In this document: in pieces, positions 1 through 64,000 of the stretch | Numbering within the stretch: position 1 is the first letter of the stretch | Layout of the letters: each line of letters begins with the position of its first letter | NCBI GenBank assembly: GCA_030432295.1 | Contig: JAUIHI010000011.1 | Location: forward strand, 1 to 64,000 | DNA from: Anaerolineae bacterium | GTDB taxonomy: Bacteria > Chloroflexota > Anaerolineae > Caldilineales > Caldilineaceae | Reading direction: 5' to 3' | Length of the DNA stretch: 64,000 nt | Notes under the pieces: model-generated | Seen by the model: only the letters and a program-made list of their open reading frames with translations | The model's database searches: none | Told to the model about the DNA's origin: nothing | Made by a program: the position numbers and the translations under genes

Positions 1-1
1 G

Positions 2-262
2 GATAATGCTTCCTATCATCACAGTGCCGGGGCCGAAGCCGCTCTTGCTCTCTGCGAAGAACAGGGCATCCTTATCTGCTGGTTGCCCCCTTATTGCTCA
101 GACCTCAACCCGATTGAGCGCTTCTGGAGCTTCCTCAAAGAATGGGCCTGTGCCAACAAACTTTTCGCTTCCGTCTTTGACCTACTTGCTTCGGCCACCA
201 ACTGCCTTCGCAACCAAAACAATTTGCTTTCTGATGACCGATTTCTATTTCTAAAAACTTAG
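2..262 (+). CDS. IS630-family transposase, C-terminal part (5' end outside window)
   Basis: The open frame enters from the left edge and ends at TAG 260-262. It encodes the end of a DDE transposase of the IS630/Tc1-mariner type. Near the start is Asp-Asn-Ala followed by two His, the surroundings of the second catalytic Asp. Further on is a Leu-Pro-Pro-Tyr...Asp-Leu-Asn-Pro-Ile-Glu-Arg-Phe-Trp block, which holds the catalytic Glu of this family. About 86 residues are visible, roughly the last quarter of a usual IS630 protein. Whether the rest is intact cannot be judged here. A palindrome 21 bases after the stop may mark the element's end or act as a terminator. Confidence 0.85.
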   Translation, partial: DNASYHHSAGAEAALALCEEQGILICWLPPYCSDLNPIERFWSFLKEWACANKLFASVFDLLASATNCLRNQNNLLSDDRFLFLKT

Positions 263-282
263 TTGGTTTTACTTGAATACAC

Positions 283-315
283 AGACCTGCCAGGTTTCTG
301 AAACCTGGCAGGTCT
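283..315. repeat. Perfect 16-bp palindrome after the transposase gene
   Basis: Arms 283-298 and 300-315 are exact reverse complements around one base. The core reads ACCTGCCAGGT. It lies between the transposase stop and the stop of the convergent dehydrogenase gene, so it may terminate both transcripts or be part of the IS end. There is no long T run. Confidence 0.7.
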
Positions 316-331
316 AAAGCTAACAAAACCC

Positions 332-2797
332 CTACTCTTTCAATCGCGCCATCTCCCCATCCCACAGCGGCTCGTCGCGGACTGTCACCCCAAAGCGCTC
401 TCCCAGGAATTCCACGGCCAGTTGCGTGCCCGGTTCGGTGTATGCGATGGGCAAATAGCCGTAGGCGATCTGCTGGCCGATGCTGTAACCGAAGTTACTG
501 GTGGTGATGTACCCCACACATTCCTTGCCAGCCAGAATCGGCTCGTAGCCCAAAGCCACCCCCGCCGGATCGTCGAAGGTCAGGCAGCAGAGCTTCTTTT
601 TCAGCGGTTGCTTCTTCAGTTCCACACAGGCGGACTTGCCGATGAAGTCCGGCTTGGAGAGACGAACCGTCCAGCCCAGGCCAGATTCGTAGGGATTGTA
701 CTCCGTGTGCACATCCGCGCCCCACAGCCGGTAGCCCTTTTCCAGGCGCAGGGAATCGAACGCGCCCAGCCCCGCCACTGCCATCTCGAACTCGCGACCC
801 GCCGCCCACAGTCGATCCCAGACGGGCAGGCTGAAGTCGGTGGGGATGTGCAGTTCCCAGCCCAGTTCGCCCGCATAGGAGATGCGCAGGGCCAGGACGC
901 GAGCTGAGCCGATTTCGATCCACTGGGCGCTGAAGTAGGGGAAGGCGTCGTTGCTCACATCCGCGTTCGTCACCTTTTCCAGCACCCACCGGGCATTCGG
1001 TCCCCACAGCCCCAGCGCGGACCAGGCAGCGGAGACATCGACGATGACCACCGAGCCATCAGTCGGCGCAAAGCGGCCCACCCAATCCAAATCCTGGGGC
1101 AGGGTTCCTTCGCCCACGAACATCCAGAAACGGTCATCGGCCAGCCGGGCGACGGTCAAATCCCGACGCACGCCGCCGGTGGGGGTCAGCCAACTGGTGT
1201 AGATGACGCTGCCCGCGGGTTTGTCGCACTGGTTGCTGCACAGATAGTTGACGAAATCGCACGCGCCCGACCCGCTGACTTCAATAATTGAGAGGCCGCT
1301 CAGATCGAAAAGCGCCACATTTTCCCGGGTTGCCAGATGCTCCGCGCCCTGAATGCGGGACCACCACTCCCCGGCCCAGCCTGTGCGCCGGGGGATGCGC
1401 TCGTCGTACTGTTCCAGCAGGCGGCTGTTGGATTCGAGCCAATTGGGGAGTTCCATCCCGGCGAAGGCGGTGAAGCTGGCGTCCAGTTCTTTCAGGCGAG
1501 GGTGGAAGGGCGTCAGCCGCACATTGCGGGGTTCGGTGATGGGCTGGGCCGGGTGGATGATATCGTAGACCTCCCGGTAGTTCTTTTTCGTCACCACTTC
1601 GGTGTAGCTGGCAGTGGTCTGATGGGGCTGGAAGCGCTGGATATGGCACTGGCGCATATCCCACTCGGCCTGGCCGTGGGTCATCCACTCGGCCACACTC
1701 TTGCCCACCCCGCCTGCGTGGGTAATCCACGACGCCACCGCGGTCCACAGCCCCCGGATGTGGGACTCACCGATGATTGGGTAGCCATCCACCGAAAAGG
1801 CGAACATTCCATTGAAGGCCCGTTGAAACTTCGCCCCCTGCAAAATTGGGACGACCCGCTGGGCCTGCGCCCAGGCTTTGTCGAAATCCTCCGGCGTGAA
1901 GTCGTGCATAGCCGTCTTGCGAATCTGCCGGGGCTGGATGGCCCGGGGTTTGTGCCAGTAGGAACCGATTCCGTAGCTGTCCCAGTGCTGGCGGTAGTAC
2001 ATCGCCGAGTCCAGTTCCCGCACGGTCGGCCAGGTCACTTCGTCGTCTTTTTTGCTGCGGTCAAAGTGGGCCAGTTCGGCCAGGGGTTCGGTGACGACGT
2101 ACTGGTGTTCAAAGGCGAGGAGGGGCAGGCGCACGCCCAGTTTGTCCCCCAGCAGTGGACCCCAAATGTTTGTGCAGAGCAGCACCTGCTCGCAGTCGAT
2201 GCGCGGCATCTGCGGGTTGTCGGTGAGGACAGCCTTCACTTCGCCGTTGACCACTTCGATGTCGGTGACAACCGTGTTGGGGACAAAGCGTGCGCCGCCC
2301 GTGGCTTCCGCGTCCCGTGCTAAGGCAGCGGTCACGTGGGAACCGGCGACAATTGCGCCTTTGGGGGCAAAGAGGCTGCCCACAATCGCGTCCGGGTTGA
2401 CAAAGGGCGATTTAGCCTGGGTCTCCGCCGGAGTGAGCAGATGTGCCTCGGCGTGGAAGGACTTGGCCTCCCCGTGCAGCCGCACCAGATCCTGCCAGCG
2501 TTCGGCGGAGATAGCGACTTCCAGCCCACCCACGGCGTTGTAGATGTGGCGGTCGTCCCGGTAGGGTTTCAGGCTGGCGAAGAGGTCCGAGGAGTAGAGG
2601 GCCATCTGCGTCATCACTTTGGAATGGCTGAGGGCGACGACGCCGCCGGGCGCGTGGGAGGTGGATCCGTCGTTTTCGAAGAGATCGCCCTTATCCAGGA
2701 CGAGAATATCCCGCCAGCCCAGTTGGGTCAGGTGATAGGCCGCGCTGGCTCCGACGATGCCTGCGCCGACGATGACAAGACGTGCGTGGGTTTGCAT
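332..2797 (-). CDS. FAD-dependent dimethylglycine/sarcosine dehydrogenase-like protein with GcvT domain
   Basis: 821 residues, the usual length of the dimethylglycine/sarcosine dehydrogenase family. The N-terminus has the FAD-binding Rossmann motif GAGIVGASAA at about residues 11-20, followed by a DAO-type oxidase domain. The segment GSTSHAPGG (His48) matches the site where relatives carry covalently bound FAD. From about residue 430 to the end it resembles the folate-binding aminomethyltransferase (GcvT) domain plus its C-terminal barrel. The expected reaction is oxidative N-demethylation of dimethylglycine or sarcosine with transfer of the one-carbon unit to tetrahydrofolate. The exact substrate cannot be read from the sequence. 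The ATG at 2797 starts just before the Rossmann motif. No dedicated neighbour for choline or betaine breakdown is seen. Confidence 0.88.
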   Translation of the reverse strand: MQTHARLVIVGAGIVGASAAYHLTQLGWRDILVLDKGDLFENDGSTSHAPGGVVALSHSKVMTQMALYSSDLFASLKPYRDDRHIYNAVGGLEVAISAERWQDLVRLHGEAKSFHAEAHLLTPAETQAKSPFVNPDAIVGSLFAPKGAIVAGSHVTAALARDAEATGGARFVPNTVVTDIEVVNGEVKAVLTDNPQMPRIDCEQVLLCTNIWGPLLGDKLGVRLPLLAFEHQYVVTEPLAELAHFDRSKKDDEVTWPTVRELDSAMYYRQHWDSYGIGSYWHKPRAIQPRQIRKTAMHDFTPEDFDKAWAQAQRVVPILQGAKFQRAFNGMFAFSVDGYPIIGESHIRGLWTAVASWITHAGGVGKSVAEWMTHGQAEWDMRQCHIQRFQPHQTTASYTEVVTKKNYREVYDIIHPAQPITEPRNVRLTPFHPRLKELDASFTAFAGMELPNWLESNSRLLEQYDERIPRRTGWAGEWWSRIQGAEHLATRENVALFDLSGLSIIEVSGSGACDFVNYLCSNQCDKPAGSVIYTSWLTPTGGVRRDLTVARLADDRFWMFVGEGTLPQDLDWVGRFAPTDGSVVIVDVSAAWSALGLWGPNARWVLEKVTNADVSNDAFPYFSAQWIEIGSARVLALRISYAGELGWELHIPTDFSLPVWDRLWAAGREFEMAVAGLGAFDSLRLEKGYRLWGADVHTEYNPYESGLGWTVRLSKPDFIGKSACVELKKQPLKKKLCCLTFDDPAGVALGYEPILAGKECVGYITTSNFGYSIGQQIAYGYLPIAYTEPGTQLAVEFLGERFGVTVRDEPLWDGEMARLKE

Positions 2798-2858
2798 AAG
2801 ATTGCTCCGAAAGGATTAGAACGCGGAAGTCGCGGAAAGGAGAGATAAAAGCGGATTT

Positions 2859-2914
2859 GTAGGGCGGGTTTCTTACCCGCCGTTGGACGACGGCGGGTAA
2901 GAAACCCGCCCTAC
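2859..2914. repeat. Perfect 25-bp palindrome overlapping a gene 3' end
   Basis: Arms 2859-2883 and 2890-2914 are exact reverse complements around a 6-base loop. The TGA of the kinase gene (2873-2875 on the minus strand) lies inside the far arm, so the last dozen or so codons of that gene are repeat sequence. It precedes the start of the dehydrogenase gene on the same strand. Confidence 0.85.
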
Positions 2915-3751
2915 GGATGTCTCCACAAACGCCAGTAGCATCCGCACTTCGCTCTCTGGCACATTTTCGCTGAGCCGGGCCGCGGCGTTGACCAGTCGCC
3001 AATGGGTCAGTTCCTCTGCGGCAAAGCGGTGCAGACGCCGGTAGTGGGCCAGGTACGCGCTGGTAAACCAGCGACGCGCCAGCCGTATTTTCCAGTCCAG
3101 CGTGCTACCTGCGGGCGGCTGGGCAAAACCCATCAGCAGAGACGAGCGGGCCACATCGGCCAGGGGATGGCCTGCGGTGGCGTCGATCCAGTCGATAATC
3201 ACCGGGCCGCGGGCGGTCAGCAGCACATTGTCCGGGTGAAAATCGCCGTGACAGAGCCGGTGGCCCGTGGGCAGGCTGTCGAGCAGAATAAGCATCTGTT
3301 GGCGGGTGGCCGGAGGAAGAGCCTCTGCCTGTCCGATTTTTGTGTGCATCCGCTCGCGCTGGGTCGGCATTCCCGCGGGCACGACGCGGCTGTGCAGATC
3401 GGCCTGAAGTTCGGCCAACTGGCGGGCGAAGTGGAGGAGACGCCAGGGCTGGGCGCTCATCGCCGCCAGCATCGAACGCCCGTCGATCCGTTCGTAGAGC
3501 AGACCCATCCGCCCGTCGATCTCCACCACTTCGCCCACCGCAGGCACGGGCGCACCGCTGGCGTGGACCAGCCGGGCTGTGCGGGCTTCGGTCTGCACTG
3601 CGCTCGCCGTCACCCAATCCCGAAAGAGCTTGAGGATTTGCCCGTTTTCCCAGGCGTAGATTTCGGCAGTCGCGCCGATGGCGAAGGGTTTGTCCAATTG
3701 CCCATTGTTCCTAAGCTGGTGCAGCCAGAGCCGAAAAGAATTTGTAAACAC
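2873..3751 (-). CDS. Aminoglycoside phosphotransferase (APH)-family small-molecule kinase
   Basis: Protein kinase-like phosphotransferase of about 290 residues. The catalytic loop is seen as HGDFHPDNVLL, followed by the metal-binding segment IIDWIDA about ten residues later, which together define the APH/choline-kinase fold. The N-terminal lobe shows IGATAEIY as the glycine-rich loop. The substrate is unknown; antibiotic resistance should not be assumed, because this fold also phosphorylates amino alcohols and sugars. The GTG at 3749-3751 lies in a palindrome arm, so the real start may be further in, for example the TTG codon before Asp-Lys-Pro-Phe. The C-terminus is encoded by another palindrome. 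Confidence 0.8.
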   Translation of the reverse strand: MFTNSFRLWLHQLRNNGQLDKPFAIGATAEIYAWENGQILKLFRDWVTASAVQTEARTARLVHASGAPVPAVGEVVEIDGRMGLLYERIDGRSMLAAMSAQPWRLLHFARQLAELQADLHSRVVPAGMPTQRERMHTKIGQAEALPPATRQQMLILLDSLPTGHRLCHGDFHPDNVLLTARGPVIIDWIDATAGHPLADVARSSLLMGFAQPPAGSTLDWKIRLARRWFTSAYLAHYRRLHRFAAEELTHWRLVNAAARLSENVPESEVRMLLAFVETSVGRVSYPPSSNGG

Positions 3752-3815
3752 GGATAGAAAAGAACACGGATAGGATACAAAGCTATCTGTGTTCTTTTCT
3801 ATCCGTGTTTACAAA
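3741..3815. repeat. 33-bp near-perfect palindrome between response-regulator and kinase genes
   Basis: Arms 3741-3773 and 3783-3815 pair over 33 bases with one mismatch and a 9-base loop. The arms themselves repeat the words AACACGGATAG and AGAACACGGATAG. It begins 16 bases after the stop of the response-regulator gene (minus strand) and covers the annotated start of the next gene. Confidence 0.85.
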
Positions 3816-3830
3816 AAGATTTTGTCCATT

Positions 3831-4493
3831 CTACAACAATCCTAATTCTTTAGCCCGCAGCGCAGCCTGGGTGCGGTCGCGCACGCTCAGCTTTTGCATG
3901 GCAGATGAGACATAATTTTTGACCGTCCCCTCGGCCAGGAAAAGCTGGCCTGCAATCTCCCGGTTGGAGAGACCGTTGGCCAGCAGGCGCAGGACATCGA
4001 TCTCCCGCTCGGAAAGGGGTTCGATGAGTTTTTCCGCGGTCTGGGCAGAGGGGTGACTGGTGCGAGCGAATTCGGCCATCACTTTGCGGGCCACGGATGG
4101 CTCGATGAGCGCGCCTCCCGCGGCGACTGTGCGGATGGCCTCGGCCAGTTCTTCGCCGGAGAGGGCTTTGAGCAGATAGCCCAGCGCACCGGCCCGAATG
4201 CCCTCAAAGACGTACTCGTCGTCGTCAAAGGTGGTGAGGATAACAACTTTGGCCTCCGGGTGGTCGATGAGCAACTGGCGGGTGGCGGCCACCCCGTCCA
4301 TCTCCGGCATTTTCACATCCATCAGCACCACATCCGGGCGGAGTTCGGCGTAGCGGGTCAACGCTTCCACACCGTTGGATGCCTCGCCCGCTACCTTCAG
4401 GTCCGGCTCCAATTCGAGCAGAATGCGCATCCCCTCCCGCAGCAGCCGCTGATCGTCCACCAGCAGCAGACGGATTGGATTCTTCTCAGCCAT
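3831..4493 (-). CDS. NarL/FixJ-type response regulator
   Basis: 220 residues. The receiver domain spans about 1-125, with the acidic pair Asp13-Asp14, phospho-acceptor Asp59 in VLMDVKMPEMDG, and a Thr-Thr near 87 followed by a conserved Lys. A LuxR-type helix-turn-helix follows at about 155-215 (LSEREIDVLRLLANGLSNREIA). ATG 4493 was chosen because the receiver begins directly after it and it overlaps the end of the kinase gene by 8 bases, a normal arrangement for a coupled two-component pair. It would be phosphorylated by the kinase encoded just upstream and bind DNA as a dimer. Targets are unknown; the paired GTCATRTGAC sites near 6.7 kb are one candidate. Confidence 0.92.
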   Translation of the reverse strand: MAEKNPIRLLLVDDQRLLREGMRILLELEPDLKVAGEASNGVEALTRYAELRPDVVLMDVKMPEMDGVAATRQLLIDHPEAKVVILTTFDDDEYVFEGIRAGALGYLLKALSGEELAEAIRTVAAGGALIEPSVARKVMAEFARTSHPSAQTAEKLIEPLSEREIDVLRLLANGLSNREIAGQLFLAEGTVKNYVSSAMQKLSVRDRTQAALRAKELGLL

Positions 4494-5670
4494 TGGCCTC
4501 TTCCTTTGCCAGGGGAATTGCCAGTGCGAGGCGGACACCACCCCGGGGACTGGCGTCGATTGTCAACGAGCCGCCCAACTGTTGCGCCCGTTCCTGCATC
4601 CCGCGCAGACCGATGCCGGGCGTGAACTCTGCGGCGGGCATCCCCGCGCCGTCGTCCTCCACGCAGAGGGTGACGGCGTTGGTCGTCTGCTCAATTTTCA
4701 GCCAGACCGCGCTGGCCCCGGCGTGGCGTTGCGCGTTGGTCAGGGCTTCCTGCGCGGCCCGATAGATTGTCATGCGCCGGGCTTCGTCCAGGGCCAGCAG
4801 ATTTTCGGGAATCGAGAGATGGACGGCCAGCCCTGTGGCCTGGGCGTATTCATCCACCAGTGTTTGCAAAGATTTACGCAGGGACGTGCCGGTCAGCCCC
4901 GAATCCCGCAGAGAGGCGAGGGTGGCCCGCAGGTCGGCCAATCCCTCCACCAGTTGCTCGCGCACAGTCTGGATCATCTGGCCTGCACGCGGGGTGTCCC
5001 GTTCCAGCAGGCGGCCTGCTCCTTCCAATTGGACAATCGAGACGGTCAGCCGGTGGCCGAGGGTATCGTGCATTTCGCGGGACATCCGGTTGCGCTCTTC
5101 GGCCACGGCCAGGCTCTCGGCCTGCTCGGCGTAGCGTTGCAGACGGGCGTGGGCGTCGGTCAGCTCGGCCAGAATGCGCTGGCTTTCGTCCCGCGCCCGC
5201 TGGGCCTGGACCAGTGCATTGCCGAACGCGCCAAAAAAGAAGAAGCCAGCGCCGTTGACAAGAGAGGTGACAATATCTTCGTAGGGCTGAAAGTCGTGGT
5301 AAAAGCTGACGCCGGCTGTAATAAGCGTGAAAAGAATCAGCCAGCGCAGACCGATGCGCATGGGCAGCAGCATCAGCGTTTGCACGCTCAGAACGTAAAA
5401 GAGAAAGATAAAGACCGACGAATAGCTCAGGGCAAAGACCAGTATGAGTAGCTGGGTTCCCAGGTAGAGATAGGCCTGACTGGGGGAACTGTTCAGTTCT
5501 GGCTGGCGGGTGAGCATAGCAGCAAAGCCAGCCATCAGCGCGATCTGCGGCCCGGAGACAGCCCACCCCTGCCAGTTGATCAGCACAACCAGACTGATAA
5601 TCGCCACCATCAGCAGGCCGGAGATATTGAAGAAGAAGTCTTCCCGTTTGGGGGCCAAATATGCTTGCAT
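4486..5670 (-). CDS. Membrane sensor histidine kinase (HisKA_3 type)
   Basis: 394 residues. The first 150 are strongly hydrophobic with about five to six membrane segments and no large extracellular loop, as in DesK/LiaS-like sensors that read membrane state. A coiled-coil linker at about 155-195 leads to the H-box EMHDTLGHRLT with phospho-acceptor His201. The ATP-binding domain at about 295-390 shows DDGAGMP and GIGLRGMQERA. It autophosphorylates His and passes the phosphate to the regulator encoded directly downstream, whose start overlaps this gene's stop. The stimulus is not known. Confidence 0.92.
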   Translation of the reverse strand: MQAYLAPKREDFFFNISGLLMVAIISLVVLINWQGWAVSGPQIALMAGFAAMLTRQPELNSSPSQAYLYLGTQLLILVFALSYSSVFIFLFYVLSVQTLMLLPMRIGLRWLILFTLITAGVSFYHDFQPYEDIVTSLVNGAGFFFFGAFGNALVQAQRARDESQRILAELTDAHARLQRYAEQAESLAVAEERNRMSREMHDTLGHRLTVSIVQLEGAGRLLERDTPRAGQMIQTVREQLVEGLADLRATLASLRDSGLTGTSLRKSLQTLVDEYAQATGLAVHLSIPENLLALDEARRMTIYRAAQEALTNAQRHAGASAVWLKIEQTTNAVTLCVEDDGAGMPAAEFTPGIGLRGMQERAQQLGGSLTIDASPRGGVRLALAIPLAKEEANG

Positions 5671-5715
5671 AGCTCTATCTTAGGAGGTTTGGGGCGGATG
5701 CGCAAGTAGACAGAA

Positions 5716-5772
5716 CCAATCAACCAGTGAACCAATCAACGTAGCCTGTTGATTGGTTCACTGGTTGATTGG
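5716..5772. repeat. Perfect 25-bp palindrome (CCAATCAAC family)
   Basis: Arms 5716-5740 and 5748-5772 are exact reverse complements with a 7-base loop. It starts 4 bases after the stop of the membrane-protein gene (minus strand) and lies 45 bases upstream of the kinase start. Nearly the same arm sequence recurs at 41228-41285. Confidence 0.85.
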
Positions 5773-5775
5773 GGT

Positions 5776-6513
5776 TTATCCAGCTTCGGCCAGCGCACGG
5801 CCAGATTGCACAGTGCGCCTGCTCTCGAACTTCTGCCGGTAGTGGCGGATGGTGCGGGCGATGAGGGGTGTGCCGATGACTGCGGGCAGCACCCAGGGCA
5901 GCCAGGCCAATTCGACGGGCATATAGCGGGTCACATTCTGGACTGTGAAGGCGGTCACCGCGGCGATGTACGAGCCGCTCATACGCGAGATGTGATAGTA
6001 CCACCACCAGTTGCGGTCTGTCGATGGCTGGAGAAAGCTGCGCATATCACTGAGGGCGTCCAGGCCAAGACTAACGCCAAAACCCACGCCCACCAGCCCA
6101 AAGACCGGCGGAATCTGTGTGGCGAGCAGTCCAAAGGCGATCAGCCCACCCCAGGCCAGAAAAGCCAGCCCGGCCACCGCGGCCACACCTGCGGCCAGCC
6201 AGTCCAACCAGATGGGGCCAGCCCCCAGGGCCGGGCGTTTGCGATAGAGCGCCCGATAGCCGGTGAACGCGCCGTAGAAGCTGAGGATGGAAATCATAAA
6301 GAGAAAGAAATTGGGACGAAAATAGACCAGCGCCAGGGCCGTGACGAAAATCGCAAACATCGCCCAGAAGTAGACTTTGCCCCAGCGTCGATGTTGCACG
6401 CCGCCTTTCTGGGTCATCATTGCCACAGGCGCCATCACCAGCGCGGTGAAGCCCGCGGCCACGTGGCTGACAACGGAGGCGGTTTCGAGAAAGTCGGCGG
6501 AGAAAAAATCCAT
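5776..6513 (-). CDS. DUF2306-like integral membrane protein
   Basis: 245 residues with about six to seven membrane segments. After the first helix there is the block QHRRWGKVYFWAMF, resembling the His/Gly/Lys/Tyr signature of DUF2306-type membrane proteins. A second hydrophobic half follows, broken by GVSLGLDALSDMRSFL near residue 155. No enzyme function is established for this group. It lies just upstream of the two-component system on the same strand but is separated from it by a palindrome, so co-transcription is uncertain. The leader has a terminator-like hairpin and a pair of operator-like palindromes. Confidence 0.65.
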   Translation of the reverse strand: MDFFSADFLETASVVSHVAAGFTALVMAPVAMMTQKGGVQHRRWGKVYFWAMFAIFVTALALVYFRPNFFLFMISILSFYGAFTGYRALYRKRPALGAGPIWLDWLAAGVAAVAGLAFLAWGGLIAFGLLATQIPPVFGLVGVGFGVSLGLDALSDMRSFLQPSTDRNWWWYYHISRMSGSYIAAVTAFTVQNVTRYMPVELAWLPWVLPAVIGTPLIARTIRHYRQKFESRRTVQSGRALAEAG

Positions 6514-6565
6514 CAGGCTGCTCCTTTTGCAGGCAAAATTTGGTGAGTCCAGTGCGAAAAACTAA

Positions 6566-6631
6566 AAAACCGAGTTTTAAGGCAGACTCACACCTGGGAT
6601 TCCAAGTCACATTCGCCAAAAACTCGGTTTT
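6566..6631 (-). repeat. Hairpin with AAAACTCGGTTTT arms in the leader of the DUF2306-like gene
   Basis: Arms 6566-6578 and 6619-6631 are exact reverse complements. Read on the minus strand the second arm is followed by a T-rich run, giving a terminator-like shape about 50 bases before the ATG at 6513. The same arm sequence occurs before metA (28421-28487) and once before argJ (51747-51761). Confidence 0.6.
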
Positions 6632-6690
6632 CACTGGGGTCATTCGGTGACTGGGCGGGACTATCGCTCCCCAACTCTACCCGCTTCTTC

Positions 6691-6733
6691 GTCATATGAC
6701 CGAGTGCCGTCGGTCACTTGCCGGTCATGTGAC
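6691..6733. promoter_or_regulatory. Two operator-like palindromes GTCATRTGAC
   Basis: GTCATATGAC at 6691-6700 and GTCATGTGAC at 6724-6733 are near-identical 10-base palindromes 33 bases apart, about three helical turns. They sit between the divergent DUF2306-like and beta-propeller genes. This suggests a dimeric regulator binding one face of the DNA; which regulator is unknown. Confidence 0.4.
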
Positions 6734-6832
6734 AGTGGAAGGTGACCGATTCCAGGAGTGGGCCAGCTTCGGTTTGCAGACGGAAAATTCCCTGGCCCAT
6801 TGCGGGATCAGACATTGACGATTGAACGCGTC

Positions 6833-6861
6833 TTTGCGCTTTGTTTGGCCTGTCGTATAAT
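6833..6861 (+). promoter_or_regulatory. Sigma70-type promoter for the beta-propeller gene
   Basis: A perfect TATAAT at 6856-6861 lies 17 bases after a weak -35 TTTGCG (6833-6838). The start site would be near 6868, giving a leader of about 34 bases that ends in a strong ribosome site, GGAGGAA, six bases before ATG 6902. Confidence 0.6.
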
Positions 6862-6901
6862 TGAAGCCAGTCAACCAGACGTATGCACGGAGGAACGTCA
6901 G

Positions 6902-8494
6902 ATGAGCAGAAGACGGAGCCAATTCACGGGAAATCGCCCCGATTTATACCGAGTTTTCCTGGCGCTGTTGGTCATCGCTGCTCTGCTGCTCCCGCTTCCT
7001 CTGCTGGCCCAGAACAGCGCGCCCAGCAACAACAGCGTCACCGGTCTGGCCATCTCCCCGGCTGATCCTGCTGCACTGGTGGCGGGCACAATCAATGCGC
7101 CCGCGGCCGCCGAACTCTACCGCAGCACAGACGCAGGCCGGTCGTGGATTGCGTCCGGTGCGCCCCTGCCCGCCAACACAGCCATCGCTGCGGTCGTCTA
7201 CGATCCCCAAAATGCCAATCTTGTCCTAGCTGTGGATGGGGGCGTGGGCAATCTTTTCATCAGCGAGGACAGCGGGCAGACCTGGCGGCAGGAGCCGTCC
7301 ATCAACAGTGTGCTCAGCGCCAACAGCGCGGTGGGCCGCTTCTTTGCCCGTGTGGAAGGCGGGCGCACTGTCTTCTACGCAGGCACTCGCTGGGACGGCG
7401 TGCTGCGCAGCCTGGACAGCGGACGCACTTGGGAGCGCTTCTCCGGCGGGATGCTGGGCGAAGGGTTGCGGGTTCGCTCCTTTGCCGATAAATCGGGTGT
7501 GCTCTACGCTGGAACCCACGACGGCCTCTACCGGCTGCTGCCCGACGCGCTCTCCTGGCAGGCAGTGACCACCTTCCCCGCTGGCGCGATTGTGCGGGGG
7601 CTGGAAGTGTTGGACGGCCGCATCTATGCCGGCACATTCAACAACGGCCTGTATGTCAGCGACAACGGCGTTACCTGGACCCAGGACACGAACTTTCCCC
7701 TGGGCGTCTCTATCTACGATCTGGCCCCGGCTGGCTATCGGATGACTGCGGGCACGGATACGGGCATCTGGTTTTTGCAGGGAACCCAGTGGCAGCAGGC
7801 GACGGTCAATGGCAACGCCTATGCCGGGGCCGTCTTTCGGATGGCAACCGCGCCCAGCCTGGCAGGGGTTGTCTATGCGGGCACAGAACAGGATTGGGTA
7901 CTGCGCAGCATCGACGGCGGCGCTACCTTCCGGGGCATCAGCGAAATGACGCCCCTGATTCCTGCGCTGGTTCCGCCACCGCCCACAGCCACACCGACCG
8001 TTACACCGACGCCGACGGAGACGGCCACACCTACCGTCACACCAACGCCGACCTTCACGCCGACACCCACGGAGACGCCCACGCCTCTGCCGCCCACCGC
8101 CACACCGACAGAGTCGGCCACGCCGACTGAGACACCGACCGAAACGCCGACGCCGACGGAGACGGCCACACCCACCGAGACACCGACCCGGGACCCCAAC
8201 GCGCCCACGGAAACGCCGACAGCCACGCCGACAGAGACACCGACAGAGACGGCCACAGCCACACCGACCGACACGCCCACCCCGTCGCCCACGCTGCCGC
8301 CGACGGAGACACCGACACCTGCGCCGCCCACAGCCACCCCGACTGTTACCCCGACGCCCACACCTTCCCCGGTGGAGGCGATTGCAGCCAATCTGGTGCA
8401 ACTGCCGCCGATTTGGGTTGGCGGTGGGGTTGTGTTGCTGGTGGTTGTGTTGATCGCGGGTCTGGCTGTAGCGCGCGGCCCCCAGGAACTTTAG
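6902..8494 (+). CDS. Secreted, membrane-anchored beta-propeller protein with Asp-box repeats
   Basis: 530 residues. An N-terminal signal segment ([19 protein letters not shown]) is followed by a region with about five Asp-box (BNR) motifs, such as [31 protein letters not shown] and SIDGGATF, as in sialidase-like and photosystem-assembly-like propellers. Residues about 360-490 are a Thr/Pro-rich spacer of repeated PTPTETAT-like units, probably spanning the cell wall. A C-terminal membrane helix ends in a short Arg-containing tail, so the propeller faces outside. No catalytic residues could be assigned, so a binding role is as likely as an enzyme. ATG 6902 was chosen over earlier in-frame codons because of the signal peptide and ribosome site. 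Confidence 0.8.
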
Positions 8495-8502
8495 AGATAT
8501 TT

Positions 8503-8560
8503 GGATATTGGGTATTCGATATTGAGTAGGCGCGTCCTAAATATCAAATACCCAATATCC
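8503..8560. repeat. 21-bp palindrome (GATATTGGGTATT family)
   Basis: Arms 8503-8523 and 8540-8560 pair with one mismatch. It starts 9 bases after the beta-propeller stop and ends 24 bases before the murE start. Related words recur at 18136, 27241 and 35836. Confidence 0.8.
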
Positions 8561-8584
8561 CAGGCCAGGAATCTCCCCTCAGAA

Positions 8585-10195
8585 ATGTTTCCTCTTCGCA
8601 CACTGCAAAATCTGCTGGACGACACACCCTCTGCTCAGTTATACAACGCGGCGGGTGTAAATCTTTCTGCGCTGGAAATTGGCGCTGTCACAGCAGACAG
8701 CCGACAGGCCCAGCCCGGCGCGCTCTTTGTGGCCGTTCCCGGCCTGCGGGTGGACGGCCACCGCTTTATCCCCAATGCTATCGCAGCCGGGGCCAGCGCC
8801 ATTGCGGGCACGTACACCCTAAACGAACTGGCTGAGCGGGGGATTTCACTGCCGCCGGGTCTGCCCTATCTGCACAGTGGCGACGGGCGTCTGGCCCTGG
8901 CCCAGTTGAGCGCGGCATTGCACAGCCATCCCAGCCGGGCCATGACAGTCCTGGGCGTCACAGGAACCGACGGCAAGACAACCACCTGCACGCTGCTGGA
9001 GTCTATTTTCTCTGTAAAGCGAACTGGCAGTCCGACCGGTAGCGGCGTGGGCGTCATCACAACCATCGGTGCGCGCATTCAGGGGCAGGAACTGGACACC
9101 GGCTTTCACGTCACTACCCCGGAAGCACCGGATGTGCAGGGCTATCTGGCCCAGATGCGGGATGCGGGATGCCGTTTTGCCGTTGTGGAAAGCACCAGCC
9201 ACGGGCTGGACCAAAAGCGGGTGGCCGCGGTGGACTACGACGTGGCTGCGGTTACAAACATCACCCACGAACATCTGGACTATCACGGCAGCCTGGAAGC
9301 CTATCGGCAGGCCAAAGCACTCCTCTTCCGGGCGCTCTTTCGCAGCCAACCCAAAGCCGACACCCCCCGTCTGGCCGTACTGAACCGGGACGATCCGGGC
9401 AGCTACGACTTCCTGGCTTCGGTCCTGGCCGAGGAAGCCGCCGAACACAGCGCTCCGCCGGTGGCAGTGCGCAGCTACTCGCTGGACAATCCCGCCGCGG
9501 ATGTGCGAGCCGCACGGATTGACTATCGCCCCGACGCCACCACCTTCGATCTCCACTGGTGGGGCGGGCCAGCCTTTCCCATCGAAACTCGTCTGATTGG
9601 GGATTTCAATGTCTCCAATATTCTCTGTGCGGCCACGGCAGCCCTGGGTCTGGGCATCCCGCCGGAGGCTATTGCGGCGGGTGTGGCCTCCCTGGCCGGG
9701 GTGCTGGGGCGGATGCAGCGGATGGACGGCGGCCAGGATTTTCTGGCTGTAGTGGACTTTGCCCACTCTCCCGGCAGCCTGGAGCGGGCGCTGCATACCC
9801 TGCGTCCACTGGTGGCCGAAGGCGGGCGGCTGATCGCCGTCTTTGGCAGCGCGGGTCTGCGCGACAAGGCCAAGCGGCGGCTGATGGGCCAGGTAAGCGG
9901 ACGGCTGGCCGACTTCACAGTCATCACCGCCGAGGATCCCCGCACAGAAGATTTGGCTGAAATCAATCGGGAGATCGCGGCGGGGGTGGAACAGTTTGCG
10001 TCCCCAGAACGCTACACAATTGTGGCAGATCGGGCCGAGGCGATCGGCTATGCCATCCGTTTAGCCCGGCCCGGCGATGTGGTGGCTTCCTTTGGCAAGG
10101 GCCACGAGCGCAGTATGTGCTTTGGCGAAACGGAGACCCCCTGGAATGAACAGGCGGTAATGCTGGCCGCGTTGGCCGCCCGAAAAGACGAATAG
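8585..10195 (+). CDS. murE: UDP-N-acetylmuramoyl-tripeptide synthetase (MurE-type ligase)
   Basis: 536 residues, slightly long for MurE. It adds the third, diamino residue to UDP-MurNAc-dipeptide in peptidoglycan synthesis in the cytoplasm. The ATP loop is GVTGTDGKTTT (about 124-134). STSHGLDQKR and VTNITHEHLDYHG are the central-domain motifs, and the Lys in RQAKALLF is the expected carbamylated residue. The substrate motif is EDPR (450-453) where meso-diaminopimelate enzymes have DNPR, hinting at another diamine such as ornithine. It stands alone, not in a cell-wall gene cluster. ATG 8585 was chosen because homology starts there; the frame upstream is palindrome. Confidence 0.9.
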   Translation: MFPLRTLQNLLDDTPSAQLYNAAGVNLSALEIGAVTADSRQAQPGALFVAVPGLRVDGHRFIPNAIAAGASAIAGTYTLNELAERGISLPPGLPYLHSGDGRLALAQLSAALHSHPSRAMTVLGVTGTDGKTTTCTLLESIFSVKRTGSPTGSGVGVITTIGARIQGQELDTGFHVTTPEAPDVQGYLAQMRDAGCRFAVVESTSHGLDQKRVAAVDYDVAAVTNITHEHLDYHGSLEAYRQAKALLFRALFRSQPKADTPRLAVLNRDDPGSYDFLASVLAEEAAEHSAPPVAVRSYSLDNPAADVRAARIDYRPDATTFDLHWWGGPAFPIETRLIGDFNVSNILCAATAALGLGIPPEAIAAGVASLAGVLGRMQRMDGGQDFLAVVDFAHSPGSLERALHTLRPLVAEGGRLIAVFGSAGLRDKAKRRLMGQVSGRLADFTVITAEDPRTEDLAEINREIAAGVEQFASPERYTIVADRAEAIGYAIRLARPGDVVASFGKGHERSMCFGETETPWNEQAVMLAALAARKDE

Positions 10196-10551
10196 TCTGT
10201 CCAGTTTGCGCAAAAGACGAAAAAATGGTTTGTGCCCCTGACAAAGATCGTGTATGATAGGTCAATCCATTGTGAAAAATGTTGCTTATGTCCCGTTCCC
10301 CCGGCCTTAGTGACACGCACTTCCTTGCGATTAGTCTTTTCCAGAGTGATTTTATACAATAGAGAGGCTATTTGCGGAGCGAATAGGTGCGGCGCGTGAA
10401 AAGATCGTTGCTATCCCGCTCGATTCGTGATATAACACTCTTTGAATTATCTGCGCGTGTGAGCTTGCCTGTGTTTTGACAGGATTTTGCACGCATCTCG
10501 CACTTATTTTGATTATCCATCAGTTAATTAATGCTCAGAAGGAGACTACAC
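10196..10551 (+). promoter_or_regulatory. 356-base gap with candidate promoter for the lipoprotein gene
   Basis: The gap holds no convincing gene. TTGTGC (10230-10235) and TATGAT (10253-10258) are 17 bases apart and could start a transcript with a leader of nearly 290 bases. TACAAT at 10355-10360 is a second possible -10 without a good -35. A perfect TTGACA at 10476-10481 has no matching -10. Nothing else was recognised. Confidence 0.35.
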
Positions 10552-13050
10552 GTGCAGGTACAAATGCGAACATTCCGCACTGTGGTTGCCGTATTGGTTG
10601 CCAGCCTGATTTTGAGCGCTTGCAGCGGTGGCAGTGGCAGCGGATCGACAATGTTTAATCTGCCGTCTGTGCCCGTCTCGGTAGACGCCAACGGAAACGG
10701 GACAGCCCTTGGCTTCAGCATCGGCTACCTCGGACTCCAGCCAGCCCTCATCGGTCAATTGCAGCAAGCCAATGTACAGGTATTGGAGATTCGTGTCGGC
10801 TATAACGGCATCTTTATCTATGCCAACGGCCAACCCCTCCCCTATATCCATTGGACCGACGAATCGGTTGCCCAGTTGCAGAATGTACTGAATAATACCG
10901 CCGGCGCGGAGCAGGCAGCCACCTATCTGCCTTGGCTGCGGCGCATCGGCGTGGGTGTGCGGATCAGCCTGCCTCTGGCTGCCGGTGCGGCCGAGTTGGA
11001 TGTTCCTAGCTGGAAAGGCGAGGAACTGGCCACAACCGAAACGCCAGCCGCCACGACCATCGGTCCCATCCAGTTCGCTGGTCTGGCCTATGATTCCAAC
11101 GGCAACCCCAGCATCGAAGGCGTTCCCTTGGCCGAGATCGAACAGGCATTGGGCGCATCCCTCGGCCTGAATCTGCCGCCGATGGTAATACAGATTTTGC
11201 AGGCGGTGGGCGCACAGCAGTTGACTGTGTCAACCCAGCCCAACGGTATCGACCTTTCGATTGATGGCAATGCCCTTCCTGGCATCGCCTACGACACAGC
11301 CCGCCTGAACAACGTACTCCCGATTGCCAGCCCTCTGGCCGGGCCAGCGATGGCAGACACCCTGGCCATAGTTGTGCCCCAGCTTCCCGGCGCCGACATC
11401 GACCTGATCGTCTCCTTCACAGGTCAGCCCGTCGCCGATACCCAGCTCTCTTCGATTCCCATCAAAGTCAACGACGACGGCACGCTTTCGGCCTGGGGCA
11501 TTCCCCTGGGAACCAGCCCGATCTTGCAGCCCGATCTGCTGGCGAAATTGCAGGCCGCCGACATTCAACGGGTTGACCTGAATATTCTGGGCGACAGCCT
11601 CTACCTGGCGACAAACCAGCAGCCCTTGCCCGTCATCTCCTGGACCGACGCTTCCCTGGACACATTTGGGAAAGTCGGAACGGAATTGCTGGGCGTCCCG
11701 TCTGGACTGTTGGGCGGCGGTCTTGCCATCGTGCGCAGCATTGTGCAGAAGACCGCTATCGGTATGTCTCTGGATATGCCCTTGGCTGCGGGTGCAACTG
11801 CGATGAGCTTTGACGATGCCTACGACGTAACCGCTCCAGCCTTTGAGGCAGCGGCCAGCGGCGGCGGCAAACCTTCTCTGCAAATGGGTCTTGTCTTCAA
11901 AGATGGCAATCTCGTATCCTTGGGTGGCGTCTCTATGGAGACACTGGCTCCTCTGGGTGTGGCTGGTGTGAGCCTGCCCGCCAACGTGACCGGGCTGCTG
12001 GACAGCATCGGCGCAGGCAAAATCGGCCTCGCCACCTCTGACAATCTGATCGAACTCCTGGCCGACGGCAGTCGTTTGATCGGCATTGAATATGACAATG
12101 CCTCGTTGGACCGCACGCTGGCTCTGGCCGGTCAATTCGTCAGCGACCCCACACAACTGGAATCTCTGGGTGCAGCACTCCCCACGATTCTGGAATCTGA
12201 CCTGAATCTGGAAATTGCGTTGGATGGACAGCCGGTCGCCGAGACCAAACTGACTTCCCTGCCTCTGGCGGTCAAGGAAGATGGAACGCTGACAGCCTTT
12301 GGCTTTGCCCTGGGCAGCGAACCGATTCTTCAGCCCCAATTCATTGCTGATATGCAGGCCATCGATGTGCAACGGCTTGATGCCAGTATCGTCAGTGACA
12401 GCCTCTATCTGGCCACCAACGGCGAGAACCTCCCTGTTCTCTCCTGGAGCGATAAATCGTTGGATGTAGTGCAAAACATTCTGGGCGGCGCTTTGGGCCT
12501 ATCCCCGGAAATGCTAGGCACCGGGCTGACCTTCCTGAAAAGCTCGGATGTCGGGCTGGCGCTTTCGTTGCCCGTGGCAGCGGGAGCCGAGCCGGTCTCT
12601 ATTCCTGATGGCTTTGACGTGACCGCTGTCCAGATGGAAGCCCCGCAACTGGGCGATCTCTCCATGCCTTCCTTGCAGTTGGGTCTGGTGCTAAACGGCA
12701 CGGAGATCGAATCCATCGGCAATATCCCGGCAGAGACCCTGCGCACGATGGGCGTTGTTCTGCCCAGCCTGCCTGCGGATGTAGTCAACATTCTGGGCGA
12801 CTTGGGTTCGAATCAGTTGACTGTCAACACCACATCCAACGCAATGGAGTTGGCCGCGGGTGGCGAGTCGTTGCTGAAATTGGGCTACGATTCCCCCACA
12901 ATGCAGCGCCTGCTGACGTTGGCCGGACCGTTCCTGTCTGCCAATGTTTCCTCCACTCTGGAGGACCCGGATGTCGCCAGTCTGATTTCGGATCAGATAC
13001 TGCCGATGATTATCGCCGCCAATGTGAATCTGACGGCGGAAGTCAAGTAA
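10552..13050 (+). CDS. Large lipoprotein made of three two-part repeats; function unknown
   Basis: 832 residues. AAGGAG at 10539-10544 places the start at GTG 10552; ATG 10564 is the alternative. The N-terminus is a lipoprotein signal with lipobox LSAC (Cys24). The rest is three tandem units of about 265 residues, each with two related halves. Each half ends in a motif of the form aliphatic-X-Leu-X-X-Asn/Asp-Gly-X-X-Leu-Pro-X-Ile-X-Trp/Tyr-X-X-X-Ser-Leu. Examples are YANGQPLPYIHWTDESV, SIDGNALPGIAYDTARL and ATNQQPLPVISWTDASL. First halves carry Trp and a PLAAGA segment after them; second halves carry Tyr. No Cys apart from the lipobox and no metal motif is evident. An extracytoplasmic binding or structural role is likely. 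No known family was recognised. Confidence 0.75.
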   Translation: MQVQMRTFRTVVAVLVASLILSACSGGSGSGSTMFNLPSVPVSVDANGNGTALGFSIGYLGLQPALIGQLQQANVQVLEIRVGYNGIFIYANGQPLPYIHWTDESVAQLQNVLNNTAGAEQAATYLPWLRRIGVGVRISLPLAAGAAELDVPSWKGEELATTETPAATTIGPIQFAGLAYDSNGNPSIEGVPLAEIEQALGASLGLNLPPMVIQILQAVGAQQLTVSTQPNGIDLSIDGNALPGIAYDTARLNNVLPIASPLAGPAMADTLAIVVPQLPGADIDLIVSFTGQPVADTQLSSIPIKVNDDGTLSAWGIPLGTSPILQPDLLAKLQAADIQRVDLNILGDSLYLATNQQPLPVISWTDASLDTFGKVGTELLGVPSGLLGGGLAIVRSIVQKTAIGMSLDMPLAAGATAMSFDDAYDVTAPAFEAAASGGGKPSLQMGLVFKDGNLVSLGGVSMETLAPLGVAGVSLPANVTGLLDSIGAGKIGLATSDNLIELLADGSRLIGIEYDNASLDRTLALAGQFVSDPTQLESLGAALPTILESDLNLEIALDGQPVAETKLTSLPLAVKEDGTLTAFGFALGSEPILQPQFIADMQAIDVQRLDASIVSDSLYLATNGENLPVLSWSDKSLDVVQNILGGALGLSPEMLGTGLTFLKSSDVGLALSLPVAAGAEPVSIPDGFDVTAVQMEAPQLGDLSMPSLQLGLVLNGTEIESIGNIPAETLRTMGVVLPSLPADVVNILGDLGSNQLTVNTTSNAMELAAGGESLLKLGYDSPTMQRLLTLAGPFLSANVSSTLEDPDVASLISDQILPMIIAANVNLTAEVK

Positions 13051-13077
13051 AACGAAACCGAACTTCTTTGAAGTCAA

Positions 13078-13113
13078 AAAAAGGGGCTGTCTCATACGAG
13101 GCAGCCCCTTTTT
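13078..13113. terminator. Bidirectional rho-independent terminator
   Basis: AAAAAGGGGCTGTCTC (13078-13093), a 4-base loop, and a complementary arm (13098-13113) ending in TTTTT. One G-T pair is present. It lies between the convergent lipoprotein and ligase genes and has U tracts in both directions. Confidence 0.9.
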
Positions 13114-13134
13114 GCTGGTTGGATTCCCGCCGAC

Positions 13135-15777
13135 TTACTCTCGCAACAGCCCAATCGCCAGCCAATTCCAAAGCGCCAGTTCGGGCAGCGCGGCGAAGGC
13201 ATCTACCTGCCCATGGGCGACGCTTGCCACCAGCCCCGCCAGCAAACCCACTTCCATCCCACTCAGTCTGCCCGACCGTAGCTTCATACGGCGCACCAGC
13301 CAATAGCCAAAGCAGAGCAGCCAAAGCAGACCGGTTGCACCCCAGCCTGTGGCGAATTCCAGCCAGAGGTTGTGGGGGTGGAGCAGATTTGGCTCTGTGG
13401 CAGCGGCAGCAGCCATAAAAGCCGGGTAGTGCCAGAAGAAGCCGCCCGGCCCCACGCCCAGCCAGGGATAGGCCCGCCACAGGTCCAGCGCGCCCTGCCA
13501 GATGTACAGGCGCTGGCCGACGGTAGCGCTGTTGAGCAGTCGTTCTCCCAGAACCAAAGCCAGCCCAACCGATACCGCCAAAATCAGCCCAGCGATCCAC
13601 CAGCCGCGCCCGGCCAGCCGCCGCTGGCTGGCTGGTTGCAGGGCGAGCCAGAGAGCCAGCCCAGCAGGAATCCCCAGCAGCAGCGCGCCTCGGCTGCCTG
13701 TGAGCAGCAGCGCCAACCCCAACAGACCTGCGCCTGCCATCCATAGCCAACGTAACCGACCCCGGCTGACTGCCGTCACCCCCAGGCAGACAAAGAGGCC
13801 GCGCAGCAGCATCAGCGCAGTCTGGTTGGGCGAAAAGGTCAACCCCAGCAGACGGCGCACCCCATCTACGACGACGCCCTGGCCGTTCCCCCAGAGCAGC
13901 AGGCCGATCAGCGCCGCGACCACACAGCCCGCGGCCAGCGCGCCCGCGCTCCAGAGTCGCTTGGCTGGGGTCACAGCGAATGTACGGGCCAGGGCGTAGA
14001 GTAGGAGCGGGGCGAGGGTGAGTTGCCAGAGCGCAACCGGCGTGACCGCCCAATCCCAAGCGGCGCTGGCCGAGAGCAGGCTGATCCCCAGCCAGCCCAG
14101 AGCCAGCCAGTCCGAAGGGAGAGTAGCCACTGATAAACACTGATAAACACTGATAAACACTGGTTGCCTTCGATTGTTACGGATTCTGCCCCACAGGGAT
14201 TGCCATCTGTGACAGAAACCCGGCAGGCTGCACAGCAGGAGGGCGTGGGCGGGTGGTATTGCTAGCACAGCCCCGACCAGCGCCAACTCTTTGTGTTGAA
14301 ATTGAAAGGGCAGGAAGAAAGCGGCCAGCAGGAGACCGGTCAAGGGCTGAGCGGCCAGCAGAAACGCGGCAGCCAGCCAGCACAGGCCGATCAGCGGGGG
14401 CCAGGTGGCAAAGTAGTAGACAATCCCCAGCAATAGCCAGACTGCCGTTTGTACCCACAGCGGCTGGCTGGCGTACCGGACAGCCCAAGTACCGATTCCC
14501 GCCGCCTGCCCAGCGCGCCAGCCCCGCCACAGAATCCAGAACAGAGCAGCGAGCCAGAATAGCCAGTCAAACAGGCGGGTGGAGTGGCTGCCCGATTGCT
14601 GGAAGGAGGCTGTGTCGTTGACCAGCGCAAACGTTTCCAGCAGGGCGGTGGGCTGACCAGCAGGTGTGGACAGCGCAAATCCCCAGAGTGGATCGTCCCT
14701 GGACTGGGCTGGTCGGTCGATAGTCCAGCCCAGTCCGGCCAGCCAGGGCCAGTTCAGGGCCAGGGCATTGGCCTGTGTCATATAACGGCTTTGGGTCTGC
14801 GGGGTGACGGTCTGCCATACGCTATTTGTGGACCGGTTCCAGCCGTAGCGCACGGCCCACACGGGCTTCCCGCTGTCGCCCGCGGCCAGCATCACCCGGC
14901 GCAGCAGACCGATGCGCTGGAAGTTGAGTATGTCTACCCGGCTGCGGCTGTCGTCCGGAGGCAGGCCAAAACCGAAGGGTTCGGCTGTCACAGCGTCAAA
15001 GTAGGGCGCGGCCCTGGCTGCGTAGAGACGGCGCAGATACCAGCCTTCGTCGATGGCCGTGTGGCCCCGGTCCGCGGTGGGGGCGAGGGCGGCCAGCAGA
15101 ATCTGCGCGTCGGGGTCGGCGGCGCGGATGGCGGGCGTGGCTTCGGCCAGCAGCCGTGCGTAGGCCACCGGTTCGATGAGCCGGTTGCCCCAGTGGGGCG
15201 CTATGTTTGGCTCGTCCCAAATCTGGTAGAAGCGCACCTGTCGCTGGTAGCGGCGGGCAAAGGCCCCGGCGAAGCGGGCAAAGTCGGTATTGTCAGCAGG
15301 CGGAGCGAAAGGGTTGTCTGTGGGTGTTCGGTCCTGAGTAGCACGCGCCCAGGGCGGGCTGCCGTCCAGCACAACGACGATTTCCAGCCCGACAGCCGCC
15401 ACATCGGCCAGAATGTCGTCCATCTCGGCCCATTCGTAGCGGCCTGGGGCTGGCTCCAACAGCCGCCAATCCGCGCGCTGGCGTACCCAGCCAAAACCAG
15501 CCCCGGCCAAGTCGGCCAGCGCTGCCCGACGCTGGGCGCTGTCTGCGTATTGCTCCAACGCGACATTAATACCGGCTCGTTGGGCGGGATAGGCGGTGGT
15601 GGGGGCGGGTAGGGTGGATTGGTCTGGTAGAAAGGGGGCGGCTTCCAGCAGGTCACGGCTGGCAAGGCTGATTTCGAGCAGGCTGTAGCAGAGGATGGCG
15701 TAGAGAAAAAGCAGACGGAGCCGGGCAAGCCATACGCGGCCAGGCACAGGCACAGGTAATGGGCTGTGGTGGGCCAT
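13135..15777 (-). CDS. Glycoside-hydrolase-like domain fused to O-antigen ligase/polymerase membrane domain
   Basis: 880 residues. After one membrane anchor (about 17-40), residues 65-400 look like a GH39/GH5-type TIM barrel. It includes WDEPN at 187-191, where Glu189 sits at the acid/base position, and the second-strand block VWAVRYGWN around 307-314. There the retaining nucleophile Glu is replaced by Arg310, so hydrolysis is doubtful. From about 420 on there are about a dozen membrane segments with LLTGSRGALLLG and HPHNLWLEF, typical of Wzy/WaaL-type ligases that join glycans at the outer face. The fused barrel may hold or present a glycan. ATG 15777 follows the CHAT gene stop by one base, implying coupled translation. 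The frame contains a 10-base tandem repeat. Confidence 0.8.
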   Translation of the reverse strand: MAHHSPLPVPVPGRVWLARLRLLFLYAILCYSLLEISLASRDLLEAAPFLPDQSTLPAPTTAYPAQRAGINVALEQYADSAQRRAALADLAGAGFGWVRQRADWRLLEPAPGRYEWAEMDDILADVAAVGLEIVVVLDGSPPWARATQDRTPTDNPFAPPADNTDFARFAGAFARRYQRQVRFYQIWDEPNIAPHWGNRLIEPVAYARLLAEATPAIRAADPDAQILLAALAPTADRGHTAIDEGWYLRRLYAARAAPYFDAVTAEPFGFGLPPDDSRSRVDILNFQRIGLLRRVMLAAGDSGKPVWAVRYGWNRSTNSVWQTVTPQTQSRYMTQANALALNWPWLAGLGWTIDRPAQSRDDPLWGFALSTPAGQPTALLETFALVNDTASFQQSGSHSTRLFDWLFWLAALFWILWRGWRAGQAAGIGTWAVRYASQPLWVQTAVWLLLGIVYYFATWPPLIGLCWLAAAFLLAAQPLTGLLLAAFFLPFQFQHKELALVGAVLAIPPAHALLLCSLPGFCHRWQSLWGRIRNNRRQPVFISVYQCLSVATLPSDWLALGWLGISLLSASAAWDWAVTPVALWQLTLAPLLLYALARTFAVTPAKRLWSAGALAAGCVVAALIGLLLWGNGQGVVVDGVRRLLGLTFSPNQTALMLLRGLFVCLGVTAVSRGRLRWLWMAGAGLLGLALLLTGSRGALLLGIPAGLALWLALQPASQRRLAGRGWWIAGLILAVSVGLALVLGERLLNSATVGQRLYIWQGALDLWRAYPWLGVGPGGFFWHYPAFMAAAAATEPNLLHPHNLWLEFATGWGATGLLWLLCFGYWLVRRMKLRSGRLSGMEVGLLAGLVASVAHGQVDAFAALPELALWNWLAIGLLRE
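14128..14162 (+). repeat. 10-bp tandem repeat inside the ligase-fusion gene
   Basis: CACTGATAAA occurs three times in a row (14128-14157), followed by CACTG. The unit length is not a multiple of three, so gain or loss of one copy would shift the reading frame of the membrane ligase part. Similar words occur at about 18764 and 38360, so it may also be a dispersed repeat caught in the gene. Confidence 0.8.
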
Positions 15778-15778
15778 C

Positions 15779-17194
15779 TCAGCCCTCTGCGTGGCGCAAC
15801 CGTTCGAGCAGGGCGTCGATGAAATGGCGCTCCCCGTTGAAGATTTCAAGCCGTTCGCTCACCTGTTTGAAGTTGACGGGGCGCATGGCCTGTTGATCTT
15901 CATTGTCCTGGCGCAAGAAATTCAGCACTTTTTCCACCTGTTTTTTGCGTTCAGCGTAATCAAAACGCAGTTCAACGGGCCGGATGCTGGGCGGCAGTTG
16001 GGCAAACCACTGCTCCTTTTCTTCAATCTCCAGCCGCAGTTGGGGTGGGGCGGCTGGCTCGTCCGGCAGTAGGGATGAGTCCGCAGTTCCACCCACAATT
16101 CCACTCTCCTCAACGGCTGAAGCGCTGTCCAAGTCCAGAATAATCCCGTCTTGGGCGTTCAGCCAGAGCAGCGGGGTGGCATAGTCGATGCGGTCCGGGT
16201 CGCTGATGTAGAGACCGCTGCGGGCAATCGATATGGCCACATCAATCGCGCCGGGGCAGGGGCCGCTGACCAGGGCCTCGTAGAGAAAACCGGCGAAATC
16301 GGCCGCGGCCCGGTCCAGCACCTCAAACTGCATGGCGATTACCGCGGGGATACCGGTTTGCAGAAGGCGTTGGGCCAGGCTGGCAAAAGGAGTGGTATCG
16401 TCGGGTTGGCCGGCCAGACAGGCGTTGAGAAAGACGAGTTTCACCGAATCGGTCAGAGCCAGGGTGGCGGCCAATTGGCTGGCGCTGACGAGGGTCAGTT
16501 CGTCTTCTTTCCACAAATAGAGGCCGTCTGCCTCGCCGTGGCTGATGATGTGCAAAATGTCCGGGCGGCTCTCTTGCAGGTGGCGGCGCAGGCTCTGGAT
16601 GTCGATACGGCCCGACAGGACTTCCAGTTCGATCTGGCCAGGGATGAATGGGGCCAGGATTGCGCGAATGCGGTCGATCTCTGCGGACGCGTCGATGTTG
16701 TCCGGTTCTTCGGCGGCGACGATCAGAATTCTTGCCGGGAGGCGGGTTTGCAGCGAGCGGGTCTGATCTACAAAGTCCACATCTGTAGCTGTGCGTACCA
16801 GTGCAATGGACCTGTCCGCAGCCAGGGTGCGGCGGCGGCGGGGATCGGCCAAAGTTTCCCAGGGAAGGGCGGCAATGGCGGGTGGTTGCAGGTCCAAGCG
16901 CAGGCGCAGGTGATGATCGTGCTGCATAGCTGCCCTGGCTGCCACCCAGAGATCGCGTATACCTCCCTGGAACAGTTCGTCAAAGAGCAGGCCGCCCACA
17001 TTGAGGATGAAACCTTCGCTGGGAGGGGTATGGCTCTGGGCCAGGACCTGAATGGTTTCGGCCCAGTCCGACTGCAAAGCGTCGTGGAGAAAGCTGCCGC
17101 GGCCGGTCTGTTCCCCATAGCGGGCGACGACCGTATAGGGGCTTTCTGTGCCCCAAATGGCAATGTCGAAGTTTTTTGTGTGGCAAGCGGGCAT
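15779..17194 (-). CDS. CHAT-domain (caspase-like) protein
   Basis: 471 residues. An N-terminal region of about 145 residues precedes a caspase-like CHAT domain at about 155-385. The catalytic dyad is visible as His219 in HIISHGE and Cys259 in VFLNACLAG. The C-terminal tail is charged and helical (ERKKQVEKVLNFLRQ) and could be a protein-interaction domain. CHAT proteins are cysteine peptidases or adaptors, several of which act in bacterial signalling or defence. Here the partner is probably the membrane fusion encoded one base downstream. ATG 17194 was chosen because any earlier start would run into the divergent gene. No clear ribosome site precedes it. Confidence 0.82.
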   Translation of the reverse strand: MPACHTKNFDIAIWGTESPYTVVARYGEQTGRGSFLHDALQSDWAETIQVLAQSHTPPSEGFILNVGGLLFDELFQGGIRDLWVAARAAMQHDHHLRLRLDLQPPAIAALPWETLADPRRRRTLAADRSIALVRTATDVDFVDQTRSLQTRLPARILIVAAEEPDNIDASAEIDRIRAILAPFIPGQIELEVLSGRIDIQSLRRHLQESRPDILHIISHGEADGLYLWKEDELTLVSASQLAATLALTDSVKLVFLNACLAGQPDDTTPFASLAQRLLQTGIPAVIAMQFEVLDRAAADFAGFLYEALVSGPCPGAIDVAISIARSGLYISDPDRIDYATPLLWLNAQDGIILDLDSASAVEESGIVGGTADSSLLPDEPAAPPQLRLEIEEKEQWFAQLPPSIRPVELRFDYAERKKQVEKVLNFLRQDNEDQQAMRPVNFKQVSERLEIFNGERHFIDALLERLRHAEG

Positions 17195-17197
17195 AGT

Positions 17198-17227
17198 TTG
17201 ACAGACTTTTGGTCGTGGGCGTACAAT
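17198..17227 (+). promoter_or_regulatory. Strong promoter giving a near-leaderless transcript
   Basis: TTGACA at 17198-17203 and TACAAT at 17222-17227 are 18 bases apart. The ATG of the membrane-protein gene is only 7 bases after the -10, at the expected transcription start, so the mRNA would have no leader or almost none. No ribosome site is present. The CHAT gene starts 4 bases to the left on the other strand. Confidence 0.65.
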
Positions 17228-17234
17228 CTGGGGT

Positions 17235-18131
17235 ATGCAAAATCCCCATTCGATTCGTTCACACACCCATTTTACCCCCAACACCCAGCACGAGCAACCG
17301 AACGACGGAGAGTTCCGCGGGCGGGTCAGCGTTGTGGTGTGGGCTGTGGTGGCTGCTACTGCGGTCAGCCTCTTCGTCCGTCTGCCAGGGGTGTTTGTGA
17401 TCGACTTCAACGCACTGGGATCGCCGATCAGCTTGCAGATCAGTGATTCACTGGTGATGGCCGCTTTTCTGGCCCTGCTGTCGGCCAGCGGCACCGAGAG
17501 CGCCATCCGTGCCCACCCCCGGTTTCGACGCAGAAGTGGAGGCTTCTGGAACACTTGGAGCTATTGGGCGCTGCCCGCCGCGCTTTCGATCCTGGCTGTG
17601 GTTCTGATCCCCCAGCTACCCACGCGGATTACACAGGCGATCGGGCTGCTGGTGCAGGGGGTATTGGTTACGGTTACGCTGTTTGCGCTCTACGCCACTG
17701 TGGATGCGGGCACGCCGGGTTTTCGCCGGGGCCGTCTGGTGTTGAATGTACTCGCCTATGCCAGCGCGCTGGCCCTCTTTCTGCTGGTCTATCAGACCCG
17801 CACACGCAGCTTGCTCTCCGGTTCGATGGTGGCGCTGACGGCTACGCTGCTGGCCGTGGAACTGTTGCGCAGCACCACCGAACGCCGGGAGTTTGTTCTG
17901 AGCCACGCCCTGGTGGTGGGGATGGTGCTGGGGGAATCTACCTGGGCGCTGAACTATTGGCCCCTGCCGGGTCTGACCGGGGGGCTGTTCCTGTTGCTAA
18001 TCTTCTATCTGATTGTCAGTTTGGCCCAGCACGGCCTACAAAATCATCTGACAAAACGGGTGTTGGTGGAGTTCGCCGTCTTTGCGATCTTTGCCGTATT
18101 GCTGATTGCGGTGGTAGGGCCGGGGTTCTAA
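17235..18131 (+). CDS. Integral membrane protein of unknown function
   Basis: 298 residues with about eight membrane segments after a polar N-terminus of 30 residues. Segments include VVVWAVVAATAVSLFV near the start and VLVEFAVFAIFAVLLIAVV at the end. No enzyme motif was recognised. The start rests on the promoter placed directly before it; a later start is unlikely because the first helix would be cut. It is divergent from the CHAT/ligase pair and may share their regulation. Confidence 0.6.
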   Translation: MQNPHSIRSHTHFTPNTQHEQPNDGEFRGRVSVVVWAVVAATAVSLFVRLPGVFVIDFNALGSPISLQISDSLVMAAFLALLSASGTESAIRAHPRFRRRSGGFWNTWSYWALPAALSILAVVLIPQLPTRITQAIGLLVQGVLVTVTLFALYATVDAGTPGFRRGRLVLNVLAYASALALFLLVYQTRTRSLLSGSMVALTATLLAVELLRSTTERREFVLSHALVVGMVLGESTWALNYWPLPGLTGGLFLLLIFYLIVSLAQHGLQNHLTKRVLVEFAVFAIFAVLLIAVVGPGF

Positions 18132-18135
18132 TCGC

Positions 18136-18209
18136 AGATATTGGGTATTGGGTATTTCGTGGGTGATGCTGACGCGCGCTCAGTATCCCCCACGAAATAC
18201 CCAATATCT
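18136..18209. repeat. Palindrome with duplicated GGGTATT word
   Basis: Right arm 18189-18209 pairs with the left arm 18136-18163, which carries an extra 7-base copy of GGGTATT. It lies between the convergent stops of the membrane-protein gene (5 bases away) and the DJ-1-like gene (4 bases away). Confidence 0.75.
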
Positions 18210-18212
18210 TTT

Positions 18213-18734
18213 TTATTCGGCCAGTGCCTTGACCAATTCCCGGCAAAAGTCGGGGATGTCGGCCACGACCCGCCCCCAGACGATATTGCCGCTGCGAAAG
18301 GCGGCTTCGTCCCGCCAGGTGGCCCCGGCGTTGAGCAGATCGTCTTTGATGCCTTCGCTGCCGGTGGAGGCGTGACCGGAGACAATCCCCGCACTGATGC
18401 CCACCAGCCCCGCGTGGCAGATCATCCCCACAATTTTGCCGCTGTCGTAACACTCCTTCACCAGCCGTTTGACACCCGCATAGCGACGGATTTTGTCCGG
18501 TGCCCAGCCGCCGGGGATGACCACCCCGTCGAACTCCGCGGCGGATACGTCGTCGCAGCCCACATCGGCGGTGGCTTGCAGCGCGACTTTGCCGGTATAA
18601 GTCTCACCCGCCTTGAGTCCCACGGCCACCACCTCTGCGCCCTCTTCTTGCAGACGCATAAAAGGCACGTAGAACTCCAAATCCTCGAAACCTGGGCCGA
18701 CCAGATAGGCGATGCGTTTGCCTTGCAGTTTCAT
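18213..18734 (-). CDS. DJ-1/PfpI family protein
   Basis: 173 residues, full length for the PfpI/YhbO branch. FEDLEFYVPFMRLQEEGAEV holds the conserved Glu that contacts the active-site Cys. The nucleophile elbow is ICHAG near residue 110. Family members are described as intracellular peptidases or glyoxal-related deglycases/glyoxalases acting in stress; which applies here cannot be read. A good ribosome site, GAGGAG, lies before the ATG. It stands as a single gene. Confidence 0.9.
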   Translation of the reverse strand: MKLQGKRIAYLVGPGFEDLEFYVPFMRLQEEGAEVVAVGLKAGETYTGKVALQATADVGCDDVSAAEFDGVVIPGGWAPDKIRRYAGVKRLVKECYDSGKIVGMICHAGLVGISAGIVSGHASTGSEGIKDDLLNAGATWRDEAAFRSGNIVWGRVVADIPDFCRELVKALAE

Positions 18735-18831
18735 TCTTCTCTCCTCGTGTAAAAAGCCGCTTGAGCCACTGATAAACGCTGATGGACTCTGATAAGAGCG
18801 GATGTCTTGCCGGAATCTGTTCTCCAGCGCG

Positions 18832-19962
18832 TCATTCAGTTATTATGGATTGGGCTGCCTGCGCCAGTTTCGCTACATTGCCGCGCCAACTCTCCCGTTC
18901 GTCCGGGTGCGCGGCCAGGTGCAGAACGGTTTCGCTCAGCAGCCGGTTGACCGGTGTGGGGACGCCGTTTTCTTTCCCCGCCCGGGCCACTGCGCCGTTG
19001 TACCAGACCACTTCGTTCTGCATTTTGCCTGCATCCAAATCCAGAAAGAGGCTGGGCATTTTGCCACCCCGTGCGCCGCTGACAATTTTGCGCAGCACAG
19101 GCCGCAGCAGCCAGCGGGGGCCATAGCGCAGCAGGGGAGCCAGTGTGCCCAGGGGATACTTTTCCACATTCACCGGGCGGATGCCCAGCCCGGCCATCAC
19201 CGCCAGGGTCTCGCGCAGGGCTGTGATTTCCAGATTGGCGATGGCCGGATGGGCAAAAGTGACGCCGGGGGGCTGGGCCAGAATCGCGCTGGTGGCGTTG
19301 CCGATCTGATTCATCAGCAGCTTTGTCCACTTCATCGAGCGGGCGTCGGCGTAGAGGGTGACGGGGATACCCGCGGCCAGCAGTTGCCGGTGCAATTCGG
19401 CAAAGACGGGAGCGGGCTGCTGTCGATCCCACTGGGCCAGCCAGATCATCCATTTAGGTTTGGTCAGACGGACGACGCCGGTCTCCGGCACTTCCACCGG
19501 CGCGGTAATTGTCCCGGCGATTGTGTGGTCCGGGCCAAAGGCGGCGGCGACGGCTTCTTCATTGCCCACGCCGTTTTGCAGGCTGAGAATAGCCGGAACG
19601 GGCAGCCCGGCATTCGCCGCAGCGTTCTTCACTTCGTCCAGGGCAGCGGCAGTGTCATAGCTTTTGACAGTAAGAATGGCCGCGTCAAAGGGGCGATTGT
19701 TCTTCGCTGCGTGCTGGAAGGCTGCGTCGAGACTGGCCGCCGGGTGAATGGCGTCGATGCGTTGGGTCGCGCCCTCGCTGATCAGGCGCAGACCGTTGGC
19801 CGTCACCGCGTCCGCAAAGCGCTGACGACCGGCCAGTGTGACAGCGACACCGCCCTGGGCCAGCTTCCCGCCGACGAGACAGCCAATCGCGCCCGCGCCG
19901 ATGACGAGGAGGTGAAGCGAATTGGGAATTGCGGGTTGCGGGCTGGGGATTGGTTCGGTCAT
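18832..19962 (-). CDS. 2-dehydropantoate 2-reductase (ketopantoate reductase) family protein
   Basis: 376 residues from ATG 19962. The N-terminal NADPH-binding motif is VIGAGAIGCLVGGKL at about 21-35. TVKSYDT near 105 carries the conserved Lys, and SLQNGVGNEE near 128 is the characteristic Asn motif. The helical C-terminal domain has KWTKLLMNQIGNATSAI with the second conserved Lys and Asn. It would reduce 2-dehydropantoate to pantoate in CoA synthesis. No panB or panC is near and paralogues of other function exist, so panE is not assigned firmly. An upstream TTG at 19989 is less likely. Confidence 0.82.
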   Translation of the reverse strand: MTEPIPSPQPAIPNSLHLLVIGAGAIGCLVGGKLAQGGVAVTLAGRQRFADAVTANGLRLISEGATQRIDAIHPAASLDAAFQHAAKNNRPFDAAILTVKSYDTAAALDEVKNAAANAGLPVPAILSLQNGVGNEEAVAAAFGPDHTIAGTITAPVEVPETGVVRLTKPKWMIWLAQWDRQQPAPVFAELHRQLLAAGIPVTLYADARSMKWTKLLMNQIGNATSAILAQPPGVTFAHPAIANLEITALRETLAVMAGLGIRPVNVEKYPLGTLAPLLRYGPRWLLRPVLRKIVSGARGGKMPSLFLDLDAGKMQNEVVWYNGAVARAGKENGVPTPVNRLLSETVLHLAAHPDERESWRGNVAKLAQAAQSIITE

Positions 19963-20036
19963 TGGGTAGACGGCTGTTGAGATTATCAAAATTGAATCCG
20001 TGAAAATCCTGACAATCTGTAAGGGTTTTATCTTTT

Positions 20037-21137
20037 TTAAAACAGCTTATGCGCGTTGTTATCCAAAATGGCTGCGATATTGCGGGGCAGCAACACATCC
20101 ACGTGCATCTGGCGCTGGGCTGGGGTGAAAGGCATCACCGCAACCGTCGAGACCAGCGCCCGGAAGCGTTGGAGTAAGGCCAGCCGATAGTCTGTTAGGC
20201 AGTCCTCAATAGTATACCCGGAAACGCCCCCTTCCACCAGTCCTCTGTGGTACTCTTTCAGCAGTGGTCCCTCAATCCGTCGGCGCACATCGGGCAGCAG
20301 ATTTTCGCTGAGGAAGTAGGCCACGTCCCGCACAGCCCGGCCCCGGCGCAGCATTTGCCAGTCCAGCACGGCGAAGGGCGTGCCGCCATCCGCGCTGGCA
20401 AAGACCAGATTGCCCAGATGAAAGTCGCCATGGAGGAGGGTACGGGGCGGGGCGTTGAAAAGGTGGTGTTCGATGGCGGCCCGGTGGGAACCAAAGCGCT
20501 CACCCAACTCCCGGATGGGGCCGGGCAGGGGCACGTCGCCCAGATTTTCCAGAAAGCGGGGCCACCAACTTTCGTATTGGCTCTGGCTGGCCGCCGGGTC
20601 ATTGCCGAAGTCCGGGTCGGGCAGCCAGTCGAGCGCGGGCAGGGCCGGATGCTCCCACCAGGTCGCGTGGAAAGTGGCGATCTGGCCCACAGCCAGTTCT
20701 GCCTGGGCAGGGGTGCAGCCTGCCAGCCTCGAACCGCTGACCGCGGGGGCCATATCTTCCAGCAGAAGCACGTGCAGATGGCTGGCAGGGTTGATAGCCG
20801 CGTAGTAGCAAATGGGGACGGGCAGAGCGCTGTGGGGAGCCAGTTCCCGATAAAAACAGATTTCCCGTTCGTAGGAACCGATGGCCCGCTCTCGCATTTC
20901 CGGTTTGAGCGCGGAAAACTTGGCGATCAGCGAAGGGGGCGCGCCTGTTTCGGGCTGGTCGTAGACCAACCGCACCCGCACAGTTTGGCCGTAGAGTCCG
21001 CCATCGCCTCCGGGAGATTCTACGCTGAAGGCGGTGACCGCGGATATGTCGATAGCATTGCCTGCCGTCAGGGCGGCAGTCAGCCAGGCGGGGGTGAGGT
21101 CTGCCGGGCTGGTGGGGATTGGGAGAGAATGGGGCAT
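20037..21137 (-). CDS. Ecdysteroid-kinase-like phosphotransferase
   Basis: 366 residues. The fold is APH-like, with the catalytic loop LLHGDFHLGNLVFAS at about 255-270 and the metal motif VLDWQMLRRG about 18 residues later. The long N-terminal lobe with VLLLEDMAP and the spacing fit the ecdysteroid-kinase-like group found in many bacteria, which phosphorylate hydroxyl groups of small molecules. The substrate is unknown. ATG 21137 was preferred because homology begins there and the upstream frame overlaps the preceding gene. It follows a small membrane-protein gene by 19 bases and lies near a P450, so a shared role in modifying a lipid or xenobiotic is possible but unproven. Confidence 0.75.
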   Translation of the reverse strand: MPHSLPIPTSPADLTPAWLTAALTAGNAIDISAVTAFSVESPGGDGGLYGQTVRVRLVYDQPETGAPPSLIAKFSALKPEMRERAIGSYEREICFYRELAPHSALPVPICYYAAINPASHLHVLLLEDMAPAVSGSRLAGCTPAQAELAVGQIATFHATWWEHPALPALDWLPDPDFGNDPAASQSQYESWWPRFLENLGDVPLPGPIRELGERFGSHRAAIEHHLFNAPPRTLLHGDFHLGNLVFASADGGTPFAVLDWQMLRRGRAVRDVAYFLSENLLPDVRRRIEGPLLKEYHRGLVEGGVSGYTIEDCLTDYRLALLQRFRALVSTVAVMPFTPAQRQMHVDVLLPRNIAAILDNNAHKLF

Positions 21138-21156
21138 TCTGTGGCTCGTACGGTTG

Positions 21157-21585
21157 CTATCGTTCTGCCCCGTCCGGTGTCGTCCCGCCGCGCAGGGCGA
21201 CGAGGGAGGAGACGAGCAGCAGCAGACCCACGACAATCATCCCGGCCACGTAGCCAACCGAAATGAAACCCGAACGGTAGGGCGTGCCGTTCAGAATCGT
21301 GGGCAACTGGGCAAAGCCAGAGGCAACCGGCCAGAAGAGACCGATGCCCGCGTGGACAAACAGCCCCCGTCGCTGCTTCTGGCCCAGCCAATAGAGTCCC
21401 AAGGCCTGGGCAGAGAAAATCAGAGAAATCACTGTGGCGAGCACAGCCGCGGGCACGCCTGCTTTGGCCGGTTCGCCCGTGGCGAAATCCTCCAGCGTGT
21501 GGGGCAGGGCAAAGAAGATCAGGAGTATCGAGAGCAGGACGACTCGCTGTCCCCATTGGGTTGAAATACTATTCGTACTGCTCAT
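21157..21585 (-). CDS. Small four-helix membrane protein
   Basis: 142 residues with four hydrophobic segments at about 14-30, 44-66, 78-97 and 108-130. The first helix contains ALPHTLEDF, a His and Glu/Asp close together inside or beside the membrane, somewhat like the HXXEE membrane group, but the match is weak. No function is assigned. It lies between the DUF5661 gene and the kinase-like gene on the same strand with short gaps, so the group from the P450 to the kinase may be one transcript. Confidence 0.6.
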   Translation of the reverse strand: MSSTNSISTQWGQRVVLLSILLIFFALPHTLEDFATGEPAKAGVPAAVLATVISLIFSAQALGLYWLGQKQRRGLFVHAGIGLFWPVASGFAQLPTILNGTPYRSGFISVGYVAGMIVVGLLLLVSSLVALRGGTTPDGAER

Positions 21586-21602
21586 CGCACATCCACTTTC
21601 TG

Positions 21603-22046
21603 CTACCCTTGAGGCAAACGCGCCGCTTCCCGGTTGGCGAGCACAGCCTTTGCCTCGATCAGCAGCCGATACTTTTGGGCCAATTTCTCCGCGTTGCCAC
21701 TTTCCAGGGCTTTGAGCATATCCCCTTCCAGTTCGGCCACCTCCAGGCGCACGTAATAGTCGAGCATCTCCTTCAGATGGGCCAGCACAATCAGCCCGGT
21801 CAGGATCGGGTGATTGTTGGTCACATTGGCGTCGGGAAAGGTCAGGCCGTGTTCCAGTTCCACCTCCAATCCCAGTTGAAAATCAGCAGCCGAAATCTGG
21901 CCGGCCTCCGCGCCGATCACCGCCTGAATCTTCTCGGCTTCGGACAGTTCGACGACGGCCTCTTGCAGTTGGGTCCAATCGCGGATTTGAAGTTCGGCGC
22001 AGATCCGCTGGACTTCGGTGATGGAAATGTATTCAGGCAGTTTCAT
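21603..22046 (-). CDS. DUF5661 family protein
   Basis: 147 residues. The segment FQLGLEVELEHGLTFPD followed by NVTNNHPILTGLIVLAHLKE and DYYVRLEVAE matches the pattern of DUF5661, a small soluble family of unknown role often read as 'EHG...TN...HL.E..DYY'. Two ATG codons lie in tandem (22049 and 22046). The GGAG site is better spaced (six bases) from the second, so 22046 is given. It lies 33 bases downstream of the P450 stop on the same strand. Confidence 0.7.
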   Translation of the reverse strand: MKLPEYISITEVQRICAELQIRDWTQLQEAVVELSEAEKIQAVIGAEAGQISAADFQLGLEVELEHGLTFPDANVTNNHPILTGLIVLAHLKEMLDYYVRLEVAELEGDMLKALESGNAEKLAQKYRLLIEAKAVLANREAARLPQG

Positions 22047-22082
22047 CATTTTCTCCTTTTCTATCCAAGCGACACCGTTTGG

Positions 22083-23474
22083 TCAGAACTGTTTGTCAGG
22101 CAGGCGATGCTCTACCACCCGCACTTTGAATTTGGGGTCCGGGCCGGGGATGGGCATGAGTTTGGTGACGATCTCGTAATCGGGATATTCCAGTTCCAGA
22201 CGCACGGCCCGCAGGAGCGCACCGACAGTCACCATCAACTGGAGTTCCGCCACACCCGCGCCCAGGCAGGTGTGCGGCCCCAGTGTGTAGGGAGCAAAGA
22301 TGCCCAGTCCCTGATTGTGTTCCTTGCGGGGCGGGATGTAGCGCTGGATGTCGAAACGCCAGGGGTCTGGGAAGAATTCGGGCAGAAAGTGGGTCAACCC
22401 GTTGACGACAATCACATCCTGCCCCGCGGCCACGTGATGTCCAGCAAAGTCGAAGGGTTTGCTCACACCCCGGGGTGTAAAGGGCGCCACAGGATAGCGG
22501 CGCAGGGTTTCGATGGTGGCGGCGTAGAGATGCTGCAATTTGGGCAGTTCTCGGAAGGGGGGCACACCGTCTGCAAAGTGTTCGTCCACCTCAGCCTGAA
22601 TCGCAGCGTAGACCTCTGGATGCTTGAGGATGGCGTAGATCATAAAACCCATTGTGTTGGCGACTGTATCCATCCCCGCAAAGAAGGGGCCGATGGTAGC
22701 GGCCAGCAAGTCGTCCTCCTGCAAAGGATCGCCGTTCCAGTCCAGGGCCGCCAGCAGATCGTCGATCAGGTCCGGGTCGCGCTCGTCGCCTGGGGGCTGG
22801 TCCCGGTGTTCCTGCAAGACCAGCCGGGCAAATTCCATCACTTTTGCGCGGGCATTTTTGTAGCGGGGCAGAGAGAGCATCAGCCGGGGCTGGCGTTTGA
22901 TAACCAGCACATTGAGCAGTGTGCCCAGATAGATGCGGATGGCCTCGAAATGTTCGCGAGAGGAATGGTTGGTCAGGGCTGTGCCCAACTGCTCTGTCAC
23001 CAGCCGCTGAAAAGCGTCCCTGGCAAAAATCGTCTCTCCTTCGCTCCAGGAGTGGGCCGTGCGGTAGGTGAGGTCGGCCAGACTGTCGAGATGGGGGGCC
23101 AGTCCGCTTTTGGAGTAGCCCCGCTGCATCACTTTGCGCATGTGGCGGTGGGGTGCGCCATCCTGGGCCACCAGAAAGTTGGCCGATCCCATCTGGTGGG
23201 CAAATTCGCCAAAGAGGGGTTCGCTGGAGAAGATTTCGTCTTTGTCCTGGGCAAAGAAGCGGTTGGCCTCCAGCCCGGCCATCACCACAAAGCGCTGATT
23301 AGCTGCGCTGATGTGGAACACCGGCCCGTAGCTGTGATAGCAGTCCAGGAAAAATTCCATCGGGCGGTTGAGAAAGTCGAGGGCATTGCCGAGAAAAGGC
23401 CAGCCGGGTACAGAAGGTGGGGGCGGCAGGTGGCTGTCCACAGAAGGGGCTTCGAGCAGAGCAGGGGATGTCAT
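22083..23474 (-). CDS. Cytochrome P450
   Basis: 463 residues, a usual size for a soluble bacterial P450. The oxygen-activation helix shows FFAGMDTVAN, the K-helix ExxR is seen in ETLRRYP, and the heme loop is YTLGPHTCLGAG, where the single Cys is the iron ligand. It would insert oxygen into an organic substrate with electrons from a ferredoxin or reductase, neither of which is encoded nearby. An AAAGGAGT ribosome site precedes the ATG. Downstream on the same strand are DUF5661, a membrane protein and a small-molecule kinase. The substrate is unknown. Confidence 0.93.
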   Translation of the reverse strand: MTSPALLEAPSVDSHLPPPPSVPGWPFLGNALDFLNRPMEFFLDCYHSYGPVFHISAANQRFVVMAGLEANRFFAQDKDEIFSSEPLFGEFAHQMGSANFLVAQDGAPHRHMRKVMQRGYSKSGLAPHLDSLADLTYRTAHSWSEGETIFARDAFQRLVTEQLGTALTNHSSREHFEAIRIYLGTLLNVLVIKRQPRLMLSLPRYKNARAKVMEFARLVLQEHRDQPPGDERDPDLIDDLLAALDWNGDPLQEDDLLAATIGPFFAGMDTVANTMGFMIYAILKHPEVYAAIQAEVDEHFADGVPPFRELPKLQHLYAATIETLRRYPVAPFTPRGVSKPFDFAGHHVAAGQDVIVVNGLTHFLPEFFPDPWRFDIQRYIPPRKEHNQGLGIFAPYTLGPHTCLGAGVAELQLMVTVGALLRAVRLELEYPDYEIVTKLMPIPGPDPKFKVRVVEHRLPDKQF

Positions 23475-23653
23475 CGTAGTTACTCCTTTGGTTCAAGGGC
23501 GTACATCCTCCTGTTATTGTATGCCATTCGGTCCGGGTGGCCTAGTTTTCACGCGGATTGTTGGTGTGTTTGGCAAGCCAGCGGTTGTAGATGTCTGCCC
23601 AAATACTGGAGAACGAATGCAAATTGAGTTTCACTTGCCATCAATGCTCCTAA

Positions 23654-24358
23654 CTACATCGCATCCTTTATCCACTTCATAAGCCTTGGTAGCACTACTC
23701 CACCGAGAAAATACATAAATCCGAGGGCTATCAAAGTGAAAGTCGTTTCGGTATTCTCAAAACCTGACCATGCGAAAAAAACGACTGCTGTCCCGACTAT
23801 CCAGATGAAACTAGTAGCAATGACCCTTTGAGAATAGCTCTTGTGAACTCCACGCTCTATCTTTTTGACACCGGCTATTCGGGCCTTTACGGCAACTTCA
23901 GCCTGTGGCACCACAACGATCTGAATGATAAAATTATCTTTGGGATTCAGCAACACCTGTTCCAAAGTAATTAATGTATCTTCCATACTAACAATTTCTA
24001 TCGTCAAGCCAGAAGGCTGTGTTGCCGTGATTCTAGCATCAAGTATTCTGGATGATTCTCCTGTGGTAATTGTCAATGGTTGGTAAAAATCATTCGGGTG
24101 TATAGGGGTGGAACCGATATTGATAATCTTGAGTAAAATGAGTTCGGCATTGTTGATAGGGCTTCCATCAAATAGGATTTGTAGTCTCTGTTCTACTTTT
24201 CTAGCATCCACATTTAGCAAGGATGTCTTTGATATAATTTCATAGGTAAGATTCTTAGAACGTCCTCGGAGCGACAGCCAGATGCCGACAATAATACCTA
24301 TAGCGGCCACGACAAAGCCACCAAATTGCCAGATTGGATCTCGCAGGAAGTTAATCAT
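23654..24358 (-). CDS. AT-rich membrane protein of unknown function
   Basis: 234 residues from ATG 24358, preceded by GAGGAG 12 bases away. One membrane helix near the N-terminus (FGGFVVAAIGIIVGIWLSL), a soluble beta-rich domain of about 130 residues (for example ELILLKIINIGSTPIHPNDF), then two C-terminal helices. The base composition is clearly more AT-rich than all neighbours, and codon use follows, which points to recent acquisition. Similar soluble cores occur in many uncharacterised bacterial proteins. No mobile-element gene is beside it. Confidence 0.6.
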   Translation of the reverse strand: MINFLRDPIWQFGGFVVAAIGIIVGIWLSLRGRSKNLTYEIISKTSLLNVDARKVEQRLQILFDGSPINNAELILLKIINIGSTPIHPNDFYQPLTITTGESSRILDARITATQPSGLTIEIVSMEDTLITLEQVLLNPKDNFIIQIVVVPQAEVAVKARIAGVKKIERGVHKSYSQRVIATSFIWIVGTAVVFFAWSGFENTETTFTLIALGFMYFLGGVVLPRLMKWIKDAM

Positions 24359-24452
24359 GATGCAGAATGACTCCTCAGCTATGCAAATATGTGTGTGATT
24401 GAGTATTGGCCTAATCACTCTACTTTAGAACTATTCTGCTCAATTATTCAAA

Positions 24453-24539
24453 TCAGGACCACTTTTCGAAGAAATCATCACATGTCCATTCTTGGAACTG
24501 CGCTTGTACTTGTTTAAGGACTGTATCGTTAGCATACAT
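24453..24539 (-). CDS. Possible 28-residue ORF overlapping the glpC stop, or a gene remnant
   Basis: ATG at 24537-24539 overlaps the end of the GlpC frame. It reads a protein-like peptide with LKQVQAQFQEW and DDFFEKWS before TGA. The composition is AT-rich, like the patch to its left. It may be a small translated gene, the tail of a lost gene, or chance. Confidence 0.25.
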   Translation of the reverse strand: MYANDTVLKQVQAQFQEWTCDDFFEKWS

Positions 24540-25803
24540 GCCTGCCCCCCAAATCATACACCCCATAGGCCGCGGCCAAAACCTCAATCGGGTGGCGGCT
24601 GGGGATGTCCGTGCCGTGCTCCAACTGCCAGCGACAGGTCTCGGAATCGCAGGCGGTAAGTTCCACCGGCCCCTGCTCTTCCACAAAATCGAACAACTCT
24701 GCGCCCACATCCATCCCAATCTGATACTTCTCCACTTTGTAGCCGTAGGTTCCGGCGATGCCGCAACAGCGGGCGTGGCTCTCTCGTACGTCCACGCCGG
24801 GGATCAGCGAAAGCACATCCAGGCTCGGCTTGCCCACCCGATGCGCCCGGTACTGGCAGGGCGCGTGATAGGGCAGAACGAGCGGATCGTCTTCGCTCCC
24901 CAGGGGCTGAAAGTCTGTACGTAGCTCACCCGTCTCGGCCAGTTCCCGCAGCCATTCGAAGATGTCCCAGGTGGCTCCCTTCACCGCCAGAGTCGCCTCG
25001 TCGTGACGGTCCAGCAGTTCCGGGGCCTCTTCCTTCAGCGTCAGCGTGCAACTGGTGCTTGTGCCGACAATCGGGTAGCCAGCCCGCGCGTAGCCCCCCA
25101 GCCGGGCCAGATTGCCCTGGTGATAGCCCTCGGCAGCGCCAAATTCGCCGTTGGAGAGGAGAGGCAATCCGCAGCAATTCTGGGGCGGCACAATCACTTC
25201 GTAGCCGTTGTGTTCCAGCACAGCCACCGCGGCCTGGCCGATAAACGGCTCGTAGTATTGGGTGGCGCAGCCGTGAAAGTAGACGACTTTTTTGTCGGAA
25301 CGGAGCCGCTGATCCTTCGTGCGGGCCAGCCAATCGCTGAATGTGCCGTCGGTGCTCCACCGGGGCAGGGGTGCTTCGGCGGCGATCCCCATCACCTTCT
25401 CGGCCAGCACCCGGCTGAGGGGATTGTGCAGGGCAAAGTTTGCCAACGCCGGGACAAAGCTGCCCGCCTTGCCCAGCAGTTCGTTGCGCCCCAGCAGCCG
25501 GTTGCGCAGAGGAATGCCCTTGTCCGCAGCCATCTGGGCGCGGGCACGCGCGTTGATCTCCGCAATCTTCACCCCCGCCGGACAGACTTCGTTGCAGACC
25601 CGGCAGCCGGAGCAGTAGTCCACCGAATGGTCCGGTGCTGCGATCTGGTCCAGGGCACGGAAGCGCTCGGCCTGGGGACCGGAGTATTTCGGCCCAGCAA
25701 ACTTCTCCGTCACCTCGGCCACCGGGCAGTAGCTGGTGCAGATATTGCATTTGATACACTCGTCCATCGAGTTGCCGACAGAGTGCCAGGATGTGTTGTG
25801 CAT
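24529..25803 (-). CDS. glpC: GlpC-like iron-sulfur/heterodisulfide-reductase-type subunit
   Basis: 424 residues. Two 4Fe-4S ferredoxin motifs at the N-terminus (CIKCNICTSYCP and CSGCRVCNEVCP) are followed by two CCG domains, seen as NCCGLPLLSNG and ARCCGIAGTYG. This is the layout of GlpC, the membrane-anchoring, electron-transfer subunit of anaerobic glycerol-3-phosphate dehydrogenase. It also fits related lactate/glycolate oxidase subunits. The GlpA and GlpB partners are not in the window, so the gene is orphaned here and the symbol is tentative. It lies downstream of metY, separated by a palindrome. Confidence 0.75.
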   Translation of the reverse strand: MHNTSWHSVGNSMDECIKCNICTSYCPVAEVTEKFAGPKYSGPQAERFRALDQIAAPDHSVDYCSGCRVCNEVCPAGVKIAEINARARAQMAADKGIPLRNRLLGRNELLGKAGSFVPALANFALHNPLSRVLAEKVMGIAAEAPLPRWSTDGTFSDWLARTKDQRLRSDKKVVYFHGCATQYYEPFIGQAAVAVLEHNGYEVIVPPQNCCGLPLLSNGEFGAAEGYHQGNLARLGGYARAGYPIVGTSTSCTLTLKEEAPELLDRHDEATLAVKGATWDIFEWLRELAETGELRTDFQPLGSEDDPLVLPYHAPCQYRAHRVGKPSLDVLSLIPGVDVRESHARCCGIAGTYGYKVEKYQIGMDVGAELFDFVEEQGPVELTACDSETCRWQLEHGTDIPSRHPIEVLAAAYGVYDLGGRHVC

Positions 25804-25840
25804 AGTAGTTTTTTGACCAATCGAACGGTTGATTGGGCCG

Positions 25841-25899
25841 GTGAAGGGCGAAACGTGAAACGTGAAAAAGGCCAGCTACTCTCACGTTTCACCCTTCAC
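25841..25899. repeat. 18-bp palindrome (GTGAAACGTGA family)
   Basis: Arms 25841-25858 and 25882-25899 pair with one mismatch. It lies between metY (stop at 25946) and glpC (start at 25803). Related palindromes are at 29947, 31664, 51786 and 55107. Next to it, 25820-25839 holds a small CCAATC palindrome. Confidence 0.7.
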
Positions 25900-25945
25900 G
25901 GGTCACATTTATCAGCCCCGCCAACTCGACTTACACAGTACGCAA

Positions 25946-27223
25946 TCAGCTTTGGGAGACAGCCAACGCCTGGGCCAAATCCTCTTTGATGTCGTCGATG
26001 TGCTCGATGCCGACGCAGAGACGAATCATATCCGGCGTGACACCGGCAGTGGCCAGCTCGGTTTCGGTGAGCTGGCGGTGGGTGGTGCTGGCCGGGTGTG
26101 CGGCCAGGGACTTGGCGTCGCCGATGTTGACCAGCCGCTTGAAGAGTTTGAGGCTGTCATAGAACTTCACGCCCGCCTCAAAGCCACCCTTCACGCCGAA
26201 GGTGAGCAGCGCGGAGGGACGACCCTTTGTGTATTTCTGGGCCAGGTCGTAGTAGGGCGATTCGGGCAGACCGGCAAAGCTGACCCATTCCACAGCGTCG
26301 TGATTCTTCAGGTAGTTGGCGACGGCCAGCGCGTTGTCGCAGTGGCGCTCCATACGCAGGGGCAGGGTTTCCAGCCCTTGCAAAATCAGGAATGCGTTGA
26401 AGGGGCTGATGGCAGAGCCAGTGTTGCGCAGGGGCACTGTGCGGGCACGCCCGATGAAGGCTGCCGGTCCCAGGGCTTCGGTGTAGACGACGCCGTGATA
26501 GGAGGGTTCCGGGTTGCTGAGCATAGGGAAGCGATCTTTGTGCTCGGCCCAGGGGAAATTGCCGCTGTCCACAATCGCACCGCCCAGGGATGTGCCGTGG
26601 CCACCCATATATTTGGTCAGGGAATGGACGACAATATCGCAGCCGTATTCGATGGGTTTGATCAGCACAGGCGTGGCCACTGTATTGTCCACAATCACCG
26701 GCACGCCGTGCTTGTGGGCCATTGTGGCGATGGCCTCCAAATCCACAATATTGCCCGCCGGGTTGCCAATGCTCTCGCAGAAGACAGCCGATGTCTTGTC
26801 GTCGATCAGCTTTTCCAGGTCTGCCGGGCTGTCGCTCTCGGCAAAGCGGACCTCAATCCCCTGCTTGGGCAGCATATGGGCAAAGAGGGTGTAGCTGCCG
26901 CCGTAAAGCTGGGGGACCGAGACGATATTGTTGCCCGCCTCGGCGATGGTGAGGATGGCGTAGTTGATGGCCGCGCTGCCCGCGCTGACGACGAGGGAGG
27001 CGATGCCCCCTTCCAGGGCTGCGATGCGCTCTTCCAGCACAGCCTGGGTGGGGTTCATAATGCGGGTGTAGATGTTGCCGGGCACGGCCAGATTGAAGAG
27101 GTCCGCGCCGTGCTGGGCGTTGTCAAACTCGTAAGCGATTGTCTGGTAGATGGGCACAGCCACAGCTTTGGTCGTCGCCTCGGACTGGTAGCCCGTGTGA
27201 ATCACAATTGTCTCGTCGCGCAT
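25946..27223 (-). CDS. metY: O-acetylhomoserine aminocarboxypropyltransferase (sulfhydrylase)
   Basis: 425 residues, the usual length for MetY and longer than MetB/MetC. It is a PLP enzyme that joins sulfide to O-acetylhomoserine to give homocysteine. The PLP Lys is in HSLTKYMGGHG. SAGSAAINYAI and IYTRIMNPT are family motifs near the cofactor and active-site Tyr. The ribosome site AAAGGAG lies seven bases before the ATG. It follows metA on the same strand, so acyl-homoserine made by MetA can be used directly. Confidence 0.93.
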   Translation of the reverse strand: MRDETIVIHTGYQSEATTKAVAVPIYQTIAYEFDNAQHGADLFNLAVPGNIYTRIMNPTQAVLEERIAALEGGIASLVVSAGSAAINYAILTIAEAGNNIVSVPQLYGGSYTLFAHMLPKQGIEVRFAESDSPADLEKLIDDKTSAVFCESIGNPAGNIVDLEAIATMAHKHGVPVIVDNTVATPVLIKPIEYGCDIVVHSLTKYMGGHGTSLGGAIVDSGNFPWAEHKDRFPMLSNPEPSYHGVVYTEALGPAAFIGRARTVPLRNTGSAISPFNAFLILQGLETLPLRMERHCDNALAVANYLKNHDAVEWVSFAGLPESPYYDLAQKYTKGRPSALLTFGVKGGFEAGVKFYDSLKLFKRLVNIGDAKSLAAHPASTTHRQLTETELATAGVTPDMIRLCVGIEHIDDIKEDLAQALAVSQS

Positions 27224-27240
27224 AGGGTTCTCCTTTGGGT

Positions 27241-27326
27241 GGGTATTGGATATTGGGTATTGGATATTTTGTCAGTGAACAGCGGCAGGGGCACACACCG
27301 ATTACTGTTCATTGATAACTGTTCAC
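27241..27326. repeat. Tandem GGGTATTGGATATT pair plus short palindrome at the metA 3' end
   Basis: GGGTATTGGATATT occurs twice without a gap (27241-27268). GTGAACAG (27275-27282) pairs with CTGTTCAC (27319-27326), whose end covers the metA stop. It sits between metA and metY. Confidence 0.65.
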
Positions 27327-28399
27327 TTCGCCGCGTGCAGGCCCAACGGGTCATTCGGATCGATGCCCTCTTTGTAGAGCTTGCGTCGGTCCAGATCGGC
27401 CAGGCGATAGACCAGCCCCAGCCAGTTGTTGAAGATGGCCCGGGCCGTGTCGCCCCAGGTGTTGTCCAGATGGGGCAGCATTGCATTCTCTGGGAAGGGG
27501 GGCGGCACACTGCCCCGACGCTTGGCAACCTGCACCATCTCCCGGTAGGCATCGGCCACCGCTGCCACATCCGGCGGGAAATAGTTGTCCGGGTGGGGCG
27601 GGTAATCGTCCCGTTCCCCGTGATAATAGCGGTGGACCTCCCGCTTGTACTCTTTGAGCAGACTGTTGATGTCGTATTCCGGGTGGCCCTGCAAATAGAT
27701 GACCCGGAACTGGTCGGCGCTGACCGCCATATGTACCCCGGACTCCTCACTCTCCACCAGAATCGACAGCCCGGCGGCGATAAACTGCTCCCGGCTGATT
27801 TCGTTGTAGCGGGAGTGGGGCACATCGAAACGGGTGTTGATGTCGCTGAGCAGGGGGTGATAGGGATGGAGCACCCGGTGGTTGAAGACCCCCCAGCGTT
27901 TGAAGCCCAGGGGCTGACGCTCCACCCCGTGGAACTGTTGCAGCAGGGCGTGGGTAGCCAGACAGGAGCAGAGCACCGACGCCACATTCTCCGACGCCCA
28001 GGCCATCACTTCGGAGAGAGGCTGCCAGAATGGCTCCAGTTCCAGGGCCGGGTTGGTCACATTGGCCCCGGTGATAATCAGGGCATCCAGCCCCTTCTCC
28101 TGGGCGTTCTGAAAGGTGCTGTAATAGCGATCGATATAGGCCTGGCTTTCCGGGCTGCGGGGCAGGCCAGGCACAGAAAAAGGGTGGACGAAGAATTGGG
28201 CAATCTGGTTGGAGCTGCCCACCAGCCGCATAAACTGCTGCTCGGTCACTTGCAGCGCAGCGTCGGGCATCATATTCAACAGACCGATGTGTAGTTCACG
28301 AATATCCTGCTTGAGCGCGTGCTCCAGGGGCAGAACCTCCTGGCCCCGCTCGCGCAGTTTGTCAAAAGTGGGTAGGGGGGAATGGGCAACAATCGGCAT
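27323..28399 (-). CDS. metA: Homoserine O-acyltransferase, MetA family
   Basis: 358 residues. It acylates homoserine at the first step of methionine synthesis. The nucleophile is most likely Cys146 in VLCSCLATHALL, by alignment with the Cys of Escherichia coli MetA, and LQGHPEYD carries the conserved His and Glu. Around residue 115 the acyl-specificity site reads TGANVT: Thr stands where succinyl enzymes have Gly and acetyl enzymes have Glu, so the donor is uncertain. Pairing with MetY suggests acetyl. The ATG 28399 lacks a strong ribosome site. A long structured leader precedes it. Confidence 0.88.
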   Translation of the reverse strand: MPIVAHSPLPTFDKLRERGQEVLPLEHALKQDIRELHIGLLNMMPDAALQVTEQQFMRLVGSSNQIAQFFVHPFSVPGLPRSPESQAYIDRYYSTFQNAQEKGLDALIITGANVTNPALELEPFWQPLSEVMAWASENVASVLCSCLATHALLQQFHGVERQPLGFKRWGVFNHRVLHPYHPLLSDINTRFDVPHSRYNEISREQFIAAGLSILVESEESGVHMAVSADQFRVIYLQGHPEYDINSLLKEYKREVHRYYHGERDDYPPHPDNYFPPDVAAVADAYREMVQVAKRRGSVPPPFPENAMLPHLDNTWGDTARAIFNNWLGLVYRLADLDRRKLYKEGIDPNDPLGLHAAK

Positions 28400-28420
28400 A
28401 TACGAAATCCAGACGTGTAC

Positions 28421-28487
28421 AAAAACCGAGTTTTTATGCCAGCATTTTTCGTAATACTCAATAGTATCGCGAAAAAACTCGGATTTT
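28421..28487 (-). terminator. Terminator-like hairpin in the metA leader
   Basis: On the minus strand, arms 28487-28473 and 28435-28421 pair over 15 bases with one mismatch around a 37-base loop, followed by a run of T. It ends about 22 bases before the metA ATG, where it could stop transcription or hide the start. The arms belong to the AAAACTCGGTTTT family also seen at 6566 and 51747. Confidence 0.5.
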
Positions 28488-28499
28488 CAGTGAACAGAC

Positions 28500-28652
28500 A
28501 GATGAAACGAACAACGGCAGCATCCGCGCCGCGCCGCAACATTGGGGCGTGGGTGCTGCCGTTCCGTGTGTAACATTGGGTGTCAACTCAGAACGAACGT
28601 GCGCTCGGCGGTTTTGTTCCGCGCGACTGGTTCTGGGTCACCAAATGGGTAT
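28500..28652 (-). promoter_or_regulatory. Structured 5' leader of metA
   Basis: Between the promoter and the terminator-like hairpin, 28513-28563 folds into a long hairpin: AACGGCAGCA pairs with TGCTGCCGTT, extended by seven more pairs. Minus-strand CCCAATGTT occurs twice, 42 bases apart, once in the loop region and once before the hairpin. GCGCGG...CCGC...GCGC near 28600-28626 can form another stem. It does not match the SAM-I, SAM-II or cobalamin consensus as I know them. Confidence 0.4.
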
Positions 28653-28658
28653 GGGCAA

Positions 28659-28688
28659 ATTATAGCACGCCTGCTTTTGCACTTGCAA
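28659..28688 (-). promoter_or_regulatory. metA promoter
   Basis: On the minus strand TTGCAA (28688-28683) and a perfect TATAAT (28664-28659) are 18 bases apart. The start would be near 28652, giving a leader of about 250 bases. The palindromic TTGCAA may also serve the divergent gene, with TATCCT at 28706-28711 on the plus strand. Confidence 0.65.
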
Positions 28689-28714
28689 TCTTACCCCTTC
28701 TTGCCTATCCTAAA

Positions 28715-28747
28715 AGAAGTTCGACTTTTCCGAAAAGTCGAACTTCT
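28715..28747. repeat. Perfect 16-bp palindrome before the enolase-superfamily gene
   Basis: Arms 28715-28730 and 28732-28747 are exact reverse complements around one base; the core is GACTTTTC-C-GAAAAGTC. It is the same size as the palindrome at 283-315. It ends 27 bases before the ATG and near the ribosome site GGAG, so it may affect translation or stop readthrough. Confidence 0.75.
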
Positions 28748-28774
28748 GAAATCACCCACCACCGGAGACCCCCC

Positions 28775-29920
28775 ATGAAAATCACTGCCCTGGAAACCCT
28801 CTGCCTCTCGCGGATGCACGAACCCGAACGCCAGTGGGTCACCTCCCGCTATCGCACCATCAAAGCCGACTGCGCGGTCGTCCTCGTCCACACGGACGCG
28901 GGCATCACCGGCATCGGTGAAGCCTCGGCCTATGGCTGGCCTATGCGCATCGCTGAATGGGTGGAGTGGCTGGCCCCTACCCTCATCGGCAAAGACCCCA
29001 CCGACCCGGCCATCACCCCGCCGCCCAATGGCCGGGGCCGCCCCCACGACACCGCGGCGGCTGGCATCGACTGTGCGCTCTGGGACCTGCGGGGCAAAGT
29101 AACGGGCAAACGGGTGAGCGAACTGCTTTCCCCCAACCCCGCGGATCGGGTGCGCCTCTACGCGTCCGGCGGCTGCCGCTACGACTGGCGCCACAACCCG
29201 GAGCAGCTGATCGAAGAGGCCCTGGGCTATGTGGAGCAGGGCTATACGGCCATGAAGTTCCGCATCGGCAGCGAATGGGCCTGGGACGGAGTGACGGTAG
29301 ACCGCTTCATCGGCCACATCCGGGAACTTTCCCAGGCCGTCAACGGACGGATGGACCTGGCCCTGGACGGCAACTGTCGCCTGACCGAAGAGCAGGCCCT
29401 GCCCATTGCCCTGGAACTGGACCGGCTGGGCTTTGCCTGGTTCGAGGAACCCATCGACCGCAATAACATTGCCGGCAACGCCCGGCTCTGCGCGGCCGCG
29501 GAACTGCCTATCACCGGCGGCGAAGCCTTCTCCTGCCTGGATGAATTCCGGCCTTATATCGAAGCCAAAGCCTACGACGTTCTCCAGCCCGACGCGGGTC
29601 TCTCCGGCATCACCGAAACCCTGCGCATTGCGGATAGGGCCGCTCAGTTCGGCCTGCCCGTCTATCCCCACTCCTGGCACAACGGGCTGATGTGCATGGC
29701 CCACAGCCATCTGGTGGCGGCCCATCCCAACATCAAAATCGTCGAACTCTGCCAGCACCAGGGACCGCTCCAGTGGGGGATTGTGAAGGAGCGCCCGCAG
29801 GTGGAGGACGGTCATCTGATTCTACCAGACAGCCCTGGCCTGGGCGTGGAACTGGTGGAAGATGTGGCTGAGCGCTTCCCCCACGTGGAGGGGCACTACG
29901 CCATCAATGTAGAACGGTAA
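28775..29920 (+). CDS. Mandelate racemase/muconate lactonizing enzyme family protein
   Basis: 381 residues of the enolase superfamily. The catalytic Lys region is AMKFRIGSEW. Metal ligands are in LALDGNC (Asp), WFEEPID (Glu) and ITGGEAF (Glu), and the base is probably His in YPHSWHNG near the end of the barrel. Most relatives with this His dehydrate sugar acids. The substrate is not assigned. ATG 28775 has GGAG seven bases before it; the longer frame upstream is leader. It is followed by an importer gene set but separated from it by a palindrome and a separate promoter. Confidence 0.88.
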   Translation: MKITALETLCLSRMHEPERQWVTSRYRTIKADCAVVLVHTDAGITGIGEASAYGWPMRIAEWVEWLAPTLIGKDPTDPAITPPPNGRGRPHDTAAAGIDCALWDLRGKVTGKRVSELLSPNPADRVRLYASGGCRYDWRHNPEQLIEEALGYVEQGYTAMKFRIGSEWAWDGVTVDRFIGHIRELSQAVNGRMDLALDGNCRLTEEQALPIALELDRLGFAWFEEPIDRNNIAGNARLCAAAELPITGGEAFSCLDEFRPYIEAKAYDVLQPDAGLSGITETLRIADRAAQFGLPVYPHSWHNGLMCMAHSHLVAAHPNIKIVELCQHQGPLQWGIVKERPQVEDGHLILPDSPGLGVELVEDVAERFPHVEGHYAINVER

Positions 29921-29946
29921 GAGCGGCCGATAGTTGTAGACGGAAT

Positions 29947-29998
29947 GTAAAGGGTGAAGCGTGAGAGCGGACGATTGCTCTCACGCTTCACCCTTTAC
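29947..29998. repeat. Perfect 22-bp palindrome (GTGAAGCGTGA family)
   Basis: Arms 29947-29968 and 29977-29998 are exact reverse complements with an 8-base loop, 27 bases after the stop of the enolase-superfamily gene. The remainder of the 303-base gap to the next gene holds the promoter at 30055. Confidence 0.85.
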
Positions 29999-30054
29999 GT
30001 TTTCCAGTCTCGACAATCCTGTCCAGTCGGATGAACTCGTCAATATCTTCTCCT

Positions 30055-30083
30055 TTGACACCCGATCCACCCCGTGCTAGAAT
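30055..30083 (+). promoter_or_regulatory. Strong promoter of the importer operon
   Basis: TTGACA (30055-30060), 17 bases, TAGAAT (30078-30083). The transcript would start near 30090 and carry a leader of about 134 bases ending in AAGGAG before ATG 30224. Confidence 0.75.
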
Positions 30084-30223
30084 GCGGTCAGCAATTTGCC
30101 GCACTTCTTATCCTCATTTCCCAGGCCCAATATCGAGCCTGGATTCCAGATGTCCCTACCCAACAGCAGGTCCGCACCACTCTACAATTTCGGTTTCCAC
30201 ACAAAGCCTAGAAGGAGAACTTT

Positions 30224-31597
30224 ATGTCCGACAGCCAATTGACCAACCGCCGTTTCAGCCGCCGCACTTTCTTGCGCGGCGCACTGATGAGCGCAGGTGC
30301 GGCCGCGCTGGCCGCCTGTGCCGCGCCCGCGGCACCCCAGGCTAGCTCTGAAGGCAGCGAAGCCGCCGCCGCCGCACCGGCAGCAGAAGCCACAACCGTC
30401 AAATTTTTGACCCAAGGCGGCAACGACGTTGCCTTCCTGCGCTACGAGCCGCTGATTGCCTCCTTCCAGGAAGCCAACAGCAATCTTACCGTCGAACCCA
30501 TCTGGGAACCCGGCGGCGCGATTGAAGTGCAGACCAAACTGCTCACACTCATCGCCGCGGGGGATGCGCCCGACACCTATTGGGCGCACAGCTACACCAA
30601 CTCCGGCCAGGCCGTGCGGGAGCTGCAACTGGACCTGAACCCCTATCTGGACGCCTCCGACGACATCAGCGGCGACGACTTCCTGCTGGCCGCCTACAAA
30701 GACTTCCAGTACAGCGACAAGCAGATCGGCTTCCCCCGTGAGACGACCAGCACAGTGCTGATCTACAACGCCGAACTCTTCGACAAGCACAGCCTGGCCT
30801 ATCCCAGCGAGGGCTGGACCTGGGCCGACTTTGCCGAAGCCGCAGCCACCATCACCGAAGGCGAAGGCGCGGACAAAATTTATGGCACAGCCGACTGGCA
30901 TCTGAACCGCAATACGTGGATCAAAATGTGGCAGAAGGGCGGCGATGTCCTCAGCGAAGACCACACCCAATTTACGATGAACCAGGAACCCAGCCTCTCC
31001 CAGATCAACGAGATTGCAGCCTGGCATCACGCCGCAGGTGTGCATCTGCCCGCTACCACAGCCGAGGCTGGCGGCTTCACCACCGCCAACCTTTTCGTCA
31101 CCGGCAACATCGGAATGTTCCCCCAATTCTCCGTCTTCTCCGGCCTTCTCGACGCGGAATTCAAATGGGATATTGCTCACCTGCCCGTAGACGAGGGCGA
31201 CACCGCTACCACCCGCGTCGCCTCGGCCGGTCACAGCATCTACAGCGGCACGAACAACCCGAACGAAGCCTGGCAGTGGATGAAGTTCCTGGGTGGCGAG
31301 CAGGCCTTCCGCCATTGGGTGGATGCGACCGGCCTGAATGTGCCGTCGCTGAAGGTGGTGGCCGAGAGTCTGCTGGCAACCAGCGCCGATTCCCTGCCCG
31401 AACACGCCCAGGTGATGCTGGATGCCTTCGACTATGGCCGCCCGGAACCGGTGGCCGGCGATTGGATCGGCGTCCATCGGGAAGTGCAGCCCGCGCTCAA
31501 CTCCATCTATGGCGTAGAGCAGGCCGACGCCCAGGCCGCGCTGGATGCGATTGCGTCCCGTGTAGAGGAACTGGCCGTCTACGTGCCAGGGGCGTAA
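30224..31597 (+). CDS. ABC transporter extracellular solute-binding protein (family 1 type), Tat lipoprotein
   Basis: 457 residues. The N-terminus has a twin-arginine motif (SRRTFLRG) and lipobox LAAC with Cys32, so the folded protein is exported by Tat and tethered to the membrane. An Ala-rich linker of about 25 residues follows, then a periplasmic-binding fold of the sugar type, with LLTLIAAGDAPDTYWAH and NEAWQWMKFLGG typical of that group. It captures the substrate for the two permeases downstream. The ligand is not readable; nearby nucleoside hydrolases suggest a riboside or sugar. The ribosome site is AAGGAG. Confidence 0.92.
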   Translation: MSDSQLTNRRFSRRTFLRGALMSAGAAALAACAAPAAPQASSEGSEAAAAAPAAEATTVKFLTQGGNDVAFLRYEPLIASFQEANSNLTVEPIWEPGGAIEVQTKLLTLIAAGDAPDTYWAHSYTNSGQAVRELQLDLNPYLDASDDISGDDFLLAAYKDFQYSDKQIGFPRETTSTVLIYNAELFDKHSLAYPSEGWTWADFAEAAATITEGEGADKIYGTADWHLNRNTWIKMWQKGGDVLSEDHTQFTMNQEPSLSQINEIAAWHHAAGVHLPATTAEAGGFTTANLFVTGNIGMFPQFSVFSGLLDAEFKWDIAHLPVDEGDTATTRVASAGHSIYSGTNNPNEAWQWMKFLGGEQAFRHWVDATGLNVPSLKVVAESLLATSADSLPEHAQVMLDAFDYGRPEPVAGDWIGVHREVQPALNSIYGVEQADAQAALDAIASRVEELAVYVPGA

Positions 31598-31663
31598 GAA
31601 GTGTTTCGTGCGGCGTGCTGCGTAGGCAGTGACGCTGCAGGGCTTTTTGCCTGAAACCGAGAA

Positions 31664-31715
31664 GTGAAGCGTGACACGTGAGATCGGACGCTCAATCTCA
31701 CGTGTCACGCTTCAC
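31664..31715. repeat. Perfect 21-bp palindrome (GTGAAGCGTGA family)
   Basis: Arms 31664-31684 and 31695-31715 are exact reverse complements. It lies between the binding-protein gene and the first permease gene. It may trim readthrough so that the abundant binding protein is made in excess, a common pattern in such operons. Confidence 0.8.
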
Positions 31716-31771
31716 GTAGCCAATCCGAATATTGTAGGATTGTATTCCAAACAGTCTGCACGAGATTCTTG

Positions 31772-32704
31772 ATGACCACCCAATCTGCTTCTGTTTCCCC
31801 CAAACCCAAGCGTGGCAGCGGCCTGCTGCGCAGCGAAGCCCGGGACGCCTTTGTCTTCATTCTGCCTTGGCTACTGGGCTTTCTGGTCTTCACCGCGGGG
31901 CCGATGCTGGCCTCGCTCTACATCTCCTTTACCCGTTGGGAGATTGTCACCTCCGCCAAGTGGGTGGGCTTTGAGCAGTACGCCAAGCTCTTCTCCGACG
32001 ACCGCTTCTGGCTGGCCCTCTACAACACAAGCTACTACGTCTTTCTGGGCGTGCCTCTCCATCTGCTGATGGCCCTGCTGGCCGCGCTGGCTATCAATCT
32101 GAATCTGCGCGGCATCCGCATCTATCGCACGCTTTTCTATGTGCCCTCCCTGACACCGGTAGTGGCGAATTCGATTCTGTGGGTCTGGATTTTCCATCCC
32201 CAGTGGGGTCTGGCCAACAGCTTTCTGGAACGCTTCGGGATCGAAGGCCTCTACTGGCTGCAAGACCCGCGCCTGGCAAAACCAGCGCTGATTATTATGA
32301 GCTTCTGGTCCATCGGCGGCCAGATGGTGATTCTGCTGGCCGGGCTGAAGGGGATTCCCGCGGTGCTCTACGAAGCCGCGGACATCGACGGCGCCACCAC
32401 CTGGCAACGCTTCTGGCGCATCACCTTGCCCCTGCTCACGCCTGCCCTTTTCTTCAACTTTATCATTGCCATTATCGGCGCCTTCCAGGTCTTTACCCAG
32501 GCCTACATTATGACCGACGGCGGGCCGAACTATTCGACCCTCTTCTATCTGCTCTATCTCTACCGGGCCGCCTTTGAGAATTTCCGTATGGGCTACGCCT
32601 CGGCAATGGCCTGGGTACTCTTTGTGATTGTGCTGATATTCACCCTCATCCAATTCCGCCTCTCAGACCGTTGGGTCTTCTACGAAGGCGATTTGAGGAA
32701 GTAG
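31772..32704 (+). CDS. ABC sugar-type permease, MalF/UgpA-like
   Basis: 310 residues with six predicted membrane segments. The cytoplasmic EAA loop, which contacts the ATPase, reads YEAADIDGATTWQRFWRI at about 205-222. ATG 31772 follows a TTG codon; its ribosome site is weak. With the next permease it forms the membrane channel of the importer. No ATPase gene is in the window, as often seen when one MsmK/UgpC-type ATPase serves several importers. Confidence 0.93.
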   Translation: MTTQSASVSPKPKRGSGLLRSEARDAFVFILPWLLGFLVFTAGPMLASLYISFTRWEIVTSAKWVGFEQYAKLFSDDRFWLALYNTSYYVFLGVPLHLLMALLAALAINLNLRGIRIYRTLFYVPSLTPVVANSILWVWIFHPQWGLANSFLERFGIEGLYWLQDPRLAKPALIIMSFWSIGGQMVILLAGLKGIPAVLYEAADIDGATTWQRFWRITLPLLTPALFFNFIIAIIGAFQVFTQAYIMTDGGPNYSTLFYLLYLYRAAFENFRMGYASAMAWVLFVIVLIFTLIQFRLSDRWVFYEGDLRK

Positions 32705-32815
32705 GGATTGGGAGCTGGAGAATAGGGACTGGGGGCTGGGAATCGGTTTCCGATATCCAATCCCCAGTTTCCAATCCCCGATCCCCGGTCCCCGCCTTTC
32801 CAGGAAATTTTTCGA

Positions 32816-33718
32816 ATGCTATCGACTGATTCTACTGCGACAGTACTCACCTCTGAATTGGCCACACGCAGCCGCAACCGCCGCAAAGCGATCGACGGCG
32901 CGTGGGCCTTCTTCTGGTATATCGTCCTATCCCTGATTGCTCTGGCCCTGGCCCTGCCGCTGGTCTGGCTGATCTCCACCTCCCTGAAAACCGGCGCTCA
33001 GACCTTTGTGATGCCGCCCATCTGGATTCCCAATCCCTTTGTGTGGGAGAACTATCCAGATGCGTTCCAGGCCGTACCCTTTGGCAAATACTTCTGGAAC
33101 ACCGCGCAGATCGTCGTCTTCGCCACCCTGGGCACACTGCTCACCGCATCGATGGCGGCTTTCGCCTTTGCCCGGCTGCGCTTCCCCTACCGGGAACAGC
33201 TATTCCTGCTTGTCCTTTCCACAATTATGCTGCCCAGCATTGTGACGCTGATCCCCACTTTTATCGTTTTCCGCTGGCTCAAATGGATCAACACACTGCT
33301 GCCACTGATTGTCCCCCTGTGGATGGGAGGCGGCGCGTTCAACGTTTTTCTCTTTCGCCAATTCTTTATGACAATCCCCTATGACCTGGACGAGGCCGCC
33401 CGCATCGACGGGGCCAGCAGCTACCGCATCTACTGGAGCGTAATTCTGCCCCTTTCCAAACCGGTCGTAGCGACGATTGCGGTCTTTTCCTTTATCCACC
33501 ACTGGAACGACTTTTTCCAGCCCCTCATCTATCTACAAAATCCCCAGAAATGGACGATGGCGATTGGGCTGCTGGGCTTCAAAGACCTCTACTCCACCAG
33601 TTGGAATCTGATGATGGCCGCCTCCACCGCGATGCTGCTGCCTCTGCTGGTATTGTTTTTCTTTGCCCAACGCTATTTCGTCGGTGGGATCCAAATGTCC
33701 GGCTTGGCCGGGAGGTAA
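32816..33718 (+). CDS. ABC sugar-type permease, MalG/UgpE-like
   Basis: 300 residues with six membrane segments and the EAA loop DEAARIDGASSYRIYWSV at about 190-207. It pairs with the permease encoded upstream. The 111 bases between them hold repeated, partly complementary words of the type GGGATTGG/CCAATCCCC, another palindromic insert. The amidohydrolase gene starts 3 bases after this stop. Confidence 0.93.
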   Translation: MLSTDSTATVLTSELATRSRNRRKAIDGAWAFFWYIVLSLIALALALPLVWLISTSLKTGAQTFVMPPIWIPNPFVWENYPDAFQAVPFGKYFWNTAQIVVFATLGTLLTASMAAFAFARLRFPYREQLFLLVLSTIMLPSIVTLIPTFIVFRWLKWINTLLPLIVPLWMGGGAFNVFLFRQFFMTIPYDLDEAARIDGASSYRIYWSVILPLSKPVVATIAVFSFIHHWNDFFQPLIYLQNPQKWTMAIGLLGFKDLYSTSWNLMMAASTAMLLPLLVLFFFAQRYFVGGIQMSGLAGR

Positions 33719-33721
33719 GAA

Positions 33722-34786
33722 ATGATTATCGACGCAGACATCCACCCAAGTGTAGACGGGGCCGCAGTATTGGCCCGCCTGCCCGAACCCTGGCGCACCC
33801 GCTACGCCGGGGGCAACCGTTCCGCTGGCTCTCTGGGCTGGTGGAACCCCAATGGCGTCAACCGGCCCGATGCGGTCGTTGACGGCAAGCGGATTGAGGG
33901 CGATCCCCACCTGCTGGCCCGCCATTTCTTCGATGTCTACGGCATCGACTACGGACTGCTCATCACCGGCGGCACGCTCCATTTGGGCCTCTCGCCCGAA
34001 GCCGACTACGCGTCCGCTGTCATCTCGGCTGTAAATGCGGTGATGATTGAAGAGTGGCTGCCTGTGGACCCCCGCTTCCGGGTGGCCCTGGCTGTCTATC
34101 CCAACGACCCGGAACTGGCTGTGGCCGAGATTCACCGGTGGGGCAGCCATCCCGGCGTTGTCCAGGTGCAGATGCCCAGCGGCGCGCGCATCCCCTACGG
34201 CCAGCGCTTCTTTCACCCCATCTACGAAGCGGCCGCTGAATATGGCCTGCCCGTTGCCATCCATCCGGGAACCGAAGGGGTGGGTCTCTCTGGCCCTCCC
34301 GGCGCGGCGGGCTATCCCACCAGCTATTTCGAATGGCACACCGGCCTGGTGGAGACGTACATCGCCCATCTGATCAGCCTGATCAGCGAAGGAGTTTTCA
34401 CAAAATTTCCTACGCTCAAATGGGTGATGGTGGAGGGGGGTATCTCCTGGCTGCCGCCGATTCTGTGGCGGCTGGACAAGAACTGGAAGGCATTGCGCAT
34501 GACAGTGCCCTGGGTGGATCGGCTGCCCAGCGAGATTGTCCAGGAGCACGTATTGCTCACCACCCAGCCGCTGGAAGAGCCGGAGAACCCGAAGCAGTTC
34601 CACGCCATTCTGGAGATGTTCGACGCGGCCAAAATGCTGATGTTCTCCAGCGACTATCCCCACTGGGACGGAGACGCGCCGGACTTCGCCGCCCGCCAGT
34701 TCCCGGCCCATTTGCGGGATCGGGTGATGTATCAGACCGCGGCGGAACTCTACAAACTGCCTGTGCCCGAGCTGCAACTGGCCTGA
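33722..34786 (+). CDS. Amidohydrolase-family (Amidohydro_2) metal-dependent hydrolase or decarboxylase
   Basis: 354 residues. The N-terminal DADIHPS carries the first His of the TIM-barrel metal site (many relatives have DxHxH, here only one His is evident). VAIHPGTEG near 180 and SSDYPHWDGDAP near 308 give the later His and catalytic Asp. This resembles the ACMSD/2-pyrone-dicarboxylate hydrolase group. The substrate is unknown. It starts 3 bases after the permease stop, so it belongs to the importer operon and probably acts on the imported compound or a product of it. Confidence 0.82.
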   Translation: MIIDADIHPSVDGAAVLARLPEPWRTRYAGGNRSAGSLGWWNPNGVNRPDAVVDGKRIEGDPHLLARHFFDVYGIDYGLLITGGTLHLGLSPEADYASAVISAVNAVMIEEWLPVDPRFRVALAVYPNDPELAVAEIHRWGSHPGVVQVQMPSGARIPYGQRFFHPIYEAAAEYGLPVAIHPGTEGVGLSGPPGAAGYPTSYFEWHTGLVETYIAHLISLISEGVFTKFPTLKWVMVEGGISWLPPILWRLDKNWKALRMTVPWVDRLPSEIVQEHVLLTTQPLEEPENPKQFHAILEMFDAAKMLMFSSDYPHWDGDAPDFAARQFPAHLRDRVMYQTAAELYKLPVPELQLA

Positions 34787-34879
34787 AAAATAGAACGCGG
34801 ACGACACGGATTGGGCTGATTCACGCGGATAAAATCTGCGGAAATCTGTGCTTTCTGTGAAATCTGCGTTCCCCTTTTT

Positions 34880-35830
34880 ATGAAAACCCCTATGCCCGAA
34901 CGCATTCTCATCGACACCGACCCCGGCATTGACGACGCGATGGCGATCCTCCTGGCCCTGGCCTCGCCGGAAGTGCAGGTGGAGGGCGTCACTGTCGTCT
35001 TTGGCAACAGCGGGGATGTGGCTCTGTTGGCCCGCAACGCGCTCGCCATCCTGGAACTGGCAGGACACACCGGCATCCCTGTGGCTGTGGGCGCGGCCAA
35101 TCCGCTGGTGCGGTCCTATCACGGACGGGGCAGCTCTATCCACGGCGACAACGGCCTGGGCGATGTCGAGTTGTCCCCACCGACCGCTTCACCCATCGCC
35201 CAGAACGCGGCCCACTTTATCATCGACACCTGTCTTGCCAACCCCGGCGAAATCACCCTCGTCACCCTCGGCCCGCTCACAAACATCGCCCTGGCCCTGC
35301 ACATCCGTCCAGACCTGCCCCGCTATGTGCGGCGGCTGGTGATGATGGGTGGAGCAGTCAACGCGGTTGGCAACGTCAGCCCGGTGGCCGAGGCCAATGT
35401 CCACAACGACCCGGAGGCGGCCCGCCTCGTCTTCAACGCAGGCTGGGAGATCACAATGGCCGGGCTGGATGTGACGATGCAAGTGCATATGGACGACGAG
35501 TATTTGGGCGGGTTGCGGGCCTTGGGAAATCACGCCGGCCAGTTTGTCTGGGATATTACCCGCTTCTACATCGCCGCTTACCACCGCTTCGGCTACGAAA
35601 ATATGGTTGTCCACGACTCCTGCGCGCTGATGGCGATCATTCGCCCGGAGTTTTTCACTTCCCAGTTTGCCTATGTGGATGTGGAAACCAGCGGCGAACT
35701 GACCCGGGGCCAGACGATTGGGGACTGGCGACGCCAGTACGGCCACGAACCCCAAACCCACGTTCTGACCGGCGTGGACGACGTGGCTTTCAAGCAGCTA
35801 TACTACGAGCGTATCGCCACACTGCCATAA
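34880..35830 (+). CDS. Inosine/uridine-preferring nucleoside hydrolase family, first copy
   Basis: 316 residues. The N-terminal DTDPGIDDA is the calcium-binding signature of nucleoside hydrolases, which split ribonucleosides into ribose and base. HGDNGLGD near 92 and EANVHNDPEAA near 170 are further active-site blocks. It could also cleave related N-ribosides. The 93-base gap before it contains a loose palindrome of GAACGCGGA type. A second paralogue follows 90 bases downstream. Confidence 0.93.
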   Translation: MKTPMPERILIDTDPGIDDAMAILLALASPEVQVEGVTVVFGNSGDVALLARNALAILELAGHTGIPVAVGAANPLVRSYHGRGSSIHGDNGLGDVELSPPTASPIAQNAAHFIIDTCLANPGEITLVTLGPLTNIALALHIRPDLPRYVRRLVMMGGAVNAVGNVSPVAEANVHNDPEAARLVFNAGWEITMAGLDVTMQVHMDDEYLGGLRALGNHAGQFVWDITRFYIAAYHRFGYENMVVHDSCALMAIIRPEFFTSQFAYVDVETSGELTRGQTIGDWRRQYGHEPQTHVLTGVDDVAFKQLYYERIATLP

Positions 35831-35835
35831 ATCAG

Positions 35836-35904
35836 CTATTGGGCATTAGATATTTGGCAGTGATACAGCGTCGGCGTCACTGCCAAATATCTAATACCCA
35901 ATAG
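35836..35904. repeat. 28-bp palindrome between the two nucleoside hydrolase genes
   Basis: Arms 35836-35863 and 35877-35904 pair with one mismatch. It starts 6 bases after the stop of the first nucleoside hydrolase. The words TATTGGGCATT and GATATTTGG place it in the GATATTGGG family. Confidence 0.85.
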
Positions 35905-35920
35905 CCAATCCCTCACCCCT

Positions 35921-36856
35921 ATGCCCCCACTACCCGTACTTGTTGACTGCGACACCGGCGTGGACGACGCGCTGGCTCTGCTCCTGGCGGCCCGTTCGCC
36001 AGCGTTGGAAATTCTGGGCGTCACCTGTGTGGCTGGGAATGTGCCGTTGGATGCGGTTGTGCCCAATACGCTGACGGTGCTGGACGCGGCCCAGCGCCCG
36101 GAAATCCCCGTGGCAGCGGGCTATGACCGTCCGCTGGTGGCCGCGTTTGAGAGCGCCAGCCACGTCCACGGCGAGGACGGGATGGGATTGCCCGACTGGC
36201 CCCGTTCCATCCGCCGACCGGACAGCCGCCACGCGGTCGATCTGATGGCCGACATTCTGTCCGCCGCGCCAGAGCCGGTGACACTCATCGCCCTGGCTCC
36301 ACTGACCAATCTGGCCGGTTTTGTCCACCGCTATCCCCACCTGCTGCCCCGCATCGCCCGCATTGTGTCGATGGGTGGCTCAGCCTTCACTGGCGGCAAT
36401 ATGACAGCCGCTGCCGAGTTCAACATCGGCTGTGACCCGGAAGCCGCCGCGGTGGTCTACAACAGCGGTGTGCCCATCACCCTCTACGGGCTGGATGTCT
36501 TCCGCCAGGTGACCCTGACCGAAGCCGAAGTGGATGCACTGGAAAACGCGGGCCAGCCCTGGTCATCCCTGCTGGGCGGGCTGTTGCGCTATATCCAGCG
36601 CCGCTTTGGACAGGTCGAACCGGGGCTGGGCGACGGGGGTACTGTCGCCGCCACAATTCTGCCCGATGTCCTTACCACCCATCCCCACCGGGTGGACATC
36701 GAACTGACCGGAACCCACACCCGGGGCATGACCGTTGTGGATCGGCGGGTCGCCAGCAAAGACGCCCGCCACGCCGCGCCGCCGAATGCCGACGTGGCCT
36801 ATGCGATTGATGCCCGGCGCTGCGCAGAATTGTTTGTTAAAATACTTGCCCGATAA
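35921..36856 (+). CDS. Inosine/uridine-preferring nucleoside hydrolase family, second copy
   Basis: 311 residues. The signature is DCDTGVDDA, with Cys in place of one residue of the usual DTDPG, but all metal-binding Asp are kept. HGEDGMGLPD near 78 and EFNIGCDPEAA near 166 (Asn and Asp metal ligands) are conserved. The sequence differs a lot from the first copy, so the two probably prefer different nucleosides. It belongs to the importer and pentose-phosphate gene set. Confidence 0.92.
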   Translation: MPPLPVLVDCDTGVDDALALLLAARSPALEILGVTCVAGNVPLDAVVPNTLTVLDAAQRPEIPVAAGYDRPLVAAFESASHVHGEDGMGLPDWPRSIRRPDSRHAVDLMADILSAAPEPVTLIALAPLTNLAGFVHRYPHLLPRIARIVSMGGSAFTGGNMTAAAEFNIGCDPEAAAVVYNSGVPITLYGLDVFRQVTLTEAEVDALENAGQPWSSLLGGLLRYIQRRFGQVEPGLGDGGTVAATILPDVLTTHPHRVDIELTGTHTRGMTVVDRRVASKDARHAAPPNADVAYAIDARRCAELFVKILAR

Positions 36857-36882
36857 TTGATATTGGGTGTTAGAACGAGGCT

Positions 36883-37011
36883 AGCGCTGGTTGAGTAGGC
36901 GGGTGCTGTTCCCCGCCGTATCGAAACCAAGCGGGTAGAACCGTATGGGCATTCACAACCCGTTCGCTTGATTTCGATACGCCTCGGGGACTCGGCTACT
37001 CAATCAGCGCT
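36883..37011. repeat. Long imperfect palindrome, copy 1 of a MITE-like element
   Basis: 129 bases with outer arms AGCGCTGGTTGAGTAG and CTACTCAATCAGCGCT and inner arms GTATCGAAACCAAGCGGGT and CCCGTTCGCTTGATTTCGAT. The second copy at 47553-47665 has the same four blocks in inverted order. It lies between the second nucleoside hydrolase and the SIS gene. Confidence 0.75.
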
Positions 37012-37072
37012 CACTAGACTCGGCCCGCAGAGTTTCATCCCAGACAAATACCCAATCCCTCAGGAGTTTTCC

Positions 37073-38212
37073 ATGTCCGAATCGCTTTTCTACGAAGATA
37101 TGCTGGCCGAAATTCAGACCCAGCCGAAAAATCTCTCCGGCCTGTTTGAAGCCACGGATTATATGATTCGGGATGTGTTGACCCCCAAGCAGATTCTCTC
37201 GCTGCATCGGGTCTTTCTCACCGGCTGCGGCGACAGCCACCACGCATCCCTCTGCGCGGAGCTGGCCTTCGAAAGCATTGCTGGGCTGCCCTGCGAGCCG
37301 ATGACCGCCATGCAGTTGGCCCGCTACGCCGCGGACCACATCCCCACCCCTTTCCCCGACGACCCGCTGGTGGTGGGCATCAGCGTCAGCGGATCCGTAG
37401 CCCGCACAGCCGAGGCCATTGCCCAAGCCCGCAAACGGAGCGCGCTGGTGCTGGGACTCACTGGCAATCCCGACGGCGCGCTGGCCAAAGCGGCCCAGGG
37501 CCACATCGCCCAAATGCACATCCCCGCCCTGCCCAAAGCGCCGGGGACCACCAGCTACGCGGCCAATCTGAGCGCGCTGCTCCTCCTCGCCATCCGCCTG
37601 GGGGAAATCCGCAACGTCTATCACCAGACCGTCGCCAACGATCTGCGGGCCGAACTGCGGGGCGTCTACGAAGTGATGGCGGCTACGATTGAGGCCAGCG
37701 ACGGGTTGGCCTCTCAACTGGCCGACGAGTACGCGTCTGTGCCCGAATTTGTCTTCACCGGCCACGGCCCCAACTTCGGCAGCGCGCTCTTCTCCGCGGC
37801 CAAAATCATCGAAGCCAGCGGTGCGTCGGCCTGGGGCCAGGACACAGAAGAGTGGGCGCACCTGCAATACTTCTGCAAGCACAGCCCCACGCCCACATTT
37901 GTGATTGCCCCCCCCGGCTCCGGCTACAGCCGTGCCCTGGAACTGGTGCACATTATGAAACGCATCGGTCGCCGGGTGATCGCAGTGGTGGACAGGGACG
38001 ACACCGAAATCGCTCGTCTGGCCGATCTGGTGCTGCCGGTGGTGGGGAAAGTGCGGGAAGCCTTCAGCCCGCTGGTCTACACTTTGGCAGGCGAATTGTT
38101 CGCCGCCCATCACAGCCGGGCCACAGGCGAACCCCCTTTCCGCAGCTTTGCCGGGGTCTACGCAGCAGAGACGACGAGCGGGAATTTTATCTATACAGAG
38201 GCGGTTGAATGA
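37073..38212 (+). CDS. SIS-domain sugar-phosphate isomerase-like protein
   Basis: 379 residues with two SIS domains, like the isomerase half of glucosamine-6-phosphate synthase but without the glutaminase half. VFLTGCGDSHHASL and VGISVSGSVARTAEA mark the first sugar-phosphate site, and FVFTGHGPNFGSALFSA with EEWAHLQYF the second. It probably handles a phosphorylated sugar or amino sugar as an isomerase, deaminase or regulator. ATG 37073 has AGGAG before it; the upstream frame is repeat. The neighbours are nucleoside hydrolases and pentose-phosphate genes. Confidence 0.85.
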   Translation: MSESLFYEDMLAEIQTQPKNLSGLFEATDYMIRDVLTPKQILSLHRVFLTGCGDSHHASLCAELAFESIAGLPCEPMTAMQLARYAADHIPTPFPDDPLVVGISVSGSVARTAEAIAQARKRSALVLGLTGNPDGALAKAAQGHIAQMHIPALPKAPGTTSYAANLSALLLLAIRLGEIRNVYHQTVANDLRAELRGVYEVMAATIEASDGLASQLADEYASVPEFVFTGHGPNFGSALFSAAKIIEASGASAWGQDTEEWAHLQYFCKHSPTPTFVIAPPGSGYSRALELVHIMKRIGRRVIAVVDRDDTEIARLADLVLPVVGKVREAFSPLVYTLAGELFAAHHSRATGEPPFRSFAGVYAAETTSGNFIYTEAVE

Positions 38213-38417
38213 ACGGTTGAGTGAAAGGGCAGATCGGTGATAAGATGAAGACGCAATTTTGGATTTCTACGCCAACAGACGACTCCACTACAAAACAGAG
38301 GCTTCTCCCGCAAAGGCGCAGAGACGCAAAGAGATGCGGGTGAAACATCCGTCTTCATCAGCGTTCATCAGTGGCTCAAAAAGTTTTGGCAGTCGGATCA
38401 CAGACAGGAGCAATTCC

Positions 38418-41216
38418 ATGACAAAGATGCATGAATTGGCAGTGGCCGGACAATCGATCTGGCTGGACTACATCCGCCGGGCCTTTTTGGACGCGGGTAA
38501 ACTGAACGATTTGGTCAACCGGGGGCTGCGGGGCGTTACGTCCAACCCCTCCATCTTCCAGCAGGCCATCACCAGCAGCACAGACTACAACGCGGCCATC
38601 GAGCGGCTGGTGAGCGAAGGGCTGACCGTCAACGACATCTACGAAACCCTGGCCATCCAGGACATTCGCCGGGCCGCGGACATCCTGCGCCCGGTCTACG
38701 AACGCACGGACGCCCTGGACGGCTATGTGAGCCTGGAGGTGAACCCCAAACTGGCCTACGACACCGAAGGCACAGTGATGGAGGCCCGCCGTCTCTTCTC
38801 GATGGTGGACAGACCGAATGTGATGATCAAAGTACCAGCCACGCCCCAGGGCATCCCCGCCATCGAAACGCTGATCGGCGAAGGCATCAATGTGAATGTG
38901 ACGCTGATGTTCTCCCTGAAACACTACGATGAGACCGCCAACGCCTACATCAGCGGGCTGGAGCGACTGGCCGCCAGCCACGTGGACTACAGCAAAGTGG
39001 CCTCTGTGGCCTCTTTCTTCGTCAGCCGGGTGGATGGGGTTGTGGACAAAAAAGTGACTGCCCTGGGCCACCCGGAACTGGAAGGCAAAATCGCCATCGC
39101 CAATGCGCGCATGGCCTACGACCGCTTCAAAGCCACCTTCAGCGGCCCCCGCTGGGAGAAGCTGGCGGCCAAAGGGGCACGGGTCCAGCGCCCCCTGTGG
39201 GGCAGCACCAGCACCAAAAACCCGGCCTTCCCCGACACCCTCTACGTGGACGAACTGATCGGCCCCCACACCGTCAATACTTTGCCGCTGAATACGCTGG
39301 ACGCCTTTATGGATCACGGCACTGTGGCCCGCACAGTGGACGCGGACCCGGCAGCCGACCGCCAGCTTCTGTCCGAGTTGGCCGAGCTGGGCATCGATCT
39401 GGACGAAATCACCGAACAACTGCAAAAGGACGGGGTGAAATCCTTTGCCGACGCCTTCGATGTACTGATGCAGAGCATTGCCGACAAGGCCAGCAGCTTC
39501 TCCGGCAGCAGCAGCCACAGTTTGAACCAGCGGGTGCGTCTGCATCTGGCCGGCCAGCAGACCGCGGTGGACGCGGCCCTGGCCCAGATGGACGAGAGCC
39601 AACTGGTCGCCCGCATCTGGGCCAACAGCTACACCGTCTGGAAACCAGAGCCGGAGGAGATCAGCAACCGGCTGGGCTGGCTGCGCATTGCCGAGGCGAT
39701 GAAACGGGAGAGCCAGTGCATCGACGGGCTGGTGCAGGACTTCCAGAACGAGGGCTACAAACAGGCGATTGTGCTGGGGATGGGCGGCAGCAGCCTGGCC
39801 CCGGAGGTCTTTGGTCGCTCGTTCCGGGGCACGGAGATCGGTCTGACGATTCTGGACAGCACCCACCCGGACGAAGTGGCTGCGGAGGCCCAGGCACTGG
39901 ACCCGGCAGCCACTCTCTTTATCGTCTCCACCAAATCGGGGACGACCGCAGAGACCGACTCCTTCTTCAAATATTTCTACAACCTGACTGTGGACGCCGT
40001 GGGCGTTGAACAGGCAGGCCAGCACTTCATTGCCATCACCGACCCCGGCTCCAAACTGGTCACACTGGCCGAAGCCTACAACTTCCGGGCCATTTACATC
40101 AATGACCCGGACATCGGCGGGCGCTATTCGGCCCTCTCCCACTTCGGGCTGATCCCTGCCAGTCTGGTGGGGGTGGACCTGAACCGGCTCCTGCGCCGGG
40201 CCACGGGTGCGATGAACAGTTGCGGCAGCCATGTCAACGCCAGCCAGAACCCGGGTGCAATCATCGGCGCGGTGTTGGGTGAACTGGCCAAGGCAGGCCG
40301 GGACAAACTGACAATCGTCGCCTCGCCCCAGATTGCCAGCTTTGGGGATTGGCTGGAACAGTTGGTGGCCGAAAGCCTGGGCAAAGAGGGCAAAGGCATT
40401 CTGCCCGTCGTCGGCGAGGCGCTGGGCGGGCCGGACGTCTACGGCGATGACCGGCTCTTTGTCTACCTCCAATGCAGCGACGACGAGGAGCAGAACGGGC
40501 CAATCCACGCCCTGCGCGAGGCGGGCCAGCCGGTGATTCAGGTCCACTTCCGAGACATCTACGACCTGGCCGAGCAGTTCTTCGTCTGGGAGTTTGCCGT
40601 GGCCGTGGCTGGCGAACGGCTGGGCGTCAACCCCTTCGACCAGCCCAATGTAGAGTCGGCCAAAGTCCAGGCCCGCAAGATGCTGGACGCCTACAGCGAG
40701 ACCGGCCAACTGCCCGAACTGACCGCAGCCCTCTCCGACGGCAACGCCACCCTCTACGGCGATGTCACGGCGTCCGACCTGCCCGGCGCCATCCGGGACT
40801 TTCTCGACAGCGCCCAGCCCGGCGATTACGTGGCGATTCAGGCCTATGTCCAGCCCAGCCCGGCGATGACGAAGGCATTGGCTGGTCTGCAATCCGCCAT
40901 CCGCAACCGGACCAAAGCCGCGGTGACACTCGGCTTCGGCCCCCGCTTCCTCCATTCCACCGGCCAGCTCCACAAAGGCGACGGGGGCAACGGCCTCTTC
41001 CTGCAACTGGTGGACCAGCCCCAGAGCGACCTGCCCATCCCGGACAGCGCGGGCAAGCCAGAGAGCAGTGTCAGTTTTGGCACACTCGTCGCCTCCCAAT
41101 CCCTGGGCGACCGCCAGGCCCTGCTCGACGCGGGCCGCCGGGTGTTGCGCATCGATCTGAACGGCGCACCGGCCGCGGTGGTGGGGCGGATTGGGGAGGC
41201 GGTACGCGGGCAGTAG
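38418..41216 (+). CDS. Bifunctional transaldolase/glucose-6-phosphate isomerase
   Basis: 932 residues. The first ~370 are transaldolase, with the Schiff-base Lys in NVMIKVPAT and GVTSNPSIFQ near the start. The remainder is glucose-6-phosphate isomerase, with VLGMGGSSLAPEVF and LFIVSTKSGTTAETDSF as sugar-phosphate motifs. The fusion is known in Chloroflexota, Actinobacteria and Cyanobacteria and links the pentose-phosphate pathway with glycolysis. ATG 38418 follows GGAG; the upstream frame contains dispersed-repeat words such as CGCAAAGGCGCAGAGACGC. It lies before rpiA. Confidence 0.95.
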   Translation: MTKMHELAVAGQSIWLDYIRRAFLDAGKLNDLVNRGLRGVTSNPSIFQQAITSSTDYNAAIERLVSEGLTVNDIYETLAIQDIRRAADILRPVYERTDALDGYVSLEVNPKLAYDTEGTVMEARRLFSMVDRPNVMIKVPATPQGIPAIETLIGEGINVNVTLMFSLKHYDETANAYISGLERLAASHVDYSKVASVASFFVSRVDGVVDKKVTALGHPELEGKIAIANARMAYDRFKATFSGPRWEKLAAKGARVQRPLWGSTSTKNPAFPDTLYVDELIGPHTVNTLPLNTLDAFMDHGTVARTVDADPAADRQLLSELAELGIDLDEITEQLQKDGVKSFADAFDVLMQSIADKASSFSGSSSHSLNQRVRLHLAGQQTAVDAALAQMDESQLVARIWANSYTVWKPEPEEISNRLGWLRIAEAMKRESQCIDGLVQDFQNEGYKQAIVLGMGGSSLAPEVFGRSFRGTEIGLTILDSTHPDEVAAEAQALDPAATLFIVSTKSGTTAETDSFFKYFYNLTVDAVGVEQAGQHFIAITDPGSKLVTLAEAYNFRAIYINDPDIGGRYSALSHFGLIPASLVGVDLNRLLRRATGAMNSCGSHVNASQNPGAIIGAVLGELAKAGRDKLTIVASPQIASFGDWLEQLVAESLGKEGKGILPVVGEALGGPDVYGDDRLFVYLQCSDDEEQNGPIHALREAGQPVIQVHFRDIYDLAEQFFVWEFAVAVAGERLGVNPFDQPNVESAKVQARKMLDAYSETGQLPELTAALSDGNATLYGDVTASDLPGAIRDFLDSAQPGDYVAIQAYVQPSPAMTKALAGLQSAIRNRTKAAVTLGFGPRFLHSTGQLHKGDGGNGLFLQLVDQPQSDLPIPDSAGKPESSVSFGTLVASQSLGDRQALLDAGRRVLRIDLNGAPAAVVGRIGEAVRGQ

Positions 41217-41227
41217 GACGAACACTT

Positions 41228-41285
41228 CCAATCAACCAATGAACCAATCAACAACTGACTGTTGATTGGTTCATTGGTTGATTGG
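41228..41285. repeat. Perfect 26-bp palindrome (CCAATCAAC family)
   Basis: Arms 41228-41253 and 41260-41285 are exact reverse complements with a 6-base loop, 12 bases after the stop of the Tal-Pgi gene. The arm differs from that at 5716-5772 by one base, and the change is matched in the partner arm. Confidence 0.88.
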
Positions 41286-41305
41286 GCAAATTCAGTGGAG
41301 ACTGT

Positions 41306-42007
41306 ATGACAACTTCTGTTGAACGTTTGAAACGCCAGGCCGCCGAAGCCGCGGTGGACCTGATCCAGCCGGGGATGGTGGTGGGGCTGGGTGCGGGGAG
41401 CACTGCGCTCAAAGCCATCGAGTGCATCGGCGAGCGGGTGGCCGACGGACGGCTGCACGGGATTGTGGGCGTGCCCTGTTCGGCGCAGGTGGCGTCGGAT
41501 GCCCAGCGGCTGGGCGTGCCCCTGACGACTCTGGACGAACACCCGGTGCTCGATCTGACGATTGACGGCGCGGATGAGGTGGACCCCCAACTGCGGGTGA
41601 TCAAAGGCGGCGGCGGCGCGCTGTTGCGGGAAAAGATTGTGGCCCAGGCCAGCCGCCGGGAAATTATTATTGTGGACGAGGGCAAACTCTCGGACAGGCT
41701 GGGGACAACCTGGGCGCTGCCGGTAGAGGTAATCCCCTTTGGCTGGCGCACCCATCTGGACTTTTTCGCGAGTCTGGGCGCAACTGTGACCGTGCGCACA
41801 GCGGACCGCAACGCCTGGTTTCGCACAGACAGCGGCAATCTGATTCTGGACTGCAATTTCGGGCCGATGGCAGACCCGGACGCACTGGCCGCGGTCCTGG
41901 AGAGCCGGGCCGGGATTGTGGAGCACGGGCTGTTTATCGGGCTGGTCTCTGCGGTGGTGGTGGCGGGGAAGGACGGGGTGTGGTGGCTGGGCGGGAAGAA
42001 GGGGTGA
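41306..42007 (+). CDS. rpiA: Ribose-5-phosphate isomerase A
   Basis: 233 residues, full length. It interconverts ribose-5-phosphate and ribulose-5-phosphate. [13 protein letters not shown] near 30, [11 protein letters not shown] near 90 (catalytic Asp) and [12 protein letters not shown] near 105 (catalytic Glu and Lys region) are the family blocks. ATG 41306 was chosen because homology begins there. It follows the Tal-Pgi gene, completing the non-oxidative pentose-phosphate set, and could take up ribose released by the nucleoside hydrolases once phosphorylated. Confidence 0.95.
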
Positions 42008-42016
42008 TACTCGTAC

Positions 42017-42090
42017 CCACGCTCCCGCGTGGATGCGTAGCCCGGACACTCTGCGTCCCCCAGCCGTTCCCACGCGGAGCGATGGGAACG
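42017..42090. repeat. Two small hairpins between convergent rpiA and uracil-DNA glycosylase genes
   Basis: CCACGC-TCCC-GCGTGG at 42017-42032 and CGTTCCCA...TGGGAACG at 42065-42090. They may act as terminators for both genes but lack T runs. Confidence 0.5.
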
Positions 42091-42098
42091 ATGAAAGT

Positions 42099-42776
42099 CT
42101 ACACCAGCAGCCCCTTTGCCGTCGCCAGTACTTCGTCCATCATCTCTGCGGTCAGCCGACCCGTGCGGGTGTTCTGCTGGCTGGGGTGATAGGAAGCGAG
42201 GATGGCAGGCAGGCCATCGGGGAGGGTGTGGTGTGTGCCGTGGCCGAAAGCCAGCCGGGGGATGTCGTGTCCCAGCGCCCGCAACCCGGCCAGATAGCCG
42301 TCGAAGGCGATGCGGCCAAAGGGCATCACCACCTGGACCTGGGGCAGCAGGGCCAGTTCCCGCTCCAGAAAGGGGCGGCAGGCAGCAATCTCCGCCGCGA
42401 CGGGTCTGTTCTGGGGCGGCACACAGCGGGCCACGGAAGTGATGTAACAGTCGATCAGTTCCAGCCCGTCAGCCAAATCGGTGGAATTGGGCTGGTTGGC
42501 AAAACCCGCCCGGTGCAGGGCCGGGTAGAGAAAGTCACCCGAAGCATCGCCGGTGAAGACCCGACCTGTGCGGTTGGCTCCGTGCGCGCCGGGGGCCATC
42601 CCCACCAGCAGCAAACGCGCGTCCGGGTCGCCGAAGCCGGGCACGGGTTTGCCCCAGTAGTCCCACTCCCGCCAGGCTCGGCGTTTGGTGGCGGCTACCT
42701 CTTCTCGCCAGCTCACCAACCGGGGGCAGGCGTGGCAAGCGGTCACATCCGCGTGGAGTTGGGGGAGACTATCCAT
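42099..42776 (-). CDS. Uracil-DNA glycosylase, family 5 (UdgB-like)
   Basis: 225 residues. It removes uracil (and possibly hypoxanthine) from DNA. Motif A reads GMAPGAHGANRTGR, which lacks the catalytic polar residue of families 1 and 4 and is typical of family 5. The second motif is SYHPSQQNTRTGRL. Cys16, Cys19, Cys118 and another Cys fit a 4Fe-4S cluster. Its start codon overlaps the stop of the AraD1 gene by one base (TGATG), so translation is coupled although the functions seem unrelated. Confidence 0.9.
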   Translation of the reverse strand: MDSLPQLHADVTACHACPRLVSWREEVAATKRRAWREWDYWGKPVPGFGDPDARLLLVGMAPGAHGANRTGRVFTGDASGDFLYPALHRAGFANQPNSTDLADGLELIDCYITSVARCVPPQNRPVAAEIAACRPFLERELALLPQVQVVMPFGRIAFDGYLAGLRALGHDIPRLAFGHGTHHTLPDGLPAILASYHPSQQNTRTGRLTAEMMDEVLATAKGLLV

Positions 42777-43774
42777 CAGAGCGTCCGAACTGCTACCAGC
42801 GCGTCGGCGGCGTCGCTCACCGCCAGCCGGTTCTGCAAGGGACGGCCAAAGCCCGGCGCGCTGATCTCAAAGATGTCCCCGTCTTGGGTGGTGACGCCCG
42901 CGGCGAAGCTGAGTGTGGCTGTGCCGAAGTAGTGGCAGTGGACATCGCCGGGGCGGCGGAAGAGGGGATATTTGAAGTGGTGGTGTTCGATGTTGGCCAG
43001 GGTGTGGGTCATATTCGCCTCCCCGGTCAGAAAGGGCGCTGACCACAACTCCGCACCGTCGCGCAAAATGCGGGATGTGCCTTCGATGGCCGCGGGCGGT
43101 TCGCCCACCAGCAGTTCCGGGCCAAAGGCACAGGCCCGCAGTTTGGAGTGGGCCAAGTAGAGATAGTTCTGCCGTTCCAAAATGTGATCCGAAAATTCGT
43201 TGCCCAGGGCAAAGCCGACCCGCAGCACTTCGCCCCCATCGCCAATCACATACAGGCCGACCAATTCCGGCTCTTCGCCCCCGTCCAGCGCCCAGGCAGG
43301 AGAGAGCAGATCGCCGCCGGGCGAAGCCACGACTGAGCCGTCGCCTTTGTAGAACCATTCGGGCTGTACGCCCACCTGTCCCGCGGCCGGTTTGCCCCCT
43401 TCCAGCCCCAACTGAAACATTTTCATAGAATCGGTCAGGCTGTCGGCCTCCGCGGCCAGTTTGGCGTGCATCGCGTCCCGGGCCTGGGCGCTGCCCAAGT
43501 GGTCCAGCCCTGTCCCGGTGACGAAGCAGTGGGCCGGGTCCGGGTGATCCAACGGCGACAGCAGGCGGCCCTCGGCGGCGATGGCCACGTAGTCAATGGT
43601 TTTGTCCCTCAGATGCTCTTTGACCATTTCGGCCAGGGAGACGCTGGCGCGGGCGGCTGCCAGGGCCAATTCGCGTACCGATTGGCTCCGGCCCACGATT
43701 TGCAGTGTATTGTCATCGACAATCAGTCCGACGCGACGCTTGCCTTTGGGCGTTACGAATTGTACCAGACGCAT
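42776..43774 (-). CDS. AraD1/GguC family protein (fumarylacetoacetate-hydrolase-like fold)
   Basis: 332 residues from ATG 43774. The N-terminus MRLVQFVTPKGKRRVGLI is typical of the GguC/AraD1 group. PEWFYKGDGSVVASPGGDL and DGGEEPELVGLYVI are the central blocks, with Glu residues for a metal. Characterised AraD1 enzymes dehydrate L-2-keto-3-deoxyarabonate in oxidative pentose breakdown. The presence of two sugar-acid dehydratase-like genes in the window agrees with such a path. Frames beyond 43774 run into a palindrome. Confidence 0.85.
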   Translation of the reverse strand: MRLVQFVTPKGKRRVGLIVDDNTLQIVGRSQSVRELALAAARASVSLAEMVKEHLRDKTIDYVAIAAEGRLLSPLDHPDPAHCFVTGTGLDHLGSAQARDAMHAKLAAEADSLTDSMKMFQLGLEGGKPAAGQVGVQPEWFYKGDGSVVASPGGDLLSPAWALDGGEEPELVGLYVIGDGGEVLRVGFALGNEFSDHILERQNYLYLAHSKLRACAFGPELLVGEPPAAIEGTSRILRDGAELWSAPFLTGEANMTHTLANIEHHHFKYPLFRRPGDVHCHYFGTATLSFAAGVTTQDGDIFEISAPGFGRPLQNRLAVSDAADALVAVRTL

Positions 43775-43814
43775 AGAGGAATCTCCACGAAGAGGGGGAA
43801 GGATATTTTCTGTA

Positions 43815-43862
43815 GTGGAAAGTGCGTGAACCGGTATGCGGGCTGGTTCACGCACTTTCCAC
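43815..43862. repeat. Perfect 18-bp palindrome after the PA14 gene
   Basis: Arms 43815-43832 and 43845-43862 are exact reverse complements, 9 bases after the PA14-gene stop on the minus strand and 41 bases before the AraD1 start. Confidence 0.85.
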
Positions 43863-43870
43863 ATATGCCG

Positions 43871-45157
43871 CTACTTTGCACACCCCCAGGGCGTGTAGTT
43901 GTCGGCGTTGGGACGGATGCGGAACTCAGCCTGGCCAGCGTCGGTGTTGCCCACTGCATTGACGACTTTGTTGTCAACCCACTGCTCGATCCAATAGGGT
44001 TCCCCCGCACCACCGAAGCGGGCGATGTCCACAGGCAGGCCGTCGATCTTCAGATAGCCGCTGGCGTGGATGGAGCCAATGCCTTTGGGGATGGCCCGAT
44101 ACCAGTTGCCGTCGCTGTCCTTGCGATAGACCCGAATCCAGGCGTAGTTAGGCGGGTTCGGTGGCACACAGGTGATCAGATTGCCGACGCCGGAAAGAAC
44201 GATATCGTTCTCCATCGTCAACTGAGCGCTGGCATTGCCCCCCGCGTCAAAGTATTCCATCCGTACCGAATGGACACCTTCCTGAAGCAGAACCTTTGCT
44301 TCAAAGCTGGAGGTGGGCATAGAATACCATCGATCGATGACCAGTTCACCGTCCACCCAGAGACGCACGCCGTCGTCGGTGGTGGTTTTGAAGCGCCACA
44401 TACTGCCCTGAAAGTAGATATTGCGGGTCCAGCGCACGGAGAAGTGGTCGTCGTTGACTACCCCAGCCACGGGGGAACCGCCGCCCCAGTCAAAGTCGAT
44501 GGCGGCGTCGCTACGCACAACAACCGGCGCGCCAGCCAGATTTTCGCTGTTGAAGTATTCGCCCTTCCACGCGCCATCTTCCGGCGCAGCAATGGGGGGC
44601 TTGCCGCTGGGCGGCGGAGCAGGGGAGGCCGTGGGCGTGACTGTCGGGCTTCCCGGCGGTGAGACAGAGAGCGTTTCCAGCGAGAACTTCACAACCGCCG
44701 CGCCGTAGCGCTCGTAATATTCGACCCGCACTTCGTGCTGGCCGCCGGGCATATCCCGGTCGGTGGTGAAGGTACGCACGCCGTGATCCCACCAGCCATT
44801 GACGACGAGATCGTCGTCCACATAGACCCGCACGCCGTCGTCGCCGGTGACGGAGAAGCGGTAGCGGCCCGCGGGCAGATCGACGATTCGTGTCCAGCGG
44901 GCCGAGAAGCCATTTGTATTCACACTGGCATCGGGCGAGCCAAGCCCCCAGTTGTGGTCCAGGGTTGTCTCGTCCCGGAAGAAAGCGGGCTGACCGGATA
45001 GGCTGGTGTTGTTCCAATAGACCGCACGCCAGGCCGGTTCGGTGGCCGCGCCGTAGACGGGTGCTTCTGCCAATGCGTTCCCCGAAAAGAGTGCCAGCCC
45101 AGCCAGTAGACTGAGGCACAAAAGCAGAAAGAGTGGATATTTGATTTTCATTTTCAT
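43871..45157 (-). CDS. Secreted protein with two PA14 domains
   Basis: 428 residues. A signal peptide (LFLLLCLSLLAGLALFSGNALA) is followed by two PA14-type carbohydrate-binding domains at about 40-165 and 195-310, separated by a Pro/Thr/Ser linker. Each has the core TGDDGVRVYVDD or TTDDGVRLWVDGE, the Asp-Asp-Gly turn that binds calcium and sugar. The last ~100 residues (from about CVPPNPPNYAW) form an extra domain ending in Trp-Gly-Cys. It probably binds glycans outside the cell. ATG 45157 is preferred because GGGG lies six bases before it; ATG 45151 is possible. Confidence 0.85.
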   Translation of the reverse strand: MKMKIKYPLFLLLCLSLLAGLALFSGNALAEAPVYGAATEPAWRAVYWNNTSLSGQPAFFRDETTLDHNWGLGSPDASVNTNGFSARWTRIVDLPAGRYRFSVTGDDGVRVYVDDDLVVNGWWDHGVRTFTTDRDMPGGQHEVRVEYYERYGAAVVKFSLETLSVSPPGSPTVTPTASPAPPPSGKPPIAAPEDGAWKGEYFNSENLAGAPVVVRSDAAIDFDWGGGSPVAGVVNDDHFSVRWTRNIYFQGSMWRFKTTTDDGVRLWVDGELVIDRWYSMPTSSFEAKVLLQEGVHSVRMEYFDAGGNASAQLTMENDIVLSGVGNLITCVPPNPPNYAWIRVYRKDSDGNWYRAIPKGIGSIHASGYLKIDGLPVDIARFGGAGEPYWIEQWVDNKVVNAVGNTDAGQAEFRIRPNADNYTPWGCAK

Positions 45158-45257
45158 TGGATTCCCCTTTATGTGGGCAAAACCAAAAGATGGATACATC
45201 CCGATATTCTCAAGACGAAGTAGATTTGTTCTCTGTTCCAGTCAAAACAGGCAAGTT

Positions 45258-46145
45258 TCATTTTTTGCGCAGGGGCACAAAACCACTGCCCAGCGCCTGG
45301 TGTGCGTCACCGATAATTACAAAAGCTCCTTCGTCGATCTGACCAACAATACGCTTGAGATCGTTCACCTGTGGGCGAAAGATCGTGCAGAAAATCATGT
45401 GTCGGGTCTCGCCTGTGTAGCCGCCGGTGATCTCCCAACGGCTGACCCCCCGGTCCAGCCCGGTCATCAGGCCCGCGGTCATCTCCTCTGGACAATTGGT
45501 AATGATACTGGCCGTGCGTACACTGCTCGGCCCTTCCAGCGTATAGTCCGAAGCCAGGCCGCTGAGGAAGAGAGCCAGCATGGCATAGAGCGAAACTTCC
45601 CAGCCAAATACTATCCCCATTGTAATCACAATCAGCCCATCTGTCCACAGATAGACCTGACTGAGCGGCGTGCCCGTGCGCATCTGAATCACCCGGCCCA
45701 GAATACCCGTGCCGCCCATTGTGGCCCCTGCCCGGAAGATCAGCCCGCCGCCGATGCCCCCCACAATCCCGCCATAGATGGTATTGAGCAGCAGGTCAGC
45801 CGTCAGCGGAAACTGGGGCGCGTAGAGAGGGAAATAGAGTGTGATGTAGTCGGTGGATATAGAAAAGAGCGCGACCGAAAAGACCGTCTTGAAGACAAAA
45901 CGCCAGCGCCCCAACTGGAAAAAGCCCAGAATGAGGAGCGGGATATTCATCACAGCGTAGAGCATTCCCACACTCAGCCCGGTGTAGTGGTTGACGACAA
46001 TACTCACACCGCCGATGCCGCCCGCAGCGATATTGAAGGGAACCTGAAAGACCGCATAGGCGAAGGCAGCCAGCAACACGCCCACGACCAGCAGCATAAA
46101 TTGACGAAGGGCATTGCCAATATCACCCCAATTGATACGACGCAT
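45258..46145 (-). CDS. YitT family membrane protein with DUF2179 domain
   Basis: 295 residues. Five to six membrane helices (about 12-210) with IAAGGIGGVSIVVNHYTG and GATMGGTGILGRVI, followed by a soluble DUF2179 domain from about 225 to the end. The family is widespread, with no firm function; transport is suspected. ATG 46145 has an excellent AGGAGG site. The leader (46160-46240) holds a loose palindrome of GACGGCGG type. Confidence 0.9.
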   Translation of the reverse strand: MRRINWGDIGNALRQFMLLVVGVLLAAFAYAVFQVPFNIAAGGIGGVSIVVNHYTGLSVGMLYAVMNIPLLILGFFQLGRWRFVFKTVFSVALFSISTDYITLYFPLYAPQFPLTADLLLNTIYGGIVGGIGGGLIFRAGATMGGTGILGRVIQMRTGTPLSQVYLWTDGLIVITMGIVFGWEVSLYAMLALFLSGLASDYTLEGPSSVRTASIITNCPEEMTAGLMTGLDRGVSRWEITGGYTGETRHMIFCTIFRPQVNDLKRIVGQIDEGAFVIIGDAHQALGSGFVPLRKK

Positions 46146-46235
46146 AAAAACCTCCTGAAATAAAGACGGCGGTCCGCGGACCGCTTCCAGTGACGAATAT
46201 CTCCGCGGTCTGCGGTCTATCGTCCGCCGTCCAAT

Positions 46236-46282
46236 AAAAAAAGCCGCAGAGTCGTGGGCGGTCACCCAGGGGACTCTGCGGC
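46236..46282 (-). terminator. Rho-independent terminator of the second enolase-superfamily gene
   Basis: On the minus strand GCCGCAGAGTC (46282-46272) pairs with 46253-46243, followed by seven T. It lies 33 bases after the gene stop at 46315. Confidence 0.9.
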
Positions 46283-46314
46283 ACTTGCAACATCAATCAT
46301 ACACTGGGCAGGGA

Positions 46315-47484
46315 TCAGGCCAAAACTTCCCGCTTTTCGATTTTGCTTTCGTCCAGAACCATCCCCAGACCGGGCAGGTCGGGCAGAGTAATCGCGCCGT
46401 TTTCGGGACGGTAAACAACCGTCTGGAAGAACTGCTTGACCTCCTGATAGCGCAACAGAAATTCCACATACGGGACGGTGGCGGGGGACTGCGCGCCGGC
46501 CACGTGCAATGCGGGCAGCAACGAATGGCCGTGCGCGATGACCGGCACTTCGTAGGCCGAACCGAGGGTACAGACTTTCATCTGCTCGCTGATGCCGCCG
46601 GTCCAGTCCGGGTCGTTCTGCAGCACATCCACCGCGCCATTCGCCAGCAATTCCTTCACCTGCCAGCGGGTGTAGACGTGCTCCCCTGTGGCGATGGGCA
46701 CTGTCGAGGCCGCCCGCAACTGGACGAATCCCCCCACCCGCTCCGGCGGAATCGGCTCTTCCATCCAGCGCGGGGTCAGATGGGCCAGTTCCTGCACCAT
46801 TTTGGTAGCGTAGGCCAGGTCCCAACCCCAGAAGGCGTCGAACATCACATCGTAGAGGGAGCCGACCGCGGCACGCACGGCTTCGGCCATTGCCAGATTT
46901 TTCGCCATCCCCGCCGCGCCGTCGCCGGGTCCGTAGCGGAAGAACCATTTCTGGGCCGCGTAGCCTTTGGCCTTATACTCAGCGGCCAGTTTGCCCGCGT
47001 CTTCCGGCGCGGTGGAGAAGCCCAGCATACTGGCATAGGCGGGGACCGCGGGCCGGGTGGGTCCGCCCAGCAGCCGGTAGACGGGCTGGCCCCAGGCTTT
47101 GCCCTTCAGGTCCCACAGAGCGATGTCGATGGCACTGGCCCCGGTGACGAAGTAGCCGCTCTTGCCGTGGCGGTCCATGCGCAACATCTGGTCCGAGAGC
47201 AGTTCCGTCGCCAGCGGGTCCCGGCCGATCAGAAAGGCGCGCAGACTGTGGCGGATGGTGAAGACGTTGGGTTCTTCAATCGGGCCGAAGATGCCGGAGA
47301 CGCCTTCGTCGGTCTGGATTTCCACATAGAGCGCGCTGATGGGCCGTTCGCTGATGCCCGTATCGCCGTCGATATTGAACTCCGGGTAGATGTCCAGGGC
47401 TTTGGCCTGGCGGCTGCCGGTTGCAAACTGGGGGCCAGTATACCTGCCACTGACCCGAAAGAGTACGACGTCGGTGATTTTCAT
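46315..47484 (-). CDS. Enolase-superfamily sugar-acid dehydratase-like protein (mandelate racemase group)
   Basis: 389 residues. KWFFRYGPGDG near 175, MFDAFWGWD near 220 (first metal Asp), RWMEEPIPPE near 248 (Glu) and IATGEHVY near 270 (Glu) are seen, and VIAHGHSL near 328 gives the likely base His. These blocks resemble L-rhamnonate dehydratase-type enzymes more than muconate lactonizing ones. It is a distant paralogue of the gene at 28775. AAAAGGAG lies before the ATG. It may work with AraD1 in breakdown of sugar acids; the substrate is not known. Confidence 0.87.
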   Translation of the reverse strand: MKITDVVLFRVSGRYTGPQFATGSRQAKALDIYPEFNIDGDTGISERPISALYVEIQTDEGVSGIFGPIEEPNVFTIRHSLRAFLIGRDPLATELLSDQMLRMDRHGKSGYFVTGASAIDIALWDLKGKAWGQPVYRLLGGPTRPAVPAYASMLGFSTAPEDAGKLAAEYKAKGYAAQKWFFRYGPGDGAAGMAKNLAMAEAVRAAVGSLYDVMFDAFWGWDLAYATKMVQELAHLTPRWMEEPIPPERVGGFVQLRAASTVPIATGEHVYTRWQVKELLANGAVDVLQNDPDWTGGISEQMKVCTLGSAYEVPVIAHGHSLLPALHVAGAQSPATVPYVEFLLRYQEVKQFFQTVVYRPENGAITLPDLPGLGMVLDESKIEKREVLA

Positions 47485-47552
47485 AGGAGTCTCCTTTTAG
47501 GGGAAGTATTGCGAATTAGTAGCCACAAACATTACGTACGAATCGGACCAGT

Positions 47553-47665
47553 GAACGCTGATTGAGTAGCCGAATCATCGAGGCGTATCGAAATCAAGCG
47601 AACGGGTCTACCCGCTAGGTTTCGATACGGCTGGAAAAAGCCCCAGCCTACTCAACCGGCGCTAG
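47553..47665. repeat. Long imperfect palindrome, copy 2 of the MITE-like element
   Basis: 113 bases. The left part has CGCTGATTGAGTAGCCGA and GTATCGAAATCAAGCGAACG, the reverse complement of the right arm of copy 1 (36883-37011). The right part has GGTTTCGATACGGCT and CTACTCAACCGGCGCT. It overlaps the last six codons of the DUF3604-like gene, which therefore ends in element sequence. Confidence 0.75.
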
Positions 47666-49843
47666 TCTTGTCTTGTGTCCGTTGACGTAAATCGGGCTGG
47701 ACCAGGCCGCGTGGCCGTCGGTCTGAAGCGCTTTGACAAAATAGGGCGTGCGCTCGCCTGCTGGCGGGGTGAGGGTTTGGGTCAGTTGCAGACTGTACGC
47801 TGCAACCTCCTCCGGGTAGCGCTCGACGCAGACCTGCATTCCCAGCCCGCCAAAATCGAAAATCCGCTGCCTGTCGCTCTCCTCCGGGCCGAGACGCAAT
47901 TCTGCCAGTTCTACTTCACAGCGACCCACCGCCGACTCGAAGATCAGCCGCCCACTGTCCGCCCGGTTCAGGGTCAGGTCAATGCCGTCGGTGTCGCCGG
48001 TGGTGGAACTGGCAAAGGCGATCTGCTGCCCCTCCTGCCCGGTGATGCCGTCCGCGGCCGAGTCGAAGGCAAAGGGGGACGCGGCCAAAATCGTCGCGCC
48101 TTCCACACGAATCGAACCGTCCCAGACCACCCGCCGCCCCCGACCCCGCATACGCGCGCCCCGCCAGCTCACCCGCACCCGCCGGGACGGATCGCCAGTG
48201 GTGAATGCAGCGGGCCGCACCTGCGCAATCGCTTCCCGGCCCTGAAAAAGCGTCAACGATTCCAGCGGGCCACAACCCACGACCGACGCCCGAACATCCA
48301 CAGGCCCGGACGCGTCGATGACCGACCCCATCGGCTGGCCGTCAATGGCAAAGTCCAGATCGATGCGAGGGCCTGTCGTGCCGTAGCAGCGGCGGGAACG
48401 GAGGGCAGCAAAGACCGCATCCCGCGTCAGCGTCTCGGCCAGCACGCAGGTCAGCCCGCCCCCAATCCCAAACTCCCCCGCGCTGGGACCTTCCGCGCCG
48501 GGTCGGCCTTTGTGGCCGTCGCTGTTGCACATCACCCCGACTGTATAGCCCATCTCGAAGGCATCCCACAGCATCCACTCGAAGACACCCCAGCAGGAGA
48601 CCAGCTCCACCAGCGGCCCCAGTTCCTCGTCGAAATAGCGGCGGATGTCGGCGTAACGTCCGCCTACGTGACTGCCCAGCAGCACATCCTGCGGCGGGAT
48701 GTGCTGGCGGATGCGGGCAAAGAGTTGGCTGGCCGGGTGGGCCGGGCTGGCCGCGTCCTCCGGCGTGTGGGGAATCTGCCAGTGGCTGGAACGGAAGATG
48801 GGCTGGCCCTCCTGCCGGTAGATGACGTTGCGGTCGCCGCCAGCCGGGGTGTTGGCCGACCATTCGTAGCCGGGGAAGACGACAAAGCGGCCCTCTGCGT
48901 GAAACTGGCTGACTGTGCGGTTGAGGTGCGCCCAGTAGGCATCGTCCATTTGAAAGTCATTGCCCTGATGGCTGGCAAAATCCAGCCGGGCCACATCCCG
49001 GCCAAAGGTGAAGTATTCGGCCTCTGTGCCCGTGCCCACCGTGCCCGCGGTCTGGGCGTGGAGATCGCCCCAGAAACGGGCGCGGGGTGGACGTTCGGCA
49101 AAGGCAGTGATGGGGTTGCTGCGACAGGACAGATCGCCTGCGCTTGCCAGCACCCAGCCTGTGCTCGGCGTGTGGCAGAGCAGGCGATTGCCCTCAATCT
49201 CCGCCGCGCCTTCTCCGCTCCAGGCCAGTTTCAGGTCGTTCGGGGCAGGTGTGGGGTTGCCCCAGCGATCCTGCCCCTTCACAAAAATCTCCACCCGCTC
49301 ACCTACGACTGTTTGGGCGGGGAGAATACAGACCAGTTCCACCGCGGGGCCGGAGACGACGGGAAAGAACGGCGAAGTGGGCAGGGGCAGGGCGACGCTG
49401 GCGTTGGTGGGATCGACCAGCAGCCGGAATTCGTGGGCCGACTCCTGGAAGGTCTGGGCGCGAATACCGGGCGATCCCTGACTGCGGTCGCCGAGGGTGA
49501 TGGTTACAGTGTCGCCGGGAGCCAGGCTGCCGTCGTAGACATCGATGACCAGGCACTTCATCCAGGGCCGTTCGTGGCCCTTGCGGTGGAAGTAGGGGCG
49601 CAGCCGGGCCGGGCCGTCGGTGGTCACAGTCGTGTAGCCGGGCGCGGCGGGCTGGTCAAATTGAGGCATTTCCCAATCGCTGGCAAAGCGCTGGGCCAGT
49701 TTCAGCGTGCCCCCCTCGTCGATGCCGTAGCTGCCGACAGTGTAGGTGAGGGTCCACTGGCCGACGCTGCCCGCTATCACCGGGCCGGGCGGGTCAAGAG
49801 TCACTATTCCCAGCCGATGGCTGGTCAGTTCGTCGTCGGTCAT
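47648..49843 (-). CDS. DUF3604-like (PHP-like) protein
   Basis: 731 residues. The first ~260 are beta-rich with a sugar-binding-like look. From about residue 273, ARFWGDLHAQTAG starts a PHP/DUF3604-like metal-hydrolase domain, with LDFASHQGND, GYEWSANTP, GSHVGGRYAD and MCNSDGHKGRPG supplying His and Asp residues for metals. Its reaction is unknown. The start overlaps the GNAT gene stop by four bases (ATGA), so the two are coupled. The stop lies in a palindromic element. Confidence 0.78.
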   Translation of the reverse strand: MTDDELTSHRLGIVTLDPPGPVIAGSVGQWTLTYTVGSYGIDEGGTLKLAQRFASDWEMPQFDQPAAPGYTTVTTDGPARLRPYFHRKGHERPWMKCLVIDVYDGSLAPGDTVTITLGDRSQGSPGIRAQTFQESAHEFRLLVDPTNASVALPLPTSPFFPVVSGPAVELVCILPAQTVVGERVEIFVKGQDRWGNPTPAPNDLKLAWSGEGAAEIEGNRLLCHTPSTGWVLASAGDLSCRSNPITAFAERPPRARFWGDLHAQTAGTVGTGTEAEYFTFGRDVARLDFASHQGNDFQMDDAYWAHLNRTVSQFHAEGRFVVFPGYEWSANTPAGGDRNVIYRQEGQPIFRSSHWQIPHTPEDAASPAHPASQLFARIRQHIPPQDVLLGSHVGGRYADIRRYFDEELGPLVELVSCWGVFEWMLWDAFEMGYTVGVMCNSDGHKGRPGAEGPSAGEFGIGGGLTCVLAETLTRDAVFAALRSRRCYGTTGPRIDLDFAIDGQPMGSVIDASGPVDVRASVVGCGPLESLTLFQGREAIAQVRPAAFTTGDPSRRVRVSWRGARMRGRGRRVVWDGSIRVEGATILAASPFAFDSAADGITGQEGQQIAFASSTTGDTDGIDLTLNRADSGRLIFESAVGRCEVELAELRLGPEESDRQRIFDFGGLGMQVCVERYPEEVAAYSLQLTQTLTPPAGERTPYFVKALQTDGHAAWSSPIYVNGHKTRLAPVE

Positions 49844-50340
49844 CGCTCGTTTCCTTCCAGAATCAGTTCCATCACTACCGAAGGCGTGCCCACCCGGTTG
49901 GCGATCTCCTCGACGGTGACAAAGCCCAGCCGTTGGTAGAGATGGACAGCCGGATTGCTGCGCCGCACAGAGAGAACGAGCGCGGGATAGTGACCAGTCA
50001 CTTCGGTAATAAGTTGTGCCAGCAGCGCGCTGCCGACACCCCGGCCCCGCCACTCTGGACGCACGCCGATTGCCAGTTCGGGGATGTACGCGGCCGCGTA
50101 GTTGCGGGCGTAGTAACTGTGTTCCAGCAGACGCACCCAGGCCGCGCCGACTGCCGATCCGCTTCCGTCCACCGCCAGCACGCCAATATCGCCGGGTCTG
50201 CCCCAGCCCTCCACATACTTTTTGAGGAAGGGATCGGCCTGGGCCGCGGCCACCGGACCGGCCATTGTAGCCGCGTAGGTCAACATCTCCCACAGCGCCG
50301 ATAGGTCTTCCACTGTAGCCACACGGATCGAATGTGTCAT
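49840..50340 (-). CDS. GNAT family N-acetyltransferase
   Basis: 166 residues, a full single GNAT domain. The acetyl-CoA loop is RPEWRGRGVGSALLAQL near 94-110, and NPAVHLYQRLGFVTVEE near 130 is the C-terminal motif. The substrate is unknown. It is translationally coupled to the DUF3604-like gene downstream. Confidence 0.9.
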   Translation of the reverse strand: MTHSIRVATVEDLSALWEMLTYAATMAGPVAAAQADPFLKKYVEGWGRPGDIGVLAVDGSGSAVGAAWVRLLEHSYYARNYAAAYIPELAIGVRPEWRGRGVGSALLAQLITEVTGHYPALVLSVRRSNPAVHLYQRLGFVTVEEIANRVGTPSVVMELILEGNER

Positions 50341-50379
50341 TTCTGCCTGCCGTCCGCGGTCAGCTGTCTGCCGTCGGGT

Positions 50380-51639
50380 TTATGTCCGATAGTCCCCGTT
50401 GATGGTCACGTAGTCGTGGCTCAGGTCACAGGTCCAGACGGTCGCGCTGCCACTGCCCAGGCCCAGGGCGACCCGCACGGTCACGTCCCGCTGGGCGAAG
50501 ATGGCTGCGGCGTCTTTTTCCGCGTAGTTGGTGGGTGTCCCTGCGGTGACCAGTTGCAGTTCCGGGTTGGCAGCCTGGGGTTCCCCGGCGGCGATGTAGA
50601 GTTCGGCGTTCTGTGGCAGCACCTGCGCGCCGGAATAGCCCACCGCGCAGAGGATGCGACCCCAGTTGGCGTCGCTGCCGAAGAAGGCAGTCTTGACCAG
50701 TGGACTGGTGGCAATGGAATTGGCGGCTCGGTGTGCATCCGCGTCGCTGGTTGCGCCCTGCACCTGCACAGTGACAAACTTCGTCACGCCCTCGCCGTTC
50801 TGCACAATCAGCTTCGCCAGTTCCGCGGATGCGCCTTCCAACACGGCCACAAAAGCCGCATAGGCCGGGCTGCTGGCGTCGGTAATTTCGGCGTTGCCCG
50901 CCGCGCCGTTGGCCAGGACAATGACCGTATCGTTCGTGCTGGTGTCCCCGTCCACACTGATGCGGTTGAAGCTGCGGTTGACTGTCTCAGTCAGGGCCTG
51001 TTGCAGCAGGGGCTGGCTGATGTTCACGTCCGTAGCCAGCACACCCAGCATCGTCGCCATATTGGGATGGATCATCCCCGCGCCTTTGCTGATACCGGTG
51101 ACAGTGACGGTCACGCCGTCCACCTCGGCCTGGCGGGAGGCCCATTTGGGGAAGACATCGGTGGTCATAATCCCACGGGCAGCGGCTTCCCAGCCGGTGG
51201 GGGAGAGTTGGGCTGCCACTTGGGGCGCGCCGTTCTCGATCTTTTCGATGGGCAGTTGCACGCCGATGACGCCGGTGCTCATCACAAAAACTGTGTTGTC
51301 GCTGCTGCCCAGCGCCTTTTCCGCGGCTTCGGCCATCCGTTTGGCATTGACATTGCCCTGGACAGCCGTGCAGGCGTTGGCGCAGCCGCTGTTGATCAGC
51401 ACGCCGTGTATCGCGTCCGGGTTCATCCCCAGCAGTGCTTTGTCGTAGAGCACCGGCGCGGCGGGGAAGGCATTCTGGGTGAAGACGGCCGCGGCTTTGC
51501 AGGGCAGCCGGGAAGCGATCAGCGCCAGGTCCGGCGCGCCGTTCTTTTTGACGCCACAGGCGATTCCCGCCGCGTCAAAGCCCAGCACAGGGATGGGCGA
51601 AACGGAGGGCGCAGGAAAGGGGTGGGGTTTGCTGGTCAT
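50380..51639 (-). CDS. argJ: Bifunctional glutamate N-acetyltransferase/amino-acid acetyltransferase
   Basis: 419 residues. ArgJ recycles the acetyl group from N-acetylornithine to glutamate in arginine synthesis. The precursor cleaves itself before the Thr in HPNMATMLG near 190, giving alpha and beta chains. LINSGCANACT near 75 and NRISVDGDTSTNDT near 220 are family blocks. ATG 51639 was chosen from homology; the frame upstream is repeat. argG lies just upstream on the same strand, 264 bases away, behind a nested palindrome. Confidence 0.95.
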   Translation of the reverse strand: MTSKPHPFPAPSVSPIPVLGFDAAGIACGVKKNGAPDLALIASRLPCKAAAVFTQNAFPAAPVLYDKALLGMNPDAIHGVLINSGCANACTAVQGNVNAKRMAEAAEKALGSSDNTVFVMSTGVIGVQLPIEKIENGAPQVAAQLSPTGWEAAARGIMTTDVFPKWASRQAEVDGVTVTVTGISKGAGMIHPNMATMLGVLATDVNISQPLLQQALTETVNRSFNRISVDGDTSTNDTVIVLANGAAGNAEITDASSPAYAAFVAVLEGASAELAKLIVQNGEGVTKFVTVQVQGATSDADAHRAANSIATSPLVKTAFFGSDANWGRILCAVGYSGAQVLPQNAELYIAAGEPQAANPELQLVTAGTPTNYAEKDAAAIFAQRDVTVRVALGLGSGSATVWTCDLSHDYVTINGDYRT

Positions 51640-51664
51640 TGGCTGGTTTCTCCGTGGGGGAAGT

Positions 51665-51899
51665 ATTGCGAGTTGCGGGTTGTGAGTTGCGTAGGCAGTC
51701 AGATTGGCAGCTCGTTCAATCGAGCTTTGTTGTGACGAGTCAAGTGAAAAACTCGGTTTTTGGCCTTGTTGCAGTGGCGTAGTAATGAAACGTGAAACGC
51801 GAGAAAGGCCGAACAATCTCGCGTTTCACGTTTCATCAGTGCTTGCGATCTCAAAAACTCACTGGTTTGTCACTACCCTCACAATTCGCAACTCGCAAT
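51665..51899. repeat. Nested palindromes between argG and argJ
   Basis: Outer arms 51665-51686 and 51878-51899 (ATTGCGAGTTGCGGGTTGTG type) pair with two mismatches. Inside, 51786-51804 and 51817-51835 are a perfect 19-bp palindrome of the GTGAAACGTGA family. Also inside is AAAAACTCGGTTTTT at 51747-51761. It looks like one repeat inserted into another. Confidence 0.75.
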
Positions 51900-51903
51900 T
51901 CGC

Positions 51904-53169
51904 TCAGTCTCGCTTGAATTCTGTGTAATCCGTCGTGTCGTAGTCGCTGGCACCCGGACCCTCCATACGCAGCATCGCTTCGACTTTCAGGGGCAGGCCA
52001 AAGAGTTTGATGAAACCCTCGGCGTCGGCCTGGTTGTATACGTCGTCCTCGTCGAAGGTGACGTAATCCTCCCGATAGAGGCTGTGGGGGGATTTGCGCC
52101 CGGCCAGAATAACGTTGCCTTTGTAGAGTTTCAGCCGCACAGTGCCGGTGATATTCTGCTCGGTGGTCTGTACAAAAGCATCCAGGGCCTTGCGCAGGGG
52201 GGTAAACCACTGGCCGTTGTAGACCAGTTCGGCGTAGCGCAGCCCCACCTGCTGTTTGTAGTGCAGGGTGTCTTTGTCCAAACAGAGCTGCTCCAGCGCG
52301 GCGTGTGCTTTGTAGAGAAGCGTGCCACCCGGCGTCTCATAGACGCCCCGGCTCTTCATCCCCACCAGCCGATTTTCCACAATATCCACCCGACCGATGG
52401 CGTGCTTGACGCCCAGTGCATTTAGCTCCTGCACCAGCCCCACCGGTCCCTTTGCCACGCCATTCACCCGCTCTGGCACGCCCTGGCGGAAGTAGATTTC
52501 CACATATTCAGGTTTGTCGGGCGCATCCGTCGGGTCGGTGGTCCACTCAAACATATCCTTGGGCGGCTCGTTCCAGGGGTCTTCCAGGGGGCCGCCTTCG
52601 TTGCTCAGATGCCAGAGGTTGCGGTCCTGGCTGTAGATGCGCTCCATTGTGGCCTTGACCGGTACATTCCACTCCGCCGCGTAGTCCAACGCGTCTTTGC
52701 GGCCGCGGATGTCCCATTCCCGCCAGGGGGCGATGATCTTCAGTTTGGGATTGAGGGCCATCACAGTCAGTTCGAAACGCACCTGATCGTTGCCCTTGCC
52801 GGTTGCGCCGTGGGCGATGGCGTCGGCCCCTTCCATCTCGGCCACCTCCACCAGCCGCTTGGCAATCAGCGGGCGGGCAAAGGATGTGCCCAGCAGATAG
52901 TCCCGCTCGTAGAGCGCGCCGGCCTGCATTGTGGGGAAGACGAAATCGGTGAGGAATTCGGAGCGCAGGTCCTCCACATAGCACTTGGACGCGCCCGAAG
53001 CGATGGCCTTCTCTTCCAGGCCGGGCAGTTCGTCGTCCTGGCCCAGATTGGCGCAGAAACAGACGACCTCGCAGCCGTAGTTGTTCTTCAGCCACGGCAC
53101 AATCACACTGGTGTCCAGCCCACCCGAATAGGCGAGGACTGCTTTTTTGACGGTTCCCGTTTTGGACAT
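51904..53169 (-). CDS. argG: Argininosuccinate synthase
   Basis: 421 residues. It joins citrulline and aspartate with ATP in the penultimate step of arginine synthesis. The PP-loop is [11 protein letters not shown] near 12-22, [13 protein letters not shown] near 123 binds citrulline/aspartate, and EGGPLEDPW near 200 is conserved. The ribosome site AAGGAG lies eight bases before ATG 53169. The leader of about 220 bases carries an intrinsic terminator and an upstream Arg-rich ORF, so expression is probably controlled by attenuation. Confidence 0.97.
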
Positions 53170-53207
53170 TGGGGTTCTCCTTGTGAAAAAACGTGTAAAA
53201 ACACAAC

Positions 53208-53240
53208 AAAAAACGCCACCCGGATGATCCGATGTGGCGT
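53208..53240 (-). terminator. Intrinsic terminator in the argG leader
   Basis: On the minus strand ACGCCAC (53240-53234) pairs with GTGGCGT (53219-53213). Inside the loop CGGAT and ATCCG pair further. Six T follow. It ends 39 bases before the argG ATG and 54 bases after the leader ORF stop, the usual position of an attenuator. Confidence 0.8.
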
Positions 53241-53294
53241 GCAGGAAACGGTGCAAATGGGCAGAAAAACAGACCGAACCGGGAATCCGATTCG

Positions 53295-53369
53295 CTAGCG
53301 GTCTGTGTACCCGCTTCCTGCGGGCCTCCTCCTGCGCAATGCAATGGACAGCATCTGTAATATTCTCAT
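53295..53369 (-). CDS. Putative Arg-rich leader peptide of argG
   Basis: A 24-codon ORF from ATG 53369 to TAG 53297-53295. Codons 12-15 are CGC AGG AGG AGG, four Arg in a row, and codons 2 and 24 are also Arg. Right after the run, CCCGC and GCGGG can pair. ACAGACCG (53306-53299) can pair with CGGTCTGT around 53274-53267, giving possible pause and anti-terminator stems before the terminator at 53208-53240. A weak point is that no clear ribosome site precedes the ATG. It could also be chance. Confidence 0.5.
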
Positions 53370-53399
53370 AGGCATTGATCAAACAGCCAACTGCAGGTA

Positions 53400-53428
53400 A
53401 GCCTACCCCAGAAAATGGGGAAAGTCAA
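53400..53428 (-). promoter_or_regulatory. argG promoter
   Basis: On the minus strand TTGACT (53428-53423) and TAGGCT (53405-53400) are 17 bases apart. The transcript would start near 53393, about 24 bases before the leader ORF. On the plus strand TATACT (53455-53460) could be the -10 of the divergent small gene. Confidence 0.55.
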
Positions 53429-53494
53429 ACTCCATCAATTCTGCGCGATTCGGGTATACTGTAGAGAATACTGCTACCGGCCAAAGGAGGCCCA

Positions 53495-55103
<1,609 letters not shown>

Positions 55104-55106
55104 GGC

Positions 55107-55142
55107 GTGAAGGGTGAAGGCGATACGCTTTCACCCTTCCAC
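55107..55142. repeat. Short palindrome between convergent beta-glucosidase and glycosyltransferase genes
   Basis: AAGGGTGAA (55110-55118) pairs with TTCACCCTT (55130-55138), extended by GTG/CAC with one bulge. GTGAAGGGTGA family. It lies 3 bases from each stop codon. Confidence 0.65.
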
Positions 55143-55145
55143 ACT

Positions 55146-57230
55146 TTATCGGTTGAGTGGCCCGATCAGAATCTGATCGTCTGGGCTGTCGGGAACGGCC
55201 ATGCGCTGCCCGTTTTCCGGCATATAGAAACCAGCGGACAGAAAAAGCTCACCCCCAGGCAGTTCGGCGGGGACGACAAATTGAAGCTCGTCTATCACCA
55301 CTTCCCCGGACTGCCAACCCGTAGTCGGGCAACTGCCTCCACCGGGCGGTCGATCCGCACCGGCCAGCCGCTCCCAGCCCCCGTCCCCGTTGCGATGCAG
55401 CAACTGGACAAAGGCGGTGTAATCAGCCGATGGGATGGATTCGACTCGCCAAAAAAGGCGCAGATAGAGAGACTGACCGGCCACCAATCCGGCGCTCTGG
55501 TTTGTCCAATAGCCCAAGAGCTGAACGCCATCGGCGAAGAGAACCGGCAGGGGCTGCATTTCAGGAAAGACCGCCGTCGCGCCGGGCGGCTGCCAATAGA
55601 GTTCCGCCCAGGGAGTTCCGTTCTGGTTGACCAGAGGTGGCAATGGCTCTAACTCTGCAACGTAACCCTGAACCAGTGACTTTCCCCGTGGAGTGGTGCC
55701 ACACGGCTCCCGGTAGCATGCCCGGGAATCGGCCAGGAATGTGTAGAGTGCCGGTCGATCGGCGGCCACCCGCACACAGACATCTCCGTCAAAATCACGC
55801 GGAGGGGGCAGTTGCGGGTGAGCCAGCCAGAGATACTCCAGCGATGGGTTGTCGGCTCCCTGGGGACTGAAATAGACGAAGTCCACATCCCCCGCGCGTG
55901 CCTGGGGCAACCCCGACAGTTGGGTCATCATTTCCGTATAGCCGACATCCCGCCAATCTGCCCACGTCGGCAGGGTTGCCCATCGCCCAAAATAGCTTTG
56001 CCAGGTTAGCCCTGTGGCCGCGGCTAACAGAATAACCGCGGCGGCGCTGAACCAGACCCATCGCCGGGGCAGCCAACCTTCGCCCTGTTCTACCAGCCAC
56101 TCCAGCCCTACGCCGATCAGCAGAATCACCAGTGGCAAAGCCCCAATCGCCCGGCGGAACTGGGGCGCGCTTTCGCTGAAGATCGTCGGTGTCAACATCA
56201 CGCCCAGATTGAGCAAAAGGAAGAGGAAAGCCGGTCGCCGCCAATTGCGCAAGCTCCAGAGCAGACCGATCAAAAAGGGCGCTGTCATAAAAATATCAAG
56301 CACAGGAAGTTCAGGCAGATTGTGATGGGGATTTGCATCACCCCGCCAGGTGAACATCCCCAGGACAGCCCCGATATTCTTGAGCAAACCGTTCCAACCA
56401 GTCTGGGCCAGAATATCGACCTGATCTGTGCGCGTGTTGAATGAAAGTGGATTCTGTACGAAATAGATCAGCAGGGGCAAGGCGACCAAAAAGGCAACAC
56501 CCAACCCGATCAGCAGGCCGCTTACCCGTCCCCGCCACTGGTCGCGCTCCTGCCAAAAGAGCAGGAGGCCTACCGCGGCCAGCGGTATAGGCAACAGACG
56601 GGCCGGTAAATAGGTGTAGAAAGCAAGCCCGCCAAAGAGACCGGCCAGCGCCCACCAGAAAAATGGCTGCGGTGAGCCAGCCTGCCGTCCAATTCCCCGG
56701 CGATGCCCCACCCACGCCCGCCACAGGGCAGACCACATCAAGACGGCCAACAGCACAAAAAGGCTGACGCGGACCGCATACCGTGAAAACATCTGCGCCC
56801 AGAACAGCGACAGCGAAGCTGCACCGACCCAAAGAGCAAAGCGTTTTGGTTGGGATATACGCAGAAAGGGCGCCATTTCCCAGGCCAGCCACGCCAGCGC
56901 CGGTGTCAAGAGCGCACCCGACAACGCGGCGATTGTACGTTCGGCGGCAATCGTCGGGCCCAAAAGACGGAGGGCGAAGGAAGAGAGATAGATGTAAAGC
57001 GGCTCTCGCCCATTGTTGGCGGTGAAAAAGAGCGGCCACTCCCCCAGAGGGAGTTGGGTCAGCGCCCAGCTATCCAACCCATTGTAACCCTCATCGAAGT
57101 GCAGGCCAGGCGGTAATTCGCCCAGGCGATAAAAACGCATGACAAAGGCCAGTGCGGTCAACCCAAACAGGACAATCCCAAACCAACGGGAAGATACCTT
57201 TTCTTGTATACTCACTTCCGTTATCCTCAC
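55146..57230 (-). CDS. GT39-like membrane glycosyltransferase with C-terminal beta domain (array copy 1)
   Basis: 694 residues. The first ~460 have about ten to twelve membrane helices of the GT-C/PMT_2 type. The first external loop has HFDEGYNGLDS, where the Asp-Glu pair is the catalytic/metal site of this fold, and ANNGREPLYIYL follows. These enzymes use polyprenyl-phosphate sugars to modify proteins, lipids or glycans outside. Residues about 560-690 are a beta domain with ADYTAFVQLLHRNG and GEVVIDELQF. The start is GTG 57230, overlapping the previous stop as GTGA. It is the last gene of a tandem array. Confidence 0.85.
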   Translation of the reverse strand: MRITEVSIQEKVSSRWFGIVLFGLTALAFVMRFYRLGELPPGLHFDEGYNGLDSWALTQLPLGEWPLFFTANNGREPLYIYLSSFALRLLGPTIAAERTIAALSGALLTPALAWLAWEMAPFLRISQPKRFALWVGAASLSLFWAQMFSRYAVRVSLFVLLAVLMWSALWRAWVGHRRGIGRQAGSPQPFFWWALAGLFGGLAFYTYLPARLLPIPLAAVGLLLFWQERDQWRGRVSGLLIGLGVAFLVALPLLIYFVQNPLSFNTRTDQVDILAQTGWNGLLKNIGAVLGMFTWRGDANPHHNLPELPVLDIFMTAPFLIGLLWSLRNWRRPAFLFLLLNLGVMLTPTIFSESAPQFRRAIGALPLVILLIGVGLEWLVEQGEGWLPRRWVWFSAAAVILLAAATGLTWQSYFGRWATLPTWADWRDVGYTEMMTQLSGLPQARAGDVDFVYFSPQGADNPSLEYLWLAHPQLPPPRDFDGDVCVRVAADRPALYTFLADSRACYREPCGTTPRGKSLVQGYVAELEPLPPLVNQNGTPWAELYWQPPGATAVFPEMQPLPVLFADGVQLLGYWTNQSAGLVAGQSLYLRLFWRVESIPSADYTAFVQLLHRNGDGGWERLAGADRPPGGGSCPTTGWQSGEVVIDELQFVVPAELPGGELFLSAGFYMPENGQRMAVPDSPDDQILIGPLNR

Positions 57231-59266
57231 GGCGTTGGCTGCGCTTCCACTGGTCCAAGCAACACTTGACCGTCTGATGTCCCGGAAACGGATAACCGCT
57301 GCATATCTTCCGGGCTATAGAGACCGACGGCCACGAAAAGCTCACCCGCAGGCAGTTCCGCGGGCAGGGTAAACTGTAATTCGTCTACCACAACTTCGCC
57401 CGGCAGCCACTGGGAAGTGGGACAGCTTCCATCGCCGGGCGGTCGATCCGCACTGGCCAGTTGCACCAGTTCCCCGCCTTCATTCCGCCATAGCAGATGG
57501 GCAAAGGCGGTGTAATCGGCAGAGGGAGGCCCGCTCACCTGCCAGAAAAGGCGGGTGTAGAAGGTAGAGCCAGCAGCCATCCCCGCGGGGGGGAAGAGTT
57601 GGGAGCCTAGCAATCCAATGCCGTCGTCCAGGGCTGTGGAGAGCGGCTGCATCTCTGGGAAGACGACCGCGCCCCCGGCGGGTTGCTCGACTGCCCGTGC
57701 CCACACAGCGCCGCTGGCATCCCACACCACATCCCGGGCACTGCTTTGGGGCAGATAGCTGGTAAGCAACGGCTCGCCTCGGGCGTCCAGCGCGCTCAGC
57801 ACGAAATAGACCGCGGGCCGATCCGTCGCCACCCGCACACAGACCCGCCCATCGTAGCCCTGGGGAGGGTTGCCCGCGGCCTCACCGCTCAACAGATACT
57901 CCACCGACGGGTTCTCCGCCAGCAGTGGACCCGCATAGACGCGCAGGGAAGGATCGACTACACGCAGGGCCAGAATCTCCTCGGCCACTTCGGTGTAGCC
58001 CGTATCCCAGGCAGCGAAACTCTCCGGGTGATTGGCCCAATCCACAAAATAGACCCGCACAGCCAGCAGCGTCGCCAGCAGCAACGCCCCGCTTCCCACA
58101 AGGGCAACCGCGGTGCCCAGCCGCGGACGAATCCTGCGCCCGGCTTCGCTGAGCCAGTCTACCCCCAGGACGAGGAGCACCACCACAAAGGGATAGGCGC
58201 CAAAGGAGCGGCCAAAGTTGGGCGCTTCCTCGCTGAGCAGGGTGGGAATGAGCAGCACACCCAATCCGCTGAGCAGAAAGAGATAGCCAGGGCGGCCCAG
58301 GCGTGCCAGGGCCAGCAGCAGACCGACCAGAAAAGGCAGGGTTGTGAAAAAGTCGAGGAGAGGCCGGTTGGGGAAGTTCAGACGCAGATTGAAATCACCC
58401 CGTACAAAAGCCATGCCCAGAACTTCCAGTCCGTTGTCCAGCAGGCCAGACAGACCAGCCTGGGCCAGGATATTGACCTGACCTGTACGCATGGAAAAAT
58501 GTTCGGGCTGGCGGGCAAAGTGGAGCAGCAACGGCCCGGCTGTGATCAGCGCGGCGAACAAAAAGAGCACCAATCCCCGGCGCATTTCCCACAGCTTCTC
58601 ACGCTCCCGCCAGAGCAACAGCAGCCCCACAGGCACAAAGACAAAGGGCAGCAGGCGCACGGCCAGATAGGTGTAGAAACTCAACCCAGCCAGCACACCG
58701 GCCAGCAGCCACCAGCGGATCCGCGCTGTGCGCCAGGCCCGCCACAGCGCGGCGCAGGCCAGCACTTCCAGCAACCCAAAGAGACTGATGCGCTGGCCCA
58801 GCCGGGAAATCGTCTGGGGCCAGAGCATCGCCAGGGAAGCCAGTCCGCTCCACAGAGCAAAGCGCTGCCGCCTCACAACGCCCAGCAGGGGCGCAAGTTC
58901 CCAGCCCAGCCAGACCAGTGCGGGTGTGAGCAGCGCGCCCGCGCCCGCCGAGATCACCCGCACAGACCAGACAGTTGGCCCGCCGATAGCCTGGGCCAGA
59001 TGGACGAGATAGACAAAGAGGGGTTCCCGGCCATTGATGGCGGTGAAGAAAAGGGGCCAACGGCTGAACGGCTGCCCGAAAAGGCTGAAAGCGTCCAGTC
59101 CTTCGTAGGCTTCGTCCCAGAACAGCCCAGCGGGGACACTGCTCAGTTTATAGAGGCGGATGGCAAAAGCCGCGACGATCAGCAGGGCCAGGGCAATCCA
59201 AAACCAGCCAGCCCGTTGGCTGTGGGTGGATGGGAAATCGGGGCGAGCAGCGGGAGGATTCTGCAT
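57227..59266 (-). CDS. GT39-like membrane glycosyltransferase with C-terminal beta domain (array copy 2)
   Basis: 679 residues. Same layout as its neighbours: FWDEAYEGLDAF in the first external loop, AINGREPLFVYL next, a helical membrane part to about residue 450, and the beta domain at the end (ADYTAFAHLLWRNEG, GEVVVDELQF). ATG 59266, 7 bases after the preceding gene's stop. Its C-terminal domain is closest to that of copy 5 at 63491 (both have RPPGDGSCPT and LWRNE). Confidence 0.85.
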   Translation of the reverse strand: MQNPPAARPDFPSTHSQRAGWFWIALALLIVAAFAIRLYKLSSVPAGLFWDEAYEGLDAFSLFGQPFSRWPLFFTAINGREPLFVYLVHLAQAIGGPTVWSVRVISAGAGALLTPALVWLGWELAPLLGVVRRQRFALWSGLASLAMLWPQTISRLGQRISLFGLLEVLACAALWRAWRTARIRWWLLAGVLAGLSFYTYLAVRLLPFVFVPVGLLLLWREREKLWEMRRGLVLFLFAALITAGPLLLHFARQPEHFSMRTGQVNILAQAGLSGLLDNGLEVLGMAFVRGDFNLRLNFPNRPLLDFFTTLPFLVGLLLALARLGRPGYLFLLSGLGVLLIPTLLSEEAPNFGRSFGAYPFVVVLLVLGVDWLSEAGRRIRPRLGTAVALVGSGALLLATLLAVRVYFVDWANHPESFAAWDTGYTEVAEEILALRVVDPSLRVYAGPLLAENPSVEYLLSGEAAGNPPQGYDGRVCVRVATDRPAVYFVLSALDARGEPLLTSYLPQSSARDVVWDASGAVWARAVEQPAGGAVVFPEMQPLSTALDDGIGLLGSQLFPPAGMAAGSTFYTRLFWQVSGPPSADYTAFAHLLWRNEGGELVQLASADRPPGDGSCPTSQWLPGEVVVDELQFTLPAELPAGELFVAVGLYSPEDMQRLSVSGTSDGQVLLGPVEAQPTP

Positions 59267-59273
59267 AAGAGAG

Positions 59274-61364
59274 TCAGGGTTTGGGCAGGCTAAGCGGACC
59301 GATCAGAATGCGGTCCTCGGCGTTGTCGGGAATGTCCAGACGGCGGCCATCGGCCAGGGTGTAGAAGCCGATTTCCAGATAATATTCCTCATCAGCAGTG
59401 GTGGGCAGATCAGCGGGCACGACAAACTGCATTTCGTCCACCACCACCTCTCTCGGCAGCCATTGATTGGTGGGACACGAACCCGCGCCGGGTCGCTGGT
59501 CCGCACCCGCCAGTTGAGCAGACCCGCCGGATGAATCCATCCGGATCAGATGGGCGAAGGCTGTGTAGTCCTGGCTGGGCGTAGCTGTGACATTCCAGAA
59601 GAGGCGCACATACAACGCCTCTCCCGGCGTCAGTTGGGCCTGGGAGAGCCAATAGCCCTGCAGGGCAATGCCATCGGCCATCGGCACGGCCAGGGGCGTC
59701 TGTTCGGGGAACTGCACAACGCCGCCCGCTGGATGTGTGAGCAGAGTAGCCCACGGGTCACCCGCGGGATTGGACACAGCTACCTGTAGAGTACTGTCTG
59801 GCAGGTAGGATTGCAGTAGCGTTGGGCCACGAAAGTCCTCATCAGCCAGGAAGTAATAGTGGGCAGGCTGGTCGGTTGTCACTCGCACACAGACACGGCC
59901 ATCAAAGCCTTGGAGCGGAGGCACATCGGGATGGGTTTTGAGCAGATAACGCATTGTAGTGTGGTCCGCATTGCGAGGACTGACATAGACCCGATCCACC
60001 GGATCGGTCGCCCCATTGCCTGCGGCGATCATATGGCGAGCCAGATCAGTGTAGCCCTGATCCCACCAAATGTAAAGGTCCGGGACGGAAGCCCATTTGT
60101 CAAAATAGGCCCGCCTAGTCAGTACAAAAGCGGCCAACAGAACGATCCAACCGGCCAGAGAAAACCAGCGACGGCCCAGGGGCCACCACTTCTCTCCCCA
60201 GGTGGTCAGGCGATCCACCCCCAGGACGATGGCCAGTACAAAGACCGGCAATGCGCCGATGGCTCGTCCGAAATTGGGCGCTTCCCCGCTCAGGAATGTG
60301 GGCAGAAGCATAACGACCAAGCCGGAGAGCAGAAAGAGAGGGCCAGGACGATAGAAACGCCAGAGCAGCAGCAGAATTCCCAATAGGAATGGGACGGTTG
60401 TGACCGCGTCCAGCACAGGGCGTAGGGGTACATTGACCAGAAGGTTACTGTCCCCGCGCACGAAGGCCATACCCAGAACCGGCTCGATATTAGCAAGTAT
60501 AGCCGGGATGCCTCCCTGGCTGTACTCGCTGACCTGAGAGGTGCGAGAGACGAAATCCGCCGGGTTTTGCAGAAAGTGGACGGCCAAGGGTGCCGACACC
60601 AGCGCAGCCGTCAGCAGGAAAAACCCTATACCACGCCAACGTCGACCCAGCGCGTCTCTGTGGCGCAGGAGAATCAGCGCAGCAACCGGGAGAAGCAGGG
60701 CGGGCAAGATGCGAGACGGCAAATAGGTGTAGAAGCTAAGACCAGCCAAGATTCCAGCCAGAATCCACAAAAAAAGATTGGCCCTGCGAGTAGGCGACAA
60801 AATAGCGCCGAGAGGAAGAGGTATTCCACTGGCCCCAATCGGGACAGCCGATTTTACGTCGATTGGGTTGTGCCAGGCCCGCCACAAGGCGGCCCAGAAC
60901 AGAGTTTCCAGGAGCAGAAAGAGGCTAATGCGCACGCCGAAGCGAGAAAACATCTGGCTCCAGAGCAGCCCGAGCACGGCCAACCCAGCCCACAGGGCAA
61001 AACGTGCCCGCGACTTCACCTGCAAAGAGGGGGCCAGTTCCCAGGCCAGCCAGGCACTGGCAGGTGTCATCAGAACACCAGCTAGTGCCGGAACCAAACG
61101 CACAGACAAAATGGACGCCCCCCAAATCCAGTGGGGCAAGACCGACAGGTAGATATAAAGCGGTTCCCGCCCATTGTTGGCAGAGAAAAAGAGGGGCCAC
61201 GCCCACAGAGGCTCGCCGACTAACGAGAGCGCGTCCAGCCCATTATAAGCTTCGTCGGAGTGCAGCCCTGGCGGCAACTGATCCAGTCGGTAGAAGCGCA
61301 TTCCAACCGCGAGAAGGGTCAACAGGCCGAGGAGCAGCCAGTGCCGCTTATGCCAATCACGCAT
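59274..61364 (-). CDS. GT39-like membrane glycosyltransferase with C-terminal beta domain (array copy 3)
   Basis: 696 residues. HSDEAYNGLDAL is the catalytic-loop block and ANNGREPLYIYL follows. About twelve membrane helices, then the beta domain (DYTAFAHLIRMDSSGG, EVVVDEMQFVVPADLP). The last 450 bases are almost identical to the matching part of copy 4, while the rest is divergent. ATG 61364. A 94-base gap separates it from copy 4, with a hairpin and TATAAT at 61454-61449 (minus strand), so it may have its own promoter. Confidence 0.85.
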   Translation of the reverse strand: MRDWHKRHWLLLGLLTLLAVGMRFYRLDQLPPGLHSDEAYNGLDALSLVGEPLWAWPLFFSANNGREPLYIYLSVLPHWIWGASILSVRLVPALAGVLMTPASAWLAWELAPSLQVKSRARFALWAGLAVLGLLWSQMFSRFGVRISLFLLLETLFWAALWRAWHNPIDVKSAVPIGASGIPLPLGAILSPTRRANLFLWILAGILAGLSFYTYLPSRILPALLLPVAALILLRHRDALGRRWRGIGFFLLTAALVSAPLAVHFLQNPADFVSRTSQVSEYSQGGIPAILANIEPVLGMAFVRGDSNLLVNVPLRPVLDAVTTVPFLLGILLLLWRFYRPGPLFLLSGLVVMLLPTFLSGEAPNFGRAIGALPVFVLAIVLGVDRLTTWGEKWWPLGRRWFSLAGWIVLLAAFVLTRRAYFDKWASVPDLYIWWDQGYTDLARHMIAAGNGATDPVDRVYVSPRNADHTTMRYLLKTHPDVPPLQGFDGRVCVRVTTDQPAHYYFLADEDFRGPTLLQSYLPDSTLQVAVSNPAGDPWATLLTHPAGGVVQFPEQTPLAVPMADGIALQGYWLSQAQLTPGEALYVRLFWNVTATPSQDYTAFAHLIRMDSSGGSAQLAGADQRPGAGSCPTNQWLPREVVVDEMQFVVPADLPTTADEEYYLEIGFYTLADGRRLDIPDNAEDRILIGPLSLPKP

Positions 61365-61382
61365 TACGTATCTCTATTCTGT

Positions 61383-61425
61383 CTGGCCTCAAAACTGCCC
61401 GGATTAAGGACGATTTTGAGGCCAG
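61383..61425. repeat. 12-bp hairpin between array copies 3 and 4
   Basis: CTGGCCTCAAAA (61383-61394) pairs with TTTTGAGGCCAG (61414-61425) around 19 bases. It could terminate transcription from copy 4 or fold in the leader of copy 3. Confidence 0.6.
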
Positions 61426-61458
61426 TTTTGAAAAGCACCACCCATTGCATTATAAGAT

Positions 61459-63489
61459 TTAGGGTGTGGGCAGGCTGAGCGGACCGATCAGAATGCGGTC
61501 CTCGGCGTTGTCGGGAATGTCCAGACGGCGGCCATCGGCCAGGGTGTAGAAACCGATTTCCAGATAATATTCCTCGTCAGCAGTGGTGAGCAGATCAGCG
61601 GGCACGACAAACTGCATTTCATCCACTACCACCTCCTGCGGCAGCCATTGATTGGTGGGACACGAACCCGCGCCGGGTCGGTGGTCCGCACCCGCCAGTT
61701 GGGCAGACTCGCCGGATGAATCCATCCGGATCAGATGGGCGAAGGCTGTGTAGTCCTGACTGGGCGTGGCTGTGACATTCCAAAAGAGGCGCACATACAA
61801 CGCCTCTCCCGGCGTCAGTTGGGCCTGGGAGAGCCAATAGCCCTGCAGGGCAATGCCATCGGCCATCGGCACGACCAGGGGCGTCTGTTCGGGGAACTGC
61901 ACAACGCCGCCCGCTGGCTGGTCGAGACGCTTGGCCCAAACATTGCCAGATGTGTCAACGATTCTGTCTTGAATCTGACTGTCAGGCAGATAGCTTTGCA
62001 GCAGCACTGGTCCCCGGTAGAAGTCGTCGTAGACGAAATAGTAGAAAGCGGGCACATCCGTCGAAACCCGCGCACAGACCCGGCTGTCGAAGCCGTTGAT
62101 GCGCTGGGCCGGCTGCTCCAGAAGCAGAAAGCGGGAGGTCGGGTGATCGATGCCCTGGGGTGCAAAATAGACCCGGCTGGCGGGGTCACTGGCCGCGGCG
62201 TCGTAGGCCATGCGGGTCATGCCCTCATCCCACACGTGGAAGATTTCGGGGAGTTGCGCCCAGTCTACAAAATAGACCCGGGCAGTGAGCAGTGTACCCG
62301 CCAGCAGCAGCCCATAGCCGAGAATCATCGCGGATTGGGTGAGGCGCTTTCCGGCCCTCTCGGCCCATCGGGTCAGCTGATCCAGCCCCAAAGCAATGCC
62401 AAGGGCGAATACCGGCATAGCGCCAATCGCTCGGCCAAAGTTGGGTGTATCCAGGCTGAGAAACGTGGGCAGGAGCATCACCCCGGTCAGGACAAACAGG
62501 GCAAAGAACGCGGGGCGGAGCAGATTGCGCAGGGCCAGATATAGACCGATCAGAAAGGGTCCGACAGTAAAAACATCCAAAACTGGGCGGAGAGGATAGT
62601 TCATCCGCAGATTGAAATCTCCGCGCACAAAGGCCATGCCCAGAATTCCCCCCAATTGGTCCCACAGACTGACATTTGCCTCTTTGGAAAAGACGCTCAC
62701 CTGTCCGCTGCGTAGCAGAAAATCCTCTGGATGGCCCCAAAAGTAGAGAAGCAGGGGCGCGGCTGTCAACAGGCCCACAGCCACTGCCAGCAGCGCGCCC
62801 CGCCACTGATGCCGCCATTGCTCCCGCTCGCGCAAGAGTAAGAGCGGCAGAAAGAGAAGGAAAACGCCCGGCAGCAGACGGGCGGGCAGATAAGTGTAGA
62901 AGCTGAGGCCCGCAATGAAACCCACCAGCAGCCACCATTTGACCGGCTTCCGGGAATTCCACGCTCGCCAGAAGCTGGCAAGAATCAGCACCTCCAGCAA
63001 CAGAAAAAGCCCCCCGCGCACGAAAATGCGGGCGTGCATCTGTGTCCACAGCAGCGTCAGCGCCGCCGCACCAGTCCACAGGGCAAAGTGTTGGCGACGG
63101 TGTACGCCCAGGCGGGGAGCCATCTCCCAACCGAGCCAGATCAGCGCCGGGGTCAAAGCCACGCTGGCCAGCGCGGGCAGACTGCGCACGGCCACTTTCG
63201 TTGGCCCCAGCAACATTTGCAGCAACGCATCCAGATAAATATGCAGAGGTTCCCGGCCAAAATTGCTGGTGAAAAAGAGAGGCCAGCGCCAGAACGGCAC
63301 CCCGATCAGACTGTACGCGTCCAGGCCGTTATACGTTTCGTCCAGGTGCAGGCCAAAGGGAACTTCGCTCAGACGGTAGAAACGCAAAACCGCGGCAAGT
63401 ACTGTCAGCACCAGAATTGCCAGGAGAAAGACCGACCGCTGCTTCGGCTCTGTTGGCGTCTGTTTGTCGGTACGCACGTCGCTCGTCAA
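61459..63489 (-). CDS. GT39-like membrane glycosyltransferase with C-terminal beta domain (array copy 4)
   Basis: 676 residues. HLDETYNGLDAY and SNFGREPLHIYL are the external-loop blocks. The membrane part spans about 20-450 and the beta domain the last 130 residues. The likely start is TTG 63489, with AGGAG nine bases before it in the end of the preceding gene; GTG 63477 is an alternative. The stop of copy 5 is 1 base away. Its 3' end is shared with copy 3. Confidence 0.85.
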   Translation of the reverse strand: MTSDVRTDKQTPTEPKQRSVFLLAILVLTVLAAVLRFYRLSEVPFGLHLDETYNGLDAYSLIGVPFWRWPLFFTSNFGREPLHIYLDALLQMLLGPTKVAVRSLPALASVALTPALIWLGWEMAPRLGVHRRQHFALWTGAAALTLLWTQMHARIFVRGGLFLLLEVLILASFWRAWNSRKPVKWWLLVGFIAGLSFYTYLPARLLPGVFLLFLPLLLLREREQWRHQWRGALLAVAVGLLTAAPLLLYFWGHPEDFLLRSGQVSVFSKEANVSLWDQLGGILGMAFVRGDFNLRMNYPLRPVLDVFTVGPFLIGLYLALRNLLRPAFFALFVLTGVMLLPTFLSLDTPNFGRAIGAMPVFALGIALGLDQLTRWAERAGKRLTQSAMILGYGLLLAGTLLTARVYFVDWAQLPEIFHVWDEGMTRMAYDAAASDPASRVYFAPQGIDHPTSRFLLLEQPAQRINGFDSRVCARVSTDVPAFYYFVYDDFYRGPVLLQSYLPDSQIQDRIVDTSGNVWAKRLDQPAGGVVQFPEQTPLVVPMADGIALQGYWLSQAQLTPGEALYVRLFWNVTATPSQDYTAFAHLIRMDSSGESAQLAGADHRPGAGSCPTNQWLPQEVVVDEMQFVVPADLLTTADEEYYLEIGFYTLADGRRLDIPDNAEDRILIGPLSLPTP

Positions 63490-63490
63490 A

Positions 63491-64000
63491 TTACCTGTCT
63501 CCTCTGGTCAGCGGACCAATCAAAATCTGGTCGTCGGAAGCATTGGGAATGGGAAGTCGTACACCGTCGGCAGGTGTGTAGAAGCCGACCGCCACGAAGA
63601 GATCACCCGCTGGCAGTTCGGCGGGCAGGGCGAATTGTAACTCATCGATCACAACTTCGCCGGGCAGCCACTCTGTCGTGGGGCAGCTTCCGTCGCCGGG
63701 TGGGCGATCCGCACCGGCCAGCCAGACCAGATCGCCCACTTCGTTGCGCCATAGCAGATGGGCAAAGGCAGTGTAATCAGCCGCGGGCGGCGCGCTCACC
63801 TGCCAATAGAGACGGGTGTAGAAAGTAGCACCCGCCTCCATTCCCGCGGGGGGGAAAAGTTGATGGCCCAGCAGAGCGATGCCGTCGTTCAAAGGTACAG
63901 GCTGGGACTGCATCTCCGGGAAGACGACCGCGCCCCCCGCGGGCTGTTCCAGCCGTCTGGCCCAAACCGTTCCCACTGTCTCCACCACAGAAGTCGTCAC
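63491..64000 (-). CDS. GT39-like glycosyltransferase, C-terminal beta domain only (array copy 5, cut by window edge)
   Basis: The frame is open to the right edge, so the membrane part lies outside. The visible 169 residues match the C-terminal region of the other array members: ADYTAFAHLLWRNE, ADRPPGDGSCPT and GEVVIDELQFALPAELP, ending with DDQILIGPLTRGDR. The first residues (around VETVGTVWARRLEQP) correspond to the region just before the beta domain. There is no sign that it is broken. Confidence 0.85.
   Translation of the reverse strand: MTTSVVETVGTVWARRLEQPAGGAVVFPEMQSQPVPLNDGIALLGHQLFPPAGMEAGATFYTRLYWQVSAPPAADYTAFAHLLWRNEVGDLVWLAGADRPPGDGSCPTTEWLPGEVVIDELQFALPAELPAGDLFVAVGFYTPADGVRLPIPNASDDQILIGPLTRGDR

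What the first reader, a model, noticed from the sequence alone, without database searches (positions are those of the whole stretch)
53208..53428. Arginine-codon leader peptide and terminator before argG: a candidate transcription attenuator
On the minus strand a promoter (53428-53400) is followed by a 24-codon ORF (53369-53295) with CGC AGG AGG AGG in a row, then possible pairing segments, then a strong hairpin with six T (53240-53208), then argG. This is the order of classical amino-acid attenuators. Arginine genes are usually controlled by ArgR-type repressors, so a ribosome-mediated arginine attenuator in this lineage would be unusual. A weak point is the missing clear ribosome site for the leader ORF.
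Basis: partly seen in the sequence, partly recalled or inferred. Interest (0 to 1): 0.78.

Follow-up and report, generated by a model that had tools for sequence, protein, structure and literature searches.

The report
Arginine leader-peptide attenuator before argG
Upstream of the arginine-synthesis gene argG, bacteria of this Chloroflexota lineage keep a tiny gene rich in arginine codons and a transcription stop hairpin, which very probably lets the cell switch argG on only when arginine runs short, in a lineage where the usual arginine repressor is missing.

Summary
The window lies in a Caldilineaceae genome (Chloroflexota). Of 44 order genomes with argG, 37 carry the same leader: a short ORF with a fixed start, Arg codons 4-5 codons before an invariant GGAAGC, an early stop, and a strong terminator. 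Sensor codons are mostly AGG, rare in neighbouring genes. GGAAGC covaries with a partner 2-6 nt before the terminator and also belongs to a competing local hairpin. The conserved start is 53354, not 53369. ArgR was not found in the order. Other Chloroflexota families, including another class, have differently spelled Arg leaders at argG; in 7 of 14, folding switches the terminator off with a ribosome stalled at Arg and on at the stop codon (1.8% in shuffled controls). In the window's own order the long-range helix abuts the terminator instead of overlapping it, and folding never excludes the terminator, so it is not a textbook attenuator. I propose, as inference, that the helix docks the Arg-stalled ribosome against the terminator. 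No earlier bacterial arginine-biosynthesis attenuator was found in the open papers searched. Nothing was tested experimentally.

The parts
53400..53428 (-). sigma-70-type promoter TTGACT-N17-TAGGCT
   Evidence: sequence; same element TTGACTTT-N17-TAxxCT upstream of the leader across genera
53295..53354 (-). leader ORF, 19 codons: [19 protein letters not shown]; conserved start ATG 53354, stop TAG 53297-53295
   Evidence: start at fixed codon -12 in all 7 genomes of the genus (-14 or -9 in other clades), stop at +12 to +33 in 36 of 37 leaders, stop identity varies TAA/TAG/TGA
53325..53336 (-). sensor codons CGC AGG AGG AGG (codons -6 to -3 before the GGA codon)
   Evidence: Arg at -5 in 33 and at -4 in 32 of 37 leaders; AGG is 60% of leader Arg codons against 1.8% (3 of 169) in six window genes
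53310..53324 (-). local hairpin P-a, CCCGC-AGGAA-GCGGG
   Evidence: 90% of cells paired across the leaders, lost in genus g14 and in L051; excludes P-b
53311..53321 (-). 5' strand of long-range helix P-b, GCAGGAAGCGG (inside the leader ORF)
   Evidence: covariation
53241..53251 (-). 3' strand of P-b, CCGTTTCCTGC, ending just before the terminator stem
   Evidence: covariation; gap of 2-6 nt between the core partner hexamer and the terminator GCC in all 37
53264..53306 (-). variable middle hairpin P-c enclosed by P-b; in this genome it looks like a second terminator (ACAGACCG...CGGTCTGTTTTT)
   Evidence: fold; part of it flagged; the T-run is not kept in relatives
53208..53239 (-). intrinsic terminator CGCCACATCGGATCATCCGGGTGGCGTTTTTT
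   Evidence: helix 97.8% paired across 37 leaders, T-tract in all
51904..53169 (-). argG, argininosuccinate synthase (421 aa)
   Evidence: PF00764 and PF20979
50380..51816 (-). argJ, next gene on the same strand (start not settled)
   Evidence: PF01960
49840..50340 (-). GNAT N-acetyltransferase, next gene on the same strand
   Evidence: PF13508 and PF00583

Best explanation
This is an arginine-sensing, ribosome-mediated transcription attenuator of argG (probably also of the following argJ), doing the job done elsewhere by ArgR. A ribosome starts on a 19-codon leader ORF. When charged Arg-tRNA is plentiful it reads the Arg (mostly AGG) codons, runs to the stop and leaves; the local hairpin P-a can form, P-b is disfavoured, the terminator folds and transcription stops before argG. 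When Arg-tRNA is short the ribosome stalls at the Arg codons. Its leading edge then covers CCCGC, so P-a cannot form, and the GGAAGCGG segment just ahead pairs with its partner next to the terminator (P-b). Because the two outer strands of P-b leave the helix at the same end, the stalled ribosome is held a few nucleotides from the terminator 5' arm, which I propose hinders terminator folding so that argG is transcribed. Shown from sequence: the ORF, the Arg codons, P-b, the terminator and the conserved distances. Inferred: translation, stalling, the direction of the response, and how P-b plus ribosome blocks termination (about 0.4 for that last step).
For: Leader in 37 genomes upstream of argG, always with in-frame Arg codons (in one genome, G005, leader and argG lie on different contigs). 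Fixed start positions by clade, and an early stop in frame 0 only. Rare-codon AGG enrichment: 87 of 144 leader Arg codons against 3 of 169 in neighbouring genes. P-b: 88% of cells paired, five pairs with double changes, four Watson-Crick pair types at the Ala wobble position, and sliding by 1-3 columns collapses it. ArgR (PF01316) over cut-off in 0 of 46 genomes of the order and 1 of 199 of the class, against 8 of 14 named controls. Independent Arg leaders at argG in other families: Arg is the only strongly enriched residue, 52% of 60 upstream regions against 22% shuffled and 13% on the reverse strand, encoded by CGA, CGT, CGC or AGG in different lineages. In 7 of 14 of these, folding turns the terminator off when a ribosome is stalled at Arg and on at the stop, against 15 of 840 shuffles. 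In the window's order the Arg codons lie 12-18 nt before P-b, the length of a ribosome's downstream footprint (own knowledge).
Against: Equilibrium folding gives a terminator probability of 0.8-1.0 in the naked, stalled and stop states in all 27 order leaders tested, so no classical antiterminator is visible there. A weak ribosome-binding site in this genome. Some leaders have only one Arg among codons -5 to -3 (for example L045, L068, L069, and L026, which has two more Arg upstream). Six order genomes have argG without the leader (genus g2 x4, G037, G039). The P-b partner was anchored on its motif when the counting alignment was made, which favours pairing. Where the stop is at +33 a ribosome at the stop would not cover the P-b strand, so the off state there rests on P-a alone. 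No RNA-seq or reporter data.
Confidence: 0.82

Rival explanations
1. The leader peptide is an arrest peptide: the conserved RRxPAGSG nascent chain senses arginine (or another metabolite) in the ribosome tunnel, and the arrested ribosome controls the terminator.
For: RRxPAGSG is strongly conserved in two genera and several others; arginine- or ornithine-linked leader peptides exist (speF orf34, PMC6386406).
Against: PAGSG is explained by P-a and P-b pairing at nucleotide level. Genus g14 has RTTHGSRY, RTTQGSRE or RTFLGSRV and L051 has RRTGGSIR instead, while Arg codons and P-b stay. Other families keep Arg runs in unrelated peptides.
Confidence: 0.07
2. A riboswitch or protein-binding RNA that senses arginine directly; the ORF is incidental.
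For: High nucleotide conservation of AGGAGG..GGAAGCGGG and a compact long-range fold.
Against: Start and stop positions are constrained as in a gene, with varying stop codons; Arg persists through different codons in relatives (CGC, CGA, CGT, AGG); there is no large conserved unpaired pocket; no Rfam family matches.
Confidence: 0.06
3. The leader works through general translation or ribosome availability (for example antibiotic sensing by an R-x-R motif), not arginine specifically.
For: Known R/K-rich leader peptides respond to ribosome-targeting drugs (own knowledge; PMC8632094 mentions an Arg-Leu-Arg motif).
Against: The downstream gene is argG in every Caldilineales case, and Arg is the enriched residue in front of argG in unrelated leaders.
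Confidence: 0.04
4. A constitutive promoter-proximal terminator with a chance ORF; no regulation.
For: Folding predicts the terminator in all ribosome states.
Against: 37-genome conservation, covariation, fixed start, stop and Arg positions, rare-codon use.
Confidence: 0.01

Closest known systems
Ribosome-mediated attenuators of the trp, his, leu, ilv, thr and phe operons
   Same: Leader ORF with codons for the end product, early stop, competing helices, intrinsic terminator, downstream gene of the same pathway.
   Different: Amino acid is arginine. In Caldilineales the long-range helix abuts the terminator instead of overlapping it. The other-family Chloroflexota leaders that switch are classical in this respect.
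Salmonella speF orf34 leader (PMC6386406)
   Same: Ribosome pausing at two consecutive Arg codons of a leader ORF changes downstream RNA structure.
   Different: Polyamine gene, Rho-dependent termination and RNase G decay rather than an intrinsic terminator; enterobacteria.
E. coli pyrBI attenuator
   Same: A ribosome close behind the polymerase keeps a terminator hairpin from folding without a dedicated antiterminator (own knowledge).
   Different: pyrBI senses UTP through polymerase pausing; here the ribosome would be stalled far upstream and brought near by a long-range helix.
LEU element upstream of leuA in Actinobacteria (PMC1262725)
   Same: Leader ORF with end-product codons embedded in a conserved RNA fold, partly unlike textbook attenuators.
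   Different: Leucine; its base stem pairs the Leu codons with the leuA ribosome site; that study reports no conserved RNA element for arginine operons in Actinobacteria.
T-box arginine leaders and ArgR operators
   Same: Same regulatory task for arg genes.
   Different: No T-box or other Rfam match; no ArgR over cut-off in the order.

Membership tests
Classical ribosome-mediated attenuator | short translated leader ORF before the structural gene | tested here: met
   fixed start and stop positions and open frame in 37 leaders; translation itself not measured
Classical ribosome-mediated attenuator | run of codons for the amino acid made by the downstream gene | tested here: met
   Arg at -5 in 33 and -4 in 32 of 37; argG downstream
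Classical ribosome-mediated attenuator | intrinsic terminator between leader ORF and gene | tested here: met
Classical ribosome-mediated attenuator | competing helices, one of which is blocked by a stalled ribosome | tested here: met
   P-a and P-b share GGAAGCGG; P-a 5' arm lies within the footprint of a ribosome at the Arg codons; P-a is absent in genus g14 and L051
Classical ribosome-mediated attenuator | antiterminator that overlaps and excludes the terminator | tested here: not met
   Caldilineales: terminator probability 0.8-1.0 in all states. Met in 7 of 14 leaders of other families
Classical ribosome-mediated attenuator | read-through rises when the amino acid is limiting | not testable with these tools
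   needs RNA-seq or reporter work
T-box riboswitch | match to T-box or other Rfam model | tested here: not met
   no Rfam hit over threshold; only chance-level scores
ArgR-type control | ArgR repressor encoded in the genome | tested here: not met
   PF01316 over cut-off 0 of 46 in order, 1 of 199 in class; controls 8 of 14
Arrest peptide (SpeFL or TnaC type) | conserved nascent-chain sequence independent of RNA pairing | tested here: not met
   only Arg and Gly-Ser (the P-b strand) persist across genera

The most novel reading that the evidence does not exclude
A new physical mode of attenuation: a long-range RNA helix does not compete with the terminator but docks an arginine-stalled ribosome against it, so the ribosome itself blocks the terminator hairpin. 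This sits within a widespread, ArgR-independent system of arginine attenuators at argG in Chloroflexota.
Probability: 0.35. Interest if true: 0.82.

Novelty: new variant of a known kind. Interest (0 to 1): 0.7.

Why it matters
Textbook attenuators cover Trp, His, Leu, Ile/Val, Thr and Phe; arginine biosynthesis is normally credited to ArgR or T-boxes. An arginine attenuator kept across a large lineage of mostly uncultured Chloroflexota would explain how bacteria largely without ArgR tune argG, would give a natural set of divergent designs for testing how attenuators evolve, and would allow a direct test of whether a terminator can be blocked by a tethered ribosome rather than by an antiterminator. 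It also fits the idea that attenuators use rare, charging-sensitive codons (AGG here) as the sensor.

Tried and rejected
Rfam: nothing. Search for a second copy in the own genome: none at 2 or fewer mismatches and one CM hit. Leaders before the two argC genes of the own genome: none seen. CM search over 396 class genomes: strong hits only in the window's family; 7 others at E 0.002-0.01 are about what chance gives. DNA pattern over all GTDB species: 21 of 29 hits have argG next to the match, the other 8 look like chance. Classical antiterminator in Caldilineales: none found by constrained folding. Alternative reading frames as the true leader gene: no frame other than 0 has conserved stop spacing. 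Plasmid search empty.

Full report
What is there. On the minus strand a promoter (53428-53400) is followed by a short ORF, a terminator (53239-53208) and argG (51904-53169; PF00764 and PF20979), then argJ and a GNAT gene on the same strand.

Conservation. The window's genus, and then the order (one family in the collection, named Caldilineaceae by the records), were searched. Of 44 order genomes with an argG match, 37 carry the leader and one more (G030) is cut by a contig end but is found by the covariance model; six lack it: genus g2 (four genomes), G037 and G039. In G005 the leader and argG are on different contigs. Everything around the core varies, including ORF N-termini and tails. The core stays: Arg codons, then about four codons later GGA AGC, then a stop. 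Relative to the GGA codon the start lies at -14 codons (most of genus g3), -12 (the window's genus and some others) or -9 (10 of the 13 leaders from outside these two genera). The first in-frame stop falls at +12 to +33 nt in 36 of 37, with TAA, TAG and TGA all used. That is the signature of a translated ORF.

Sensor codons. Arg is found at -5 in 33 and at -4 in 32 of 37 leaders. AGG makes up 87 of 144 leader Arg codons, but 3 of 169 Arg codons in six genes of the window. Theory predicts that attenuators choose codons whose tRNA charging is most sensitive (discussed in PMC1183508); applying it to AGG here is inference.

Pairing. GCNGGAAGCGG inside the ORF pairs over a long range with a segment lying 2-6 nt upstream of the terminator GCC (P-b). 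With the partner anchored on its core hexamer, P-b plus the terminator stem shows 91.7% paired cells and 26 cells with double changes against 7.5 in shuffles (0 of 500 reach it); sliding by 1-3 columns drops pairing to 41-55%. The Ala wobble base shows A-U, G-C, C-G and U-A pairs. The anchoring favours the structure, and the sliding control shares that bias. The same GGAAGCGG also forms a local hairpin P-a (CCCGC/GCGGG; 90% of cells paired), lost in genus g14 and in L051. P-a and P-b cannot coexist.

Terminator logic. With ribosomes placed at the Arg codons or at the stop codon, or absent, RNAfold predicts the terminator at probability 0.8-1.0 in all 27 order leaders tested. P-b and the terminator are neighbours, not competitors. 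This departs from the trp/his scheme. The geometry suggests that a ribosome at AGG(-5) or (-4) ends just before P-b, and that P-b's other strand leaves at the same end 2-6 nt before the terminator, so the ribosome is brought up against the terminator. I infer that this blocks the hairpin. It has not been shown.

Beyond the order. In 60 argG upstream regions from other families of the class, ATG-started short ORFs with at least 3 Arg in 6 codons occur in 52%, against 22% in dinucleotide shuffles and 13% on the reverse strand; no other residue behaves so. The sequences are unrelated to the Caldilineales leader and use CGA, CGT, CGC or AGG. Family f15 and L159 show the same abutting design; others (L175, L177, L179, L182, L184, L180, and L200 and L202 from another class) show an ORF segment complementary to the terminator itself. 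In 7 of 14 leaders folding predicts terminator off when the ribosome is at the first Arg codons and on at the stop; shuffled spacers do so in 15 of 840 trials. The leaders for these folds were chosen by hand for an Arg ORF plus terminator; the abutting ones (L136, L137, L139, L159), which do not switch, were left out of the count of 14. This is independent support for arginine sensing at argG in Chloroflexota.

Regulator background. ArgR (PF01316) is over cut-off in 0 of 46 genomes of the order and 1 of 199 in the class, while 8 of 14 named control genomes pass.

Literature. Full-text searches of the open library found no arginine-biosynthesis attenuator in bacteria and no Chloroflexota one; nearest are the speF orf34 leader (PMC6386406) and the LEU element (PMC1262725). 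The library misses most subscription papers, so priority is not proven.

Verdict. The finding is confirmed and extended. It works like a ribosome-mediated attenuator; strict membership of the classical type is withheld for Caldilineales because the exclusive antiterminator was tested and not found.

Noticed in passing
L136-L146 (family f15), L159, upstream of argG: Arg-rich leaders of unrelated sequence with the same abutting long-range helix before a different terminator (AACCACGA...TCGTGGTT in f15).
   Followed up: partly
L175, L177, L179, L182, L184, L180, L200, L202, upstream of argG: Classical-looking Arg attenuators in other families and another class; in several the ORF end (...PSG*, CCGTCTGG) pairs with CCAGACGG inside the terminator.
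   Followed up: partly
window 53264-53306: Middle hairpin ACAGACCG...CGGTCTGT followed by T5 looks like a second terminator in this genome; sister genomes keep the hairpin without the T-run.
   Followed up: partly
window 51904-53382, minus strand: A stop-free frame runs from upstream of the leader through the terminator into argG (492 codons from TTG 53382); significance unknown.
   Followed up: no
G007-G010 (genus g2), argG: The argG matches of all four genomes are listed with one in-frame TGA; these genomes also lack the leader.
   Followed up: no
L197 and L198 (own genome): Two argC homologues over cut-off, each closely behind another gene; neither has an obvious leader.
   Followed up: partly
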